Source of the DNA: Chloroflexi bacterium bin20
GTDB lineage: Bacteria; Chloroflexota; Anaerolineae; Aggregatilineales; Phototrophicaceae
Assembly (NCBI GenBank): GCA_002238485.1
Contig: MPMG01000002.1
Coordinates: 178,689 to 242,688 of the forward strand
Direction: 5' to 3'
DNA: 64,000 nt
Shown here: positions 1-64,000 of the stretch, piece after piece
Position numbering within the stretch: position 1 is the stretch's first letter
Layout of the letters: each line of letters opens with the position of its first letter
Program-made: the position numbers and the translations under genes
The notes under the pieces: model-generated
Databases searched by the model: none
What the model was told of the DNA's origin: nothing
Seen by the model: the letters and a program-made list of their open reading frames with translations, nothing else

Positions 1-1
1 T

Positions 2-619
2 CAGGTCTATGCCAATGCGGGTTATGCGGTGGCTTACTTCAATCAACGCGGCACGACAGCCGGCTATGGGCAAGCCTGGACCAAAGCCAGCGAGGGCGAT
101 CAAGGCGGCGCGGATTATGAAGAAATCATGCTGGGAGTCGATGAACTGGTCAAGCTGCCCTGGATCGACGCAGCGCGCATGGGCGTCACAGGCGGCAGTT
201 GTGGCGGCTTCATGACCAACTGGGTGGTCGGGCATACCGACCGCTTTGCCGCAGCCGTATCCCAGCGCTCAATCACCAACCAGATCAGTTTCTTTGGCAC
301 CAGCGATATCGGCCCGGAATGCACGGGTGGCGAAACGCGCACCGATCCCTGGCGCGATTTGCAAGACAGTTGGCGGCAATCGCCAATCGCCTATATCGAC
401 CAGGTCAATACACCGCTGCTGATCATTCATGCCGACGAAGATCATCGCTGCGCGCTGGAACAAGCCGAGCAGCTCTTCGCGGCCTTGCGCTGGCGTGGCA
501 AAGTGGTCGAACTGGTCATATTCGAAGGCGAAAGCCATGGTCTGTCGCGCGGCGGCAAGCCCGGCAATCGCATCGAAAGGCAGCGGCGCATCTTGGGCTG
601 GTTTGACAAATGGATGTAA
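2..619 (+). CDS. S9-family serine peptidase, C-terminal part (prolyl oligopeptidase/acylaminoacyl-peptidase type); 5' end outside window
   Basis: The reading frame is open from the first bases, so this is the catalytic C-terminal half of a larger peptidase. It holds the alpha/beta-hydrolase triad in order: nucleophile elbow GGSCGG (Ser), Asp in HADEDHRC, and His in EGESHGLSRGG. S9 enzymes of this kind release or trim short or N-blocked peptides. The Cys after the nucleophile is less usual than the Tyr found in many relatives. The N-terminal propeller domain must lie upstream of the window. The downstream neighbours process amino-acid derivatives, which fits a peptide-scavenging role, but the substrate cannot be read from this fragment. 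Confidence 0.88.
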   Translation, partial: QVYANAGYAVAYFNQRGTTAGYGQAWTKASEGDQGGADYEEIMLGVDELVKLPWIDAARMGVTGGSCGGFMTNWVVGHTDRFAAAVSQRSITNQISFFGTSDIGPECTGGETRTDPWRDLQDSWRQSPIAYIDQVNTPLLIIHADEDHRCALEQAEQLFAALRWRGKVVELVIFEGESHGLSRGGKPGNRIERQRRILGWFDKWM

Positions 620-642
620 TTGTGGATTCAAAAAAGGCTGAA

Positions 643-690
643 CCACAGAGGGTACAGAGTGTCGCCCCTACGACAGTCTTTGTGTCTTGT
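643..690. repeat. CACAGAG/CTTTGTG dispersed repeat with inverted halves
   Basis: The left part reads ACCACAGAGG-GTACAGAG and the right part CTTTGTGTCTTGTGGT, an imperfect inverted repeat around a TCGCCCCTAC core. Related CTCTGTG-type runs occur near 14281, 27002, 37292, 41100, 55569 and 61285, always between genes. Confidence 0.6.
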
Positions 691-746
691 GGTCAGATTT
701 CTAGCGACTAACTTGGGATTACTGAGATCAAAATAAGGAGACAACT

Positions 747-1781
747 ATGCTAAAAGTCGGTAACCTCAGCGCAGCCGCCGGCGAAAAAACCTTCGGCTAC
801 CTGGAAACAGCTGCCTCGCGCTCGGGCATGCGGCTGGATATCCCGGTGCATCTCATCGCGGGCGCGCAGCCCGGTCCTACGCTGATGGTGCAGGGCGCAA
901 TCCACGGCGCAGAAATCATCGGCAGCATCGCCATCCTGGATTTGGTGGAAAAGCTGGACCCGGCTGTCATAAGCGGCAACATCATCGCCGTGCCGGTGGT
1001 CAATCGCGCCGGCTTCGAACTGGGCGAGAGGGGCAGCCGCGTCGATGCCAAAGACATCAGCCGCCTCTTGCCGGGCAAAGCCGATGGCAGCATCAGCGAC
1101 CAAACCGCTTATATCTATTTCAAAGAAACAATCAGCCAAGCCGATGTGCTGATCGACTTCCACGCGGGCGCGCGTACCGCCTACGAACGTTATGTGCTCT
1201 TCAGCGCCGAAGACGATCCCGACAACCTGACGCAGCTGGAAAAAAACCGCCGCGTGCTGGTGGTCGCTTTTGGACTCGACCAGGCCGCTTTCTTCCCGCC
1301 CGGCACCTTCGGCGCGAACACTGCCAAAAAGGCGATTGAAGAGGTCAACACCTGCCAGATCACGCTGGAATTTGGCGGCGGCGCCGGCTGGTTCAAAAAT
1401 GGCGAAGACAATGTGCGCGATGCCGAACGCGGCATTTGGAACATCATGAAAGTCATGGGCATGATCGAAGGCGAGCTGGAGTCCGATGGTCCGCTCTGCA
1501 CCGTATACAACGCCGGCGTCGTCATTTGGAAGCCGGCTGTCGATGGACTCTTCATCCGCGACCGCAAGTTCAAAGACGCGCTCACGGTTGGCGACAGCTA
1601 TGGACGGCTGGTCGACCCCTATACGGGCGATTTGCTGGCCGAGATGCCCACACCCAAAGATGGCATCGTCATCCCCAGCGGGCAGGAATGGCCCACCGTC
1701 GGCGCGACTTCCATCGGCATCCTGGGCAGCATCGACCGCGTTGACGACCGCCGCAGCATGGACATGTCGCTGCGCTTTTGA
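747..1781 (+). CDS. Succinylglutamate desuccinylase/aspartoacylase-type zinc deacylase
   Basis: This 344-residue protein belongs to the AstE/AspA branch of the M14 zinc hydrolases, which remove acyl groups from N-acyl amino acids. The expected zinc ligands are visible: H53 and E56 in AIHGAE, and H139 in IDFHAG. The catalytic glutamate is E208 in TLEFGGG. The start has a good ribosome site (AAGGAG, about 6 bases before ATG). A paralogue lacking these residues follows at 1921, so the two may work as a pair. Ectoine-degradation enzyme DoeB/EutE and N-acetyl-diaminobutyrate deacetylases are in this family, but the acyl substrate here is unknown. Confidence 0.88.
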   Translation: MLKVGNLSAAAGEKTFGYLETAASRSGMRLDIPVHLIAGAQPGPTLMVQGAIHGAEIIGSIAILDLVEKLDPAVISGNIIAVPVVNRAGFELGERGSRVDAKDISRLLPGKADGSISDQTAYIYFKETISQADVLIDFHAGARTAYERYVLFSAEDDPDNLTQLEKNRRVLVVAFGLDQAAFFPPGTFGANTAKKAIEEVNTCQITLEFGGGAGWFKNGEDNVRDAERGIWNIMKVMGMIEGELESDGPLCTVYNAGVVIWKPAVDGLFIRDRKFKDALTVGDSYGRLVDPYTGDLLAEMPTPKDGIVIPSGQEWPTVGATSIGILGSIDRVDDRRSMDMSLRF

Positions 1782-1792
1782 TGATGATGATA

Positions 1793-1880
1793 ATCCCCTC
1801 GGTTCTCCCGACAGGTTGGCTGTAGTGGCACAGGCATTGCCTCGCCCGCAACCCCTCCCAATGATTTGAGGGGAAGGAGG
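1793..1880. repeat. Palindromic G/C-rich intergenic repeats
   Basis: Two units lie here: CCCCTCGGTTCTCCCGACAGG, and CCCCTCCCAATGATTTGAGGGG just before the ribosome site of the next gene. They share the CCCCTCGGTCC / GGACCGAGGGG core seen at many other places in the window. Confidence 0.6.
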
Positions 1881-1920
1881 CCGAAGATAGTGGACTGGCG
1901 AAAAAGGAGCAAACAAGCGC

Positions 1921-2913
1921 ATGAGAATAGGAAACATTGAAGCCGCGCCGGGCAACAAAGCTTTTGGCAGCTTCCAGACTGGCGAGACGCACGGACAATT
2001 TCCCGCGCATATTCCGCTGCATATCGTCAATGGCGCGCAAGACGGACCCACCCTGGTCGTGCAAGCCGGCACAAGCGGGCTGGAAATCGAGCCTTCGCTG
2101 ATCTTGCCGCATGTCGTCAAAGAGCTGGACCCGGCGCAGGTTCGCGGCGCGCTGATCCTGGCGCCGCTGATGAACACCTCCGGCTTTGAATTCACGCAGG
2201 TCAACAGCGCCTGGGACGACAAGCATCTCAACCGCCTGGGCCGTGGAGACGTGGACGGCAGCATCAGCCAGCAGATGGTGCATCAATATTACCAGGCAGC
2301 CATCGCCAAGGCCGATGCCCTGCTCGATATCCGTAGCGGCTCGCAATGGAGCTATCACCACTACGCAGGCGCCTATCACACGAACAGCGCGGGCAATGCC
2401 AAAAAAAGCCGCGACCTGGCTGTGGCGCTGGGGCTGCCGCAGGTCCTGCTGGGGCTGGACGCGGACGACTCGATGGCGCACGAGGCGGCGAAGGACGGGC
2501 TGGTGGTTGTGGCGGCGCATATCGGTGGCGGACCTGGCTTGCGCGACTACCGTGAACGCGATCTGGGACGCATCCGCAATGCCGTGTTGAATGCCATGCG
2601 ACACCTGGGCATGCTGGCTGGCGGACTGGAATCCGACAGTGACAACGTGGTCGTGCTGCAGCAGCACACGGTGATCATGCCCACGGGCGCGCGTGGCTTC
2701 ACATTCATGGACAAGACCTTGCGTGGCAAAGCCGTCAAAGCCGGCGACCAGTTGGGCTATGTGCGGCATCCTTTCAGTGGCGAAGCGCTAGAAGCCATCT
2801 GTGCCCCCCGCAGCGGCATCGTGGTGGAGGGCGGCGCATCTTGGCCGGTCGTGCCCGAAGATACCACGCTGGTTATCCTGGGCGACCTGGTCGAGGAGAT
2901 CGCGCTTGGCTGA
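1921..2913 (+). CDS. AstE/AspA-like paralogue lacking zinc ligands (probable pseudoenzyme or partner subunit)
   Basis: This 330-residue protein aligns along its length with the preceding deacylase (shared blocks GPTL-VVQ, KELDPA, DGSIS-Q, GGGPG). The key positions have changed: the first zinc His is Ser (S52, block TSGLE, with E55 retained), the second His is Arg (R138, LDIRSG in place of IDFHAG), and the catalytic Glu is His (H200, AAHIGGG). A zinc-dependent hydrolysis mechanism is therefore unlikely. The open frame, ribosome site (AAAGGAG) and continued fold suggest a maintained gene. It could be a regulatory or scaffold subunit of the upstream enzyme, or an enzyme of changed chemistry. Confidence 0.8.
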   Translation: MRIGNIEAAPGNKAFGSFQTGETHGQFPAHIPLHIVNGAQDGPTLVVQAGTSGLEIEPSLILPHVVKELDPAQVRGALILAPLMNTSGFEFTQVNSAWDDKHLNRLGRGDVDGSISQQMVHQYYQAAIAKADALLDIRSGSQWSYHHYAGAYHTNSAGNAKKSRDLAVALGLPQVLLGLDADDSMAHEAAKDGLVVVAAHIGGGPGLRDYRERDLGRIRNAVLNAMRHLGMLAGGLESDSDNVVVLQQHTVIMPTGARGFTFMDKTLRGKAVKAGDQLGYVRHPFSGEALEAICAPRSGIVVEGGASWPVVPEDTTLVILGDLVEEIALG

Positions 2914-2935
2914 GCGCGCCGACACTCCGCACTTA

Positions 2936-3068
2936 ACCCCACCCCTAGCCCCTCCCCGACAGGTCAGAGAGGGGAGCCACGCGGGCGATTCACCACCTCG
3001 CCCCTACACATCGAAACTTGCACGCTATCTTCCCCCCATCCCGATGGGGGGACCGAGGGGGTTCAGTT
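2936..3068. repeat. Cluster of palindromic repeats before the MFS gene
   Basis: Contains CCCCTCCCCGACAGGTCAGAG, a CCTCGCCCCTAC end, and CTTCCCCCCATCCCGATGGGGGG followed by ACCGAGGGGG. The last is a strong hairpin of the window-wide family. The frame of the next gene stays open through it, but this part is repeat and not protein. Confidence 0.65.
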
Positions 3069-3092
3069 GGGACCCAGAGGCATGACTCCACG

Positions 3093-4313
3093 ATGATCCT
3101 CGCCGCCCTCAACCGCAGCAGCTTCCGCGTGCATGAATACCGTTGGTATTGGGCGGGCAATGTCCTGGTGCATATCACTTTTCTGCTGCAGGCGGTGGCG
3201 CTGGGCTGGCACATGTTGGCGCTAACGGGCTCGGCATTTCAAGTCGGGCTGGTGGCATTCTGCTATGGCTTGCCGCTGCTGGTGATATCGCCATTTTCTG
3301 GCTTGGTGGCCGACCGCGTCAAACGGCAGTGGCTGGTGCAGTTGAGCCTGGGCGCGGCGGTCCTGGCATCGGCGATATTGGCGTTGCTGGCGGCGGGCGG
3401 CGGCACGACAACCCTGCAAGTCTTGCTGACTTCTTTCGCGCTGGGCGCCTGTTTCGCCTTTTATGCGCCGGCGCGGATGGCGCTGCTGCCCAACCTCGTC
3501 CCGGACGACATGGTTTTCAACGCCACCACGCTAAGCTACAGCGGCACGCGCTTGATGGGATTCTTCGGTCCCGTGCTGGCGGGTGCGCTGCTAGACCTCG
3601 CGGATATCGCCGTGACTCTGGCTGTGCAGACGGCGCTCTTTGCCATTGGCGCGGGCATCTATTTCAAAGCGACCTATTTTTTGCCAGCGCCCAAACGCAA
3701 AAAAGGCGGCGGGCAGCGGCTGCTGAGCGGATTCGGCGAGGTTCTGGCCTACCTGCGAGAACAGCGGGCGCTTTTTGCCTTGACGCTGCTGGCGCTGGTT
3801 TTTGTGCCTTTTGGCATGCCCTATCAAAAGCTGATGCCCATATTTGTCGATGATGTCCTGCGCGAAGGACCGGCTCTGCTGGGCTTGCTGGTGGGCAGCG
3901 CCAGTTTGGGCTCGGCGTTTTCGGGCTTTGCAGTCGCGCTGATCGGCGATGTTTATCCCAAGGGGCTGGCGGTGCTGGTGTTTTCCAGCCTGTTTGGCAT
4001 AGGCTTGATGATTTTCTCGCTGATGAGCGACAGCCTGGTCGCCTGGGCGCTGATCTTCGTCATCGGCATCTTTTCCGGCATCTTCTTGACCCTGATCAAC
4101 GCGCTGCTGCTGACCCTGCTGCCCGATGAACTGCGCGGACGCATGATGAGTCTGTGGGGCATGGTCTGGGGATTAATCCCGCTGACGACGCTGCTGGCTG
4201 GCGCTGTTGCCGAGTCGCACGGCGTGTCGATTGTGCTGGCTGGCTGCGGCGCATGCGTTACCATTACTTGCGTATGGATGCTGGCGACCCGCTCGCCACT
4301 GCTCGATCTTTAG
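3093..4313 (+). CDS. MFS transporter (enterobactin-exporter-like, TMS5/DUF894 type)
   Basis: About 406 residues with roughly ten to twelve hydrophobic helices. A central loop (GLVADRVKRQW) matches the MFS signature between helices 2 and 3, and LRGRMMSLWGMVWGLIPL is typical of the EntS-like group. I start at the ATG at 3093, because the longer open frame from 3018 would translate an intergenic palindromic repeat. It ends 11 bases before the next gene, so it is probably co-transcribed with the cyclodeaminase-like gene. Cargo is unknown; relatives mostly export small molecules such as siderophores or drugs, though uptake in this catabolic setting is possible. Confidence 0.82.
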   Translation: MILAALNRSSFRVHEYRWYWAGNVLVHITFLLQAVALGWHMLALTGSAFQVGLVAFCYGLPLLVISPFSGLVADRVKRQWLVQLSLGAAVLASAILALLAAGGGTTTLQVLLTSFALGACFAFYAPARMALLPNLVPDDMVFNATTLSYSGTRLMGFFGPVLAGALLDLADIAVTLAVQTALFAIGAGIYFKATYFLPAPKRKKGGGQRLLSGFGEVLAYLREQRALFALTLLALVFVPFGMPYQKLMPIFVDDVLREGPALLGLLVGSASLGSAFSGFAVALIGDVYPKGLAVLVFSSLFGIGLMIFSLMSDSLVAWALIFVIGIFSGIFLTLINALLLTLLPDELRGRMMSLWGMVWGLIPLTTLLAGAVAESHGVSIVLAGCGACVTITCVWMLATRSPLLDL

Positions 4314-4324
4314 GACGCGCCCCA

Positions 4325-5356
4325 ATGGTATTGCTGCTGCGCAATCACGAACTCCGCGGGCTGATGAGCATCGCCGAAACGATTGACGCGGTCGAAGCGG
4401 GCTATCGCGAGATAGGCGCCGGGACGGGCGCAGCCTTCCCGCGCGAGAATCTGTGGATAGCCGGCGAAAAGCGCGCTGGACACAGTGGCGGACACTTGCC
4501 AGCCGGTCGCAAAGCTTCCTTCAAGTTCAAAGCGGCGCTGCTGCCCGGTTTGGGCGGGGCTGGCATAAACGCCTATACGGCTGGCTTGCCGACCGGACTG
4601 GAAACATTCATGTTCCTCTTCGATACCGATACGGGCGCGCTGGCCGCGATACTGGAGGCGCTCTATTACGATTGGCTGAAAACAGCGGCGGTCTCGGCAT
4701 TGGCGGCGCGCTGCCTGGCGCCTGCCGACTGCGCAACAGTGGCGCTTTTTGGCACGGGACGACATGCCCGCTCTCAGCTCTATGCCCTGACCAAGGCGCT
4801 GCCCATAAAGCGCGTGAATGCCTACAGCCGCGATGCTGCCAATCGCCGCGACTTTTGCCAGCGGATGTCGGCCGAGCTGGCTATGGATGTCGCGCCGGCC
4901 GCTTCTCCCGCCGAGGCATTGCGCGATGCCGACCTTGTCATCACCATCACCACCTCGCCAAGCCCGGTCTTTGCCGCCGCCGACCTGCCCGACCGCCCCC
5001 TGCACATCAACGCCCTGGGCGCGCATTATCCCTGGGTGCGGGAAGTCGATGAAGCGACGGTGCTGCAATGCCGCGTCTTCGTGGATGAATGGCGGCAGGG
5101 CATCGCAGAAAATGGCGAGATTGTCATGCCGCTGCAAGCTGGCGCAATCGACGAATCGCATGTCGCTGGCGACCTGGGCATGCTGCTGGCGGGCCAGGCA
5201 CAAGCGCGACTCACCGATACGCGCTGGACGCTCTTCTTGTCCGGCGGCACTGGCATAGAAGATGTTGCTGTGGCAAGCCGCCTCTATCGCAAGGCGCTGC
5301 AACGCGGCATTGGCACGCATTTTGAATTTAATCTGCCTTTTCAATTCGAGCTATAA
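4325..5356 (+). CDS. Ornithine cyclodeaminase/mu-crystallin family protein
   Basis: 343 residues with the family's layout: an N-terminal substrate region, then a Rossmann NAD(P) fold (FGTGRHARSQLYAL) and the late block HINALGAHYPWVREVD that corresponds to the conserved GAD-type loop. Members cyclise ornithine, reduce cyclic imines or iminosuccinate, or dehydrogenate amino acids; the exact reaction is not deducible. In ectoine utilisation clusters the homologue is EutC. It lies 11 bases after the MFS gene and 14 bases before the M24 gene, in one probable operon. Confidence 0.87.
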   Translation: MVLLLRNHELRGLMSIAETIDAVEAGYREIGAGTGAAFPRENLWIAGEKRAGHSGGHLPAGRKASFKFKAALLPGLGGAGINAYTAGLPTGLETFMFLFDTDTGALAAILEALYYDWLKTAAVSALAARCLAPADCATVALFGTGRHARSQLYALTKALPIKRVNAYSRDAANRRDFCQRMSAELAMDVAPAASPAEALRDADLVITITTSPSPVFAAADLPDRPLHINALGAHYPWVREVDEATVLQCRVFVDEWRQGIAENGEIVMPLQAGAIDESHVAGDLGMLLAGQAQARLTDTRWTLFLSGGTGIEDVAVASRLYRKALQRGIGTHFEFNLPFQFEL

Positions 5357-5370
5357 AGGAGAAGACCTGC

Positions 5371-6528
5371 ATGCTGACTCACGATGCCCTGAAACGAGAT
5401 ACCGCCCGGCGTGTCCACCGTTTGCAAGCCATGATGCGCGACGCAGACCTGGACGCGCTGATCATCACCGGGCAGGCTGCGCCGGGGGGCTTGGGCGCGA
5501 TCCGCTATATCACCCATGCGCACCTGTGGGGCGGCGGCGCCTTTGCCATCCTCGGGCGCGACGACCCCCACCCCTGGCTGCAAGTCTGGAGCAGCTATCA
5601 GGCTGTATGGAGCCGCAACGAAAGCACCACCCTGCCCGAACGCGTGCTTTCGCCCTACGAAGATATCGTGGCTGCCACCGCCAACACCGCAAAAGATTAC
5701 GCCACCAACAGCAAGCGCATCGGCATGGTCAACATGAACAAGCTCATGGCGATCGGCACGTATCAGGCCTTCGCACGCGAGCTGGACGGCTACGAAATGG
5801 TCGAGGTTACCGATGCCTTCAACGCCATCCGCCAGATCAAAACGCCGTTCGAGCTAGAAGCCATCCAGCAGAATGGCGCGATCCTGGATTCGGCCATGGA
5901 TGTCTTCGTAGACGAAGCCGCTATTGGCGCGCGCTATTGGGATGTCTGCGCCGCTGTCGAAGGCTATATCAAGTCCTTTGGCGCATTTTGGGGGCGCACC
6001 AAGCTGGCGCTGGATGGCACGCCCTATACTGTGCCCACGCCCAAAGATCTGGTCATGGCAGCCGATGACATCATCAATTTCGAAATCGTCTATGAATCGC
6101 CCTATGGCTATTGGCTGGAGATGACAGCGGTCTTTTCGTTCGAGCCGCTGCCAGCCGATTCGCGCGCGTTGCTGGACGGCTATCTGGCGGCTGTCGAGGC
6201 TTCGTCGGCGGTAGCAAAAGCCGGCAACACCTTCCAACACATCAGCGAAGCCAACGACAATGCCCTGCGCGAGCGTGGCTTCCCGGTCGCTGGCAAACAC
6301 ACGCCCGATTGTCACAGCACGGGCTTGGACGGCAGCGATGGACCCAATTCCTTTGGCTCGCCCGATTTCGTGCTGCAGCCCAATATGGTGCTGTCCTATC
6401 ATCCCGGCACGGTGCTGGAAAACGACCGCGGCTTTTTGATTTCCGACAACTTCCTGGTTACGCCAGAAGGCGCTGCCCGCCTCTCGCCACATCACGCCGA
6501 CCGCTATTACATGCAGCTGGAAGGGTGA
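5371..6528 (+). CDS. M24-fold (Xaa-Pro peptidase/creatinase-like) hydrolase without canonical metal ligands
   Basis: 385 residues. An N-terminal creatinase-type domain (MMRDADLDALIITG) precedes the pita-bread domain. The usual Asp-x10-Asp metal site is replaced by E238 and E250 (NFEIVYES...GYWLEMTAVF), and the GHGIG-type His block reads CHSTGLD. This resembles the metal-independent side of the family, which includes creatinase and, by published description, ectoine hydrolase (DoeA/EutD), more than true aminopeptidase P. It has a strong ribosome site (AAAGGAG). The nearby deacylase and cyclodeaminase-like genes suggest ring opening or amide cleavage of a small amino compound. Confidence 0.82.
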   Translation: MLTHDALKRDTARRVHRLQAMMRDADLDALIITGQAAPGGLGAIRYITHAHLWGGGAFAILGRDDPHPWLQVWSSYQAVWSRNESTTLPERVLSPYEDIVAATANTAKDYATNSKRIGMVNMNKLMAIGTYQAFARELDGYEMVEVTDAFNAIRQIKTPFELEAIQQNGAILDSAMDVFVDEAAIGARYWDVCAAVEGYIKSFGAFWGRTKLALDGTPYTVPTPKDLVMAADDIINFEIVYESPYGYWLEMTAVFSFEPLPADSRALLDGYLAAVEASSAVAKAGNTFQHISEANDNALRERGFPVAGKHTPDCHSTGLDGSDGPNSFGSPDFVLQPNMVLSYHPGTVLENDRGFLISDNFLVTPEGAARLSPHHADRYYMQLEG

Positions 6529-6567
6529 TGAAATGAATCGAAAAGACATGTGAAAAGGAGCACAATC

Positions 6568-7953
6568 ATGACAAAGACGACAGCCGTTGACATCGTCGCC
6601 AAACATGTCGCGGAGACCAACTACAGCGACCTCGGCCCGCTGACGATCACACGCGCGCGCCAGGTCGTGCTGGATTACATCGGCGCCATGCTGGGCGGGT
6701 ATCAGACACCGCTGGGACAGCTGGCTGCCGATTATGCCGCCCAACTCCAGCCCGGCAGCCAAGCCACCATCGTGGGGGACAGCCGCCGCAGCACGGTCGA
6801 AGGCGCGGCCTTCGCCAATGCCACCATGGGCAAGTTCCTGGGCATGGACGACTCGCACCGCACAGCCGGGCATGTCGCTTCGCAGCTCGTGCCAGTTGCG
6901 CTGGCGCTGGGCGAGTCGCTGCGCCTCACAGGCGAGCAAGTGATCACCGCGCTGGCCGTGGGCTATGATGTCATGCACATGATCGACCAGGAAGTCGACA
7001 AATGGCAGCGCGAACGCGGGCTCGATCACAAAGGACAGCAGGGTACGTTGGCTGCGGCCGTCACTGCCGCCAAAGCCATGAACCTGCCACAAGACAAGAT
7101 CGGCCAGGCCCTGGCGCTGGCGATGGACATGGCTTGCGGCACCGAGCAGTATGTCTGGGATGCTGGCGCATGTGACACCAAAGATCTGCTGGCGGGTTAC
7201 GGCGCGCGCAACGGCATCAACGCCGCAATTATGGCCGAGTTCGGCTTCCGCGGACCGCCCGGCGCGCTGGATGGTCCTTATGGCTACTTCCACGCTTTTG
7301 GTCCCGGCTACAACGCGGACTGCCTGGACAACCTGCACAACGAAGCGCTGGCAAACACCGGCTTCAAACCCCATGCTGGCTGTCGTCATGTGCATTCCTG
7401 CGTCGATGCCACCCAGGCGCTGATGTCCGCGCACGAAGTCGACTTGGCTGCCGTGCGGTCCATCGAAGTCGATACCTATCTGGAAGCGATCACGCCCGAT
7501 TTTCGCGTCAACTATGCGCCACAGACAGTCGGGCAAGCCGGCTTCAGCCTGCCAGTTACCGCTTCGATTGTGCTGACGCGCGGCAGTTGGTTCCGCGAAG
7601 ATATCGACGCCTACGACGACCCGTCCGCGCTGCGACTGCGCAAGCTGGTCAAGGTGGGTTTGGATGAAGCCATTCAAGCCGAGCACCCGATCAAGAATGG
7701 CTGCGAAGTGCGCATCCACACGCAGGATGGCGCGCAGTTGACCGGGCGCGTCGAGTATGCCAAAGGCGAGCCGGAGAATATGCTCAGCGATGCCGAGTTT
7801 GAAGCGAAGTTCCGCTATCTGGTCGGCGACATGATGCCTGAAGAGCAGATCGGCGCGATCTTGGCTGGCTGTGCCCGGCTCGAGCAGCTGGACGATGTTG
7901 GGCACTTGGCACATTTGACCGTGCCTCAGAAAGCGCTGGCACAAATGTCATGA
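6568..7953 (+). CDS. MmgE/PrpD family protein
   Basis: 461 residues matching the MmgE/PrpD family, all-helical N-terminus followed by a lid domain. Landmarks are LGMDDSHRTAGHVASQLVP, LDGPYGYF and the late GCRHVHSCVDA block. Known members are 2-methylcitrate dehydratase, cis-aconitate decarboxylase and iminodisuccinate epimerase, so a C-C/C-O lyase or epimerase acting on a polycarboxylate or amino-polycarboxylate is expected. I chose the ATG at 6568, placed after AAAAGGAG; the GTG at 6550 lies upstream of that site. The stop overlaps the next start (ATGA at 7950), indicating translational coupling. Confidence 0.9.
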   Translation: MTKTTAVDIVAKHVAETNYSDLGPLTITRARQVVLDYIGAMLGGYQTPLGQLAADYAAQLQPGSQATIVGDSRRSTVEGAAFANATMGKFLGMDDSHRTAGHVASQLVPVALALGESLRLTGEQVITALAVGYDVMHMIDQEVDKWQRERGLDHKGQQGTLAAAVTAAKAMNLPQDKIGQALALAMDMACGTEQYVWDAGACDTKDLLAGYGARNGINAAIMAEFGFRGPPGALDGPYGYFHAFGPGYNADCLDNLHNEALANTGFKPHAGCRHVHSCVDATQALMSAHEVDLAAVRSIEVDTYLEAITPDFRVNYAPQTVGQAGFSLPVTASIVLTRGSWFREDIDAYDDPSALRLRKLVKVGLDEAIQAEHPIKNGCEVRIHTQDGAQLTGRVEYAKGEPENMLSDAEFEAKFRYLVGDMMPEEQIGAILAGCARLEQLDDVGHLAHLTVPQKALAQMS

Positions 7954-9029
7954 AGATCGCCGCTGTAACCGCTACCATCGTCAGCATCCCGCGTTGCCGA
8001 GCATTGAAGACCGCGTATGGCGTCTCCCCCTCGACGCAAACCGTGGTCGTGAAGATGCAGACGGACGAGGGTATCACTGGCTGGGGGCAGACAGTCGCGC
8101 CCGCGCCCTGGGGTGGCGACAGCGCCGAGGCAATCAAGCTGCAGATCGACCGCTACCTGGCGCCCGCGCTCATCGGCGAAGACCCGTTCCACATCGAGCG
8201 GCTGCACCAGCGCATGATGGTGGCTCTGCACGATGCAAAAAATGCGCTTACGGCGCTGGACTTTGCCCTGTGGGATATCAAGGGACTGGCGCTGGCTGTG
8301 CCCGTGCATCAGCTGTTGGGTGGCGCCTGCCGGCCCGGCGCGCTGCTGCATGCTTTTGTCGAGCGCGATGAACCCGAGCGCATGGCAGAGCGCCTGGCAG
8401 AACTGGCGACGGATGACTGGCGCTGGTTCAAAACCAAGATCGGCTTTGGCGTGGCAGAAGACCTGCTGTGGTATAGTCGCCTGCGAGAGTTGGTCGATGC
8501 AGACATCGTGTTTCAGTTGGACGGCAATACGGGCTATACTCTCGGCGCGGCTGTGCAGGCATGTACGCAGATGGAGCGCATGGGCGGTGTGGCGCTCTTC
8601 GAGCAGCCGGTGCGCCATCTGGACGAGATGGCGGCTTTGGCGAGGCGCGTAGAGACGCCTTTGCAAGCGGACGAATTGACGGCGGATCCGCGCAGCGTCT
8701 ACGAGATTGCGCGGGGAGGGGCGGCGCAGGTGCTGCACTTCAAGCTTCATCGCTATGGCGGTTTGCTGCCGGCGGCGCGCATGGCGGCTGTTGCCGAGTC
8801 GGCTGGCATGGAGATTTCTGTCGCGCCCTACTTCGATATCATGGCCGCGGCTGCCGCGCATTTTGCCGCTGCAACGCCCGTCGCCACCTGGCCCGCCGGC
8901 TTCTCCGACATGACCGATACCATCCTGGCAGAAGACTATGCACCCGAGGGCAAGATCTTGAAGCCGCCGACTCGAGCGGGCCTGGGCGTAAAAATCGATG
9001 AAGACAAGCTGGCGCATTATGCCGCCTAG
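7950..9029 (+). CDS. Enolase superfamily, muconate-lactonizing/dipeptide-epimerase subgroup
   Basis: 359 residues with a full set of superfamily catalytic residues: K161 and K163 (KTKIG), metal ligands D191 (FQLDGNTG), E218 (LFEQPV) and D241 (LQADEL), and K265 on the opposite face (HFKLHRYGG). The Lys-x-Lys plus second Lys arrangement is that of the MLE subgroup, which covers cycloisomerases, o-succinylbenzoate synthase, N-succinyl-amino-acid racemases and dipeptide epimerases. Given the neighbouring N-acyl-amino-acid deacylase, racemisation of an N-acyl amino acid or dipeptide is a plausible but unproved role. It overlaps the MmgE/PrpD gene by four bases. Confidence 0.9.
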   Translation: MKIAAVTATIVSIPRCRALKTAYGVSPSTQTVVVKMQTDEGITGWGQTVAPAPWGGDSAEAIKLQIDRYLAPALIGEDPFHIERLHQRMMVALHDAKNALTALDFALWDIKGLALAVPVHQLLGGACRPGALLHAFVERDEPERMAERLAELATDDWRWFKTKIGFGVAEDLLWYSRLRELVDADIVFQLDGNTGYTLGAAVQACTQMERMGGVALFEQPVRHLDEMAALARRVETPLQADELTADPRSVYEIARGGAAQVLHFKLHRYGGLLPAARMAAVAESAGMEISVAPYFDIMAAAAAHFAAATPVATWPAGFSDMTDTILAEDYAPEGKILKPPTRAGLGVKIDEDKLAHYAA

Positions 9030-9147
9030 CAATAAACCCGTGTGAAGAACCACATACACAGAATCTAGCCAGGAGGTGTTTAACGCGAGTACGAACGAGA
9101 AGGATTTCAACCGCAAGCAAATGAATAAATCGCACAAGGAGAATACC

Positions 9148-10731
9148 GTGAAAACAGCAAGAATTTTTGTACTGGTGGGCTTGGCGGTGCTGATGGGCGC
9201 GCTGGCATTTGCGCCGGCGACTGCCCAGGACAACATGACCGAGTTTGTCTTCGCCCATGGCGGTCCCATTCGCAATATGGACGCGCATTCGCACTGGTAC
9301 GGATCGACGCACTGGCTGACCAACCTGCTCTATGACTGCCTCATCTGGCGCGCGGCCGATGGCGATGGCTATGTGCCGCAAGCCGCGCAAAGCTGGGAAA
9401 ATGTCGACGACACCACCTGGCGCTTCCACCTGCGCGAAGGCGCGACCTTCCACAATGGCGAGGCGCTGGATGCCGAAGCTGTCAAATGGAATATCGACCG
9501 CGTCCGCGAACCCATCGGCGATATCCCGCTCTACAAGCAATGGGAATTTGTCAAAGACACCATCGTCGTTGACGACCTGACGCTTGATATCACCACAGAA
9601 GAACCCTATCCCTACTTTGAATACGATGTCAGCTACAACGGCTGCGAGATTCTGCCGCCCGACTACTTCAACGAAGTGGGCCAAGAAGAATTCACCCGCA
9701 ACCCGGTCGGCAGCGGTCCCTACATGCTGACGGAATTCTCCGAAAGCGACCGCTATGTCTTTGACGCCTGGGACGATTATCACAGTGGACGCCCCGAGAT
9801 CGACCGCGTCGTCTATCAGGTCATCCCCGAACCATCGGCGCAGGTAGCCGCGCTGCTGGCGGGCCAAGTCGATATGATCCCGGCTGTGCCCGTGCCCGAC
9901 CGCCCCAACCTGGAAGCCACCGAAGGCATCTCGCTGCTCACAGAAACAGCCAACCGCATGCACCACCTGTACGCGCGTGTGGAAACCGAGACTGGCGCTG
10001 TAGCCGAGACCTATCCCGACTTCTCGCCAGCCACCATGGATGTCAATGTGCGCAAAGCCATCACGCATGCGCTCGATCGTCAGTTGTTGGCCGAGGTGCA
10101 AGGCGCGGCCAGCCCACGCCTGGTGCGCGTCTGCTCCTACTATCCAGAAGGGTTCGCCGATCAATATACTGACGCGGATGTTATTGCCGACTGGTATAAC
10201 CCCGATATGGCGCGCGAATACCTGGCAGCCGCCGGCTATGGCGAGGGCGAAGGACCGACCGTCTACCTCGATGCGCCGACCTTCCAAATGGGCGGCGAGA
10301 AAGAAGTCGCCGAGATCGCCGCGGCCATGCTCACAGAAGTCGGCTTCAATGTCGAGCTGAGCATCCTGGACTCGTCTGCCTATGGCACGCAGATCTCCCG
10401 CGGTGGCAACAACCGCGACCTGATGCTGGTGACGCTGGGCTGCGGTCCCTCGCTGCTGCCGCTCTTCTATCAGTGCGGTTGGGTGCAGGCGAATTACAAT
10501 GTCTGCATCGACGAGTGGGACGCGGTCGCCCAGGAAATCCTGCGCACAGTCGATAGTGAAGCGCGCCTCGGTCTGTGGCAGCAATGGTGGGATTTCTACC
10601 TCGACTACACCCAGACGATCACGCTATACGAGATCACCAATGTCATGGCGCTGAACACAGCCGAGTTCAGCTTTACGCCACGCAAAGACGGCTGGATGAC
10701 CTTCCGCGACCTGTCTGTGGCGGATATGTAA
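9148..10731 (+). CDS. Family-5 (peptide/opine type) ABC substrate-binding protein
   Basis: 527 residues with signal peptide ending ATAQ-DNM and no lipobox Cys. The body is SBP_bac_5: WRFHLREGATFHNGEALDAEAVKWN and RNPVGSGPYML are standard blocks. It begins at GTG with AAGGAG six bases upstream; the longer frame starting at 9076 has no such site. Family-5 proteins bind oligopeptides, nickel, opines or glycosides. No matching DppB/C/D/F genes are adjacent, so the permease must be elsewhere. It probably captures the substrate of the upstream enzymes. Confidence 0.92.
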   Translation: MKTARIFVLVGLAVLMGALAFAPATAQDNMTEFVFAHGGPIRNMDAHSHWYGSTHWLTNLLYDCLIWRAADGDGYVPQAAQSWENVDDTTWRFHLREGATFHNGEALDAEAVKWNIDRVREPIGDIPLYKQWEFVKDTIVVDDLTLDITTEEPYPYFEYDVSYNGCEILPPDYFNEVGQEEFTRNPVGSGPYMLTEFSESDRYVFDAWDDYHSGRPEIDRVVYQVIPEPSAQVAALLAGQVDMIPAVPVPDRPNLEATEGISLLTETANRMHHLYARVETETGAVAETYPDFSPATMDVNVRKAITHALDRQLLAEVQGAASPRLVRVCSYYPEGFADQYTDADVIADWYNPDMAREYLAAAGYGEGEGPTVYLDAPTFQMGGEKEVAEIAAAMLTEVGFNVELSILDSSAYGTQISRGGNNRDLMLVTLGCGPSLLPLFYQCGWVQANYNVCIDEWDAVAQEILRTVDSEARLGLWQQWWDFYLDYTQTITLYEITNVMALNTAEFSFTPRKDGWMTFRDLSVADM

Positions 10732-10741
10732 GGGCGTTTTC

Positions 10742-10778
10742 TATCCCCCTCGGTCCCCCCATATCAATGGGGGGAAGC
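10742..10778. terminator. Palindromic repeat forming a hairpin after the binding-protein gene
   Basis: CCCCTCGGTC is followed by CCCCCCAT-ATCA-ATGGGGGG, an eight-base-pair G/C stem. It is a member of the dispersed repeat family and may also act as a terminator. No U-run follows. A second imperfect stem lies at 10786-10796 and 10809-10819. Confidence 0.5.
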
Positions 10779-10829
10779 AAAGCATGGCGGATTCGCTGTA
10801 GAAAGTAGGCGAGTCCGCCAGCCATTCCA

Positions 10830-10868
10830 GCCGCCCAAGCAACAGGATTCGATCCAATTGTGAATCTC
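10830..10868. repeat. GCCGCCCAAGCAA..GGATTCGA repeat, copy 1
   Basis: A stretch of about 39 bases matching 35141-35179 with only a few C/T and A/G differences, also outside genes. Confidence 0.65.
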
Positions 10869-10884
10869 TGATGAAAACGAGATC

Positions 10885-10957
10885 TGTAGGGGCGAGCCAT
10901 TGGGTCGCCCGTTTTGTGGATGCGCGTCAGACGGGCGATACTTGTATCGCCCCTACA
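10885..10957. repeat. 73-bp inverted-repeat element with TGTAGGGGCGA ends
   Basis: TGTAGGGGCGA at 10885-10895 is exactly complementary to TCGCCCCTACA at 10947-10957. Inside, TCGCCCGT and ACGGGCGA form a second nested stem. Single ends of the same type (TCGCCCCTAC) occur at about 664, 2999 and 26986. Confidence 0.65.
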
Positions 10958-10982
10958 ACCGACTTGGAATTGGGCGCGGGGG

Positions 10983-12350
10983 TTACAGACTCTGCCTCGG
11001 CGCGGCGTATTCCTCGGGACTGTCCATCTGCGCCATCCAGCGCGTGAACTTGGCGTGCATCATCGCGCAGACATCGGGCTTCTGCGCAGCCAGATCTTGC
11101 TTGTGCCCCGGATCGTTGACCGCGTCGTACAATTCGACCTTCTCGCCCGCCAGGCTGTAGAGGAAGTCCCACTGGCCATCGCGGATGGTGCTGGGCGATA
11201 CCTCGACCACAACGCGCTCGCTGTCATCGACGATCAACGTGGTATTGCCAGCCACATCAGCCAGCGACTGCGATGTAACCACGATATCATGCAGGCGCTC
11301 CACCTCTCCGCGCGCCAGGGGAAGCAGAGACCGAGCTTGCACGCGCGCCGGGATCTCCACACCCGCCAACTCCAGCATGGTCGGCATCATATCCGGGATG
11401 CTGACCAGCCCGTCCACGCGCCGATGTTCCCAGCCCGGGATGCGCATGAAGAGCGGCACATGCGACAGCTCGTTGTGCGTTGGACACCAGTAAGAAATCG
11501 CGCCTTGCTTGAAGCGCGCCATGGCTTCCATGACCGGGATGCTGTTGTCGGGCCAACGGAAGCGCCGCTTGCCAAAGATGCCAAATTCGCCGAAATAAAA
11601 GCCGTGGTCGGACACAAACAAGATGGCTGTGTCGTCATAGATTCCCAGCGAATGCAGCCGCTCTAGCAGCAAGCCGAACCAGCGGTCGACCATGCTGATC
11701 TCGCCCATATAGGTGGCTTTGGCAACTTCCATATCGCGCGGCGTATAGCCAGCGTCCTGCCAATCCCAATAAGCCGGGTAGACCTGCTCGCCCTGATAGT
11801 CGGGCAGGTAGGGAAGCACATAATGCGCGGGCGGGTCCCAGGGTTCGTGCGGGTCCCAGGCATCAATGTAGAGGAAGAACTTGTCGCGGTGGTTGCGCTC
11901 CAGCCAGTCGATAGCCGCTTTGAATGTCTGCGGCGCAAAGCGGTCGTCTTCGCAGCTCCAGGTGCTGGTTACATCGGGTCGCCCAGAGGCTTCGCGCTGT
12001 CCGCGGATCCACAAAAAGTCGTCAAAGCCGCGGTCATAGCCATAGCCGTTGCGGATGAGAAAGGGCGTATCGCCGATGCCCATGGTCTTATAGCCAGCTT
12101 TCGTCAGCAGGTTCGCCAGCGTAATCTCGTCTTGCGGCAGCGGACCCCAGGTCAGGTAGGTGAAGGTGAAACGTCCTGTGGCGATATCTGCCCGCGCGGG
12201 AACGGTCGGAAAAGAAGCGGCGTGGCAATCTTCAAAGACGATGGCAGCCTCGGCAAAAGCGCTTAGCTGCGGCGCGATGACCTGGCTGTTGCCATACGTG
12301 GGCAGATAATCGGCGCGCAAGGTGTCGGTTACAACGCAAATGATGTTCAT
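10983..12350 (-). CDS. Sulfatase-superfamily enzyme with Thr at the formylglycine position
   Basis: 455 residues of the alkaline-phosphatase/sulfatase fold: N-terminal metal block CVVTDTLRADYL (D9), late metal block FVSDHGFYFGEFG, and a C-terminal DPGHKQDLA typical of sulfatases. The C/S-x-P-x-R motif that is converted to formylglycine reads T49-V-P-A-R. Thr cannot become formylglycine, and Thr nucleophiles are found in nucleotide pyrophosphatase/phosphodiesterase relatives. The enzyme may be a phospho- or phosphonate hydrolase, or an otherwise altered sulfatase. It is the last gene of a CUT1 importer operon, two bases after the second permease. No signal peptide is visible, so it probably acts in the cytoplasm on imported substrate. 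Confidence 0.88.
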   Translation of the reverse strand: MNIICVVTDTLRADYLPTYGNSQVIAPQLSAFAEAAIVFEDCHAASFPTVPARADIATGRFTFTYLTWGPLPQDEITLANLLTKAGYKTMGIGDTPFLIRNGYGYDRGFDDFLWIRGQREASGRPDVTSTWSCEDDRFAPQTFKAAIDWLERNHRDKFFLYIDAWDPHEPWDPPAHYVLPYLPDYQGEQVYPAYWDWQDAGYTPRDMEVAKATYMGEISMVDRWFGLLLERLHSLGIYDDTAILFVSDHGFYFGEFGIFGKRRFRWPDNSIPVMEAMARFKQGAISYWCPTHNELSHVPLFMRIPGWEHRRVDGLVSIPDMMPTMLELAGVEIPARVQARSLLPLARGEVERLHDIVVTSQSLADVAGNTTLIVDDSERVVVEVSPSTIRDGQWDFLYSLAGEKVELYDAVNDPGHKQDLAAQKPDVCAMMHAKFTRWMAQMDSPEEYAAPRQSL

Positions 12351-12352
12351 GT

Positions 12353-13357
12353 CTACCCCTTAACCGCGCCGGACGCCAAACCACGAATCAGGTACTTCTG
12401 AAAGAAGATGATCACCACCAAGATCGGCAGCGTAACGGATACCGATCCAGCCGCCGCCAGCGTAACATGTCCCGGGTCTTCCCCGCCCGTCCATTGCGCG
12501 ATGCCCACCGGCAAGGTCCAGTTGATCTGCGTCAAAATGCGCGCCAGCAAGAAGTCGTTGTAAGCCAGCAACAGCGTGAACAAGCCCGTCGTGATGATGC
12601 CGGGACCCATGATGGGCACGATCACCGACAAAAAAGACCGCAGCCGTCCCGCGCCATCGATCATCGCCGCCTCTTCGATTTCGCGCGGGATCTCCATGAA
12701 GAAGCTGCGCAGCATCCAGATCGTGAAGGGCTGATTCACCGCCACCAGGCACAAAATCAGCAAGATGTGTGTGTCGTACAAGCCCGAAAGCTGCCCCAGA
12801 TAATAGAAGGGCAAGACCAGCGCCAGGCTCGGCAGCGAGCGAAATGCCAGCGCCAGCACAAGTATCACCACCGATATCACATGCCGATAACGCGCCAAGC
12901 CATAGCCCGCCAGCGCGCCAAAGCTCAAGCTGACAACCAAGGTGCCCATCGTTACGATCACGCTGTTGACCAAATAATCATAAAACTCGGCGGTATTGAC
13001 GACGCGCGGCAAGCCCAGCAACAGCCCCAGACTCGCGGCCGCCACAGCCGCATAAATCAACCCATTGGGCGCAGGCAGGCGGCTGGCATAAAAGACGATG
13101 ACAACCAGCGCGAAAATGATGAGCAGCAGCGCCAAGCCATAGGGCGCGAAGTCATCCGGACGCATATTCAGCCACAGATCGGCATAATGCTCGCCAGTCG
13201 GCTGGAAGAGAAAACGCGGCGTGCGGGCGTTGGCGTCTTTGGGCAGCTTCAGCGAATTGAGGATCGTCCAGCAGAAGGGCAGCACATTGTAGATCGTGAA
13301 GGCGACCAGCACAGCATAGATCGCCGCGCGCGCCAGAGAACTGCGTGTCTGCGTCAT
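12353..13357 (-). CDS. Carbohydrate ABC permease, MalG/UgpE type
   Basis: 334 residues, six main membrane helices and the ATPase-docking EAA loop (EIEEAAMIDGAGRLRSF). Between the first helix and the transport core there are two additional hydrophobic stretches (LALLLIIFALVVIVFY and IYAAVAAASLGLLLGL), making it longer than the common 275-300 residues. It pairs with the upstream permease (one base apart) and the binding protein at 14509. No ATPase gene is adjacent. Confidence 0.92.
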   Translation of the reverse strand: MTQTRSSLARAAIYAVLVAFTIYNVLPFCWTILNSLKLPKDANARTPRFLFQPTGEHYADLWLNMRPDDFAPYGLALLLIIFALVVIVFYASRLPAPNGLIYAAVAAASLGLLLGLPRVVNTAEFYDYLVNSVIVTMGTLVVSLSFGALAGYGLARYRHVISVVILVLALAFRSLPSLALVLPFYYLGQLSGLYDTHILLILCLVAVNQPFTIWMLRSFFMEIPREIEEAAMIDGAGRLRSFLSVIVPIMGPGIITTGLFTLLLAYNDFLLARILTQINWTLPVGIAQWTGGEDPGHVTLAAAGSVSVTLPILVVIIFFQKYLIRGLASGAVKG

Positions 13358-13358
13358 G

Positions 13359-14219
13359 CTAGACTTCCTCCACCTGTTCGCGGTAGGTCATGACGAGGAA
13401 GGGGATGAGCACGACAAAGATGCCGATGACAGTCAGCACGCTCATGGCATTGGCTTTGCCCAGCCGCCCAAAGCTGAGCGCCACCTGGAAGTTGTAATAC
13501 ATGATAGTTTCGGCATCGTAGATCGGGTTCTGTTGTGTCAGCACGAAGACGCTGTCAAAGACGCGGTAGGCATCCATTATCGAGATCAGCGCGATGAAAA
13601 CGAAGAGCGAACGCAAATGCGGAATCGCCACATGCCACAACTGCTGCAGCCAACTCGCCCCATCAACGCGCGCCGCCTCCAGCGATTCTTGCGGCAGAGT
13701 CTGCAAGCCAGCGAAAAGCACGATCATGGCGAAGGGTGTGGCTGTCCAGATATTGTGAAAGATGATCAACAGCGGCACAGTCCTGCTGTTCATGAAGAGG
13801 CGATAGTCAAATAGCTGCTGCATCCAGTACCAGTAGGGACCGCCACGGTCGAACATATCGCGGAAGATCAGCGTGCCGACCACCGGCGTCATCACAAAAG
13901 GCACCAGCGCCGCCGCAATGAAGACGCCGCGGAAACGCTTGATCTGGTCGAGCAGCAGCGCGAAGATCAGCCCCAGCACGATGCGCGTTGGCACCGTCGC
14001 CACAATGAAGATCAGCGTGAACTCCAGCGAATCCCAGAATTCGCGGTCAGCCAGCGCCTGCTCATAATTCTGCAAGCCGACCCACAGGGGCGCGTCCAGG
14101 TTGCGGAAGGTGATGTAGTGCATGCCCAGCACAACCGATGCCAGCAAGGGCAGGGTCATCAAGGCCAGCATGATGCAGAGGCTGGGCGCGACAAAAAAGC
14201 CGAATGTTCGTGTGGGCAT
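13359..14219 (-). CDS. Carbohydrate ABC permease, MalF/UgpA type
   Basis: 286 residues with six predicted helices and the EAA loop LEAARVDGASWLQQLWHV. It forms the transmembrane pair with the gene at 12353 in a CUT1 importer. It is separated from its binding-protein gene by 289 bases holding repeats and a hairpin, an arrangement that usually leaves the binding protein more abundant than the membrane parts. Confidence 0.92.
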   Translation of the reverse strand: MPTRTFGFFVAPSLCIMLALMTLPLLASVVLGMHYITFRNLDAPLWVGLQNYEQALADREFWDSLEFTLIFIVATVPTRIVLGLIFALLLDQIKRFRGVFIAAALVPFVMTPVVGTLIFRDMFDRGGPYWYWMQQLFDYRLFMNSRTVPLLIIFHNIWTATPFAMIVLFAGLQTLPQESLEAARVDGASWLQQLWHVAIPHLRSLFVFIALISIMDAYRVFDSVFVLTQQNPIYDAETIMYYNFQVALSFGRLGKANAMSVLTVIGIFVVLIPFLVMTYREQVEEV

Positions 14220-14280
14220 AGTGGTTCGCCGCTGCTTAGGGTGTGCCTAGTGTAGCGCGCAATGCACAGTCATGGCGAAT

Positions 14281-14462
14281 CTTGACCACAACGGACACAG
14301 AAGGCGCAAAGGTTTGAAGATTTTTTGCCACAGAGGCGCATTGAGACTCAGAGGCTCGTTGCAGGGGGGGCTCTGTGAGTCGTCCACATACCATGCGATC
14401 TGGCGCAAATGGACGACACAAGTGTCCCCCTACACCCCTCTGAATGAGGGACCGAGGGGGTA
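14281..14462. repeat. Intercistronic dispersed repeats between binding-protein and permease genes
   Basis: Contains CACAGAGGCGCATTGAGACT of the CACAGAG family near 14329, and a CCCCCTACACCCC...GAATGAGGGACCGAGGGGG copy of the palindromic family at 14424-14459. No coding potential is apparent. Confidence 0.5.
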
Positions 14463-14463
14463 A

Positions 14464-14488
14464 AAGGGCGCCTCAATGAGACGCCCTT
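14464..14488 (-). terminator. Intercistronic hairpin followed by T-run on the minus strand
   Basis: AAGGGCG (14464-14470) pairs with CGCCCTT (14482-14488), and an inner CTC/GAG pair is separated by one mismatch. On the minus strand the stem is followed by TTTTA. It lies just after the stop of the binding-protein gene, so it may partly terminate transcription before the permeases. Confidence 0.5.
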
Positions 14489-14508
14489 ACAAACTTGACT
14501 AGCCTGGC

Positions 14509-15795
14509 TTAGGCTTCGATGAAGCCTTGTGCGGTGGCTTCTGCGGTGTAGGCATCAGCAGCGGCGTCCAGCAGCTCGGCGGCGGACATGTCGCCCGTCA
14601 TGATCTGCGGCAGCCACTGATCCCAGACCGGGTTCAGCACTGCGCCGATGGCCGGGACATTCTGCCCTTCGACGCCGCCTTCAATGGTAGCGAATACAGC
14701 CGGCAGGTAACGCGCATCGGCTTCGGCCGCGACCGAAACGCGAGTGATGACGCCAAGCTCTGCCGCCTGCACCATACTTTCGGCATCCAGCGCTTCGAGG
14801 ATGACCTGGAAGACAAGGTCGGGGTCGTCATCGATGTTGGCGGGAATGCCAAGTCCGGCGCCTGTGCCACCGGTCGCGCCATAAAGTCCGTCAGGCGTGG
14901 CTTTGGGGGCTGGCGCAAATTCGATGCCACCGACATAATCCGAGAAGTCCGGATCGTCCATGGCGGCGGCGCGAGTCGCCCAGGTGAAAGCCATCGCCAG
15001 TTCGCCCGTAGCAATGCCGATCTGGCTGTCGTCGATGCTGTAGGTCAAGCCTTCTGCGCCCATGCAGGCATCAACGATCTCGACCAGTTTCTCCAGCGCC
15101 ATGACGCCTTCGTCGCTGTTGAAAGCTGGCGTATTGTCGTCATTCAGCGCCTTGCCGCCAAAAGCCAGCAGCATATCGCCATATTCGATGCGCCAAGCCC
15201 AGCCGGCATGCAGCTGCGTGGTGAAGGGGATGACGATGCTGTCCTCAGCCGCCAGCACGCCACAAGCCGCGATGACATCGTCCCAGGTCTCGGGGACTTC
15301 GATCATGTGCTTCTCCAGCAGGTCGGGACGATAGAAGAAGTGGCGCGTATTCTGCTCCATAGGCAGGGCGTAGATGTTGCCATCGACGGTCATGTCATCG
15401 AGACCCAAGATATCGGAGATATTGTGGGATTCTTCGTATTTGTCGATCAGGTCATTGAGCGGCATCATCCAGCCTTCGGCGACATAGGAATTTACATCGC
15501 CCTGCGTAACCATGATGATGTCGTAGGGCGAGGCGCCGCCCGCGCCCAAAGCCAAACGCAGTTGGTCGTGGGCCGAGCCGCTGTCCAACAACTGCGTGTT
15601 GACATCAATGCCGTCAACGCTGTTGCAGGCTTCCAGCTCGTTGGCGTAGAAATCGATGATGGGATACGTCCAGCCGATCATATTGATCTGGGCAGGGCTT
15701 TCGGGCGCTTCGAGCATGCAGCCCCCCCCCATGTCTTGCGCCGCGGCTGGCAGCACCAGCATCAGCAGCGCGATCAAAATACTCATACGTTTCAT
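14509..15795 (-). CDS. Family-1 sugar ABC substrate-binding protein
   Basis: 428 residues. The signal peptide ends PAAAQ-DMG; there is no lipobox. The body is a typical SBP_bac_1 extracellular sugar-binding fold (AEGWMMPLNDLIDKY, YALPMEQNTRHFFYRPDLL). A ribosome site AGGAGA lies upstream. It heads a minus-strand operon with two permeases and the Thr-type sulfatase-fold enzyme, which suggests a sulfated or phosphorylated glycan fragment as ligand, although the ligand cannot be read from sequence. Confidence 0.92.
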   Translation of the reverse strand: MKRMSILIALLMLVLPAAAQDMGGGCMLEAPESPAQINMIGWTYPIIDFYANELEACNSVDGIDVNTQLLDSGSAHDQLRLALGAGGASPYDIIMVTQGDVNSYVAEGWMMPLNDLIDKYEESHNISDILGLDDMTVDGNIYALPMEQNTRHFFYRPDLLEKHMIEVPETWDDVIAACGVLAAEDSIVIPFTTQLHAGWAWRIEYGDMLLAFGGKALNDDNTPAFNSDEGVMALEKLVEIVDACMGAEGLTYSIDDSQIGIATGELAMAFTWATRAAAMDDPDFSDYVGGIEFAPAPKATPDGLYGATGGTGAGLGIPANIDDDPDLVFQVILEALDAESMVQAAELGVITRVSVAAEADARYLPAVFATIEGGVEGQNVPAIGAVLNPVWDQWLPQIMTGDMSAAELLDAAADAYTAEATAQGFIEA

Positions 15796-15959
15796 GGAAA
15801 ATCTCCTTCGCTAGGATGATTGCAAGGCAATTTGAGCGAGACGCCCATCCCCTACTCTACCTTTGCCAGCGAGTTTTTTCAAATGCGGGCTATGCTTCTA
15901 TGCCTCTCGGACCGAATAGCCACAGGCGCCGTGATGCTGTCCGACAGGTCCGCCGCGTG

Positions 15960-15965
15960 TACAAT
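15960..15965 (+). promoter_or_regulatory. Possible -10 element (TACAAT) for the P450 gene
   Basis: TACAAT ends six bases before the ATG at 15972, so a transcript initiated from it would be leaderless or nearly so. A weak -35 (CTGTCC) lies 17 bases upstream. The same hexamer is seen at 20252, 35299 and 49782 ahead of other genes. Confidence 0.35.
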
Positions 15966-15971
15966 ACCTTC

Positions 15972-17216
15972 ATGATGGAACCTCGATCCTCTTGTCCCCA
16001 CCACGACCTCGGCGACAGCTTCGACCCGCTCGACCTGCGCGATCCCTTCCCCGTGCTCGCCCAGGCCCAGCAGCAGCAGCCGGTCTTCTACAGCCCCGCC
16101 ATCGACTATTGGGTGGTCACGCGCCACGCCGATATCAAAGCCATCTTCCGCGACCACCACCGCTATAGCGCCGCCAACACCATCACGCCCATCGTGCCCT
16201 TCTCAGACGCGGTGAAGCGGCTGCTCGCGGCTGGCGACTATAGGCCCGAGCCCGTGCTTTCCAACCATGTGCCGCCGGGGCATACCCGCATCCGCAGCTT
16301 GGTCAACCGCCTGTTCACGCCGCGCCGCATGAGCAGCTTCGCGCCCGTCATCGGCCAGATCGCCCGTGATGCTGTGGCGCAGCTGGTCTCGCCACCGGTC
16401 GATATGGTGTCGGCGCTGACATACACCTTTCCCGCGCAGGTGCTCTTCGCCGTGCTTGGCGTGCCAGAAGCCGATGTGCCGCAGGTTAAAGCCTGGGCGG
16501 GCAGCCGCATCAAACTCTATTACGGGCGTCCCAGCGCCGAAGAACAACTGGAAATGACCGCCGACCTGGTGCCATTTTGGCGCTATGTGGTGGCGCTGGT
16601 GGCGGACAAGGCGCAATCGCCTGGCGATGACCTCACCAGCGATCTCATCCGCCTGCGCAATGGCGATGACAACGTGCTGAGCCTCAACGAGATCGCCAGC
16701 TGCATGATCACCCTGCTGGTGGCCGGGCACGAGACGACCACCGCACAGCTGAGCAATGCCCTGTTGCATCTGTTAAACTCCCCTCGGTCCTCGCATTGGC
16801 GAGCGCTGTGCGAAGAGCCGTCGCTCATCCCGCAGGCGCTGGAAGAGATGATGCGCTACGACCCTTCGGTTTGTGCCTGGCGGAGGCTGTCGCTGGCGCC
16901 CAGCAGCATTGGCGGCGTCGATATCCCGGCTGGCGCGAACCTGCTGCTGATGCTGAATGCCGCCAACCGCGACCCCGCGCTCTTCCCCGAGCCTGATGTC
17001 ATCTGCATACGTCGCGACAACCTCAAAGAGCAACTGGCATTTGGCTATGGCATTCATTATTGCGTTGGCGCGCCCCTGGCCCGGCTGGAGATGCGCATCC
17101 TGCTGGAGACCTTGGTGACAAAGCTGCCTTCGCTGCGCCTGGTGGAGGGGCAGGAAGTCAACTACAGTCGCAATATCTCTTTCCGCGGTCCGCTGTCGCT
17201 GTGGGTGCGCTGGTGA
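15972..17216 (+). CDS. Cytochrome P450 monooxygenase
   Basis: 414 residues from the ATG at 15972 (a frame extending to 15816 is not P450-like). The landmarks are all present: I-helix oxygen site AGHETTT, K-helix EMMR (ExxR), and haem loop FGYGIHYCVG with the ligand Cys at about residue 364. It is a soluble bacterial CYP of unknown substrate; no ferredoxin or reductase gene is nearby. Between the I and K helices the protein reads LLNSPRSSHWRAL, where relatives have a shorter LL-xHPxQW loop. The DNA of this loop (16777-16803) matches the dispersed palindromic repeat. The stop overlaps the next start. Confidence 0.92.
   Translation: MMEPRSSCPHHDLGDSFDPLDLRDPFPVLAQAQQQQPVFYSPAIDYWVVTRHADIKAIFRDHHRYSAANTITPIVPFSDAVKRLLAAGDYRPEPVLSNHVPPGHTRIRSLVNRLFTPRRMSSFAPVIGQIARDAVAQLVSPPVDMVSALTYTFPAQVLFAVLGVPEADVPQVKAWAGSRIKLYYGRPSAEEQLEMTADLVPFWRYVVALVADKAQSPGDDLTSDLIRLRNGDDNVLSLNEIASCMITLLVAGHETTTAQLSNALLHLLNSPRSSHWRALCEEPSLIPQALEEMMRYDPSVCAWRRLSLAPSSIGGVDIPAGANLLLMLNAANRDPALFPEPDVICIRRDNLKEQLAFGYGIHYCVGAPLARLEMRILLETLVTKLPSLRLVEGQEVNYSRNISFRGPLSLWVRW
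16777..16803. repeat. Palindromic repeat copy embedded in the P450 coding sequence
   Basis: ACTCCCCTCGGTCC followed by the small palindrome CTCGC-ATTG-GCGAG. The left half matches the intergenic consensus. It adds about two residues to the loop after the I helix and keeps the frame. Confidence 0.5.
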
Positions 17217-18367
17217 GCGCCGATTTCTTCGCCGAGTTCTCGCCCAGCACGTATGACGAGTGGCTGGCTGCCTTGCGCGATTCGCTATCGGGCGCAGACC
17301 CCGAAAGCCTCGTCACAGACACGGCAGAAGGCATCGCCATCCACCCCCTGCCCCATCCCGACGCCTGCCTTCCCCCTGACTCGTCGGGGGGACTGAGGGG
17401 GGTTGAGCTTCCCCCCGGCCCGTCGGGGCTGGCGAGGGGAGTCACCTCGAAGGGAGTCTGGCTGATCGCGCAGGAGATCAACATAGACGAGCCGCGCGCC
17501 TTCAACAGAGCGCTGCTGGATGCGCTGGCGAATGGGCAGACAGCCATTGCCCTGGATGCGGGACCGCGCTTGCAAACGTCCGCCGACCTGGACAGTGCGC
17601 TGGCTGGCGTCGACCTGGCGCTTTATCCTATCTTTGCGGCGGATGCGCAAGGTTTTGACCGGCTGCGTGCCACTCGCAGCGCAGAGGAAATGACGAAATT
17701 GCGTGGCTGCATCGGCTCGCCAAGCGATGATTACGCTGCGCTGGCAGATCGTTTTTCTGTGCTTGGGGCGGTTTCGCCGGCTTTGGGCTGCGTGGGCATC
17801 GGCACAGCAGAGCAGCATGCAAATGGCGCCAACGCCGTGCAAGAACTGGCTTTCGTTTTGGCGGCTGGCGCAGCTATCTTGCGTGGTCTCTTGGGGCGCG
17901 GGCTGGCTGTCGACACGGTTGCATCCAGGCTGCATGTAACGCTGTGCATCGGCGAAGATTTTTTCATGCAGATCGCCAAGTTCCGCGCGGTCAAGTCGCT
18001 TTGGGCGCAGATGACGCGGGCATTCGGCGCAAGCGAATCAGCGCAGACGATCCGCCTGCATGCCCGCAGTGGCGCGCGCAACAAATCGCAGGAGTCCACG
18101 CACAACAATCTGTTGCGATTGACCTGCGAGGCATTGGCCGCGGCGCTGGCTGGCGTCGACAGCATGACACTGGCTGCCTTTGACGCGCCGCAGGAAGACG
18201 ATTTCTCGCGCCGGCTATCGCGCAATATCCAGTTGATCTTGCAGCACGAGGTGCAGCTGACGCGCTATATCGACTCGGCTGGCGGCAGCTGGCATGTCGA
18301 GCGACTTACGGATGAGTTGGCGCGCCGATCGTGGGCGGCTTTCCAACAAATCGAGGGCAAGCGGTAA
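17213..18367 (+). CDS. Methylmalonyl-CoA mutase-like protein, truncated; repeat-encoded insert near the N-terminus
   Basis: 384 residues starting at GTG 17213, which overlaps the P450 stop. The N-terminus (FSPSTYDEWLAAL, then TDTAEGI) and the core (AALADRFSVLGAVSP, GGSWHVERLTDELARRSWAAF) are those of the mutase catalytic barrel, closest to the small-subunit type. It stops at QQIEGKR, where relatives continue, and has no B12-binding domain. No large subunit is in the window. Residues 53-77 are encoded by two tandem palindromic repeats (17369-17443) and are absent from the family. It may be a decaying or repurposed gene. Confidence 0.75.
   Translation: MSADFFAEFSPSTYDEWLAALRDSLSGADPESLVTDTAEGIAIHPLPHPDACLPPDSSGGLRGVELPPGPSGLARGVTSKGVWLIAQEINIDEPRAFNRALLDALANGQTAIALDAGPRLQTSADLDSALAGVDLALYPIFAADAQGFDRLRATRSAEEMTKLRGCIGSPSDDYAALADRFSVLGAVSPALGCVGIGTAEQHANGANAVQELAFVLAAGAAILRGLLGRGLAVDTVASRLHVTLCIGEDFFMQIAKFRAVKSLWAQMTRAFGASESAQTIRLHARSGARNKSQESTHNNLLRLTCEALAAALAGVDSMTLAAFDAPQEDDFSRRLSRNIQLILQHEVQLTRYIDSAGGSWHVERLTDELARRSWAAFQQIEGKR
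17369..17443. repeat. Two tandem palindromic repeats inside the mutase-like gene
   Basis: Unit A (17369-17407) is CTTCCCCC...GTCGGGGGGACTGAGGGGGG and unit B (17408-17443) is CTTCCCCCCGGCCCGTCGGGG...GGCGAGGGGAG. Both match intergenic units such as 3028-3065. Together they add 75 bases, exactly 25 codons, and read through as LPPDSSGGLRGV / ELPPGPSGLARGV. Confidence 0.8.
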
Positions 18368-18658
18368 CCCTCTAATCCAGGCAGGTCAAGAGGAAGCACA
18401 TACTATGGAATCAGGAAAATTTATGCGTTTGATTGTTCAATCGGAATCTCGGCACCCCCACTGATTTAGGAATTATGTACTTGACGTCGCATTTGAGGCA
18501 AATGCTTGACAAGATAGAGCTTGCTTGCCATATTGCGATACAATTCTGTGATACTATAGTGGCATAATAACTAAGGGCTGGGTGTTTGCGCAGTATGTCA
18601 ATGCAAGTAGCGACTTATGACATTGCCAGACACAACTAGTTGATCGGAGGAAACCAGT
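18368..18658 (+). other. AT-richer non-coding stretch with possible promoter
   Basis: No convincing gene. Base composition is clearly more A/T than its surroundings. TTGACA at 18506-18511 is the best -35 candidate, with a poor -10 (CATATT) 17 bases on; TACTAT at 18552 is another -10-like hexamer. The ribosome site GGAGG for the next gene is at the end of the stretch. Confidence 0.4.
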
Positions 18659-18913
18659 ATGGCGCAATCAGCACGGCAATTTGATAATGAGCCACCTAGA
18701 CAGCCTGTATTGTCGCCTAACGAACAGCGTATCGCCAATGCGGTGGTAGCGGCTCTTAGCCCTAGACTCAATAGCATTGATAATAGGCTGGATAGCATTG
18801 ATAATAGGCTGGATAGCATTGATAAGCGGTTAGATGTCTTGGAGCAAGAGATGCGCGGTGTCAACAAGATATTAGCTGCTGCTGAGCTAATCCCAGATAA
18901 CCCTGACATCTAA
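18659..18913 (+). CDS. Small coiled-coil protein with heptad-length DNA repeats
   Basis: 84 residues with a strong ribosome site (CGGAGGAAACCAGT before ATG). The N-terminal third is polar (ARQFDNEPPRQP), followed by a helical segment and three near-identical heptads (LNSIDNR, LDSIDNR, LDSIDKR) continuing into LDVLEQEM, which would form a parallel coiled coil. No TM segment or known domain. Codon use and base composition differ from the neighbours, and the gene ends against a transposase remnant, so transfer is plausible. Function unknown. Confidence 0.7.
   Translation: MAQSARQFDNEPPRQPVLSPNEQRIANAVVAALSPRLNSIDNRLDSIDNRLDSIDKRLDVLEQEMRGVNKILAAAELIPDNPDI
18767..18829 (+). repeat. Three 21-bp tandem repeats
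   Basis: Three copies of CTGGATAGCATTGATAATAGG with few differences, each encoding exactly one heptad. Copy-number change would lengthen or shorten the coiled coil without changing frame. Confidence 0.9.
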
Positions 18914-19129
18914 CTAATCAAGCCCTGGTAGGTCAGTCGCTTTCTGATGGCGTTGCTGATGATGTGATTCAATCGTACCATTGGGTGGTTGCGGACATTG
19001 CCTTCGTTATAAGCGGAATGCGAATTCATTCACATATTGCCGCGTGCGCATTGTTGACCAATTGTGATACACACCATCGTAGCCACATTTCAGCGCTGCC
19101 CAAACACTCTCTATCCCATTGGTATGCGC
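18910..19129 (-). pseudogene. IS1595/ISXO2-type transposase, C-terminal remnant with frameshift
   Basis: Reading the minus strand from 19129 gives AHTNGIESVWAALKCGYDGV and then YHNWSTMRTRQYVNEFAFR, the hallmark C-terminal block of IS1595-family transposases (HTNxIE...WxxLKRG...YxxEFxxRYN). One extra T near 19010 breaks the frame at TTATAA. Removing it restores YNEGNVRNHPMVRLNHIISN and a TAG stop at 18910. The 5' part is missing and is replaced at 19131 by a palindromic repeat. No functional transposase remains. Confidence 0.8.
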
Positions 19130-19130
19130 C

Positions 19131-19160
19131 ATTCCCAATGATTTTGGGGGACCGAGTGGG
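19131..19160. repeat. Palindromic repeat at the broken end of the transposase remnant
   Basis: ATTCCCAATGATTTTGGGGG then ACCGAGTGGG, the same layout as the unit at 35215. It forms the junction with the truncated transposase. Confidence 0.6.
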
Positions 19161-19178
19161 CAAACACACAGAGGGCTA

Positions 19179-20192
19179 TCACAGCCGCGTCAGATCCACC
19201 GCCATGGCTTCCGCCTGCAGCGCTAACTCCGAAGCCAGGAAACAGCGCGCCTGCGGGATAGCGCTTTCGCCACGCTCGCGGATATCGGCGATGAGGTCAC
19301 GCCCGTAGGTGATTTCTGTATCGCTGCAGTCGATGTAGCGCGCCCCTCGCTGGTCGACCAAGAAGAGGTGACTTTCGCCCGCGCGCCCCGCGATATCAAT
19401 ATTTTTGCGCAGCTCGATCATGCCTTCTGTGCCTACGATGAACAGGCGCACATCGCCCCAGACCGGCAGCCCGGCCGGCGTCAGCCAGTCGACACGGATA
19501 TGCCCGACAGCATGAGCGCTGCGCAACGTCAAATCGCCGAAGTCGTGCATGCGCGGATAGTGACGGAAGCGAAAATTGCCGACCGTCGCCGCGACTACTT
19601 CCGCCTGGTCGCTGCCGGTGAAAAAGAGAAACTGCTCGATCTGGTGGCTGGCCAAGTCGTTGATGATGCCGCCGAAATATTGCCGGTCGAAAGCCCAGGC
19701 CGGACGTTGGACATGCCCAAAGAGCCGATGAGGACCAAATCCGCTGGTCTGCACCACCTGCCCGATAGCGCCCGCCGCCACCAGTTTGCCCGCTTTGACC
19801 GTCGCTTTCTGCGTCAGGTGCTCGCTGAAGTTGACGGAAAAGATGCGCCCGGTCTCTGCCTGGACTTGCCGCGCCCGTTCCAATTGCTTGAAGTCGGTGA
19901 AGGCGGGCTTGTCCGACATGTAATCTTTGCCGTGGCGCATGACGGCGATGCCCAGCTCGGCGCGTTCCTTGGGCACGGCGGCGCTGACGACCAGGTCGAT
20001 GCTTTCGTCTTCCAGGATTTGCCGGATGTTTTCCGCCCGCCGCCCCATGGGGAAGCGCTCTCGGAAGCGCGTTACCCTCGCCTCATCGACATCGTGATAA
20101 GCGACCAAGTCTGCACCTGCCCCCAGCATGACGGCAACTTGCCCATAGATATGCCCGTGTTCAAAGCCGACAGCAGCAAAACGAATGCTCAT
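19179..20192 (-). CDS. Gfo/Idh/MocA-family oxidoreductase
   Basis: 337 residues with an N-terminal NAD(P) Rossmann fold (FAAVGFEHGHIYGQ) and DKPAFTD, the counterpart of the EKP signature. The C-terminal substrate domain includes GGIINDLASHQIEQFLFF. I start at MSIRFAAVG (20192) since the extra upstream residues of the longer frame do not fit. The family oxidises or epimerises sugars and inositols. It is transcribed away from the importer at 20360, sharing a 167-base divergent region, so joint regulation is likely. Confidence 0.9.
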   Translation of the reverse strand: MSIRFAAVGFEHGHIYGQVAVMLGAGADLVAYHDVDEARVTRFRERFPMGRRAENIRQILEDESIDLVVSAAVPKERAELGIAVMRHGKDYMSDKPAFTDFKQLERARQVQAETGRIFSVNFSEHLTQKATVKAGKLVAAGAIGQVVQTSGFGPHRLFGHVQRPAWAFDRQYFGGIINDLASHQIEQFLFFTGSDQAEVVAATVGNFRFRHYPRMHDFGDLTLRSAHAVGHIRVDWLTPAGLPVWGDVRLFIVGTEGMIELRKNIDIAGRAGESHLFLVDQRGARYIDCSDTEITYGRDLIADIRERGESAIPQARCFLASELALQAEAMAVDLTRL

Positions 20193-20359
20193 CGCCTCTA
20201 CCCCGCTGATCGCCCGACGACTTGTCACATTCTCAGGATGGTATTTTTATGTACAATAGACGGTCAGCGCGGGAATCGCAAACTTCACCAGCCTCTTTGG
20301 CATTGGGAGCGTTTCCAGCGCCTGCTCAGTCCATTCTATATTTATGGAGGGGAACGGTT

Positions 20360-21646
20360 ATGAAACACAGAAAGCTGGTATTCATCCTGGCATTGATCGC
20401 GCTGCTGCTGCCAACACTGCTGGTGGCCGCGCAAGATCAAACTGAAGTGCGCATCTCCTGGTGGGGCTCGCAAAATCGTCACGACCGCACCATCGCCGCT
20501 ATCCACCTGTACGAAGAGCTCAACCCGGATATCGACATCGTTTACGAATTCCAGGGTTGGGGCGATCACTGGACGAAGCTGTCGACGCAGGCAGCTGGCG
20601 GTGAATTGCCGGATATCATGCAGCATGATTACGCGCGCATAGAAGAGTGGGTCGCCAATGGCTTGCTGATGCCGCTGGACGGCTACATCGAAAGCGGCAT
20701 CATCGACACCACACACATCGCCGACTCGTCGCTGGCTGGCGGCATGGTCGACGGACAAATGTACGGCATCAACCTGGGCAACAATTCCGAGGTCTTCACG
20801 CTGGATACAGACGCCTTCGCTGCGGCAGGCATCGAACTGCCGGCGCTGGACTGGACCTGGACGCAGTTCGAAGCCATTGCCAACCAGATCCAGGCTGCGC
20901 TGGGCATTCACGGCATCGGCGTTTTGACCAGCGACCAACTGTGGAAATCGCAATACATGGGCTGCTGCGACCAGTGGGCTTACGCGGCCGATGGCATGTC
21001 CCTGGGCTATGAAGACGACCAGCCCCTGATCGACTACTACAATATGCTGCTGAGCTTGCAGGAAAGCGGCGGCATGCAGAGCTATGAAGATTCGGTCGCG
21101 CGTGGCGATCAAGGCGTAGAAGCGCAGCTGATCGTCAGCCAAGAAGCGGCCATGGCCTACCACTGGAGCAACCAGATCGTGGCGGTCTGGAACGCGGCCG
21201 GCGCAGATCGCAGCTTCGTGATGTACCCTATCCCGCGCCCCGAAGGCGGACAATCGCAGAATTACATCAAGCCTTCCATGTTCTTCTCGGTGACCTCACA
21301 GGCAGAAAATCCAGACGAAGCGGCTGCCTTCATCGACTGGTTCGTCAATTCGGTGGAAGCCAACGAGATCCTGGAAGCCGAGCGTGGCGTGCCGGTGTCG
21401 TCGGTTGTGCGCGAGTCGCTGCTGCCGAATCTGGGCCCGGCGCAGGCTGAGATGTTCAACTACCTGGGCCTCATCGAGATGGACAACAGCCCCATCCGCC
21501 CGGCTGACCCGGCTGCCCATGCCGATGTCGTCAGCAACATCTTTGTTCCAGAATTCGTCGAGCCGGTCATGTATGGCATGATCACGCCCGAAGAAGCCGC
21601 GACTTATCTGCGCGAAGAAGCCAACCGCATCCTGGCGGCGCAATAA
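20360..21646 (+). CDS. Family-1 sugar ABC substrate-binding protein
   Basis: 428 residues, signal peptide LLLPTLLVAAQ-DQ with no lipobox. SBP_bac_1 features include VRISWWGSQNRHDR, YEFQGWGDHW and MQHDYARIEEW. Ribosome site GGAGGGGA precedes the chosen ATG; an upstream frame to 20222 carries no signal peptide. TACAAT at 20252 is a possible -10. First gene of an operon with two permeases, a DUF624 protein and a B12-type diol dehydratase, so the imported compound may be a polyol or its glycoside. Confidence 0.92.
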   Translation: MKHRKLVFILALIALLLPTLLVAAQDQTEVRISWWGSQNRHDRTIAAIHLYEELNPDIDIVYEFQGWGDHWTKLSTQAAGGELPDIMQHDYARIEEWVANGLLMPLDGYIESGIIDTTHIADSSLAGGMVDGQMYGINLGNNSEVFTLDTDAFAAAGIELPALDWTWTQFEAIANQIQAALGIHGIGVLTSDQLWKSQYMGCCDQWAYAADGMSLGYEDDQPLIDYYNMLLSLQESGGMQSYEDSVARGDQGVEAQLIVSQEAAMAYHWSNQIVAVWNAAGADRSFVMYPIPRPEGGQSQNYIKPSMFFSVTSQAENPDEAAAFIDWFVNSVEANEILEAERGVPVSSVVRESLLPNLGPAQAEMFNYLGLIEMDNSPIRPADPAAHADVVSNIFVPEFVEPVMYGMITPEEAATYLREEANRILAAQ

Positions 21647-21662
21647 AGGCAGTTCTCCCATA

Positions 21663-21752
21663 GTCCCCCTCCCCGCCGTTTGGGTGGGGGGAATACTGAA
21701 CCTGGCAATTTGTCAAAGCGCCCTTCCCCAACAAAGTCGCCCGGGGAAGGGG
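21663..21752. repeat. Two hairpins between binding-protein and permease genes
   Basis: CCCCCTCCCC...GGGTGGGGGG at 21665-21691, and CCCTTCCCC (21721-21729) pairing exactly with GGGGAAGGG (21743-21751). The stems are related to the dispersed palindromes and sit where differential expression of binding protein over permease is usually achieved. Confidence 0.6.
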
Positions 21753-21774
21753 CAATTTCCCGCATGAGGACTTC

Positions 21775-22710
21775 ATGGCTGCCGCTACGCTGACGAAAGC
21801 CAAGCGCCGCAAACGCTCCAGCTTCGGGCAAGACAACCTGGTCGGCTATTTGTTCATCGGTCCCTGGTTGGCGGCATTCTTCCTTTTCACGCTGATACCA
21901 ATTCTGGTGTCGCTGGCGCTGTCCTTCACCGACTACAATGTCTTGTCCAACAGCGGCGACTTCATCGGGCTGGACAACTTCCAGCGCATGTTCTTTGAAG
22001 ACCGGCGTTACGCGCGTTCGGTCAATGCTACGTTGAAATATGTCGTCTTCGCGGTGCCGCTGCGGCTGGTCTTTGCGCTGGGCGTGGCCATGCTGCTGAA
22101 TACCTGGCGGCGCGGCGTTGGCGTCTATCGCGCGGCTTTTTATGCGCCTTCCATCGTCGGCGGCAGTATCGCTGTGGCTGTCATGTGGCGAGAGATCTTC
22201 GGCAACGACGGTCTGGTCAACTTCACGCTGAACCTGCTGGGTATTGAAGGTCCAAATTGGCTGGGCAGGCCCGAAACCGCCATCTGGACTTTGATCATCC
22301 TGGCGGCCTGGCAGTTTGGCTCGCCGATGTTGATCTTTCTGGCTGGCTTGAAGAATATCCCGAAGCACCTCTACGAATCGGCGGAAATCGATGGCGCGAA
22401 CGCTTTCCAGCGCTTTCTGCGCATCACCCTGCCCATGCTGACGCCGATCATCTTTTTTAATCTCATTATGCAGCTGATCTCCGGCTTCATGGTCTTCACC
22501 CAGGCTTTCATCGTCACCCAGGGCAAGCCGCTGGATACCACCCTGTTCTATGCGCTGTATGTCTATCGCCGTGCCTTTGAACTCAACGAGATGGGCTATG
22601 CCTCGGCCATGGCCTGGGTCATGCTGATGGTCATCGCGCTGTTGACCGCGCTGGTCTTCCGCTCGTCGAGCTATTGGGTGCATTACGAATCGGACGAGGG
22701 ACCGGCCTGA
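21775..22710 (+). CDS. Carbohydrate ABC permease, MalF/UgpA type
   Basis: 311 residues, with a basic N-terminal tail (KAKRRKRSSFG) and six helices. The EAA loop reads YESAEIDGANAFQRFLRI. The stop overlaps the next start by one base (TGATG), so the pair is translationally coupled. Confidence 0.93.
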   Translation: MAAATLTKAKRRKRSSFGQDNLVGYLFIGPWLAAFFLFTLIPILVSLALSFTDYNVLSNSGDFIGLDNFQRMFFEDRRYARSVNATLKYVVFAVPLRLVFALGVAMLLNTWRRGVGVYRAAFYAPSIVGGSIAVAVMWREIFGNDGLVNFTLNLLGIEGPNWLGRPETAIWTLIILAAWQFGSPMLIFLAGLKNIPKHLYESAEIDGANAFQRFLRITLPMLTPIIFFNLIMQLISGFMVFTQAFIVTQGKPLDTTLFYALYVYRRAFELNEMGYASAMAWVMLMVIALLTALVFRSSSYWVHYESDEGPA

Positions 22711-23606
22711 TGGCGGCTGTCGATTTTAGCACGCGCAAGCAAGTCACGCGGCCGCCGACGCCTTGGTATCGGCATCCCCTGGCGCGCTCCATCCTCTATC
22801 ACGGCTTGGTGGCCACCGCCGCGCTGATCATGCTGTATCCGATCTTGTGGCTGGTCGGCAGTTCTTTCAAGCCGCCGGACGAAATCTGGACGAATCAGAC
22901 GGCGATTTTGCCCATCGAACCCTATCCGCAGAATTATCCCAACGGCTGGGCGGGCTTTGGCGGCATCAGCTTCGCCACCTTCTATCGCAACTCGCTCTTT
23001 TACGCCACGCTGGGCACCATCCTCAGCGTCAGCGCCTCGGCGGTAGTCGCCTATGGGTTCGCGCGGGTGCGCTTCCGCGGGCGGCGTCTGTGGTTCGCGA
23101 TTATGCTCTTGACCTTGATGCTGCCGACCCAGGTGCAGATCATCCCGCAGTACATCGTCTTTAAGCAGTTGGGCTGGCTGAATACCTTTTATCCGCTGCT
23201 GCTGCCGCGCATCGGCGGCTCGGCATTCTTCATCTTCATGATCATCCAGTTCATCCGCAGCATCCCGGTCGACCTGGACGAAGCCGCCATGATCGACGGC
23301 GCAAGCAAAGTTGGCATCTTCCTGCGCGTCATCCTGCCCCAGCTCACGCCCGCCATCATCACCGCCGCCATATTTTCTTTCTACTGGACCTGGGACGAAT
23401 TCCTCGTCCCCTTGATCTATTTGAACAGCCCCGAGCTGTATCTGGTGTCGCTGGCGCTGCGCACCTTTTCCGATCCCTCGGGGCAGACCGATTGGGGCGC
23501 TATCTTCGCCATGTCGGCGCTGTCGCTGCTGCCGGTCTTCGTCATCTTCATCACATTCCAACGCTACCTGGTGGAAGGCATCTCGACCACCGGCTTGAAA
23601 GGCTAG
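22710..23606 (+). CDS. Carbohydrate ABC permease, MalG/UgpE type
   Basis: 298 residues, six helices, EAA loop LDEAAMIDGASKVGIFLRV and the typical C-terminal GISTTGLKG. Partner of the gene at 21775. No ATPase is encoded in this operon. Confidence 0.93.
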   Translation: MAAVDFSTRKQVTRPPTPWYRHPLARSILYHGLVATAALIMLYPILWLVGSSFKPPDEIWTNQTAILPIEPYPQNYPNGWAGFGGISFATFYRNSLFYATLGTILSVSASAVVAYGFARVRFRGRRLWFAIMLLTLMLPTQVQIIPQYIVFKQLGWLNTFYPLLLPRIGGSAFFIFMIIQFIRSIPVDLDEAAMIDGASKVGIFLRVILPQLTPAIITAAIFSFYWTWDEFLVPLIYLNSPELYLVSLALRTFSDPSGQTDWGAIFAMSALSLLPVFVIFITFQRYLVEGISTTGLKG

Positions 23607-23607
23607 T

Positions 23608-24294
23608 TTGGCTGCCGTGCTGGACAGCGGCTTTTATGCCCAGGCCGAGCGCATCGGCACATTTCTGCTCAGCAACTTGATCAGCGCCTTTCTGCTGATG
23701 ACAGGCATCGGCGCGCCACTGGGATTGCTGGGCATCTTCGCCGTGATGAACGAATGGGCGCTGGGACGGCAGCCAGAATTCTTCCGCGTCTATTTGGGCG
23801 CGTTGCGCAGTCGCTGGCGGGCGGCGCTGCTGCTGGGTCTCGTCGATTTGCTGGCCGGCGCGCTCATCGCCATGAACCTCAGCATTTTCCCGGCTATGGC
23901 GCTGCAAGACTTCCCGACCATCCTGTCGCTGACCATGACCATTTTCGCAGCTGTGACCCTGCTGATGGCGAATCTCTATGCCTGGTCGCTGCTTTCGCTG
24001 CTGCGGCTGCCCCTGCGCGCCACCATCCGTCTGAGCCTGTTCCTGGTTTTGAGCCAGCCCTGGCGCAGCCTGGCATTCACCCTTGCGGCGCTGCTGCCCC
24101 TGGTCGCCAGCCTCTTTCTGCCCATCGCCTTCGCCTTGATTCTCACACTCTCGATCTCGGGCTACATCACGGCGCGCGGCGTGCTCTGGGCGCTGGAGGC
24201 GCAGTTCCCGCGTGACGAATTCAGCGCACTACTGGCCGACGCCGCGGACGACACATCGCCAAGCCCGGTCGACATCGGCACGCGAGCGCGTTAA
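23608..24294 (+). CDS. DUF624 (YesL-like) membrane protein
   Basis: 228 residues, about five hydrophobic helices. It matches the DUF624/YesL family, which is recurrently encoded beside CUT1 sugar importers and whose function is unknown. Start taken as TTG 23608, placed 7 bases after GAAAGG at the end of the permease gene. The position between importer and dehydratase genes points to an accessory role in the same transport system. Confidence 0.78.
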   Translation: MAAVLDSGFYAQAERIGTFLLSNLISAFLLMTGIGAPLGLLGIFAVMNEWALGRQPEFFRVYLGALRSRWRAALLLGLVDLLAGALIAMNLSIFPAMALQDFPTILSLTMTIFAAVTLLMANLYAWSLLSLLRLPLRATIRLSLFLVLSQPWRSLAFTLAALLPLVASLFLPIAFALILTLSISGYITARGVLWALEAQFPRDEFSALLADAADDTSPSPVDIGTRAR

Positions 24295-24327
24295 ACTCGG
24301 GTGAGGAAGATAGAGGAGTCGAGATTC

Positions 24328-26565
24328 ATGCATCGCAGCAAGCGCTTTGACCTGCTGGCGCAGCGCGATATCAACAAAGAGACCTTCGTCGAGCCCTGGC
24401 CAGAAGCCGGCTTGATAGTCGCTGACAGCCCCTACGACCCCGCGCCAAGCCTGACCATGCGCGACGGCCTCGTGCAGGAGATGGATGGCAGGCCCCACGA
24501 AGACTTTGACGCGCTGGACCGCTTCATCGTTTCTCATGCGCTCGACCTCGATATCGCGCCCGAAGCCATGGCGCTGCCGGCGCAGGACTATGCGCGCATG
24601 CTGGCCGATATCAATGTTCCGCGCGCGACAATCGCCCGGCTGGTGGCTGGCTGCACCCCGGCCAAGCTCTGCGAAATCATGCGCCACATGTCCGTGCTGG
24701 AGATGATGATGGGCTTGGCGAAGATGCGCATCCGCCGCAGGCCCGCCAACCAAGCCCATGTCACCAATTGGCGCGAACACCCAGCGCTGCTGGCAGCCGA
24801 TGCGGCCGAAGCGGCTTTGCGGGGTTTCGCTGAGGTAGAAACGACCGTGCGGGTGGCCCGTTCTGCTCCCTTGTGCGCGCTGGCTATCCTCGTGGGCACA
24901 CAGACCGGGCGTCCCGGCGTGCTGACGCAGTGCTCTGTCGAAGAGTCGCTGGGTTTGCGCCTGGCTATGAAAGGGCTGACCAGCTATGCCGAGACCTTGT
25001 CTGTCTATGGCACCGAGCAGACCTTCACCGATGGCGATGACAGTCCCTGGTCGAAAGCATTTTTGGCATCGGCCTATGCCTCGCGCGGCGTGAAAATCCG
25101 CTTCACCAGTGGCACGGGCAGCGAAGCCCTGATGGGACGCGCCGAGCAAAAATCCATGCTCTATCTGGAAGCGCGCTGCTTGCTGCTGGTCAAGGGCGCG
25201 GGCAGCCAAGGCGTGCAGAATGGCTCCATTTCCTGCATTGCCTTGCCCGAGTCGCTGCCCGGCGGCGTGCGCGCTGTGCTGGCAGAGAACCTGCTGGCAG
25301 CCATGCTGGGTTTGGAAGTGGCGGCCGGCAATGACGCCTTGGCCTCGCATTCCAGCATTCGCAAAACTGCCAAGCTGATGCTGCAATTCATCCCCGGCGC
25401 CGATTTCATATTCAGCGGCTACAGCGCCATCCCCAAGCGCGACAACCTCTTCGGTGGCGGCAACTTCGATGCCGAAGATTTTGACGACTACAATGTGTTG
25501 CAGCGCGATATGCAGATCGACGGTGGCCTGCGTCCCATCCGCGAAGATGAAGCGCTGGCGGTGCGCAAAAAAGCGGCGCGCGCCATTCAAGCCGTCTATG
25601 CCGAGCTGGGCTTGCCGGCCATAAGCGAGGTCGAGGTCGAAGCGGCGACCGTGGCGCACAGCAGCGATGACATGCCCGCTCGGGATATCCTGCCCGACCT
25701 GGCTGCGGCAGACAACTTTCTGAACGGCGAATCAGACTTCGTGGCGGTGATCCGCGCCTTGCAGAATACCGGATTCAGCGATATCGCCGACAACATCCTG
25801 GAGATGGGTCGGCAGCGCATCGCCAGCGATTATTTGCAGCCTTCCGCCATCTTCGATGCCGATTTTCGGGTGCGCAGCGCCATCAACGACGCCAACGATT
25901 ACACAGGTCCGGGCAGCGGTTATCGCGTGGGCGGGCAGCGCTGGAACGACATGCAAGCCATCCCCCAAGCGCAGTCGCCAGCTGGCTTCGTGCAGCCGCA
26001 TCTGGGCAGTCCCATCAGCCGCCTGGTCGAGTTGGGCGCCGCGGCAAAGGGCACACAGCAAGAAGTCGTGCTGGCGCTGGGACCCGCTTTCGGACGCGCA
26101 ATGGGCTTCACCATCGGCGGCCTGGCGCACGACGAGGTGTTAAAAGCCCTGCTGACGGGCATCGCCGGCGAAGGCGGATTGGCGCGGCTTGTGCGCGTCT
26201 ATCATTCATCGGATTGCGCGGCTATCGGCTATGTCGGCGCGCGGCTCAGCGGCAGCGGCATCGGCATTGGCCTGCAATCGCGCGGCACGGCGGTCATTCA
26301 TCAGCGCGACCTGGCGCCCTTGAACAACCTGGAACTCTTTCCGCAGTCGCCCAGCCTGAGCCTAGAGACGTATGAGCAGATCGGTCGCAATGCGGCGCGC
26401 TATGCCCTGGGGCGTTCCGCGCAGCCAGTCGCCGTCAAGATCGACAACGGGGCGCGCTTGCGGCTCATCGTGAAGACAGCCCTGCTGCACCGCCGCGAAA
26501 CAGACGAAGTGCGGCCGGAAACGCCGCCTCAGGAATTGCGCTATGATTGGGAGCCTGCCCTGTGA
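24328..26565 (+). CDS. B12-type propanediol/glycerol dehydratase, large and medium subunits fused
   Basis: 745 residues. The N-terminal part (to about residue 560) aligns with PduC/DhaB1 from its first residues (RSKRFDLLAQRDIN) through VNGSIS-like and FTSGTGSEALMG blocks to the C-terminal DYTGPGSGYR. The remainder matches the medium subunit PduD/DhaB2 (EVVLALGPAFG, TIGGLAHDEV, LSGSGIGIGLQS, VIHQRDLAPL, TYEQIGRNAARYA). In enterobacteria these are separate genes; fusion is known in some Actinobacteria. The enzyme converts 1,2-diols to aldehydes with adenosylcobalamin. ATG 24328 follows GAGGAG by nine bases. No reactivating factor or microcompartment shell gene is in the window. Confidence 0.92.
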   Translation: MHRSKRFDLLAQRDINKETFVEPWPEAGLIVADSPYDPAPSLTMRDGLVQEMDGRPHEDFDALDRFIVSHALDLDIAPEAMALPAQDYARMLADINVPRATIARLVAGCTPAKLCEIMRHMSVLEMMMGLAKMRIRRRPANQAHVTNWREHPALLAADAAEAALRGFAEVETTVRVARSAPLCALAILVGTQTGRPGVLTQCSVEESLGLRLAMKGLTSYAETLSVYGTEQTFTDGDDSPWSKAFLASAYASRGVKIRFTSGTGSEALMGRAEQKSMLYLEARCLLLVKGAGSQGVQNGSISCIALPESLPGGVRAVLAENLLAAMLGLEVAAGNDALASHSSIRKTAKLMLQFIPGADFIFSGYSAIPKRDNLFGGGNFDAEDFDDYNVLQRDMQIDGGLRPIREDEALAVRKKAARAIQAVYAELGLPAISEVEVEAATVAHSSDDMPARDILPDLAAADNFLNGESDFVAVIRALQNTGFSDIADNILEMGRQRIASDYLQPSAIFDADFRVRSAINDANDYTGPGSGYRVGGQRWNDMQAIPQAQSPAGFVQPHLGSPISRLVELGAAAKGTQQEVVLALGPAFGRAMGFTIGGLAHDEVLKALLTGIAGEGGLARLVRVYHSSDCAAIGYVGARLSGSGIGIGLQSRGTAVIHQRDLAPLNNLELFPQSPSLSLETYEQIGRNAARYALGRSAQPVAVKIDNGARLRLIVKTALLHRRETDEVRPETPPQELRYDWEPAL

Positions 26566-26963
26566 GCCAATATCCCCTGCGCGAACATGCCGCCGAGAAA
26601 CTGCGGGCCCACAGCGGTCGCCCCCTGCATGAGATCAGCGCTGAAGCTGTGGCTGCGGGCGAAATTAGCGGCGCCGACCTGCGCACCCACGCCGATACCC
26701 TGCGCCAGCAAGCCGATATCGCCCAGGCCAATGGCTTCCCACAACTGGCGAATAACCTGCTGCGCGCCGCCGAGCTCACCGATGTGCCCAATGACGAGCT
26801 GCTGCGCATATACGACACGCTGCGCCCAGAACGGGCCAATTACTCCGAGTTGCTGCGCCTGGCTGATTATCTGGAAGCGAGTTATGGCGCGCGCGAAAAT
26901 GCCGAATTCATCCGCGAGGCAGCCGCTGTCTACCGCGAGCGAAATCTGCTGCGCCGGGCTTAG
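26562..26963 (+). CDS. Propanediol/glycerol dehydratase small subunit
   Basis: 133 residues, GTG start overlapping the stop of the fused subunit by four bases. It matches PduE/DhaB3: YPLREHAAEKL, GRPLHEIS, then ADTLRQQADIA, NDELLRIYDTLRP and YRERNLLRR. It completes the dehydratase heteromer. A shorter N-terminus than enterobacterial PduE fits an enzyme that is not targeted into a microcompartment. Confidence 0.92.
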   Translation: MSQYPLREHAAEKLRAHSGRPLHEISAEAVAAGEISGADLRTHADTLRQQADIAQANGFPQLANNLLRAAELTDVPNDELLRIYDTLRPERANYSELLRLADYLEASYGARENAEFIREAAAVYRERNLLRRA

Positions 26964-26969
26964 TCCCCG

Positions 26970-27030
26970 TTTGCTTGGGCGAGCCTCGCCCCTACGCCAG
27001 TCTTACAATCTCTGTGCGCTCTGTGGTAAA
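26970..27030. repeat. Dispersed repeats: TCGCCCCTAC end and CTCTGTG run
   Basis: GGGCGAGCCTCGCCCCTACG followed by AATCTCTGTGCGCTCTGTGG. Both belong to families found elsewhere in the window and lie between the dehydratase and the enolase-superfamily gene. Confidence 0.55.
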
Positions 27031-27066
27031 AAAAGATGGGACATTCGACCATTCAAGATATTGCCC

Positions 27067-28347
27067 ATGAGCGCACAATCCCTCGAATCCAACATCAACA
27101 CGCACAGCCGCCCGACCGACCTGCGCATCACTGACTTGCGCATTGTCAACTTACGCGCGCTTCCCTTTGATGTGACGTTGCTGCGGCTCGATACCAACCA
27201 GGGCATCAGCGGCTATGGAGAAGTGCGCGATGGCGCCAGCGCCTCGTATGCCCTGCTGTTGAAATCGCGCTTGCTGGGCGAAAATCCCTGCAATATCGAC
27301 AAGCTCTTCCGCAAAATCAAACAATTTGGTTTTCACGGGCGGCAAGGCGGCGGCGTCTGTGGTGTAGAGATGGCGCTCTTCGATCTGGCGGGCAAAGCCT
27401 ATGGTGTGCCTGCCTATCAGCTGGCAGGCGGCAAATTCCGCGACAACGTGCTGATTTATTGCGACACCGACACAGTGCCCAATGGTCGGCAAATGGGCGA
27501 ACGGCTGCGGCAGCGCATGGATGCTGGCTTCAAATTCCTCAAGATGGACCTGGGCATCGGCTTGCTGCGCGGCAGGCCGGGCGCGCTTTCGGCTGCCCCG
27601 CACATGCACGATCTGCCTGGTGTCATGCACCCGTTCAAAGGCATCCAGATCACGGGGCGCGGCATCGATTTCATGGTCGACTATGTGCGGCAGGCGCGCG
27701 ATGTCATTGGCTACGAAATCCCGCTGGCTGTCGACCACTTCGGCCATATCACGCTGGAGTCTTGCATACGGCTGGGGCAAGCGCTCGACCCCTTCTCGTT
27801 GGCCTGGCTGGAAGACATGCTGCCCTGGCAGCTGACCGAGCAATATCGACAGCTAAAAGCAACGCTGCGCACGCCGCTGTGCACGGGCGAAGACATTTAT
27901 CTGAAAGAAGGTTTTCTGCCGCTGCTGCAAGCCGGCGCGGTATCGGTGATTCATCCCGACCTGGCCACATCGGGCGGCATCATGGAGACCAAGAAGATCG
28001 GCGATCTCGCGCAGGATTATGGCGTCGCCATGGCCATGCACTTCGCCGGTTCGCCTGTTTCTTTCCTCGCCAATGTGCATTGCGCCGCCGCCACCGAAAA
28101 CTTCTATGTGCTGGAGCATCACTCGGTGGACTTGCCCTGGTGGGAAGACCTCATTACTGGCATCAAAAAGCCGCTGGTAGTGGATGGTTATGCGCCCGTG
28201 CCCGAAGCGCCGGGGCTGGGCTTTGGCGATCTGAACGAAGCGGCAATCCGCGAGCATATGGACAAGCGCCCGGGCAAAGACACCGGCTACTTCGCGCCGA
28301 CCGATGCCTGGAACGAAGCGACATCCCACGACCGGCTGTGGAGCTAG
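27067..28347 (+). CDS. Enolase-superfamily sugar-acid dehydratase (mandelate-racemase group)
   Basis: 426 residues. Catalytic and metal positions can be placed: K159 and D161 (FLKMDLG), D223 (LAVDHFG), E249 (AWLED), E275 (CTGEDIY) and H325 (MHFAGSP). This matches the mandelate-racemase/acid-sugar-dehydratase side of the superfamily (D/E/E ligands, C-terminal His) and differs from the MLE-type protein at 7950. A dehydratase on an aldonate or related acid is likely. A long frame extending upstream to 26587 crosses the dehydratase gene in another frame and is not real. Confidence 0.88.
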   Translation: MSAQSLESNINTHSRPTDLRITDLRIVNLRALPFDVTLLRLDTNQGISGYGEVRDGASASYALLLKSRLLGENPCNIDKLFRKIKQFGFHGRQGGGVCGVEMALFDLAGKAYGVPAYQLAGGKFRDNVLIYCDTDTVPNGRQMGERLRQRMDAGFKFLKMDLGIGLLRGRPGALSAAPHMHDLPGVMHPFKGIQITGRGIDFMVDYVRQARDVIGYEIPLAVDHFGHITLESCIRLGQALDPFSLAWLEDMLPWQLTEQYRQLKATLRTPLCTGEDIYLKEGFLPLLQAGAVSVIHPDLATSGGIMETKKIGDLAQDYGVAMAMHFAGSPVSFLANVHCAAATENFYVLEHHSVDLPWWEDLITGIKKPLVVDGYAPVPEAPGLGFGDLNEAAIREHMDKRPGKDTGYFAPTDAWNEATSHDRLWS

Positions 28348-28361
28348 CATTGCGCCTGGAA

Positions 28362-29741
28362 CTACAACATCCCGCGTTCACGCAGGGCATCGCCGACAGC
28401 CCGCAAGTTACGCAGCTCGGCTTCTGAATAATTGCGAGAGATCATCACGCCGCTCGCGCCGCCATCCAAACCCGCCTGCAGTCCCGCGCGGATCTCTTGC
28501 GGGGTGATCGCTTTGCTCCTGCCGTGATGCCCCACGCCCACACCGATACCCGGATAGACCGGCTTGCCCGTCTCTTCAATCAAACGCGCTGTCCATTCCT
28601 TGACATAGTCCGGCTTGAAACCCGCCAGCGCAGCATCTTCGCGCCGGGCAGCGAAGCCGTCCAAGCCCAGCAGCCTGGCCAGCCCCTCATAAGCAGCATC
28701 GGGCGAGGCATCCGCCAGCACGCCAGCCTGCCACGAAGCCGCGAAATCGGCGAAGCGCGCCCCGGCCGGACTATGATAGAGCACAGGCTTGAACCAGTCG
28801 GCATAGGGCGCATAGGCTCTTTGGTCGTATTGCGCGCGCAGATAGGGATTGTAGGTGTTGATGACCTGCCAGATGCCCAAGCCGAATTCATAGGCAGGGT
28901 CGTAAAACTTGACCAAGCCCGCCAGCTCGCGGTAAAAGGCGTGGTGTGAATCCAGCCACAGCTTCTCCCACATCAGCACTTCGGGATGATGCAGCAGATG
29001 GCGCAACAGCAGGACGAAGACGCCATCTTTGGGGCGTTCTCCCGCGCGCACCCGCCGCAGCAAGTCGTCAATGGCGCGATACCCCGTCAGCGCCCGTTCC
29101 ACATCAATGCCGCGCGAACGAGCCTCGGCGACATAATAACGGTCGAAACCGGTGGAGCTGTCGCCGCGAAAAATGTCCATCAAGGGGCTTTGGCGCTCGA
29201 TGCCCCACAGGATGCCGCGCAGGTCGTGGTTGTTCAGCCAGTCGGCGAAGACCGAATGCCAAAATGCCTGGTAGTCCGGGTTCAGCAGCGACGGTCGCGT
29301 TGCCAAGCGCCCCAGGTGGTCGCGGTCGAGGAAGTGCTGGAAGCCAGGCTGCCAGATCGAGCGGATGGCCGAGCTGGATGTTTCGCAGTAATAGGTATAA
29401 ACCGCCATGCCGCGCCGCCGCGCCGCCGGGATGACATCAGCCAGGGTGTCGAAACCGGCGTAAAGCTCGTCCGGGGCAGCAAATTGATCCAGATGCGTGT
29501 TCGTGTAATAGCGCGGGTCGGGCTGATAAAAGCCGCCGCCGCGCAGGTTGTCCGTTTCTTGCACGCCATGATCGGGGAAGCCAAAAGCCGCCCGCCCGGC
29601 ATTGCCGATGCTCCAGCTGAGCGCCGAAATCAGTAGCGCGTTGACGCCAGCCGTCTCTTGCAAGATGTCCAGCACTTGTTCGACGCCTTCATCAATGAAG
29701 CTGATCGCGCCGATTTGGATGCCTACGAATGGTTGGGTCAT
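28362..29741 (-). CDS. Uncharacterised TIM-barrel-like protein (putative glycosidase-like)
   Basis: 459 residues, no signal peptide. The pattern of short strands (VGIQIGAISF, GMAVYTYYCET, GILWGIERQSPL, WFKPVLYH, KPVYPGIGVGVG, GASGVMISRNYSE) is that of a barrel such as the hypothetical glycoside hydrolase-like families, with many Trp/Tyr and Asp/Glu residues suited to carbohydrate binding. I do not recognise a defined family or catalytic pair. It lies tail-to-tail with the dehydratase gene and upstream of importer remnants. Confidence 0.65.
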   Translation of the reverse strand: MTQPFVGIQIGAISFIDEGVEQVLDILQETAGVNALLISALSWSIGNAGRAAFGFPDHGVQETDNLRGGGFYQPDPRYYTNTHLDQFAAPDELYAGFDTLADVIPAARRRGMAVYTYYCETSSSAIRSIWQPGFQHFLDRDHLGRLATRPSLLNPDYQAFWHSVFADWLNNHDLRGILWGIERQSPLMDIFRGDSSTGFDRYYVAEARSRGIDVERALTGYRAIDDLLRRVRAGERPKDGVFVLLLRHLLHHPEVLMWEKLWLDSHHAFYRELAGLVKFYDPAYEFGLGIWQVINTYNPYLRAQYDQRAYAPYADWFKPVLYHSPAGARFADFAASWQAGVLADASPDAAYEGLARLLGLDGFAARREDAALAGFKPDYVKEWTARLIEETGKPVYPGIGVGVGHHGRSKAITPQEIRAGLQAGLDGGASGVMISRNYSEAELRNLRAVGDALRERGML

Positions 29742-29761
29742 TTTCTATCCCCTTGGTCTTC

Positions 29762-29850
29762 CTACACAGCCCCACGCAGTCTCGGGTCGAGGAAGTCGCG
29801 CAGCCAGTCGCCCAGGATGTTCAGCGACAGCACAGTCAGCATGATCGCCA
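29762..29850 (-). pseudogene. Remnant of a dipeptide-type ABC permease (DppC C-terminus)
   Basis: Reading from about 29850 gives RLAIMLTVLSLNILGDWLRD and then FLDPRLRGAV before a TAG at 29762, the highly conserved end of DppC/OppC permeases. Nothing of the earlier protein is left. Confidence 0.75.
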
Positions 29851-29880
29851 GCCTGATTGCGCGGACTGGAGGAGGTTGCT

Positions 29881-30369
29881 TTACATCGCCAGTGTGGCGT
29901 TGTAGACGATAATCTGCTCGTCGCGGCGCGCTTGCCAGTCGACGCGGTTGCTGACGCCATAGAAATCTGGCTGGAAGTAGAGGAAGAGCCAGAGCGGGTC
30001 GTTGTACATGACCTCGAGCATGGCGTTGACGATGCTCTACGTCTCCTCTGCTGTCAGCGCCGGGTCAGCCAATGTTTCGCGCAGGGCGAACCACTCGGGG
30101 TTGGACCACTCGGTGTAATTGGTCGCGCCGGTGGGCGTGGAGATGTCTGCCATGTCGTACTGGGCGTTCCAGGTGCCGCCGCCCGTGCCAACAAAGTAGA
30201 GCGGACCGACATTGTGCTGGCGCAGCGCCGGCACGAATTCCTAGCCGTCGGTGTCGACGCTTTGGGCGATGACCAGGGTGCTGTCGTCTGGCCCGGGCGC
30301 CTGGGCGCTGATGGCGGCGCTCACAGCCAAGATGGCAGCGAGTACAAGCAGCAAGCGAAGCAATTTCAT
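29881..30369 (-). pseudogene. Remnant of a family-5 ABC substrate-binding protein
   Basis: From ATG 30369 (upstream GAGGGA) it reads a signal peptide MKLLRLLLVLAAILAVSAAI ending SAQ-APG, then TLVIAQSVDTDG followed by TAG. After this it continues in the same frame with EFVPALRQHNVGPLY, WFALRETLADPALTAEET, a second TAG, and the family-5 ending LEVMYNDPLWLFLYFQPDFY, WQARRDEQI, TLAM. Most of the middle is deleted. Both stops are TAG, consistent with CAG to TAG changes. With the DppC remnant this is a dead dipeptide-type importer. Confidence 0.85.
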
Positions 30370-30499
30370 AGTGATTCCCTCTCATGTTTTTTCTGCGAAA
30401 CATGCATGGTTAAGAGGCTTGGCCAGGTTCTTTCGATACCCGCCTCCTTTTTTCTGCAACGATCTCGCTTCGCTACTTCTGCGCTGGAAAAAAACTCGA

Positions 30500-31522
30500 C
30501 TAGTCTGCCGGCAGCATATCGCTGATCGCAACAGCCACGCCAGTCTGGCTGGACTTGATGCAGGCGGCCAGCATCGCCAGCGAAAACAGATGATCGCGCC
30601 CACTGCATTCCAGCGGCTCGGCATCCTGCACATGATCGACGAAGGCGCTCAGCAGCGCGCGCGTCTCGCTGATCCAGCGTTCGTGCGGCGGCAATGGAAC
30701 TGGCGTCAGCGCACTGTCATCGCGGCGAGCATAACTCAATGCGCCGAATTGCTCTCGCTGCGTGATGATACCCAAGCTGCAATCGGTTCGCCACTCAAAG
30801 CCCGGCGCTGCCCAGTTTCCCTGCCAGGCACCTTGATAATTGACGCGCAGCCCGCCCGCAAATTCAAACAGCGCCGAGACATTGCTGTCGTCCGCGTACA
30901 TGCTCCAGCCAGGATTCCAGGTCTGACACATGACATGCAGCGGCTCGCGCTCGTAGACATGGCGCATCAGGTCGAAATGATGGATGGACTGCTCCCACAA
31001 CATGGGCTGATCCATGCGCAGCGGATACTTGTTGAGGTCGGGTCGCTGTCCGTCTCGCCAGCGCTCATAGGTAAAACGGGCGAATTCGGCATCGCCCACC
31101 GTCCTGTCTGCCAGCAGCTTCTTGATCGCCATCGTGACGGGCAGGTAGCGGAAGTTCAGCCCGACCATCAGCGCAACGCCGCCTGCTTCGGCAATCTGCA
31201 CGAGTCGCAGCGCTTCGGACAGGGACAGCGCCAACGGCTTCTCGATGAGCATGGGCAGTCCACGCGCGGCAGCCGCCTGCACGATGGCGTCGCGTCCAGT
31301 TGGCGGGTTAGCCAGCACGAGCGCGTCGATGTCGTCCAGCGCGCGCAGGGCGTCTGTCACGGCGGGGAAGGCGCGACGATCTTCAAAGTCGGCTTTGGCG
31401 CGATTCAAGGCAGCGGGGTCGGGGTCGACAATGGCGGCGAGTTGGCAGCGCGGCTCTTGCAGGATGACTTGCGCCCAGTGCCGTCCGCGCACGCCGAGTC
31501 CAGCCAGCAGCAATTTTAGCAT
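30500..31522 (-). CDS. Gfo/Idh/MocA-family oxidoreductase
   Basis: 340 residues starting at MLKLLLAGLGVRGRHW (31522). Rossmann motif GLGVRG, then LIEKPLALSLSEA (EKP signature) and the C-terminal domain. Sugar or inositol dehydrogenase-like; substrate unknown. Its ATG faces the MoeA-PBP gene (31653) across a 130-base divergent gap. Confidence 0.9.
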   Translation of the reverse strand: MLKLLLAGLGVRGRHWAQVILQEPRCQLAAIVDPDPAALNRAKADFEDRRAFPAVTDALRALDDIDALVLANPPTGRDAIVQAAAARGLPMLIEKPLALSLSEALRLVQIAEAGGVALMVGLNFRYLPVTMAIKKLLADRTVGDAEFARFTYERWRDGQRPDLNKYPLRMDQPMLWEQSIHHFDLMRHVYEREPLHVMCQTWNPGWSMYADDSNVSALFEFAGGLRVNYQGAWQGNWAAPGFEWRTDCSLGIITQREQFGALSYARRDDSALTPVPLPPHERWISETRALLSAFVDHVQDAEPLECSGRDHLFSLAMLAACIKSSQTGVAVAISDMLPAD

Positions 31523-31652
31523 GCCTGCATTTGACCGCAGCACAGATGAAATAGATAGGGATGACCTTGTGGCGAGGCGGATTCGTTCTTGGGCAAGGGA
31601 GCGCGTGTGGAAGCAATTTGAATCCACACGCCAACTATGCTTAAATGCCAGC

Positions 31653-33569
31653 ATGCCCAAACGCCATATCTACCTCACCGATATCCCGCTGGACGAGGCG
31701 CGCGCGACCCTGCAAGCAGCGCTGCAAGCCGCCAACGCCGCGCAGCCCATGCCCGCCGAGCGCATCCCCTTGGCGCAGGCGCTGGGCAGGGTTACAGCGC
31801 AGCCCGTGCAAGCCATTCGCTCATCGCCACATTTTCACTGCGCGGCCATGGATGGCTATGCCCTGCGCGCAGACAGCACGATCTCGGCGCGGGAAACGCA
31901 ACCCCTGCGGCTGCGGCTGGGCGACGACGCCTTCGCGGTCAACACGGGCGATCCCCTGCCCGCCGATACCAACGCCGTCATCATGATTGAGCATGTCAAC
32001 CAGGACCATGACGACAGCTTGCTGATCTATGCTGCGGTCTCGCCCTGGCAGCATGTGCGTCTGATGGGCGAAGACATCGTGACCACCGAAACCGTGCTGC
32101 AAGTCAACCATGTCCTGCGTCCGGTCGATTTGGGCGCGCTGGCTGGCTGTGGCCATGCGCAGGTGGCTGTGCGACGGCGGCCGCATGTGCGCATTATCCC
32201 CACCGGTGGCGAACTGCTGCCCTACGATCAAAAGCCAGGTCGTGGACAACTGACTGAGTACAACAGCCTGATGCTCGCCGCGCAGATCGAGCAAGCGGGC
32301 GGGGCAGCCAGCATCGGCGACATCATCGGCGACAACCCGGCGGCATTGACAGCTGCGCTGCAATCGGCGCTGGACGCTGAGCCACAACTGGTTCTGCTGC
32401 TTTCCGGTTCATCGGCGGGCGCGCAGGACTTCAGCGCAGACGCCATATCGCGGCTTGGCGAAGTGCTGGTGCATGGCATCGCAGTGCGCCCGGGCCACCC
32501 GGTCATCATCGGCATGGCGCAGGACCTGCCCATCATTGGCGTGCCTGGCTACCCCGTCAGCGCAGCATTAACTGGCGAGCTGCTGATTTTGCCGTTGATC
32601 CGCCAATGGCTGGGATTGACGCCGCCGCAAGCCAGCCAGGTCGAGGCGGTTTCGACGCAGAAGATCGCTTCGCCGCTGGGCGATGACGATTATGTGCGCG
32701 TGGCGCTGGCGGAACTCGACGGACAACTGCAAGCGACGCCGCTGGGACGAGGCGCGGGCGTGATCACCTCGCTGGTGCGGGCGGACGGGCTGGCGCATAT
32801 CCCGCGCTTTCATGAAGGCGTGGACCGCGGCGGCAAATTGCCAGTGGCGCTGCTGCGACATCGGCAAGAGATCCAGCAGAGCCTCATGATGATGGGCAGT
32901 CATGACCCGATGCTGGATCTGCTGGCGACGCATCTGCGGCTGCGCGCTGGCGGACGGCTGGTATCGGTCAATGTCGGTTCGCTGGGTGGCTTGCTGGCGC
33001 TGCGGCGGGGCGAAGCGCATCTGGCTGGCGCCCATCTCTTCGATCCCGAGACTGGTAGCTACAACACGAGCTTTGTGCGGCGCTATCTGCGCGAAAAGCC
33101 CGTGCAGCTGGTCACTTTCGCCCATCGCGAGCAAGGGCTGATGCTGGCGTCAGGCAATCCGCTAGGCATTCAGTCGATAGGCGATCTGCGCCGGGCGCGC
33201 TACATCAATCGTCAACGCGGGGCGGGCACGCGCGTGCTGCTGGATTATCTGTTGGCGCGGCAGGGCATCGACCCCAAAGAAGTGGCCGGCTATGAACACG
33301 AGGAGCACAATCATTTGGCGGTGGCGGCGGCAGTGGCCGATGGCATCGGCGATTGTGGCATGGGTCTGCGCGGCGCGGCCGAGGCGCTAGACTTGGAATT
33401 CGTCGGGCTGGTCTGGGAGCGCTTCGACCTGGCGATACTCCAGCGATTCCTAGAGACTAAGCCCATGCAGGCGCTGCTGGAAACCCTGCGTGACGAGGCA
33501 TTCCGAGACGACCTGGGCGCGCAAAGCGGCTATCGCAGCGACGAAACGGGCAAACTCCTAATCCGCTGA
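31653..33569 (+). CDS. Molybdopterin molybdenumtransferase MoeA fused to a PBP-like ligand domain
   Basis: 638 residues. The N-terminal 400 or so are MoeA: FHCAAMDGYALRA, NTGDPLPADTNAVIMIEHV, IIPTGGELL, LLLSGSSAGAQDF and GVPGYPVSA. The C-terminal 230 residues form a periplasmic-binding-like domain (GSHDPMLDLLATHL, VNVGSLGGLLALRRGEAHLA, RQRGAGTRVLLDYLL, GIGDCGMGLRGAAEAL) typical of ModE/LysR-associated molybdate proteins. MoeA inserts molybdenum into molybdopterin; the fused domain may sense molybdate or bind a cofactor intermediate. This fusion is known in several phyla. No molybdoenzyme gene is nearby. Confidence 0.9.
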   Translation: MPKRHIYLTDIPLDEARATLQAALQAANAAQPMPAERIPLAQALGRVTAQPVQAIRSSPHFHCAAMDGYALRADSTISARETQPLRLRLGDDAFAVNTGDPLPADTNAVIMIEHVNQDHDDSLLIYAAVSPWQHVRLMGEDIVTTETVLQVNHVLRPVDLGALAGCGHAQVAVRRRPHVRIIPTGGELLPYDQKPGRGQLTEYNSLMLAAQIEQAGGAASIGDIIGDNPAALTAALQSALDAEPQLVLLLSGSSAGAQDFSADAISRLGEVLVHGIAVRPGHPVIIGMAQDLPIIGVPGYPVSAALTGELLILPLIRQWLGLTPPQASQVEAVSTQKIASPLGDDDYVRVALAELDGQLQATPLGRGAGVITSLVRADGLAHIPRFHEGVDRGGKLPVALLRHRQEIQQSLMMMGSHDPMLDLLATHLRLRAGGRLVSVNVGSLGGLLALRRGEAHLAGAHLFDPETGSYNTSFVRRYLREKPVQLVTFAHREQGLMLASGNPLGIQSIGDLRRARYINRQRGAGTRVLLDYLLARQGIDPKEVAGYEHEEHNHLAVAAAVADGIGDCGMGLRGAAEALDLEFVGLVWERFDLAILQRFLETKPMQALLETLRDEAFRDDLGAQSGYRSDETGKLLIR

Positions 33570-33616
33570 GCCCCCATCGACCCCTGTTTCAGGTTGTTCC
33601 CTCATTTTGGCGGGTC

Positions 33617-34321
33617 TCATCCAAATCCCAGATAGCCGCGCACAGTGTCTTCGTCGTTCAGGCAATCGGCTGCGCTGCCAGCGAAAGCCAACTGCCCTTC
33701 GCGCAGGACGAAGGCATAATCGCAATACTCCAGCGCCCGCCGCGCATTCTGTTCGACAACCACCAGCGTGATGCCCGCTTGGCGCAACGCCTGCAAAGCC
33801 TGGAATACCTCGCCAGCCACAGCCGGCGCCAAGCCCGCGCTCGGCTCGTCCAGCAACATCACCCGCGGCCGAGCCAGCCAGGCGATCGCGATAGCCAGCA
33901 TCTGCCGTTCGCCGCCGCTCAACGAGCCAGCCGCCTGCCCCAGCCGCCGCGCCAAAATCGGGAATGCGCTGTGAATCTCGTCCAGCGCCGCGCTTCGTTC
34001 TTCCCGCGCCAGCCTTCCCGCGCCCAGCTGCAAATTCTCGCCCACGCTCAGCGCGTCAAAGATATTGCGGCTTTGTGGCACATAAGCGATGCCCTGCCGC
34101 GCAATCGCCTCGGTCGGCAATCCCACCAATTCGCGCCCGTCCAGCGTGATGGAACCGCCGAAGATGCGGTTGCTGCCCATGATGGCTTTCAGCAGGGTGC
34201 TCTTGCCGCTGCCATTCGGTCCCAGCAGCGCGCTGAACTGCCGAGCGGCGAATTCCAACGTCAGCGCTTGCAAAATCTCCAGCTTGCCATAGCCAGCGGT
34301 GAGGCTGCGCAGCGATATCAT
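33617..34321 (-). CDS. livF: Branched-chain amino-acid-type ABC ATPase, LivF
   Basis: 234 residues with Walker A GPNGSGKST, signature LSGGERQM, Walker B VMLLDEPSAGLAP and H-loop region. Length and the IAYVPQSRNIFDALSVGENL block identify the LivF type. It lies three bases after the LivG-type gene, so the two ATPases are co-transcribed. The LivH, LivM and LivK genes are not in the window on either side. Confidence 0.9.
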   Translation of the reverse strand: MISLRSLTAGYGKLEILQALTLEFAARQFSALLGPNGSGKSTLLKAIMGSNRIFGGSITLDGRELVGLPTEAIARQGIAYVPQSRNIFDALSVGENLQLGAGRLAREERSAALDEIHSAFPILARRLGQAAGSLSGGERQMLAIAIAWLARPRVMLLDEPSAGLAPAVAGEVFQALQALRQAGITLVVVEQNARRALEYCDYAFVLREGQLAFAGSAADCLNDEDTVRGYLGFG

Positions 34322-34324
34322 GGG

Positions 34325-35080
34325 TCAGTCACCGAAATAGACTTGCTGCAGCAGACGGTCGCCCGCCACATCAGCTGGCGCGCCCTGAGCGATCAGCTCG
34401 CCCAAATGCAAGGCATAGACTTCGTCAACAAAATCAAAGAGGATATCCAGCCGATGCTCGACAATGAGAAAGGTGATGCCCTGTTGATCGCGCAAGCGGG
34501 CGATGCGCTGGAATATATCGCGGGCGAGCAGAGGCGCGACTCCAGCCGTTGGCTCGTCCAGCAGCAGCAAGCGCGGCTCTCCCATCAAGGCGCGCGCGAT
34601 TTCCAGCAATTTCATCTGTCCGCCCGACAAATCCGCCGCCAGTTTGTCATAATGCGGCAGCAGCTCGACTTGTTGCAGCGCATACAAGGCGCGTTGGGCA
34701 TATTCCGCTTCCTGGTCCGCCCAGCGCTTGTGCCAGGGAGCATGCCAGGGACGCTCGCCAAGCTGTGACTTGGGCGGCAGCAGCAGGTTGTCCAGCGCGG
34801 TCATCTTGAAATAGAGTGTGGGTTGCTGATAACCGCGAGCGATGCCCCGCTGAAAGACTTCGTCCGCCCCCAACCCGCCGATCTGGTCGCCAGCGAAGAT
34901 GATCTGCCCGGCTGTGGGCGCGATGCTGCCAGCGACCAGGTCGATTAACGTGCTCTTGCCACTGCCGTTGGGACCGATCAGACCGATGATGGCGCCTTCG
35001 GTCACATCCAGCGTGACACCATCCAGCGCGCGCAATCCGCCGTAATCCTTCCGCAGCTGCTTCAGTTCCAGCAGGGGCAT
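34325..35080 (-). CDS. livG: Branched-chain amino-acid-type ABC ATPase, LivG
   Basis: 251 residues from MPLLELKQLRKDYGG (35080); an ATG at 35098 is an alternative, and neither has a clear ribosome site. Walker A GPNGSGKST, signature LSGGQMKL, Walker B LLLLDEPTAGVAP, and the LivG-type insertion around PKSQLGERPW. The open frame runs on to 35221 through a dispersed repeat, which I exclude. The only neighbours are LivF and the divergent GH4 gene, so the permeases must be elsewhere or lost. Confidence 0.88.
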   Translation of the reverse strand: MPLLELKQLRKDYGGLRALDGVTLDVTEGAIIGLIGPNGSGKSTLIDLVAGSIAPTAGQIIFAGDQIGGLGADEVFQRGIARGYQQPTLYFKMTALDNLLLPPKSQLGERPWHAPWHKRWADQEAEYAQRALYALQQVELLPHYDKLAADLSGGQMKLLEIARALMGEPRLLLLDEPTAGVAPLLARDIFQRIARLRDQQGITFLIVEHRLDILFDFVDEVYALHLGELIAQGAPADVAGDRLLQQVYFGD

Positions 35081-35140
35081 GGCAAACACCGCAATCATAA
35101 AGAGCGAGGCGAATTGTAGCACATGCGGCAACCGCTTCGG

Positions 35141-35241
35141 GCCGCCCAAGCAATAGGATTCGACCCAATCGCGAATCTCGGCTCGCAAGGCGATGCTTGT
35201 GTCGCCCGATGCCCCCTCCAATGATTTGGAGAGACCGAGGG
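35141..35241. repeat. Repeat pair upstream of livG: GCCGCCCAAGCAA copy 2 and a palindromic unit
   Basis: 35141-35179 matches 10830-10868. 35215-35241 is CCTCCAATGATTTGGAG then AGACCGAGGG of the palindromic family. Non-coding. Confidence 0.6.
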
Positions 35242-35336
35242 CTGTCGAATAAAGCAGGTAAACGATTCAGCGACTCGCCTTTGCGCACGATTGGCGGGTA
35301 CAATGCAGGCGCTATTCGCTATTTGGAGGCTTGCGC

Positions 35337-36638
35337 ATGCCCAAAATCACTTTTATCGGCGCTGGCAGCTTCGGCTTCACGCGCAAACTCGTCAAAGATA
35401 TCCTCACCTTTCCCCTGCTGGAAGGCGCAGACATCTCGCTGATGGACATCGATGCCGAGCGACTGGATTTCGCCCAGCGCGCTGTGGAGCGCATCGTGAC
35501 GGCTGGCGGCTATCCCGCGACTGTCAGCGCCACGCTCGACCGCGAAGAAGCCCTGCGCGACGCCGATTATGTGGTCGTGACCATCCTGGTCGGCTCCACC
35601 GATGTCTGGCGGCACGATATCGAGATTCCCATGAAATATGGCGTGGACATGAATGTCGGCGACACGCGCGGCGTCAGCGGCATCTTCCGTTCGCTGCGCA
35701 CCATCCCCGTCATGGTGGATATCGCCCGCGATATGCAGCGGCTCTGCCCCAATGCGCTGATGCTGAATTACACCAACCCCATGGCCATGCTCTGCCGCGC
35801 GCTGGATATCGAAAGCGACATCCGCGTGACCGGGCTCTGCCACAGCGTGCAGGGCACATCCAAGATGCTGGCGAAGTGGATCGGCGCGCCCTACGAAGAG
35901 ATCAACTACACCTGCGCCGGCATCAATCACACTGCCTGGTTCATCGACTACACCTGGAATGGCGAAGACGCCTATCCACACATCAAGCGCGCCATAAGCG
36001 ACAATGCCGAAATCTACAATGCCGAGCAGGTGCGCAACGAAATGTACCTGGCGCTGGATTATTATGTGACCGAGTCCAGCGGGCACAACAGCGAATACAA
36101 TTGGTGGTTTCGCAAGCGCCCTGACCTGATTGAGAAATACGCCACGCACGGCACGAACTGGAATCCCGGGCATCATGCCTACATCCTGAAAGAATATCGC
36201 CGGCGCGAGCACGACTGGCGCGATGATATCCATGCCTGGTTCGCCGAAGACGAGATCGACCTGGCGCGCGGGCACGAATACGCAGCTTATATCATCAATG
36301 CCATGGAAGGTGGCGAGCCTTTCAAGTTCAATGGCAATGTGCCCAACCGCGGTTTGGTCGACAACCTGCCCGCCGAAGCCTGCGTCGAAGTGCCGGTCTG
36401 GGTGTCTCGCGATGGGCTGGAGCCGGTGGCGGTGGGCGCGCTGCCCACTTCGGTCGCGCCATTGACCAATCTGTATGCGCAGATTGAAGAGATGGCTGTG
36501 GCGGGAATCTTGCAGGGCGACAAACGGCTGATCTACCAGGCTGTTGCCTATTCGCCCTTGTCGGCGGCCGTCTGCTCGCTGAAAGAGATACAGTCGATGG
36601 TGGATGAGCTCTTCGCGGTGAACGAAGCGTATCTGTAG
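35337..36638 (+). CDS. Glycoside hydrolase family 4 (alpha-glucosidase/alpha-galacturonidase type)
   Basis: 433 residues, ATG 35337 preceded by TTGGAGG. GH4 enzymes use NAD+ and a divalent metal. The NAD motif GAGSFGFT, metal-binding Cys in GLCHSVQG, His in GINHTAWF, and the EYNWWF block are visible, and NYTNPMAM is standard. Cytoplasmic enzyme hydrolysing imported alpha-linked glycosides or glycuronides. The C-terminal 25 codons occur a second time at 37186. No transporter is adjacent. TACAAT at 35299 may be its -10. Confidence 0.92.
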
Positions 36639-36654
36639 CAGACCTTGGCATATC

Positions 36655-37185
36655 ATGACATCAAATCAAACGGGGGTGCGAACCCGCTGGCGGCAAGCCA
36701 AACCGACCACACGCTTGTTTTGGCGGGCGATAACCTATGGCATCGCTTCTGCCACAGTTGCCGGCGCTGTCATTGGCTTTGTTTGGGATGTTGAAGTACA
36801 AGGCTACTCTGGTAACGGCCACATGGTTGCCGGATTGGCTTTCATTGGCTTGATATATGGCCTCATCGCAGCGCCTATCTTCGCATTTGTTATGAAGGCG
36901 CTTGCCAAATTCCTGTATTATTCACCCGGCGATTTCGTGACAGGCAGTTCAGCGCTATTCAGGTTGATTATGGGGGGACTCACCTTGATAGGCGTCGGGG
37001 TGACAGCGCCCTATTTCGCCGTCTATATTGCTTTAACAGATTTATTGAGCGGCGCATCAACAATCCCGCTCTATTCGAGCACGATACTCCTGTTGTGGGC
37101 TTTCGGTGTATTTTTGAGTCAAGTCTTGGCACAACAATATATTGTCGAAGTTGCGCCGAGAAAGCACAAGAAAAAACTAGCTTGA
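36655..37185 (+). CDS. Unknown four-helix membrane protein lying between two copies of the GH4 gene end
   Basis: 176 residues with a basic N-terminus (RTRWRQAKPTTRLFWR), four hydrophobic segments and a basic tail (RKHKKK), suggesting both ends are cytoplasmic. Starts 16 bases after the GH4 stop without an evident ribosome site. It is followed immediately by a degenerate copy of the GH4 3' end. No family recognised. Base composition is somewhat lower in G+C than GH4. Confidence 0.6.
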   Translation: MTSNQTGVRTRWRQAKPTTRLFWRAITYGIASATVAGAVIGFVWDVEVQGYSGNGHMVAGLAFIGLIYGLIAAPIFAFVMKALAKFLYYSPGDFVTGSSALFRLIMGGLTLIGVGVTAPYFAVYIALTDLLSGASTIPLYSSTILLLWAFGVFLSQVLAQQYIVEVAPRKHKKKLA

Positions 37186-37242
37186 GCGGCTGCCTGCTCG
37201 TTGAAAGAGATACAGTCGATGGTGGCTGAGGCGTATCTGTAA
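37186..37242 (+). repeat. Partial duplicate of the GH4 gene 3' end
   Basis: Reads [18 protein letters not shown] and stop, against [19 protein letters not shown] with NEAYL and stop at 36564-36638. Nucleotide identity is high apart from a gap of about 18 bases. It begins directly at the stop of the membrane-protein gene and is in frame with nothing upstream. Confidence 0.85.
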
Positions 37243-37384
37243 GGGGAGTGGTGAAATCGGTGATCTACGAAGCTAGCGCAATCTTGTGAAACAATCTCGG
37301 TGAACTCCTTCAACTCGGTGTACTCGGTGGTAAAACCTTTGCAGCGTTCACAATAGTCGTATATCCATAATTCACCACTCCCCT
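37242..37384. repeat. 143-bp MITE-like element with 14-bp inverted ends
   Basis: AGGGGAGTGGTGAA (37242-37255) is exactly complementary to TTCACCACTCCCCT (37371-37384). Inside is a CTCGGTG variant of the CTCTGTG run (AACTCGGTGTACTCGGTGG). No coding frame. A second element with nearly the same ends lies at 55404-55539. Confidence 0.75.
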
Positions 37385-37496
37385 GTAAGCGCATTATGGC
37401 GCGACCGATGTGAGTTGCGCTAGAATAGATTAAAGCAAAGGTAAATGAGTATGCGCGGTCGGATAACATATACGGAGAGTTGGAGGGGGACAAGCT

Positions 37497-37997
37497 ATGT
37501 CGCGCAAGAAAGCACTGATGAGAATGGTCGCGCGAATGTGCGCCTACTGCACCGCGCTGACAGCCTTGAGCTTTTTTGTATTCTGCGCTGTGCTAAGCCC
37601 GCTGCTGTTTCCAGGCGACACCTTTGTCCCAATCTCTATCATGTTGGTCGATTTTGCTTTCGAGAGCGTCGTAACCGGATTGGCATTGGGACTGCCGATG
37701 GCGCTGCTAACCGCGGTCTGCTTTCGTGAGATACGCCGTCCGACCTTTTATCGCTTCACGATGCTGACATCCTCGCTGGTTATCGTCATTCTGTTTTTGT
37801 CAGAGGGCGCTTTCTCTTTCTCGTTCGCCCCACTGACCTGGTTTGCGCTCTTCTTGGAATACGATTTGCGGATTGCGGCGCTGCTGCTGGTCGTCGTGTC
37901 CAAGTTTGGCTTGGCTGCCTATATGAGCCATGTTGCCGCTGGCAAGTACCTGCGCGATTTGCAGGCGCAGCAGCCAATAGCGACTGATGCGCAGTGA
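37497..37997 (+). CDS. Unknown four-helix membrane protein, paralogue 1
   Basis: 166 residues, ribosome site GGAGGGGGA upstream. N-terminal basic stretch (MSRKKALMRMVARM), then four hydrophobic helices and a C-terminal YLRDLQAQ. It resembles the next gene: KALMRMVARM-C...ALTALSF versus KPLLKMVLRI-C...ALSALSF, and AAGKYLRDL versus SADRYLREV. No known domain. Tandem duplication of a small membrane protein. Confidence 0.7.
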   Translation: MSRKKALMRMVARMCAYCTALTALSFFVFCAVLSPLLFPGDTFVPISIMLVDFAFESVVTGLALGLPMALLTAVCFREIRRPTFYRFTMLTSSLVIVILFLSEGAFSFSFAPLTWFALFLEYDLRIAALLLVVVSKFGLAAYMSHVAAGKYLRDLQAQQPIATDAQ

Positions 37998-38041
37998 AAT
38001 ACGGTTCGCCACAAATGTCGTAAATCGGAAAGGTTATCCTG

Positions 38042-38515
38042 ATGTTTCGCGCGAAACCGCTGCTGAAAATGGTACTGCGTATCCTCGCCTGCAGTATAGC
38101 GCTTTCGGCATTGAGCTTCGTCTGGGCGCAGTTGCATTTCTTTGGCGGCATCCAACTCACTTCGGCAGATGAATTGGTCGAAATCACATTGATGATCGCG
38201 TACTCCGGCGGCATGGCGGGGCTGATCCTGGCGATCCCGATGGCCTTCTTGGCAGCATTGTTCGTCGCCCCGGGACGGCGCAGCCTGGCAGTTGATCGCT
38301 TTAGCCTGATTGCTGTGTGCCTCATTGTCTACTTGCTGGTTTATGGGGAAGACTTGCGCAGCGCCTTGAGCGCTTGGCAAGATTTTCCGGTCGCGGTCGC
38401 GGTGACGATCGGACATTTTATACTGCTGGGAGGCGCGGCAACTTTCTCAGCCGACCGCTACCTGCGCGAAGTCGCCCTTGTCCTGGACAGTCGCAAGCCG
38501 AAAGAACTTCCATAG
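38042..38515 (+). CDS. Unknown four-helix membrane protein, paralogue 2
   Basis: 157 residues, 44 bases after paralogue 1; AAAGG-like site upstream. Four hydrophobic segments, with a conserved acidic pair after helix 1 (TSADELVEIT) and a middle loop APGRRSLAVDRFS that parallels REIRRPTFYRFT in paralogue 1. Function unknown. Confidence 0.7.
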   Translation: MFRAKPLLKMVLRILACSIALSALSFVWAQLHFFGGIQLTSADELVEITLMIAYSGGMAGLILAIPMAFLAALFVAPGRRSLAVDRFSLIAVCLIVYLLVYGEDLRSALSAWQDFPVAVAVTIGHFILLGGAATFSADRYLREVALVLDSRKPKELP

Positions 38516-38576
38516 GCATTTGACGAAAACAGCCGCTATGCGCCGCCCAAGCTGGCGCTGATGCGACCGGGCTTGC

Positions 38577-39605
38577 TTACCCCGCCAGACGCGCTTTCGC
38601 TTCTCGCGCCGGCGTGAAATTGGGATTGAAGGTCAGCACCTTGATGTAATTCTGCAGGGCTTTGTCCAACTCGCCGCGTCCCTCGCGCGCCAGGCCCAGA
38701 TAATAATACGTTTCTTCGACATATTGCCCGCCGCCGTCGCTCTGATTTTGGCGGACGATGCGCATCATGTCGTCATAACGCCCGGTGTGATAATAGGCTT
38801 CCAGCGCGCCAAATTGATACCAGAACATGCGCCAGGGCAGCCCCAGCGCGATCGCCCGGTCGTAGGCTTGCGCCGCCGCGTCGAACATCTGCAAGCCCAG
38901 GAAGCTGCTGCCCATGTTGAACCAGGCGTGGGCGTCTTCGTTGTCGGCGATGGCTTCTGCCCGCGCCAGCTCCAGCGCATTGATGGTATTCTGCCATTCG
39001 TCGGCGTTCGCGCCCAGCAAGTCCATCAACTCTTCGTGGCGGTTGACCGTGTAAAGCGCGATGTATGTGTAGTTGAAATGCTGCCAATAGGTCATGATAT
39101 CGGCATAGGCATAGCGCGTGTCGGGTCCGCGAAAGCTGTCCATGGTCGTGAATTCCGCCAGCGCATCGTCATAACCCGCTATCAGCAGATAATGCCCCAT
39201 CCAGTCGTAGCCGCTGGGCTCGTAGCCTTTTTCGATGACCACAGGGAAACCCTTCGCCAGCAACGTCTTCAGCAAGTCCAATGTGCCGCCACTGCGCACG
39301 ATGGCGAAGACAGGCAGCTCGGGGATCTGTGTATTAACGAACTCCGCCATTTGCCAGGGACTGACATTTTTGTCTTCATAATTGGGTTTGAGCCAGTTGG
39401 CGGCGCGGTTTTGGTCATCGGCATAACCAAAATGCGCCAGCGCGTTGGTCAGGGTGGCCGGACCGCAATTGTTCCAGCCTTGGTATTCATTGCCCAGATC
39501 GCCCATACGGTAGACGGGCGGCAGCGACAGGTTGGTTTCGTTGGTCTGCGCGGCGAGGGGCAGCGCCCATAAACAACACAGGAAAACAAGGCAGCAACGA
39601 ATCAT
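38577..39605 (-). CDS. Secreted C39-like cysteine peptidase domain with C-terminal TPRs
   Basis: 342 residues. Signal peptide ends LPLAAQ-TNE. The papain-like C39 fold shows the nucleophile in GWNNCGPATLTNAL and the His in WMGHYLLIAGYDD, with Asp/Asn of the triad likely in TTMDSFRG. From about residue 215 there are TPR-like helices (HAWFNMGSSFLGLQMFDAA, ETYYYLGLAREGRGELDKA). Proteins of this layout are often annotated C39-family peptidases; the target is unknown. No bacteriocin gene is adjacent. Confidence 0.8.
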   Translation of the reverse strand: MIRCCLVFLCCLWALPLAAQTNETNLSLPPVYRMGDLGNEYQGWNNCGPATLTNALAHFGYADDQNRAANWLKPNYEDKNVSPWQMAEFVNTQIPELPVFAIVRSGGTLDLLKTLLAKGFPVVIEKGYEPSGYDWMGHYLLIAGYDDALAEFTTMDSFRGPDTRYAYADIMTYWQHFNYTYIALYTVNRHEELMDLLGANADEWQNTINALELARAEAIADNEDAHAWFNMGSSFLGLQMFDAAAQAYDRAIALGLPWRMFWYQFGALEAYYHTGRYDDMMRIVRQNQSDGGGQYVEETYYYLGLAREGRGELDKALQNYIKVLTFNPNFTPAREAKARLAG

Positions 39606-39672
39606 GCAAGTGGTCTCGCTAGGCGGCTGATAGCTCTAGTATACACCGACTTTCGGCGCAGCGGACGGGCGA

Positions 39673-41025
39673 CTAGTCCCAGGCTTCTTCGCTGCTGACG
39701 CGCCATTGGTTGATGCAGTCGATGGCGGGCGCTGGCTCGATGACCGGCTCGGCTTCTCCAGCGGCGAGCATGCGTTTGATCAGCCGCCCACGCAGCACAT
39801 CGGCGACTTCGCGGTGCGACGCGCAGCCAGCCCGATTATCCAGCTCTTCAGGGTCGGCCAGCAGGTCGTACAATTCCGATTCGACATAGCGGTCGCTGTC
39901 GGCGTGGTCGCGGCCACTGCGATGCGGCGCCCTGATGGCATATTTCCAGCGCTGGCTGCGGATGGCGCGCCCGACATGCGATTCGCTGATTTGGATGAAG
40001 GCTTCGTTTGGCCAGCCCGCTGCATCGCCGCTCAGCAAGGGTAGAATCGAACGTCCCTGCATGGGCTGTGGCACGGGGATGCCCGCGGCGTCCAGCAGGG
40101 TCGGTGGCAGGTCGACCAGGCTGACCATCTGCGATATGCGCCCGCCGCCTGTGAAGGGACCGCCGTGCAGCATGGTGGGCAGACGCACCGACGCATCGTG
40201 GCACGAGCGCTTGTATTCAGCATTGCGCGTTTTGAAGTGATTGCCATGATCGCTGGTGAACAAGATGATGGTGTCGTCCAGTTTGTCCAGGCTGATGAGC
40301 GCGTCGACCAGCCGCCCCAGCGCTTCGTCCAGCCGTTTGATCATGCCGCAATAACCAGCCCATTGCTGATGCGATGATCCGCCCAACGCGCGCAGGTCCG
40401 GCGGCATCCAACTGCCGCGATAGCGCGTTTCATAACCCGGCGGCGCGGGATAATCATCGCGATGGTTCTGATGGTGCGGCTCCAGGTAGGAGATGAAGAG
40501 GAAGAAGGGATTGTCCTGATGTCCGTCTATGTAGCGGATGGCGGCATCAGTCTGCGCATCGACGCGATAACCGGGCAGCTTGACCGCTTCATTATCCTTG
40601 TTGTACATCACGCAGTCATAGGCATCCGAGGTGAACTCCAGGGCGTTGGCAGCCAGCCAATAATCATAGCCGCCTCGCTGCTCGACCGGCACTGCGCCAG
40701 GACCATGATCAGCCAGATGCCACTTGCCGATGTAGCCTGTGTCATAGCCGGCCTCGCCGAAATAATGCGCCAGGGTGCGGCTTTCGGGCGGCAGCGCGAT
40801 GCCATTGCGAAAGCAGCCCGTGGTCGTGGCATAGAGTCCCGTCTGCAAACAACTGCGCGCGGGACCACAGACTGGCTGGCAGGTGACGGCATAATGCACA
40901 TCGCTGCCGGCGCGCGCGAGTCGGTCAAAGTTGGGCGTCAGGTCGAGCGGGCTGCCGTGCACGCCCGTCGTATCCCAGCGCTGCTGATCGGTGAAAAAGA
41001 CAACGATATTCGGCTGCTGGCTCAT
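39673..41025 (-). CDS. Cys-type sulfatase
   Basis: 450 residues from ATG 41025 with GAGGAGAG upstream; a longer frame to 41226 lacks sulfatase similarity. Metal block NIVVFFTDQQRWD, formylglycine motif C53-G-P-A-R (CQPVCGPARSCLQTG), and late metal block LFTSDHGNHF. This is a normal type I sulfatase, depending on a formylglycine-generating enzyme encoded elsewhere. No signal peptide is seen. It stands back-to-back with the CUT1 importer at 41250, suggesting the importer carries a sulfated sugar. Confidence 0.92.
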   Translation of the reverse strand: MSQQPNIVVFFTDQQRWDTTGVHGSPLDLTPNFDRLARAGSDVHYAVTCQPVCGPARSCLQTGLYATTTGCFRNGIALPPESRTLAHYFGEAGYDTGYIGKWHLADHGPGAVPVEQRGGYDYWLAANALEFTSDAYDCVMYNKDNEAVKLPGYRVDAQTDAAIRYIDGHQDNPFFLFISYLEPHHQNHRDDYPAPPGYETRYRGSWMPPDLRALGGSSHQQWAGYCGMIKRLDEALGRLVDALISLDKLDDTIILFTSDHGNHFKTRNAEYKRSCHDASVRLPTMLHGGPFTGGGRISQMVSLVDLPPTLLDAAGIPVPQPMQGRSILPLLSGDAAGWPNEAFIQISESHVGRAIRSQRWKYAIRAPHRSGRDHADSDRYVESELYDLLADPEELDNRAGCASHREVADVLRGRLIKRMLAAGEAEPVIEPAPAIDCINQWRVSSEEAWD

Positions 41026-41089
41026 GCGCTCTCCTCGCTTTGGCTGCGCGCCAATGGTAGCACATGCGCGGGTGTCTTGGCGAAATGCC

Positions 41090-41125
41090 CCGATTCTGTC
41101 CAATCTGTGACCTCTGTGGTCGCAG
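41090..41125. repeat. CTCTGTG dispersed repeat
   Basis: GATTCTGTCCAATCTGTGAC followed by CTCTGTGGT in the divergent region between the sulfatase and importer genes. Confidence 0.5.
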
Positions 41126-41249
41126 CTTTTTTCATCCCCGCAATATTTTGCATTGCGCGGACTGGATGTGGTAATCTCGCTGGCGTCGCTGGACAGATAT
41201 CCGGCGCAAAACAAAGTTCCGTTCAAGTAGAAGAGCTGAGGTGCGAACG

Positions 41250-42560
41250 ATGATTAGAGTACGTTTGATTTTACTGATTATGGTTGTGGCTGTTGCCTTA
41301 GGATCCTTTGGCATGGCGCTGGCGCAAGACGCAACCGAGCTTTCGCTGTGGGTCTTTGTCGACCGCCACGGACTGTACATGCAGAACCAGGCCGAGCGCT
41401 GGAACGAAGCCAATCCGAGTCGCCCCATCAACCTCGTTTATGAACAGATCGACTACACCCAGATGCACGACAATTTGCTGGCGGCGCTGCTGGTGGGCAT
41501 GGGCGCGCCCGATCTGGCCGATGTCGAGATTAGCAAGTTCGCCACTTTCACCAAGGGCGACGAAATGTTCATCCCGCTCAACGATGTAATCGATCCCTAC
41601 CGCGCTGACATCATCGAGACACGGCTGGCGCCCTATACCGCCAATGGCAACAACTATGGCATCGACTACCACCTGGGCGCATTCATCATGTATTACAACA
41701 CCGGCCTGCTGGAAGAGGTAGGCGTGGATGTCAACACGTTGATCACCTGGGACGACTACATCGCCGCCGGGCAAAAAGTAACGCGCGATACCGATGGCGA
41801 TGGCGAAAACGATGTCTACATGATGAGCGTAGAGACAGCTGGTCCCTTCTCTGCTCGCGGTCCTATGCTGATGCTGGGCGGCGGCGCATACAATGCCGAT
41901 GGCGAGGTCATCCTAGAAAGCGAAGCCAATGTGCAAGCCCTGCAATTCTTGCAAGACCTGGTGCATGTACATGGCATCGCGCGCCCAGCCACCGGCGGGC
42001 ATCACCATACGCCCGAGCACTTCATTGACCTGGCAGAAGGGCGCATCGCCTCGCTGTATATGCCGCAGTGGTACATGACTCGCTTCCCCGACAATATGGG
42101 CAGCGTGCTGAAGGATGTCGCGGTCATCCGCCCCATGCCCATCTGGGAAGAAGGCGGTTATACCTCGACCATGGGCGGTGGCACCGGCACTGTCATCACC
42201 AAGCAGATCGACCCCGACAAGATCGCCCTGGCCGCCGAGTTCCTGGCTTTCTCAAAGCTGACCTACGAAGCCAATGTCGCCCTGTGGACAGACCTGGGCT
42301 TTGATCCCATGCGTCTGGATGTATACGATGACGAGGCGCTGCTGATCACCATGGAAGACTTCAGCGGCGAGGTGCCTTTCGTGCACATCAAAAACGCCCT
42401 GGGCAATGTCGCGCCCGAGTACACTGGTCCCTTCTATCCCGAAATCGCCACCATCCTTAACACGACAACGCTGTATGACCTGATCGAGAATCAGATGTCG
42501 CCGGAAGAGGTGCTGGCTAATATGGCTGACGAATTGCGCGCGATGGGCGCGGAGTTCTAA
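41250..42560 (+). CDS. Family-1 sugar ABC substrate-binding protein
   Basis: 436 residues, signal peptide ending GMALAQ-DATE, no lipobox. SBP_bac_1 body (LSLWVFVDRHGLYMQNQAERWN; MGAPDLADVEISKF). Start ATG 41250, after GAGG. First gene of an operon with two permeases and an FGGY kinase. Confidence 0.92.
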   Translation: MIRVRLILLIMVVAVALGSFGMALAQDATELSLWVFVDRHGLYMQNQAERWNEANPSRPINLVYEQIDYTQMHDNLLAALLVGMGAPDLADVEISKFATFTKGDEMFIPLNDVIDPYRADIIETRLAPYTANGNNYGIDYHLGAFIMYYNTGLLEEVGVDVNTLITWDDYIAAGQKVTRDTDGDGENDVYMMSVETAGPFSARGPMLMLGGGAYNADGEVILESEANVQALQFLQDLVHVHGIARPATGGHHHTPEHFIDLAEGRIASLYMPQWYMTRFPDNMGSVLKDVAVIRPMPIWEEGGYTSTMGGGTGTVITKQIDPDKIALAAEFLAFSKLTYEANVALWTDLGFDPMRLDVYDDEALLITMEDFSGEVPFVHIKNALGNVAPEYTGPFYPEIATILNTTTLYDLIENQMSPEEVLANMADELRAMGAEF

Positions 42561-42579
42561 ACAGCGATCGCCAATTTGT

Positions 42580-42602
42580 GGGCGGGCCAACCTGGCTCGC
42601 CC
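42580..42602 (+). terminator. Intercistronic hairpin between binding-protein and permease genes
   Basis: GGGCGGGCCA-ACC-TGGCTCGCCC forms a ten-pair stem with one G-T pair. No U-run follows, so partial termination or 3'-end protection of the upstream message is more likely than full stop. Confidence 0.55.
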
Positions 42603-42656
42603 GCATCTCACTCTCGACGACAATCGCAGCTGGCTGGCGGACGCCACAGGACCAGA

Positions 42657-43577
42657 ATGCTCGACGCGCTACAACTACCTTACCGCTATTTCAGCCGGTT
42701 TATCAATCACAAAAAAGTCGTGCCGGCTGTCTTCCTGGCGCCTTTTCTTATCATCTTTCTGGTTTTCAAGGTTTATCCCGTCATTCTGGCGATCATCATG
42801 AGCTTCCAGGATTTCCAGGGCATCCGCAGCCAGGACTGGGTGGGCTTGACCAATTATGAAAATGTCTTTGAGTTGGTGCGCTTCAGCCAGGCGCTGAGCA
42901 ATACGACTATCTACACGATCGGCACGTTGCTGGTGTTGATCCCGCTGCCGCTGGTGCTGGCGGTGCTGCTGGATTCGGGGCGCGTCATCGCCAGCACGGT
43001 CTTTCGCGTGCTCATCTTTTTGCCGGCGCTGACATCGCTGGTGGTGGCGGGCACGGTCTTTCGGCTGATCTTGGCGAAGGACGGCTTCCTCAACTTGTTT
43101 TTGGAAAACTCGCTGGGCATGGAACGGCTGCGCTGGCTGGAAGTGGCCGAGATGGCGCTGCCTTCGCTGATATTGATCGCCACCTGGCGCTGGACAGGCA
43201 TGAATATCTTATACTTCAATTCGGGCTTGGTTAATGTGCCGCAAGAATTGTACGAAGCAGCGTCGATCGACGGCGCGAGCCCTTGGCAGATGTTCTGGCG
43301 CATCACCTTGCCTATGCTGCGCCCCACCACCTTCTTCGTGGTCGTGCTTTCTATCATCGGCGGCTATCAGGTCTTCGTGGAGCCATTCATTTTGTATGCA
43401 GGCGGCGCAGGACCGGGCGATGGCGGTTTGACCCTGGCGCTGTTGATATACCGCACTGCCTTCACGTCTTTCAATTTTGGCACGGCGGCGGCAATGGGCG
43501 TCATCCTGGCGCTGATCATCTTCGTCTTCTCGCTGATTCAATTCCGCTTCTTTGGCGTCTTTGGAAGGGGCGACTGA
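42657..43577 (+). CDS. Carbohydrate ABC permease, MalF/UgpA type
   Basis: 306 residues from ATG 42657, six helices (first: VVPAVFLAPFLIIFLVFKVYPVILA in part). EAA loop YEAASIDGASPWQMFWRI. Four bases before its partner permease. Confidence 0.92.
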   Translation: MLDALQLPYRYFSRFINHKKVVPAVFLAPFLIIFLVFKVYPVILAIIMSFQDFQGIRSQDWVGLTNYENVFELVRFSQALSNTTIYTIGTLLVLIPLPLVLAVLLDSGRVIASTVFRVLIFLPALTSLVVAGTVFRLILAKDGFLNLFLENSLGMERLRWLEVAEMALPSLILIATWRWTGMNILYFNSGLVNVPQELYEAASIDGASPWQMFWRITLPMLRPTTFFVVVLSIIGGYQVFVEPFILYAGGAGPGDGGLTLALLIYRTAFTSFNFGTAAAMGVILALIIFVFSLIQFRFFGVFGRGD

Positions 43578-43580
43578 GCT

Positions 43581-44453
43581 ATGGCAGCAAAAACTCAATA
43601 TATCAATCCGGGCAAACTGGGGGCGCGGCGACAGTCGAGCTTGTCCAAGTGGCTGCTCTTCGCGTTGTTTGTTTGCCTCGCGGTCGTCTATATGTTCCCG
43701 CTGTATTGGATGGTCATCAGTTCATTGCGTCCAGAAGGGCGCATTTTCGTCGACGCCATGGAACTTATCCCCAGCGCCCTGTCGCTGGATACCTACCGCC
43801 GCCTGTTTGAACAAGAACCATACGGCTTGTGGTTCATGAACTCGATAACGCAGACGGGCGGCTATGCGTTCATGGGCGTATTCTTGTGCACGACTGGCGG
43901 TTATGCCCTGGCCAAGTTCAATTTCCGCTATCGCAACCTGCTCTTCATTCTCATCCTCGTATCGCAGATGATCCCCTTTCATCTGCTCATCGTATCGCTC
44001 TTTTTGATGATCATTCAGTTGGGCATGGTGGAGACCTATCAGGGCGCCATCATCCCGCTGGCCGCTTCGCCCATCGGCATCTTTTTCATGCGCCAATATC
44101 TGCTGGCAATAGACGATGAGATGCTGAATGCCGCGCGAGTGGATGGCGCATCGGAGTATCAGATCTTCTGGCATATTGTGCTGCCCAATGCGCGTCCGGC
44201 GATCGCCACCCTGCTTATCCTGTTTTGCATCGAGTATTGGAATAATCTGCTCTGGCCGCTGATCGTCTTCCGCAAGCCAGAGAACTTCCCCCTGGCAGTC
44301 GGCATCAAGCGGCTCATCGACCAGTACCGCCAACAATACGACTTGACGATGGCTGGCTCGACCCTGGCCACCATCCCGGTCATCGTGCTGTTTTTCTTCT
44401 TGCGCCGCCAGATCATGGAAGGCTTGGCCACCACAGGCAGCGGCGTGAAATAG
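43581..44453 (+). CDS. Carbohydrate ABC permease, MalG/UgpE type
   Basis: 290 residues, six helices, EAA-loop LNAARVDGASEYQIFWHI and C-terminal EGLATTGSGVK. Partner of the gene at 42657; again no ATPase gene follows, the kinase starts four bases later. Confidence 0.92.
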   Translation: MAAKTQYINPGKLGARRQSSLSKWLLFALFVCLAVVYMFPLYWMVISSLRPEGRIFVDAMELIPSALSLDTYRRLFEQEPYGLWFMNSITQTGGYAFMGVFLCTTGGYALAKFNFRYRNLLFILILVSQMIPFHLLIVSLFLMIIQLGMVETYQGAIIPLAASPIGIFFMRQYLLAIDDEMLNAARVDGASEYQIFWHIVLPNARPAIATLLILFCIEYWNNLLWPLIVFRKPENFPLAVGIKRLIDQYRQQYDLTMAGSTLATIPVIVLFFFLRRQIMEGLATTGSGVK

Positions 44454-44457
44454 CGCC

Positions 44458-45942
44458 ATGCCTGACCATGTCGTCCTGGGCATTGACCTGGGCACGCAGG
44501 GGCTGAAAGTCATCGCCGTCCGCGCAGATGACGCGTCCATAATCGGCGAGGCATCGGCGTCTGTGCCCAACCTGACACCCGCGCCCGGCTGGCTGGAGCA
44601 GCAGCCCGATGGCTGGTGGCGCATGCTCTGCCAGTTGACGCGACAGTTGCTGCGCGAGCATGACATTGCGCCGATATCCGTAGCCGGCATCGGTCTGTCC
44701 GGGCACATGCACTCGATCTTGCCACTGCGCGCCGATGGCAGCATCGCTCACAATTGCATCGTCTGGGCGGATACACGCAGCCAGCCACAAGCGGGCAGCC
44801 TGGCTGCCAATCTGCAGAGCCAGCTGTGGAATCCGGCTATCGCGCCCTACAGCCTCGCCAAGCTGCTTTGGCTGCGCGAGCATCGACCCGCGGTCTATGA
44901 CGAAACGGCTGTCGCGCTCTTCCCGAAAGATTATCTGCGCTGGCGGCTGGTTGGCGCATTCGCCACCGATTATTCCGATGCCTCTGGCTCGCTGATGTGG
45001 GACTTCGCCGCCCGCCAATGGGACGAGTCGCTGCTGGCAGACCTGGACATTTCGCCGACGCTGCTGCCGCCTGCGGGCGATTCCTGCGCCCCCGGCGGGT
45101 CCTTGACGCCCGAAGCGGCTGCCGAGCTAGGCTTGCTGCCCAGCACGATCGTGGCGCATGGTGGCGGCGATGCGGCTTGCGCAGTGGTTGGCGCCGGCAT
45201 CCCAGCTGTCGATACGCTGCTCATCAATGCCGGGACAGCTGTGCAGGTGATTGAATTGATCGCCGAGCCGACCTCTTTTGATGCCAGGCGCGCGATCCGC
45301 TATTTGTTCGAGCTGGGTGTGGATAGTCGCTGCTTCGTCATCGGGGCATTGAACAGCGCCGGGCACTCGCTGGACTGGTGGCGGCGTCTGCTGGACCCCG
45401 CGCAAAGCCACGCCGACCTAGAAGCGCTGGCGGCAAAGGAGCCAGGCGGGGCGGATGCGCCGATCTTCTTGCCCTGGCTGCAAGGCACGGGCACGCCTTT
45501 CCTGCTGGATGGACCCTATGGCAGCTTCGTGCAGCTGTCCGCAACCGCAGACCAGCCCACCATGACCCGCGCAGTCTATGACGGCGTGGCCATGGGCATA
45601 CGACTGTGCGCCGAAGCCATGGTCGGCGAGGAAGCCCTGTCGACCAAGCGACTCCTCTTCACGGGCGGAGTCCCCAAGAGTCCTTTGATGCGGCAGATAT
45701 TGGCGGACGTCTTTGGCAGAGAAATCCGCTGCCGCTCTTTCTCCGATATGTCGGCATTGGGGGCGGCGGCGCACGCAGCGGTGGCTTGCGAATTGGCAGA
45801 AAATGCCCAAAGCTGGCTCGCCGACTTTGATTATGGCGAGATCCAACAGCCCGCCAGCGACTCACTCGCCGAGCCCTATCGCAGCGCCTATGATCGCTAC
45901 AAAATGTGGGCGGCGCGCATCACGGCGAACACAGGCGCTTAA
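44458..45942 (+). CDS. FGGY-family sugar kinase, xylulokinase-like
   Basis: 494 residues. Phosphate loop IDLGTQGLKVIAV, substrate block GLSGHMHSILPL, catalytic Asp region SDASGSLMWDFAARQW, adenosine motif LFTGGVPKSPLMRQILADV. The pattern is closest to xylulokinase. It phosphorylates the sugar delivered by the preceding importer. ATG lies four bases after the permease stop. Confidence 0.9.
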   Translation: MPDHVVLGIDLGTQGLKVIAVRADDASIIGEASASVPNLTPAPGWLEQQPDGWWRMLCQLTRQLLREHDIAPISVAGIGLSGHMHSILPLRADGSIAHNCIVWADTRSQPQAGSLAANLQSQLWNPAIAPYSLAKLLWLREHRPAVYDETAVALFPKDYLRWRLVGAFATDYSDASGSLMWDFAARQWDESLLADLDISPTLLPPAGDSCAPGGSLTPEAAAELGLLPSTIVAHGGGDAACAVVGAGIPAVDTLLINAGTAVQVIELIAEPTSFDARRAIRYLFELGVDSRCFVIGALNSAGHSLDWWRRLLDPAQSHADLEALAAKEPGGADAPIFLPWLQGTGTPFLLDGPYGSFVQLSATADQPTMTRAVYDGVAMGIRLCAEAMVGEEALSTKRLLFTGGVPKSPLMRQILADVFGREIRCRSFSDMSALGAAAHAAVACELAENAQSWLADFDYGEIQQPASDSLAEPYRSAYDRYKMWAARITANTGA

Positions 45943-46016
45943 GTCTCGGCTCGCGTATGGCGAATCTAGCCAGGCAAGTGTCGTCTCGCCCGTGCTATGG
46001 CACCCTTGACTTCGGC

Positions 46017-46493
46017 TTAGGTCCCACGAAATGCCCGTTCCAGCTCGGCGATGACCAGCTTCTTCATTTTCATGAAGGTCGCCATAACGCGCTCGACCGC
46101 GGCGGCATCATCGCTCGCCAGCATCTCGTGCAACTGGGTCGCCGAAATCTGCCAAGAGACGCCGAAGCGATCGGTCAGCCAGCCGCCTACACTTTCCGCG
46201 CCGCCATTGGTGGTCAAGATGTCCCAAAGTCGGTCGATCTCGGCTTGATCGTCACAGTTGATGCAGAGCGAAAAGGCGGCATTGGGTTTGAAGAATGAAT
46301 TGCCATTGACGATCGTGAATTGCTGCCCGGCCAGCTCAAAGTCTGCGAACATGATTTGCTCGGGCGCGCCTGGTCCAGCTTCGCCATAATGAACGATGTT
46401 TAGGACGCGAGAATCGGGCAAAAGCGATGTATAGAGTTCGAGCGCTTCTTCAATGCGCCCGTCAAACCAGAGATTGGCGACGATCTTCTGCAT
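46017..46493 (-). CDS. PhnB-like VOC-fold protein
   Basis: 158 residues matching the PhnB/3-demethylubiquinone methyltransferase-like glyoxalase family: ANLWFDGRIEEALELYTSLL, VNGNSFFKPNAAFSL, GWLTDRFGVSWQI. These are small dimeric proteins, mostly of unknown function. Three bases separate it from the cytidine deaminase gene. Confidence 0.88.
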   Translation of the reverse strand: MQKIVANLWFDGRIEEALELYTSLLPDSRVLNIVHYGEAGPGAPEQIMFADFELAGQQFTIVNGNSFFKPNAAFSLCINCDDQAEIDRLWDILTTNGGAESVGGWLTDRFGVSWQISATQLHEMLASDDAAAVERVMATFMKMKKLVIAELERAFRGT

Positions 46494-46496
46494 GGT

Positions 46497-46898
46497 CTAT
46501 TCCTTCATGTTGACTGGTCCAAATCCATGCGGCAGCAATTCATCCAGCATGGTGGTCAAGTGAATATTGCCATCCAGGTCGGTCAATATCACAGTCAGGG
46601 ATGGCGAAAATTCATAGAGCAGCTGGCGGCAGACCCCACATGGCGAGCCAGCGTCGCGAGTCGCCACAGCCACTGCCGTGAATTCGCGCTGTCCCTCACT
46701 GACCGCTTTGACCAGTGCCGTGCGTTCTGCGCAGATCGTGGGCGAAAACGAAGCGCTTTCTACATTGCAGCCAGTATAGAGCGTGCCGTCGCTAGCCAGC
46801 AGGGCAGCGCCAACAGCATAGCGGCTGTAGGGAATATAAGCGTGCTGGCTGGCGGCTATGGCCGCGGCGACAAGCTGCTGATCGCTGAAGGTTGCCAT
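46497..46898 (-). CDS. cdd: Cytidine deaminase
   Basis: 133 residues from MATFSDQQ (46898). Zinc/catalytic motifs TICAERTA (Cys and proton-shuttling Glu) and PCGVCRQ give the three Cys ligands of the homotetrameric type. VGAALLASDGTLYTGCNVESASF is diagnostic. Pyrimidine salvage: cytidine and deoxycytidine to uridines. Confidence 0.95.
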   Translation of the reverse strand: MATFSDQQLVAAAIAASQHAYIPYSRYAVGAALLASDGTLYTGCNVESASFSPTICAERTALVKAVSEGQREFTAVAVATRDAGSPCGVCRQLLYEFSPSLTVILTDLDGNIHLTTMLDELLPHGFGPVNMKE

Positions 46899-46920
46899 GG
46901 AGAGTTCCTCGCTATAGGTG

Positions 46921-48264
46921 TCACTTGGCGGCGGCTGTGTCGGCATTCGACGCACCGTTGATGGTCGCAGTTGGCAAGACCTTGCGCACCTTGACCTTGC
47001 GGATGCGATGCCCGTCAATAGACAGCACGGTCATGCTGAGAATGTCCGTATCAATCGTCTCGCCTGTCTGCGGCACGCGTCCCAGCGCCAGGTAGATATA
47101 ACCACCCAGCGTATCGGCAGCCGCCGTGTCAATGCCAACATCCAGCAACGTGTTCAGGTCGTCCAGGTCCATGCCGCCTTCAATGAGATAGCTGCCATCA
47201 CCCACCGCGACATACTCTTCTTCTTCGCCAAAATCGTATTCATCGCGGATATCGCCGATGATTTCTTCGATGAGGTTTTCGATTGTGACCAGGCCAGAAG
47301 TGCCTCCGTATTCATCGACCACGATCGCCAGATGCACATTCTTGGCTTGCATCTCCTTCAGCAAAACATCGGCGCGCTTGGTTTCTGGCACAAAATAGGT
47401 GGGGCGGATCAAATCGCGGATCTGTTGGCTGCGCAGGTCATCGCGGTTCTTCAGCAACGTCAATATATCTTTGGCGTTTAACAAGCCCAGCACATTGTCG
47501 ATGCTGTCTTCGTAGACGGGAATGCGCGAGAAACCAGTTTCTACAAAAGCCGCCAGCGCCGCCATGATGCTCTCGTTCACATCCAGCGCGACAATATCAA
47601 TGCGCGGCGTCATCAGTTCGCGAGCGCTGGTTTCGCCCAGTTGCAGCACGCTGGCGATCATGTCTTTCTCTTCGTCTTCAATGACACCGCCACTGTGGCT
47701 GGCGTTGACAATGGTCATGATCTCTTCTTCGGTAACCATGTTGACGAGCGGCTGACTGCCAAGGACGCGCGATATCAAGCGCACCAGCAGCAGCACCGTG
47801 GCGGTCAGTGGCGCAACCAAATTCAGCAGCAGTCGCATCGGCGCGATCGACAAAGGCAATAGCGCCTCGCCATAAGCCGAGCCAAGCGCCTCGGGCAGCA
47901 GATCGCCCAGCAGCAACGTCATGCCCGCGCCCAGCGCAATTGCCAAGCAAGCCCACAGCAAGTCCAGCGCTGGTTCGCCACTGACGAATCGCTCGACCAG
48001 CAGCAGCGTGAGCAGCACAGCAATCGCCATACGAGTCAATATGTGGGTAATGGTCACGCTCATGCTGAGGCGCAGAGGGTTTTCGTAAATCGCCAGGAAT
48101 CCCAGCGCTCGCGCATCGCCATCATCGGCGAGTTCCCGCATGGTCGCCCGACTGGCGCTTTGCAGAACCGCATGCAGCATACCGACAGCAGCATGCAACA
48201 GAAGCGTCAGCACAAGCAGAATCACGACAGCGCTAGCGTCCACGAATCGCTCGTCCTTGCGCAT
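46921..48264 (-). CDS. CNNM/CBS/CorC-HlyC membrane protein
   Basis: 447 residues starting at MRKDERFVDASAVV (48264). An N-terminal DUF21/CNNM membrane domain with four helices, then two CBS domains (LMTPRIDIVALDVNES; YFVPETKRADVLLKEM with VVDEYGGTSGLVTIENL) and a C-terminal CorC/HlyC domain (YLIEGGMDLDDLN). The family is linked to Mg2+/Co2+ efflux or magnesium homeostasis, though often named hemolysin. It precedes the cytidine deaminase gene by 22 bases, a common pairing. Confidence 0.92.
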   Translation of the reverse strand: MRKDERFVDASAVVILLVLTLLLHAAVGMLHAVLQSASRATMRELADDGDARALGFLAIYENPLRLSMSVTITHILTRMAIAVLLTLLLVERFVSGEPALDLLWACLAIALGAGMTLLLGDLLPEALGSAYGEALLPLSIAPMRLLLNLVAPLTATVLLLVRLISRVLGSQPLVNMVTEEEIMTIVNASHSGGVIEDEEKDMIASVLQLGETSARELMTPRIDIVALDVNESIMAALAAFVETGFSRIPVYEDSIDNVLGLLNAKDILTLLKNRDDLRSQQIRDLIRPTYFVPETKRADVLLKEMQAKNVHLAIVVDEYGGTSGLVTIENLIEEIIGDIRDEYDFGEEEEYVAVGDGSYLIEGGMDLDDLNTLLDVGIDTAAADTLGGYIYLALGRVPQTGETIDTDILSMTVLSIDGHRIRKVKVRKVLPTATINGASNADTAAAK

Positions 48265-48457
48265 TTGAACTGCCAAGCAAAATATGCCGGACCGGCGCTC
48301 GCGGGATCGGCTGGGCAGAATTGGCTATGTGCGTAGGACTCCGGGAGGGAGGCTCGGCTAAGTCGTCCACTGCTTTGTCGAAACTATATCAACACGCTGC
48401 CATGAGTATACCATATATCGGCGCAGTCGTCCAGTCCCCGGCGCGGGGGCTGTGGCT

Positions 48458-48748
48458 ATGGGCGTGGCTGTTGGCGGGCTGGCGGTCGGGCTGCTATTCG
48501 GCGCGCTGGTCTGCCTGGCTGTGGTGGCTGCATTTGAAAACGGCCGCATCGCCAGAAGCGCGCACGACCACGGCGGCTCCGACGACAGCGCAATAGCCGA
48601 GCAAGTCTTCCAGCTGGGCATCGACAACAAACACATCATCGAGGAACTGGACTACCTGCGCCGGCGCATCGACCAGCTGCAAGCGGAAGACACGATCACG
48701 CTGGCCGAATACCACGGCGTGCCGCGACACGATGACGAGTGCAGCTGA
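48458..48748 (+). CDS. Small single-pass membrane protein with coiled-coil tail
   Basis: 96 residues. One helix rich in Gly/Ala/Leu/Val (GVAVGGLAVGLLFGALVCLAVV... about 25 residues) is followed by a charged helical tail (HIIEELDYLRRRIDQLQAED) suited to a coiled coil. ATG 48458 is preferred over GTG 48452. A G/C hairpin (CCCCGGCGCGGGGG) covers the likely ribosome site, so translation may be restrained. No family recognised. Confidence 0.5.
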   Translation: MGVAVGGLAVGLLFGALVCLAVVAAFENGRIARSAHDHGGSDDSAIAEQVFQLGIDNKHIIEELDYLRRRIDQLQAEDTITLAEYHGVPRHDDECS

Positions 48749-48772
48749 CGCCAGGAAGCGACAGCGCGACCA

Positions 48773-49312
48773 TCATAGGCGCTTGCATCGTTTTTGCCCT
48801 TCCTCGTTCTGCGTGCATTGAACTGTCGTTTTCTCGCCAGAGACGGGGTTTGTATGAATTTGGGTGCCGGTCGCGTGGTCAAAGGAAATCGTATGGCCGG
48901 TCGGCAAGACGACGATGGTAGCGCCCTTCTCACTGATGGCGGTTGCTGTTGTCCCGTCAGGATAATGTGTTGTTATCGCGACATCGGCTACAACGAAATC
49001 CTTGGATGTTGGGAGCGGTTCGTTATTTCTTGGTGACGTTCCCCGTGGCGGGTCATCAATTGTCCTTGTTTTTGAGCTTGTTTGACCGATCCCATCAATT
49101 CTGCCGGCAAGCCAGCTCCGATTGTTGCGTGTCCAAGTAGTCCCATAGCGGTATACATACCAGCCAGCTGTCCAGTCGTCATCGGTAAAACAGAGACCAG
49201 ACCATCCATCAGCCGTTTTGAGGAAGCACATGTTGTCGATGTCATCGGCGCTGGCCAGGGACGAAGCGAAGGGCATCAAAAGACAGATTACCAGCAAGGC
49301 GCGCAGATTCAT
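48773..49312 (-). CDS. Secreted protein of unknown function
   Basis: 179 residues from ATG 49312 with AGGAAA upstream. The signal peptide MNLRALLVICLLMPFASSLA is clear and cleavage at SLASA-DD is likely. The mature part contains CFLKTADGWSGLCFTDDDW and WYVYRYGTTW, then a polar linker and a beta-rich end (TTHYPDGTTATAISEKG, TIVVLPTGHTISFDHATGTQ). Four Cys could form two disulfides. The gene is more A/T-rich than average. No domain recognised. Confidence 0.7.
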   Translation of the reverse strand: MNLRALLVICLLMPFASSLASADDIDNMCFLKTADGWSGLCFTDDDWTAGWYVYRYGTTWTRNNRSWLAGRIDGIGQTSSKTRTIDDPPRGTSPRNNEPLPTSKDFVVADVAITTHYPDGTTATAISEKGATIVVLPTGHTISFDHATGTQIHTNPVSGEKTTVQCTQNEEGQKRCKRL

Positions 49313-49445
49313 GATGATTTCCTTTCTAGTCGCGGCAAAGACTCGACCGGCTGGCAGCAAGAACAAGACCAGCGCGGCGATTATTGCCTTGAATGCGAAT
49401 GCGGATTGGAAATGAAACGCAGCGGAATTGTTACGCGATATTACA

Positions 49446-49462
49446 GGGGGGGGGGGGGGGGG
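49446..49462. repeat. Homopolymer of 17 G
   Basis: Uninterrupted G run 134 bases before the start of the secreted-protein gene at 49312, on its template-complement side. It is either a slippage-prone tract or a sequencing/assembly artefact. Confidence 0.9.
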
Positions 49463-49692
49463 TGCGCTTGCCAGCGTTCATCTTTGGATACGCCATTCTT
49501 GCCTGGAAGATGCCATGTGGGCAAGCGCTTGTCTTGGAACGCATAGATAAAATACCTATCTTATCGCATATTTTTCCATGATAGTGCCATTTTCTAACTT
49601 GTCAAGCATTTGCTAGAAAGAGGTTGTCTAGTTTCGTGTATGTGGGGCCGTTCCCCATCCTCCGACATGCGTAGAAATCCGCGCGCGCATTG

Positions 49693-49727
49693 CCTCCCTC
49701 CGACTTTTTGGGCGGACTGAGGGGGGC
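49693..49727. repeat. Palindromic G/C-rich repeat
   Basis: CCTCCCTCCGACTTTTTGGG followed by CGGACTGAGGGGGG, a member of the same family as 17369-17407. Confidence 0.6.
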
Positions 49728-49816
49728 TTAATCCAGTAACTTCGACACTCCCGCGCGGGGGACGAATCCTGCCCCATCCGCTACAATAGACACTGCGCTC
49801 TCTGTACTTGGCAACC

Positions 49817-50701
49817 ATGTCGAATGTCCGCACACTGCAGGAATACAAGGCTTTGGTGGCGCGGTATGTGCCGAAGCTTCCGCTGGATCGCGCGCGGCTG
49901 ATCCAAGGCGTCGGGCAATTCAACCAGGTGCTCTGCCTGGACGAACGCTGGATCCTGCGCTTCCCCAAGAGCGCTGCCGCTGCTGTCGGCCTGACGCGCG
50001 AGCTGGCGCTGCTGCCGCGCCTGGATGGTCGCCTGCCCTTGCCCATCCCAAAACCGCGATTTTCTGCCTGTGACCCGAAAAGCGGACAGTTGCTTTTCAT
50101 GGGATATGCCATGCTGCCCGGCGCTCCGCTGCTGCGCGACCGATTCGATTCTTTGCGTGGCGACACGCAGATCGTCGAGCAAATCGCGATAGACCTGGCC
50201 GGCTTTTTGCGCGACTTGCATGCCATTCCGCCCGGCGACTTGGCGCTGCCGTCAGTAGTGGAAAGTCCCCGCGAGGAATGGGCGCGCTTTTATGCAGCGA
50301 TTCGGGCGCAGCTATTTCCGTTCATGCGCTGTGATGCGCGATCCGCCACCGGTCGCAGTTTTGATAAAGCGCTTGCGGACAAGAGCTTGTGGCGCGGCGA
50401 GCCTTGCGTTGTTCACGGCGATTTTGGCACGGGCAATATCTTGTTTCATGTCGGGCTCATCAGTGGCATTATCGACTGGGGATTCTGCGGTCTGGGCGAT
50501 CCAGCGCAAGATCTGGGCGCGCTGCTGGCCAGCTATGGCGAGGCATTCGTGGCGCGCGTCTGTCGGCATTTCCCTGCGCTGGGCAAAGGTCTGGCGCGGG
50601 CGCGTTTCTATCGCCGACACTATGCGCTGCTGCAAGCGCTTTTTGCCTTGCGCGATGGCGACCAGGCCGAATTTGACGATGGCATCGCCGCTTATCGCTA
50701 G
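49817..50701 (+). CDS. Aminoglycoside-phosphotransferase-fold kinase
   Basis: 294 residues from ATG 49817. The kinase motifs are present: catalytic loop VVHGDFGTGNIL (H-x-D-x4-N) and metal motif IDWGFCGLGDPAQDLGAL. The N-terminal lobe has WILRFPKSAAAA. Such proteins phosphorylate aminoglycosides, macrolides, choline or small metabolites; resistance cannot be inferred without close similarity to a characterised enzyme. Confidence 0.88.
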   Translation: MSNVRTLQEYKALVARYVPKLPLDRARLIQGVGQFNQVLCLDERWILRFPKSAAAAVGLTRELALLPRLDGRLPLPIPKPRFSACDPKSGQLLFMGYAMLPGAPLLRDRFDSLRGDTQIVEQIAIDLAGFLRDLHAIPPGDLALPSVVESPREEWARFYAAIRAQLFPFMRCDARSATGRSFDKALADKSLWRGEPCVVHGDFGTGNILFHVGLISGIIDWGFCGLGDPAQDLGALLASYGEAFVARVCRHFPALGKGLARARFYRRHYALLQALFALRDGDQAEFDDGIAAYR

Positions 50702-50759
50702 GGCGCAATTATGATATACTTCGCTAGTAGAATCGTTTCGCGTAACCAGCGGTAAGAAT

Positions 50760-59749: not shown

Positions 59750-61263
59750 GCCAGCAACTCCACACCCTGCAGGTGATCGGCGACTCGCAATGCCTGGGCG
59801 CAGATCGTCAGCGCCGGGTTCATTGCTGTCGAGGATGGGAAGAAAGACGAATCCACCACATACAGGTTGTCCAGATCGTGCGCCTTGCAGAAGGGGTCTA
59901 AAACGGAATCGGTCGGATCATCGCCGAAGCGCGCTGTACCGCATTGATGCGAATTGGTCTCGATGCCCAGGGTCTGCGTGAAGACCAGCGGATAGCCAGC
60001 CGCCCGCATCATGCGCGCCGCCCGCCGCAGCAGCTGCCGATGAGCCGCGCGATTGTTGGGCTGCCAATGCACGCGCAGCTCGCCATTTTGCCCCAGCGTG
60101 ATGCGGTTGTTCGGGTCGGGCAGGTCTTCGGACATGACCCAGCAATCGATGCTGCGCCGCGCCAAGCCCCGCAGCAGAGCTTTGGGCAGTCCAGGCACAG
60201 CCGCCGACAACATGCCGGCTTGCAGTTTGCCCAGGGCCTGGATATTGCCCATGGGAAAAGGAAAATCGTCATCGCCGAAATAATAGTCGTTGATGGCCAC
60301 AGTCTTTTGAAACACGGTGGGATTGGTCTTGCGCGGGTCGATCGCCGTGAGGGCGGTGTTGTTGTGCATCATATAATTGCGCCCCAGCATGTCGGAGGAA
60401 TTCGCCAGCCCTCTGGGATGCGCACTGTTGGCAGATCGCAGCAGCAGCGCCGCCGAATTAACCGCCCCGCAGGCCACCACAATGCGCTCGGCATGCAAAG
60501 TGAGTTTTTCGCCGCCCCGCTCCACTTCGACAGCCGTAGCGCGTCGCCCGCCATCATTGGTCACGATGCGCAGCGCCCGCGTCTTCGTCCAGAGATCTAT
60601 CGTGCCATGCTGTAAAGCGGGAATCACGAGGCAGCGTTCGGCATCGCCCTTGGCATGCAGCTTGCAGGGGAAACCATCGCAGGTCATGCAACGGATGCAG
60701 CGCCCGCCTTCTCGCCAGTCGACAGCCATGGGCAGGCTGTAGGGATACAGCCCTTGATCGCGCAGCTTGTCACACAGCGCGGCAACAGTCGGCTCGTGCG
60801 GCAGGGCGGGAAATGGATAGGGGCTGGCGCGCCGCGGCTCGCAAGGGTCTTCGCCAGCATTGCCATGCACAAAGAAAAGTTGCTCTGCCAGCGCGTAATA
60901 GGGCTGCAGCTCTTCGTAACTAATGCACCAGGCGGGTGATGTGCCGCCTTCGTGCTCCAGTGCTTCGAAGTCTTCGCTGCGAAAGCGCGGCAGGCATGCG
61001 CCATAGACTTTTGTATTGCCGCCCACAAAGTAATGAACGCCCGGTTTGAAGCCTGCGCCGCTGGATGCGTCAATCCACTGTTCGGCGGATTTGTAGCGGT
61101 TCTGGGCGAAGACAGCCTCGACCTGCCAATTCTGCGCTTCCTGGGGCAAGTAGTCGCCACGCTCCAGCAGCAGAATGCGCGCGCCACTCTCGCGCAGGGC
61201 ATAGGCAATCGTCCCGCCGCCCATGCCACTGCCGATGATGATGAAGTCGTAGTGATGAGTCAT
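59746..61263 (-). CDS. GMC-family FAD oxidoreductase, copy 2 (sugar/choline dehydrogenase type)
   Basis: 505 residues from MTHHYDF (61263). FAD loop IIGSGMGGGTIAYALRESG and glycine-rich VGGNTKVYGACLPRF. A Cys-rich stretch CIRCMTCDGFPCKLHAKGDAERC is unusual for GMC enzymes and could bind a metal or FeS cluster, as in some gluconate 2-dehydrogenase-like members. C-terminal ETNSHQCGTARFGDD and DSSFFPSSTAMNPALTICAQALR. Different in sequence from copy 1. Confidence 0.9.
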   Translation of the reverse strand: MTHHYDFIIIGSGMGGGTIAYALRESGARILLLERGDYLPQEAQNWQVEAVFAQNRYKSAEQWIDASSGAGFKPGVHYFVGGNTKVYGACLPRFRSEDFEALEHEGGTSPAWCISYEELQPYYALAEQLFFVHGNAGEDPCEPRRASPYPFPALPHEPTVAALCDKLRDQGLYPYSLPMAVDWREGGRCIRCMTCDGFPCKLHAKGDAERCLVIPALQHGTIDLWTKTRALRIVTNDGGRRATAVEVERGGEKLTLHAERIVVACGAVNSAALLLRSANSAHPRGLANSSDMLGRNYMMHNNTALTAIDPRKTNPTVFQKTVAINDYYFGDDDFPFPMGNIQALGKLQAGMLSAAVPGLPKALLRGLARRSIDCWVMSEDLPDPNNRITLGQNGELRVHWQPNNRAAHRQLLRRAARMMRAAGYPLVFTQTLGIETNSHQCGTARFGDDPTDSVLDPFCKAHDLDNLYVVDSSFFPSSTAMNPALTICAQALRVADHLQGVELLA

Positions 61264-61284
61264 AGAGCGAATCCCAAGCACAAA

Positions 61285-61335
61285 GACACAAAGTTTCGTT
61301 GCCGCAGAGGCACGGAGGCACAGAGGGCAGAGACT
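61285..61335. repeat. CACAGAG dispersed repeat
   Basis: CAAAGACACAAAGTTTCGTT then GCCGCAGAGGCACGGAGGCA and CAGAGGGCAGAG between the Gfo/Idh and GMC genes, in the complementary orientation of the copy at 55569. Confidence 0.55.
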
Positions 61336-61350
61336 CTGCAGTTCATCCTG

Positions 61351-62475
61351 TTAGCCCGCCAAATCGACCCAGCCTCCGCGCGCCGATGACAGCTCCGCCG
61401 CCGCCATGATGCGCTGGATGTGCAGCCCATCGACAAAAGACGGCTCGGGGGAGTTGTCGTCCCAGATGGCGCGGATGAACTGGTATTGGCACTCGGCATG
61501 AGCGCGCATAAAGCCCGGTGGCATCGACCAGTCCGGCGCTCGCTGCCCGGCATAACGTCCGACCGCCTCGACTTTGCGGAATCCGCGCACACGGTCGCCT
61601 TCGCGCACATCGTAGACTTGCAGCCAGGCCGGCTCTGCCAGATCAAAGCGGATCGCGCCTTTGTCGCCGAAGATCTCCAGCAGGACATCGTTGGTTGCGC
61701 CCGTGCCCATGCGCGAAATTTCGACCGTGCCCAACGTGCCATCGGCCAGCCGCGCCTGCAACAGAGCGATATCGTCTACCTCGACCGGGGCAGTTTCGCC
61801 CTGGCCCGCTGCGATCGGCCTTTGCTTGATCAGCGTATCCAGTGTGGCGTTGACCGCGGCAAAGTCGCCCAGCAGATAATAAAGCAGGTCCAATATATGC
61901 GAGCCCAGGTCGAAGAGCGCGCCGCCACCCGTGATTTCGCGCTGGAGACGCCAGGACATGGCTTTGTCGGCGCTGATATAGCTGGAGCGGTGATAACGTC
62001 CACGAAAAGAAAAGGCCCGTCCACAAAAGCCTTCTGCCATCAACTGCCTGGCGAGCGTCAGAGCCGGGAAGAAGCGAAAATTGAATGTCAGCTGCGCCTT
62101 GACGCCAGCGGCACGCACGGCTTCTGCCATCTCAAAGGCTTCGCTTTCATTCATGGCCAGTGGCTTTTCGCAATAAATGTGCTTGCCAGCGGCTGCGGCA
62201 GCCAGAGCGATCTCGTGATGCGAGTTGTTGGGCGTGCAGATGTCGATGGCGTCGATGTCATCGCGCGCCAGCAGGTCGCGATAGTCGGCGCTGTATTCGT
62301 CACAGCCGATTTCGTCAGCGGCGGCACGGGCGGTGGATTCGCGCGTGGTGGCTACAGCCGAGATCTGTATGCTGTCGGCGGGCAAGCCATAGTGGAAAGG
62401 GATGGCGCGGTAGGCGGCGGCATGCACGCGCCCGATCCCGCCATAGCCGATCAGCCCGATTTTGATGTTTGGCAT
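61351..62475 (-). CDS. Gfo/Idh/MocA-family sugar dehydrogenase
   Basis: 374 residues. Rossmann motif IGLIGYGGIGRVHAAAY, CTPNNSHHEIALAAAAAGKHIYCEKPLAMN, and the substrate-domain block GALFDLGSHILDLLYYLLGD. A typical NAD(P)-dependent sugar or inositol dehydrogenase. It lies between the epimerase-fold gene and the GMC gene in the same orientation. Confidence 0.93.
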   Translation of the reverse strand: MPNIKIGLIGYGGIGRVHAAAYRAIPFHYGLPADSIQISAVATTRESTARAAADEIGCDEYSADYRDLLARDDIDAIDICTPNNSHHEIALAAAAAGKHIYCEKPLAMNESEAFEMAEAVRAAGVKAQLTFNFRFFPALTLARQLMAEGFCGRAFSFRGRYHRSSYISADKAMSWRLQREITGGGALFDLGSHILDLLYYLLGDFAAVNATLDTLIKQRPIAAGQGETAPVEVDDIALLQARLADGTLGTVEISRMGTGATNDVLLEIFGDKGAIRFDLAEPAWLQVYDVREGDRVRGFRKVEAVGRYAGQRAPDWSMPPGFMRAHAECQYQFIRAIWDDNSPEPSFVDGLHIQRIMAAAELSSARGGWVDLAG

Positions 62476-62505
62476 CGTGTTCTTTCCTTGTTTCTATGTG
62501 GCAAA

Positions 62506-63261
62506 TCATTTCCCCCGCATTGCCGCGCGCAGCTTGTTCACAGCCGCCGTGATTTCGCCAGTGCCTGGCTGCAGCTTGCCATTGGGTCCTTTCAGCAGCG
62601 GCGACGAAAACTCGCCGACGGTCATGCCAGCCGCGATGAACTCGCCGACATTGCCAGCATTCAAGCCGCCATCTTCCATCAGCTCAATGCGGTCGGTCAT
62701 GTCGGCTGCCGCAATCATGTCGTGCAGCTGGTGGATGGTGCGCAAGACGTTGGGGTCGATTGTATGCGGGCTGCCGCCGCCAGTCGTGGCTTTCCAAAAT
62801 GGCGCGCGGCTTTCGTATTCAATGATGTCGATATGCGGATGGATGAACTGCTCGAATGCGACAGCTGGCAGTCCCTGCCAAGCCCAGACGCCCACTTTCA
62901 AGCCCAGCTTCTCTTTGATGTACGTGATATTTTGGAAGATCATCTCGTTGGTCGTCTCCAGCGGCAGGCTGATCAGACTGACGCCCAGGTCGGCCAGCTG
63001 GTCGAAGACGTTGAAGCCGGGGCGCATCATTTGCAGTTGCGCTTCGACCTCCAGCGATGTGCTCTTGCAGACGGCTTCAATAATATCGTAGCCGCCGCGG
63101 GGCATGGCGAAATCCATGTACTTGCCGTCTCGCACTTCAATATGCAGCCAGTCGACGCCAGCCGCCTCGAGTTCTTGCACCTGCGCGCCCAACACGGCGT
63201 AATCCGCCCAAAACAAACCAGCCGCGATTTTGCACTGCTGCGTTACCTGTCCGATTGGCAT
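62506..63261 (-). CDS. Ribulose-phosphate 3-epimerase-like protein with altered metal site
   Basis: 251 residues. The barrel follows the RPE layout: AGVDWLHIEVRDGKYMD, a middle EAQLQMMRPG, and MEDGGLNAGNVGEFIAAG. The canonical ligands are changed: Asp is E42, the second His is Gln (EAQLQ), while the first His (H40) and the late Asp (EDGG) remain. ATG 63261 is six bases after AGGAGG; the ATG at 63267 lies too close to it. Likely a sugar-phosphate epimerase or isomerase with modified chemistry. Confidence 0.82.
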   Translation of the reverse strand: MPIGQVTQQCKIAAGLFWADYAVLGAQVQELEAAGVDWLHIEVRDGKYMDFAMPRGGYDIIEAVCKSTSLEVEAQLQMMRPGFNVFDQLADLGVSLISLPLETTNEMIFQNITYIKEKLGLKVGVWAWQGLPAVAFEQFIHPHIDIIEYESRAPFWKATTGGGSPHTIDPNVLRTIHQLHDMIAAADMTDRIELMEDGGLNAGNVGEFIAAGMTVGEFSSPLLKGPNGKLQPGTGEITAAVNKLRAAMRGK

Positions 63262-63305
63262 GCTCATCCTCCTGATACCATGCGAAACCTCAGCGCTGTA
63301 GCCAA

Positions 63306-64000
63306 TTACCTCAGAGGGTTGGCCCTGGGGGGAGTTTCCAGCACGCTGGCAGCCGTCTGCTCATCGGTGACCAGCACATCAATCGCGCCACTGGCCAGCG
63401 CTCCGTGGATGGCGCGCGCTTTGTTTCGTCCCACAGCCACGGCGATGGTCTGCGGCACCGCGCACAGCTCGTCCAACGTAACGCCGATGATGCGCCCGTT
63501 CAGTTCGCAGGGGAAAAGCTGCCCGGCGCTGTCGAAGATCTGCCAAGCCATATCGCCGGCCGCGCCACATCGCCGATAGGCACGCAGCTGGTCTGAATCG
63601 GCGACACCTGCACGCACGAAGCCCGATGTGGCCGGGTCGAGGTTGCCAATGCCCACCAGGGCGATATCCGCGCGCCGCACCTGGGCCAACGTATGCCCGA
63701 CCACCGCCTGCTGACGGATGATTGCGGCGGCTTCGGCATTATCCGCCAGCAAGGGCGACGACAAATACTGCGCTTGCCCGCCCAGCTTCTGCGCCAGCTG
63801 CCGAGTCAACGCCGAGCTGTCGTATTCTTTGAGCGCCTGGGGCAGGCTGCCGGTGGCTTGCACGACAGTGACATCGGCATGGAAGTCGCGACGGATGGCG
63901 CTGATGACTTCATAGGTGGTGCTTCCAAAGCAGATGGACATGGTCGCGCCGGCCGTCAGCGCCTCTTCCAGATAGCGCGCCGCCAGTTGCGCTGTTTGCC
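63306..64000 (-). CDS. SorC-type sugar-binding transcriptional regulator, C-terminal part
   Basis: The frame is open to the window edge (reading QTAQLAARYLEEALTAGA before MSICFGSTTYEV), so the N-terminal DNA-binding part lies outside. The visible part is the SorC effector domain: GSTTYEV, DIALVGIGNLDP, GDMAWQIFDSAG, IAVAVGRNKARAIHGAL and VTDEQTA. Such regulators bind phosphorylated sugars. It is the first gene of the minus-strand sugar-oxidation cluster and probably controls it. Confidence 0.88.
   Translation of the reverse strand, partial: QTAQLAARYLEEALTAGATMSICFGSTTYEVISAIRRDFHADVTVVQATGSLPQALKEYDSSALTRQLAQKLGGQAQYLSSPLLADNAEAAAIIRQQAVVGHTLAQVRRADIALVGIGNLDPATSGFVRAGVADSDQLRAYRRCGAAGDMAWQIFDSAGQLFPCELNGRIIGVTLDELCAVPQTIAVAVGRNKARAIHGALASGAIDVLVTDEQTAASVLETPPRANPLR

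Follow-up and report, generated by a model that had tools for sequence, protein, structure and literature searches.

A 38-39-base palindromic repeat of one Anaerolineae genus that probably persists in frame within protein-coding genes

Our analysis of the window (the whole stretch of 64,000 nucleotides) identified two in-frame copies of a short palindromic repeat, here termed family A, within a gene encoding a methylmalonyl-CoA mutase-like protein. Comparison of this and other loci among related genomes suggests, with a probability that we put at about 0.87, that this 38-39-base palindrome multiplies within a single genus of Anaerolineae, and that copies inserted in frame survive in loops, linkers and C-termini, where they would be translated and would subsequently decay.

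The host gene (17213-18367, plus strand) has a GTG start and encodes a 384 amino acid protein (PF01642, E = 1.6e-71) which, judged by its sequence, belongs to the methylmalonyl-CoA mutase family and appears closest to the small subunit. It should be noted that its match to TIGR00642 (mmCoA_mut_beta, E = 1.9e-63) falls under the equivalog cut-off, which is also missed by a fragment of one full-length relative. The GTG start overlaps the stop codon of an upstream cytochrome P450-like gene (15816-17216, plus strand; named from its own sequence, without a profile search), and both the tail of this gene and its junction with the mutase-like gene are kept in three sister species (G007, G015, and G028), where the two genes are also adjacent. 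The small-subunit-like gene of this sub-clade lies away from its usual site beside the large subunit and is now found by the P450-like gene; in the genome holding the window (G000), the large-subunit gene is located about 50 kb away and is not adjacent (C4:247756-248550, listed with 17213-18367 of the window). By the mutase gene, the nearest named genomes are Chloroflexi/Anaerolineae metagenome-assembled genomes (e.g., SB0662_bin_10 and CAR2_bin_3), and other orthologues of the same genus show 43-56% identity. Most of these other orthologues carry a PGQFPFxRG motif in the segment corresponding to the insert, which is missing from the G000 protein; they also contain an additional internal segment (about 12 residues) and extend about 100 residues further at the C-terminus.

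The first repeat unit in this gene (17367-17404, plus strand) reads CLPPDSSGGLRGV and is near the family consensus (scoring 55.8 bits against model R1, with E = 4e-11 in a 16-kb search, filters off), and the second unit (17406-17443, plus strand) reads LPPGPSGLARGV and is degenerate (19.7 bits; E = 0.006, filters off). They are head-to-tail copies of a 38-base palindrome with a 39-base period, equivalent to 13 codons, and both lie in frame. A preliminary description of this DNA had placed two in-frame units at 17369-17443, with sequence and frame as found here, and had likened them to an intergenic repeat at 3028-3065, which indeed belongs to the same family A (3027-3064, plus strand; pattern match and consensus). 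Both units are contained in a mutase segment (17362-17458, plus strand; residues about 50-81) that is hypervariable in alignments and has pLDDT values below 50 in the predicted structure, whereas the greater part of the catalytic-domain core exceeds 70; the insert is predicted to be disordered.

Measured from PLPHPDA to WxIAQE, this segment spans 31 residues in both G000 and G028, 19 in G007, and 18 in G015. No recognizable family A copy was found in the G007 and G015 segments, which have 12-13 fewer residues than that of G000. In the same register, the G028 gene contains a diverged unit 1 copy, a match that is weak when taken alone (13 bits, E = 0.18), and beside it a stretch resembling a different palindrome, family C (L033 1501-2649). 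The flanks of the segment are conserved, and the frame is kept across the length changes of 12-13 codons. The insertion may predate this clade or may reflect separate events in G000 and G028. The earlier idea of a 25-residue insert holds for the repeat DNA alone and fails as a clean addition of 25 codons, given the segment lengths in G015 and G007 and the motif present elsewhere. Likewise, the expectation that orthologues would lack residues 53-77 was only partly right, since PGQFPFxRG was lost at the insert site: the peptide occurs in no orthologue outside the closest clade, and unrelated genomes lack these residues, but in most other same-genus orthologues the motif stands in that place. The mutase gene offers no clean empty site, since the segment has undergone other changes such as the loss of this motif.

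The family A consensus, built from 26 copies, is nGCTTCCCCCCGACTTTTCGGGGGGACTGAGGGGGGTT, with the layout TGCTTCCCCCCGAC-loop-TCGGGGGGACYGAGGGGGGTT and a length of 38-39 bases. The stem comprises 8 pairs; some copies pair AT-AT in place of GA-TC, and the stem is kept in variants with CCCCCCAT...ATGGGGGG. The exact pattern gave 40 matches in the 3.66-Mb genome (22 contigs) compared with 0 for the reversed control, and a covariance model detected at least 150 copies in G000 (counts of 150 are lower bounds). Family A was present in 21 of 21 same-genus genomes tested, G000 included, in 1 to at least 150 copies each (G000, G003, and G007 each had at least 150, the close relative G015 had 6, and the remaining genomes had 1 to 56), and was absent from all 13 genomes tested from the order's other genera. 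Within one close clade, copy number thus drops from at least 150 (G000, G003, and G007) to 6 (G015), and this gap provides a natural contrast for finding the driver of family A. Tandem copies are most commonly spaced by 39 bases, or 13 codons. Stop codons are nearly absent from four of the unit's six frames (of 150 copies, 141 are stop-free in +2, 147 in -0, 150 in -1, and 149 in -2). We do not claim a stop-free design special to the unit, as such GC-rich sequence is mostly open by composition alone.

When the 110 family A sites of G000 were classified with a simple codon-usage gene caller, 92 were intergenic, 9 fell within genes, and 9 at the edges of genes; coding sequence makes up 88% of the window. 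Intragenic copies are about 10 times rarer than random insertion predicts, as expected if most of them are removed or avoided. About nine sites lie in frame inside protein genes of G000, so that the genome-wide search for in-frame insertions suggested earlier revealed recurrence well beyond the mutase. Host genes with coding signal on both sides of the repeat were found, in addition to the C-terminal and PMT_2 cases described below. In the mutase, an aldehyde dehydrogenase (ALDH), and an AddB-like nuclease, the copies are in sense orientation, share one common frame, and encode LPPDSSGGLRGV-type peptides. A sulfatase and an S-Me-THD protein have antisense copies that read TPLGPPDESGG and TPLGPPEESGG, respectively, and the one in a BNR/sortilin protein reads NPPQSPHQDGG. 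In a PMT_2 glycosyltransferase (L119 1902-3995, G000 C16), the family A peptide is followed by three in-frame tandem GGGKARADSVNRSRM-like repeats. Four tandem copies, 37 bases apart and in successive reverse repeat frames, make up the C-terminal tail of an acyl-CoA-dehydrogenase-like gene (L147 11019-12788, G000 C22), and a UvrD-like helicase carries one copy close to its C-terminus. The presence of in-frame copies in the ALDH, nuclease, sulfatase, S-Me-THD, BNR/sortilin, PMT_2, and acyl-CoA-dehydrogenase-like genes supports the early suggestion that the repeat can be tolerated in proteins.

Related species differ in the content of these sites. The sulfatase site harbors a copy in G000, G007, G002, and G004, whereas G003, G015, and most other species have none there, and the nuclease site has a copy in G000 and none in G007, G003, G005, and G011. 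At the S-Me-THD site, the copy is antisense in G000 and sense in G013 and G014, and the site is empty in G007, G003, and others. The BNR site contains family A in G000, an unrelated palindrome (family B, CCCTCCCTCTCTCTGGGGGAGGGG...) in G003, G007, and G008, and family C (GGGCGACCCAATGGCTCGCCCCTAC) in G006, G011, and G012, and is empty in G013, G001, G009, and G004. The pattern of family B had no match in 0.54 Mb of G000 DNA, where this family may be absent or diverged, and family C was also observed in frame in coding genes of relatives (G028 L033 1501-2649; BNR loci L218, L220, and L221). Eleven species carry a repeat at one position of the ALDH linker, in all states of decay, and nine species carry none; the G000 linker contains two units, exactly 39 bases more. 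Fitch parsimony, on an ALDH and sulfatase tree with several weakly supported branches, gave minimum changes of 6 for ALDH, 3 for the sulfatase, 3 for S-Me-THD, 4 for BNR, and 1 for the nuclease.

Two pairs of inserts shared by distant species are identical over 36 of 36 bases (G000 and G004 in the sulfatase; G006 and G012 in ALDH), whereas flanking third-codon-position identity is only 0.57-0.65, so that the insert DNA is younger, or more homogenized, than the host gene. The opposite orientations and the three families found at one site show that insertion has, in some cases at least, occurred repeatedly, and it is from such comparisons between species that we infer movement of family A. No target-site duplication was evident by eye in alignments of filled and empty sites, whose loop flanks are diverged. 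Across this Chloroflexota genus, more than 20 species display empty, fresh, decayed, tandem, opposite-orientation, and other-family stages, a series that allows asking by sequence whether the insertions are recurrent and targeted or ancient and preserved, and how protein sequence arises from non-coding repeats.

Taking these comparisons into account, we propose that family A, mobile or otherwise, multiplies in genomes of one Chloroflexota (Anaerolineae) genus, with most copies kept between genes. Most copies arriving in coding sites would be purged, selection acting as a filter, and those surviving within genes would be the ones that keep the frame and occupy a loop, linker, or C-terminal site able to tolerate about 10-30 extra residues. 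In the mutase, two head-to-tail copies would fill a hypervariable N-terminal loop, at the place held by PGQFPFxRG in most other orthologues, and would be translated as a flexible stretch of 25 residues, later decaying by substitutions and small in-frame indels. Translation is suggested by the open frames, by retention of the reading frame, and by purifying selection to either side of the insert, and the peptides are probably tolerated. It is a more tentative proposition, and one that we regard as rather doubtful at present, that unrelated palindrome families have inserted repeatedly and in frame at the same permissive codons across one genus, without a recognizable RAYT transposase. If this were true, protein loops would be standing targets for palindromes, and new peptide segments would keep arising.

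A different account of the mutase is that the gene is a decaying pseudogene or pseudo-subunit, which would tolerate the repeat only because it no longer matters. The loss of PGQFPFxRG, of the internal segment of about 12 residues, and of about 100 C-terminal residues relative to same-genus orthologues would fit such decay, as would the distance of about 50 kb to the large-subunit gene. However, the dN/dS of the gene is 0.21-0.28 in four species, similar to that of full-length orthologues (0.28), pN is also well below pS in the 47 codons upstream of the insert, the frame is open in 4 of 4 species, and indels are multiples of three. By these measures the gene is under purifying selection, and the dN/dS together with the low pN upstream of the insert rules out a simple pseudogene, the possibility that the preliminary description had itself raised; other hosts (ALDH, sulfatase, and nuclease), identified with Pfam, are full-length, and we consider the broader account quite unlikely as well. 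The subunit may have lost its catalytic role and kept a structural one. The likelihood that a proline/glycine-rich loop resembles the repeat by chance is negligible: although this DNA has a high GC content and the mutase locus folds as RNA just slightly better than its shuffled versions do (z = -1.3), such an origin is contradicted by the E-value of unit 1 (4e-11) and the 36/36 identity of inserts across species, and the 40 pattern matches against 0 in the reversed control rule it out. Given that same folding energy, we claim neither a special RNA hairpin nor an RNA function at this locus.

The shared sites could instead descend from old insertions in the ancestor of the genus that were homogenized by ectopic gene conversion and lost in many species. 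This is possible, although we hold it to be unlikely: the sulfatase inserts of G000, G002, and G004 do have matching boundaries and agree at 33-36 of 36 bases, and the ALDH inserts of 11 species do occupy a single position in all decay states, but the opposite orientations at S-Me-THD and the three families at BNR cannot stem from one ancestral insertion, and many precise losses would be required to restore tidy loops that lack the repeat. We find it improbable that the in-frame peptide is selected for a function of its own, as a flexible linker or in interaction or regulation. A PPPDSSGGPRGVS-like peptide is kept in the ALDH linker of several species, yet in other genes the sequence varies with orientation and frame, it decays in G003, G007, and G015, empty sites are common, and the mutase insert is disordered by prediction.

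In-frame palindromes in proteins are already known. Rickettsia palindromic elements (RPEs) and Wolbachia protein-coding palindromes are dispersed and lie in frame in unrelated metabolic genes (PMC3767692, PMC10969869), RPEs are reported to be about 100-150 bases long (PMC3767692, PMC10969869), and a different RPE group can occupy the same or a nearby place in an orthologue (PMC3767692). Family A is also a dispersed palindrome, in frame in unrelated genes that stay open, but its units of 38-39 bases are found in Chloroflexota, mostly between genes and often as 39-base tandems, and the resemblance to RPEs noted earlier concerns behavior and not size. Intragenic REPs of the GTAG and CGTC super-families are 20-40-base palindromes, mostly intergenic, with some copies in ORFs; REP dimers encode 20-30 residues, DNA-repair genes are among their hosts, different REPs occur at about the same recB site in X. 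campestris and X. oryzae, and GTAG repeats have been reported in Chloroflexi (PMC3733652). Family A falls within this size range and is likewise mostly intergenic, but its consensus from 26 copies has no GTAG or CGTC end tag. A search with PF01797 (the Y1 transposase, or RAYT, domain), the sole transposase profile used, found no match in G000, G003, and G007 and weak or partial matches in G005, G008, G010, G011, and G012; its lack in the three genomes richest in family A leads us to reject a RAYT-driven REP. MITEs are small non-autonomous repeats able to fuse in frame with host genes (PMC10969869), as family A does, but family A is much shorter than typical MITEs. Family A acts like RPEs and intragenic REPs and is neither of them by size, end tag, or RAYT partner. 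No description of it was found in the non-subscription papers searched. In-frame coding palindromes are best known in Rickettsia and Wolbachia, and intragenic REPs in several other, mostly proteobacterial, genomes; the record that family A has left across its genus, with sites filled, empty, reversed, or replaced, is unusually rich.

Other copies and repeats were observed across the window, which had no Rfam match at gathering thresholds. Intergenic family A copies are present at 10742-10779 (minus strand; pattern match and consensus) and 55431-55468 (minus strand; 50.5 bits), and a diverged copy is found at 49686-49726 (plus strand; repeat search, family D11). The family C palindrome (GGGCGATTCACCACCTCGCCCCTAC), the second repeat family that is in frame in relatives too, is located at 2983-3007 (plus strand) and, by sequence match, at 10886-10910 (minus strand). 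The same sequence of about 65 bases (TGTGTTCTATGTTCTATCTCGTGATTAGCTGCGC...CCCGCAGATTGCGC) precedes several intergenic family A copies (the set of L004, L005, L007, L016, L021, and L026), and another set of family A loci has CCTGTCGACAGAATCCGCGCATGCTTTGC in common; family A may form a single component within larger composite repeats. Two gene-length tandem copies, 71-84% identical and 782 bases apart, lie at 55744-57236. Finally, 21-base tandem repeats at 18763-18835 are found in a small ORF reading NRLDSID, and these repeats probably form a coiled coil.

Follow-up and report, generated by a model that had tools for sequence, protein, structure and literature searches.

A glycosidase gene end as a probable slot for repeated gene gain in a genus of Chloroflexota

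The GH4 locus and its repeated gene end

Downstream of an intact GH4 glycosidase gene, the window (the whole 64,000-nt stretch of Chloroflexi bacterium bin20 contig MPMG01000002.1 that we analysed) carries small membrane-protein genes, a second copy of the glycosidase's 3' end, a MITE-like element and a peptidase gene. The features, with the basis of each assignment in parentheses, are as follows.

35337–36638, + strand: GH4 glycosidase gene, intact, 433 aa (PF02056, 1.6e-58; PF11975, 3.6e-51)
36564–36638, + strand: proximal copy of the repeat, which is the functional GH4 3' end, 75 nt (repeat comparison)
36655–37185, + strand: mem1, 176-aa membrane protein, predicted helical bundle, probably the inserted gene (AlphaFold2 model)
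37186–37242, + strand: second copy of the GH4 3' end, a relic shortened in frame by 18 nt and ending in TAA (repeat comparison; profile score 28.2 bits)
37238–37242, no strand: left target-site duplication of the MITE, TGTAA, overlapping the relic's stop (sequence)
37243–37383, no strand: MITE-like element, 141 bp, with 13-bp terminal inverted repeats (ends read in the sequence; genome copies)
37384–37388, no strand: right target-site duplication of the MITE, TGTAA (sequence)
37497–37997, + strand: mem0, 166-aa membrane protein of the type that lies directly behind GH4 in uninterrupted relatives (locus maps)
38042–38515, + strand: mem7, 157-aa membrane protein, a divergent superfamily member (family comparison, locus maps)
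38577–39605, − strand: C39-like peptidase with TPRs, the downstream anchor of the variable slot (Pfam; conserved in relatives)

The repeat of the GH4 tail is real. A direct-repeat search matched 36564–36608 with 37186–37230 (45 nt, 91% identity), GCGTATCTGTA(G/A) comes next in both copies, the final codons are the same, and the sole difference in length is one 18-nt in-frame deletion; GH4 stops with TAG and the relic with TAA. An earlier sequence-only reading had held that the last 25 codons of GH4 recur at 37186, behind the stop of a 176-residue ORF and with a deletion of about 18 bases, and the repeat search bears this out: the relic abuts the stop of the membrane ORF at 36655–37185. The range of 36564–37242 given there for the membrane gene spans the first copy through the second, and not the membrane gene alone. 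To gauge chance, we took 267 other genes from 360 kb of this contig and scored the final 90 nt of every one, ungapped, against the 3 kb that follow it. Scores of 14 or less were obtained for 263 of the 267 gene ends and of 15 or more for four, of which two lie beside a similar tandem gene, one marks an insertion of the same kind at glcD and one is a weak 21-nt match. GH4 falls outside the 267-gene list, where an antisense ORF takes its place, and its 45-nt match would score 33 by arithmetic.

The mem1 product is predicted with fair confidence to form four helices (AlphaFold2 pLDDT 80.7, pTM 0.69). Foldseek searches of the model against the PDB and viral models gave best E values of 0.3 and 0.37, none significant, and the membrane family has no significant match in Pfam, NCBIfam or PHROGs. 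The nearest relative of the window's mem1 is mem1 of genome G030 (52%), which lies outside the window's group in the GH4 tree.

In that tree the window genome (G000) is placed with G003 and G007, then with G015 and then with G028; the group of five has support of 100/100, and support is weak (84/26) for the inner fork that joins G000 to G003 and G007. Behind GH4, G028 has mem0 and no relic, G015 has the C39 gene directly and no membrane gene, and in G003 both the membrane genes and the C39 gene are missing; the G007 contig ends early behind GH4. The 12-mer AAAGAGATACAG occurs in both GH4-tail copies of the window and in none of the other tails among 45, which suggests that the window copy derives from, or was homogenised with, the lineage's own GH4. 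The tail alignment likewise places the window relic closest to its own genome's GH4 end, and the relic looks lineage-own and comparatively young.

Gene-end relics across the genus

The named records among the relatives are metagenome assemblies labelled Anaerolineae or Chloroflexi/Chloroflexota, some of which, judging from their bin names, may come from sponge samples. A close GH4 ortholog is present in 30 of 34 genus genomes, and these gave 31 GH4 loci for the survey (G025 contributes two), two of them with less than 310 nt of sequence behind GH4. Between GH4 and the C39-peptidase/TPR gene, the number of small membrane genes ranges from 0 to 5 in the 31 loci, all from a single superfamily, and there are fragments as well. 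Family membrane ORFs occur in 22 of the 31 loci, and profile A1 detects the family in 23 of 34 genus genomes, mostly at the GH4 locus. The mem0 type lies directly behind GH4 in six loci (L054, L059, L062, L072, L073 and L074).

Using a profile of true ends and relics, we found 14 GH4-tail relics behind small membrane genes in 11 of the 31 loci, with up to two relics per locus; the count is partly circular because the profile itself includes relics, and a reversed-sequence control gave one hit of 4.1 bits. A profile built from true ends only recovered a downstream tail at 18.9 bits or more in nine of these 11 loci, the other two being weak at 10–11 bits (L066 and L078, both counted). A match in L068 (8.0 bits) and a second partial relic in L067 (10.9 bits) were left out of the count. 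Eight of the 14 relics are followed by mem0. The left boundaries of most relics lie near the same codons; the G013 relic reaches about 190 nt, the greatest length found with a 315-nt GH4-end model. This G013 relic (L064, about 600–787 nt behind GH4) is fresh on its left side and decayed on its right and is possibly a two-event mosaic.

The relics appear to have lost coding constraint. Mismatch to the consensus at codon positions 1, 2 and 3 is 4.2, 3.5 and 25.3% for 30 true ends, 12.7, 20.8 and 20.1% for the eight best relics, and 21.5, 27.2 and 27.2% for all 14 relics, and since the relics mismatch about equally at the three positions they do not look translated under constraint. We rely here on the percentages, given that Fisher tests treat related sequences as independent.

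Origin of the relics and competing explanations

In three cases a relic and its downstream flank match the uninterrupted GH4 end of a relative, which suggests that these relics are displaced ends. The relic and flank of G029 are collinear with the uninterrupted GH4–mem0 junction of G027 over 196 nt (85%), and those of G002 over 187 nt (88%); G002's own GH4 end matches the same junction over 32 nt only. G029, G002 and G027 group together in the GH4 tree (support 93/85). The third match is that of the G006 relic and flank with the G010 GH4 end (182 nt, 88%), and since these two genomes do not group in the GH4 tree, sequence exchange at the relic, as opposed to plain displacement, may lie behind it. 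At the window itself the argument for a displaced native end is indirect, because the flank of the relic, with or without the MITE, has no significant match to any uninterrupted locus; by eye only, it resembles the GH4–mem0 spacer of G028.

Taken together, we consider it probable that the GH4 3' end serves as a slot for repeated, additive recombinational insertion of membrane genes of this superfamily, in which GH4 is kept whole and its old end is left as a scar. The repeat in the window is then most likely the scar of a gene gain and not a spare gene. Incoming DNA would bring along, or be linked up with, about 75 nt of GH4 end, and this short arm would recombine with the resident GH4 end, giving a complete GH4 end with the new gene behind it and the old end beyond the new gene as a non-coding relic. 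Ordinary recombination, homologous or illegitimate, could provide the route; a single crossover might, for instance, integrate a fragment that had been circularised or that had homology on one side. Ku-dependent end joining was considered as a route and rejected, as Ku (PF02735) was detected in none of the 34 genus genomes and the Bacillus subtilis control was positive. The relics may then offer short homologous stretches at which genes are again gained, lost and exchanged. If one founding junction had spread through homologous recombination, the common start of the relics would be accounted for, and the longer relic of G013 would need another event.

The outline of this proposal agrees with the suggestion of the sequence-only reading that a segment integrated into the gene end and restored it: uninterrupted GH4 ends do exist in relatives, and some relics with their flanks match them. 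Several details of the history are blurred. The own genome's GH4 is the nearest end for only two of the 14 relics, and an end brought by a donor appears indistinguishable from a copy of the own end in most genomes. Gain is not always separable from later loss, and the uninterrupted state of G027 could be a deletion between repeats. An order in which the newest relic lies nearest GH4 is contradicted in G030 and G013, where the better-preserved relic is the one farther from GH4. The window relic and the second relic of G030 have the 18-nt deletion in common; common descent and slippage between 5-bp repeats 18 nt apart account for it equally well, and it is given no weight here.

The strongest competitor, which we still regard as unlikely, is tandem duplication of a unit of GH4 tail plus membrane gene, with the membrane genes then diverging and the relics surviving as a unit boundary kept alike by gene conversion. 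It would account for the C-terminal motif that all the membrane genes have in common as members of a single superfamily, and for most relics starting near the same codons, as one founding junction would give. Tandem arrays of the family do occur: G033, the most distant genus member by GH4, has one away from GH4 (L115, contig C52). However, the membrane genes that flank a relic are mutual best hits in none of the 12 comparable cases among the 14 relics, a pattern left by additive insertion and not by recent tandem duplication, and in G006 no membrane gene lies behind the relic at all. In the window the two tails are 91% identical over 45 nt, yet BLAST gives no alignment between mem1 and mem0.

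Still less likely, in our view, is that the GH4 3' end is a shared docking site in this genus for a family of single-gene membrane cassettes, each with a GH4 tail as its arm for recombination, which travel from species to species and form an array like that of an integron but lacking an integrase. A dedicated site-specific system, also integron-like, with the GH4 end as attachment site and a recombinase acting in trans, is improbable. The left boundaries of many relics do cluster near one place and the single genes behave like cassettes, but G013 departs from that boundary (about 190 nt), the relic repeats are mismatched with no invariant core in the alignment, and the window proteins put through a Pfam scan included no recombinase family. 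The attachment-site version of the earlier suggestion, for which a fixed core or a recombinase was to be sought, lacks support.

The other possibility put forward, that the membrane gene overwrote a decaying GH4 duplicate, is very improbable. Its precedent lies outside the genus: of 80 loci, 54 are out-of-genus (several with less than 1 kb behind GH4), and among these a tail recurs above 9 bits only in L150, L151 and L162, out-of-genus Chloroflexota in which it does so because a complete GH4 paralog, 42–43% identical, lies directly behind GH4. Within the genus, no second GH4, complete or long partial, occupies the site in the 31 mapped loci, so that the observation named by the sequence-only reading as counting against integration did not turn up; the longest relic found with the 315-nt end model is about 190 nt, and the window relic is closest to its own GH4 end, whereas the out-of-genus paralogs are only 42–43% identical as proteins. 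In two other loci, L142 and L143, a GH4 that is 76–78% identical occurs in records labelled Trueperaceae, reflecting either transfer or mislabelled bins.

That the MITE created the arrangement, as its position against the relic might suggest, is virtually precluded and is refuted for the repeat itself, because its own 5-bp target duplication lies inside the relic. With the stop codon of the relic contained in the left TGTAA, the element inserted there after the relic had formed. The adjacency of the MITE to the duplicate's stop had been recognised correctly, with a start at 37242 that moves to 37243, one base past the stop; five further near full-length copies (75–95% identity) lie elsewhere in the genome.

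Similar insertions and known systems

Additive insertion of the kind proposed for GH4 has counterparts on the same contig. Direct repeats 300–6000 nt apart were sought in 360 kb of contig C4 of the window genome, and besides GH4 two of the 10 repeat pairs found are clean insertions. The first is a sulfatase-domain membrane gene (PF00884) between glcD and glcE (C4:34444-36216; L200:14444-16216), flanked by a 37-nt repeat of 97% identity; glcD and glcE are adjacent in 29 of 29 relatives examined, none of which has a sulfatase-domain gene there. The second is a 1.2-kb segment before a solute-binding-protein gene (C4:255802-257222; L208:15802-17222), flanked by a 115-nt repeat of 97% identity that covers the leader and first codons of that gene. 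The segment has no match in the regions upstream of the solute-binding-protein gene at 19 relatives' loci, and the sequence that precedes it can be aligned collinearly, though with gaps, to G007 as far as that gene. That the repeats measure 37, about 75 and 115 nt would argue against one transposase. Three loci within 360 kb of one genome thus display similar events. A run of about 17 G lies inside the sulfatase-domain gene between glcD and glcE, and the paralog region L273 has one as well; these are possible phase-variable tracts.

Nobusato, Uchiyama, Ohashi and Kobayashi reportedly described, in 2000 (Gene 259:99), insertion with long target duplication for restriction-modification genes of Helicobacter pylori. 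In the parts of two reports on which we draw (PMC4978471, PMC2749054), that species is described as having genes with long target duplications on both sides. The likeness to GH4 is a gene between two direct copies of a host target; the cargo here is a membrane-protein family in place of restriction-modification genes, and one gene end serves repeatedly throughout the genus. At GH4 and at the two further loci direct target repeats flank the insert. Relatives have a single target copy without the insert at GH4 (G015 lacks the membrane gene and G028 the relic) and at glcD–glcE (adjacent in 29 of 29). Within the systems compared here, and going by those parts of the reports, the H. pylori insertions are the closest natural case.

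An experimental parallel comes from Escherichia coli, where a trimmed, ligated circle integrates by a single crossover and leaves a partial duplication of the homologous locus; the part of the report used here gives a duplication PCR product for 56 of 60 Lac- clones and duplications of 109–950 bp in 14 sequenced clones (PMC3240628). The product has the same layout as the GH4 locus, but that is a laboratory conjugation system, and the duplications are shorter here and the route is inferred. In orphan rhs-CT/rhsI modules, displaced end fragments lie downstream of the full-length gene and can recombine with it, much as gene-end fragments lie behind GH4, although the displaced end there, as far as the source excerpt goes, codes for a toxin domain and comes with an immunity gene, whereas the relic here is non-coding (PMC3967940). 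No Rhs/CDI-type toxin domain with an immunity gene was found at the slot, where the membrane proteins were searched against Pfam, NCBIfam and PHROGs and the relics are non-coding.

Integron gene cassettes are single genes gained at one slot. The GH4 slot resembles them in single-gene gain, with no integrase or attC-like site identified near it. Transposed genes in Arabidopsis are often bracketed by direct repeats of at least 30 bp that are often single at the target in a sister species, and the authors draw circle excision followed by homologous integration (PMC2869330). The moved genes are thus bracketed by direct repeats in both cases; that one is a plant genome, for which the excerpt drawn on describes scattered targets and no reused gene end.

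We found no description of a reused GH4 slot in the open-licence literature. The slot offers a natural record of single-gene addition without breaking the adjoining gene, in which relics of the host gene mark the gains, and it draws attention to a rapidly changing family of small membrane proteins in Chloroflexota. The kind of event is known; what is unusual is the repeated reuse of one gene end.
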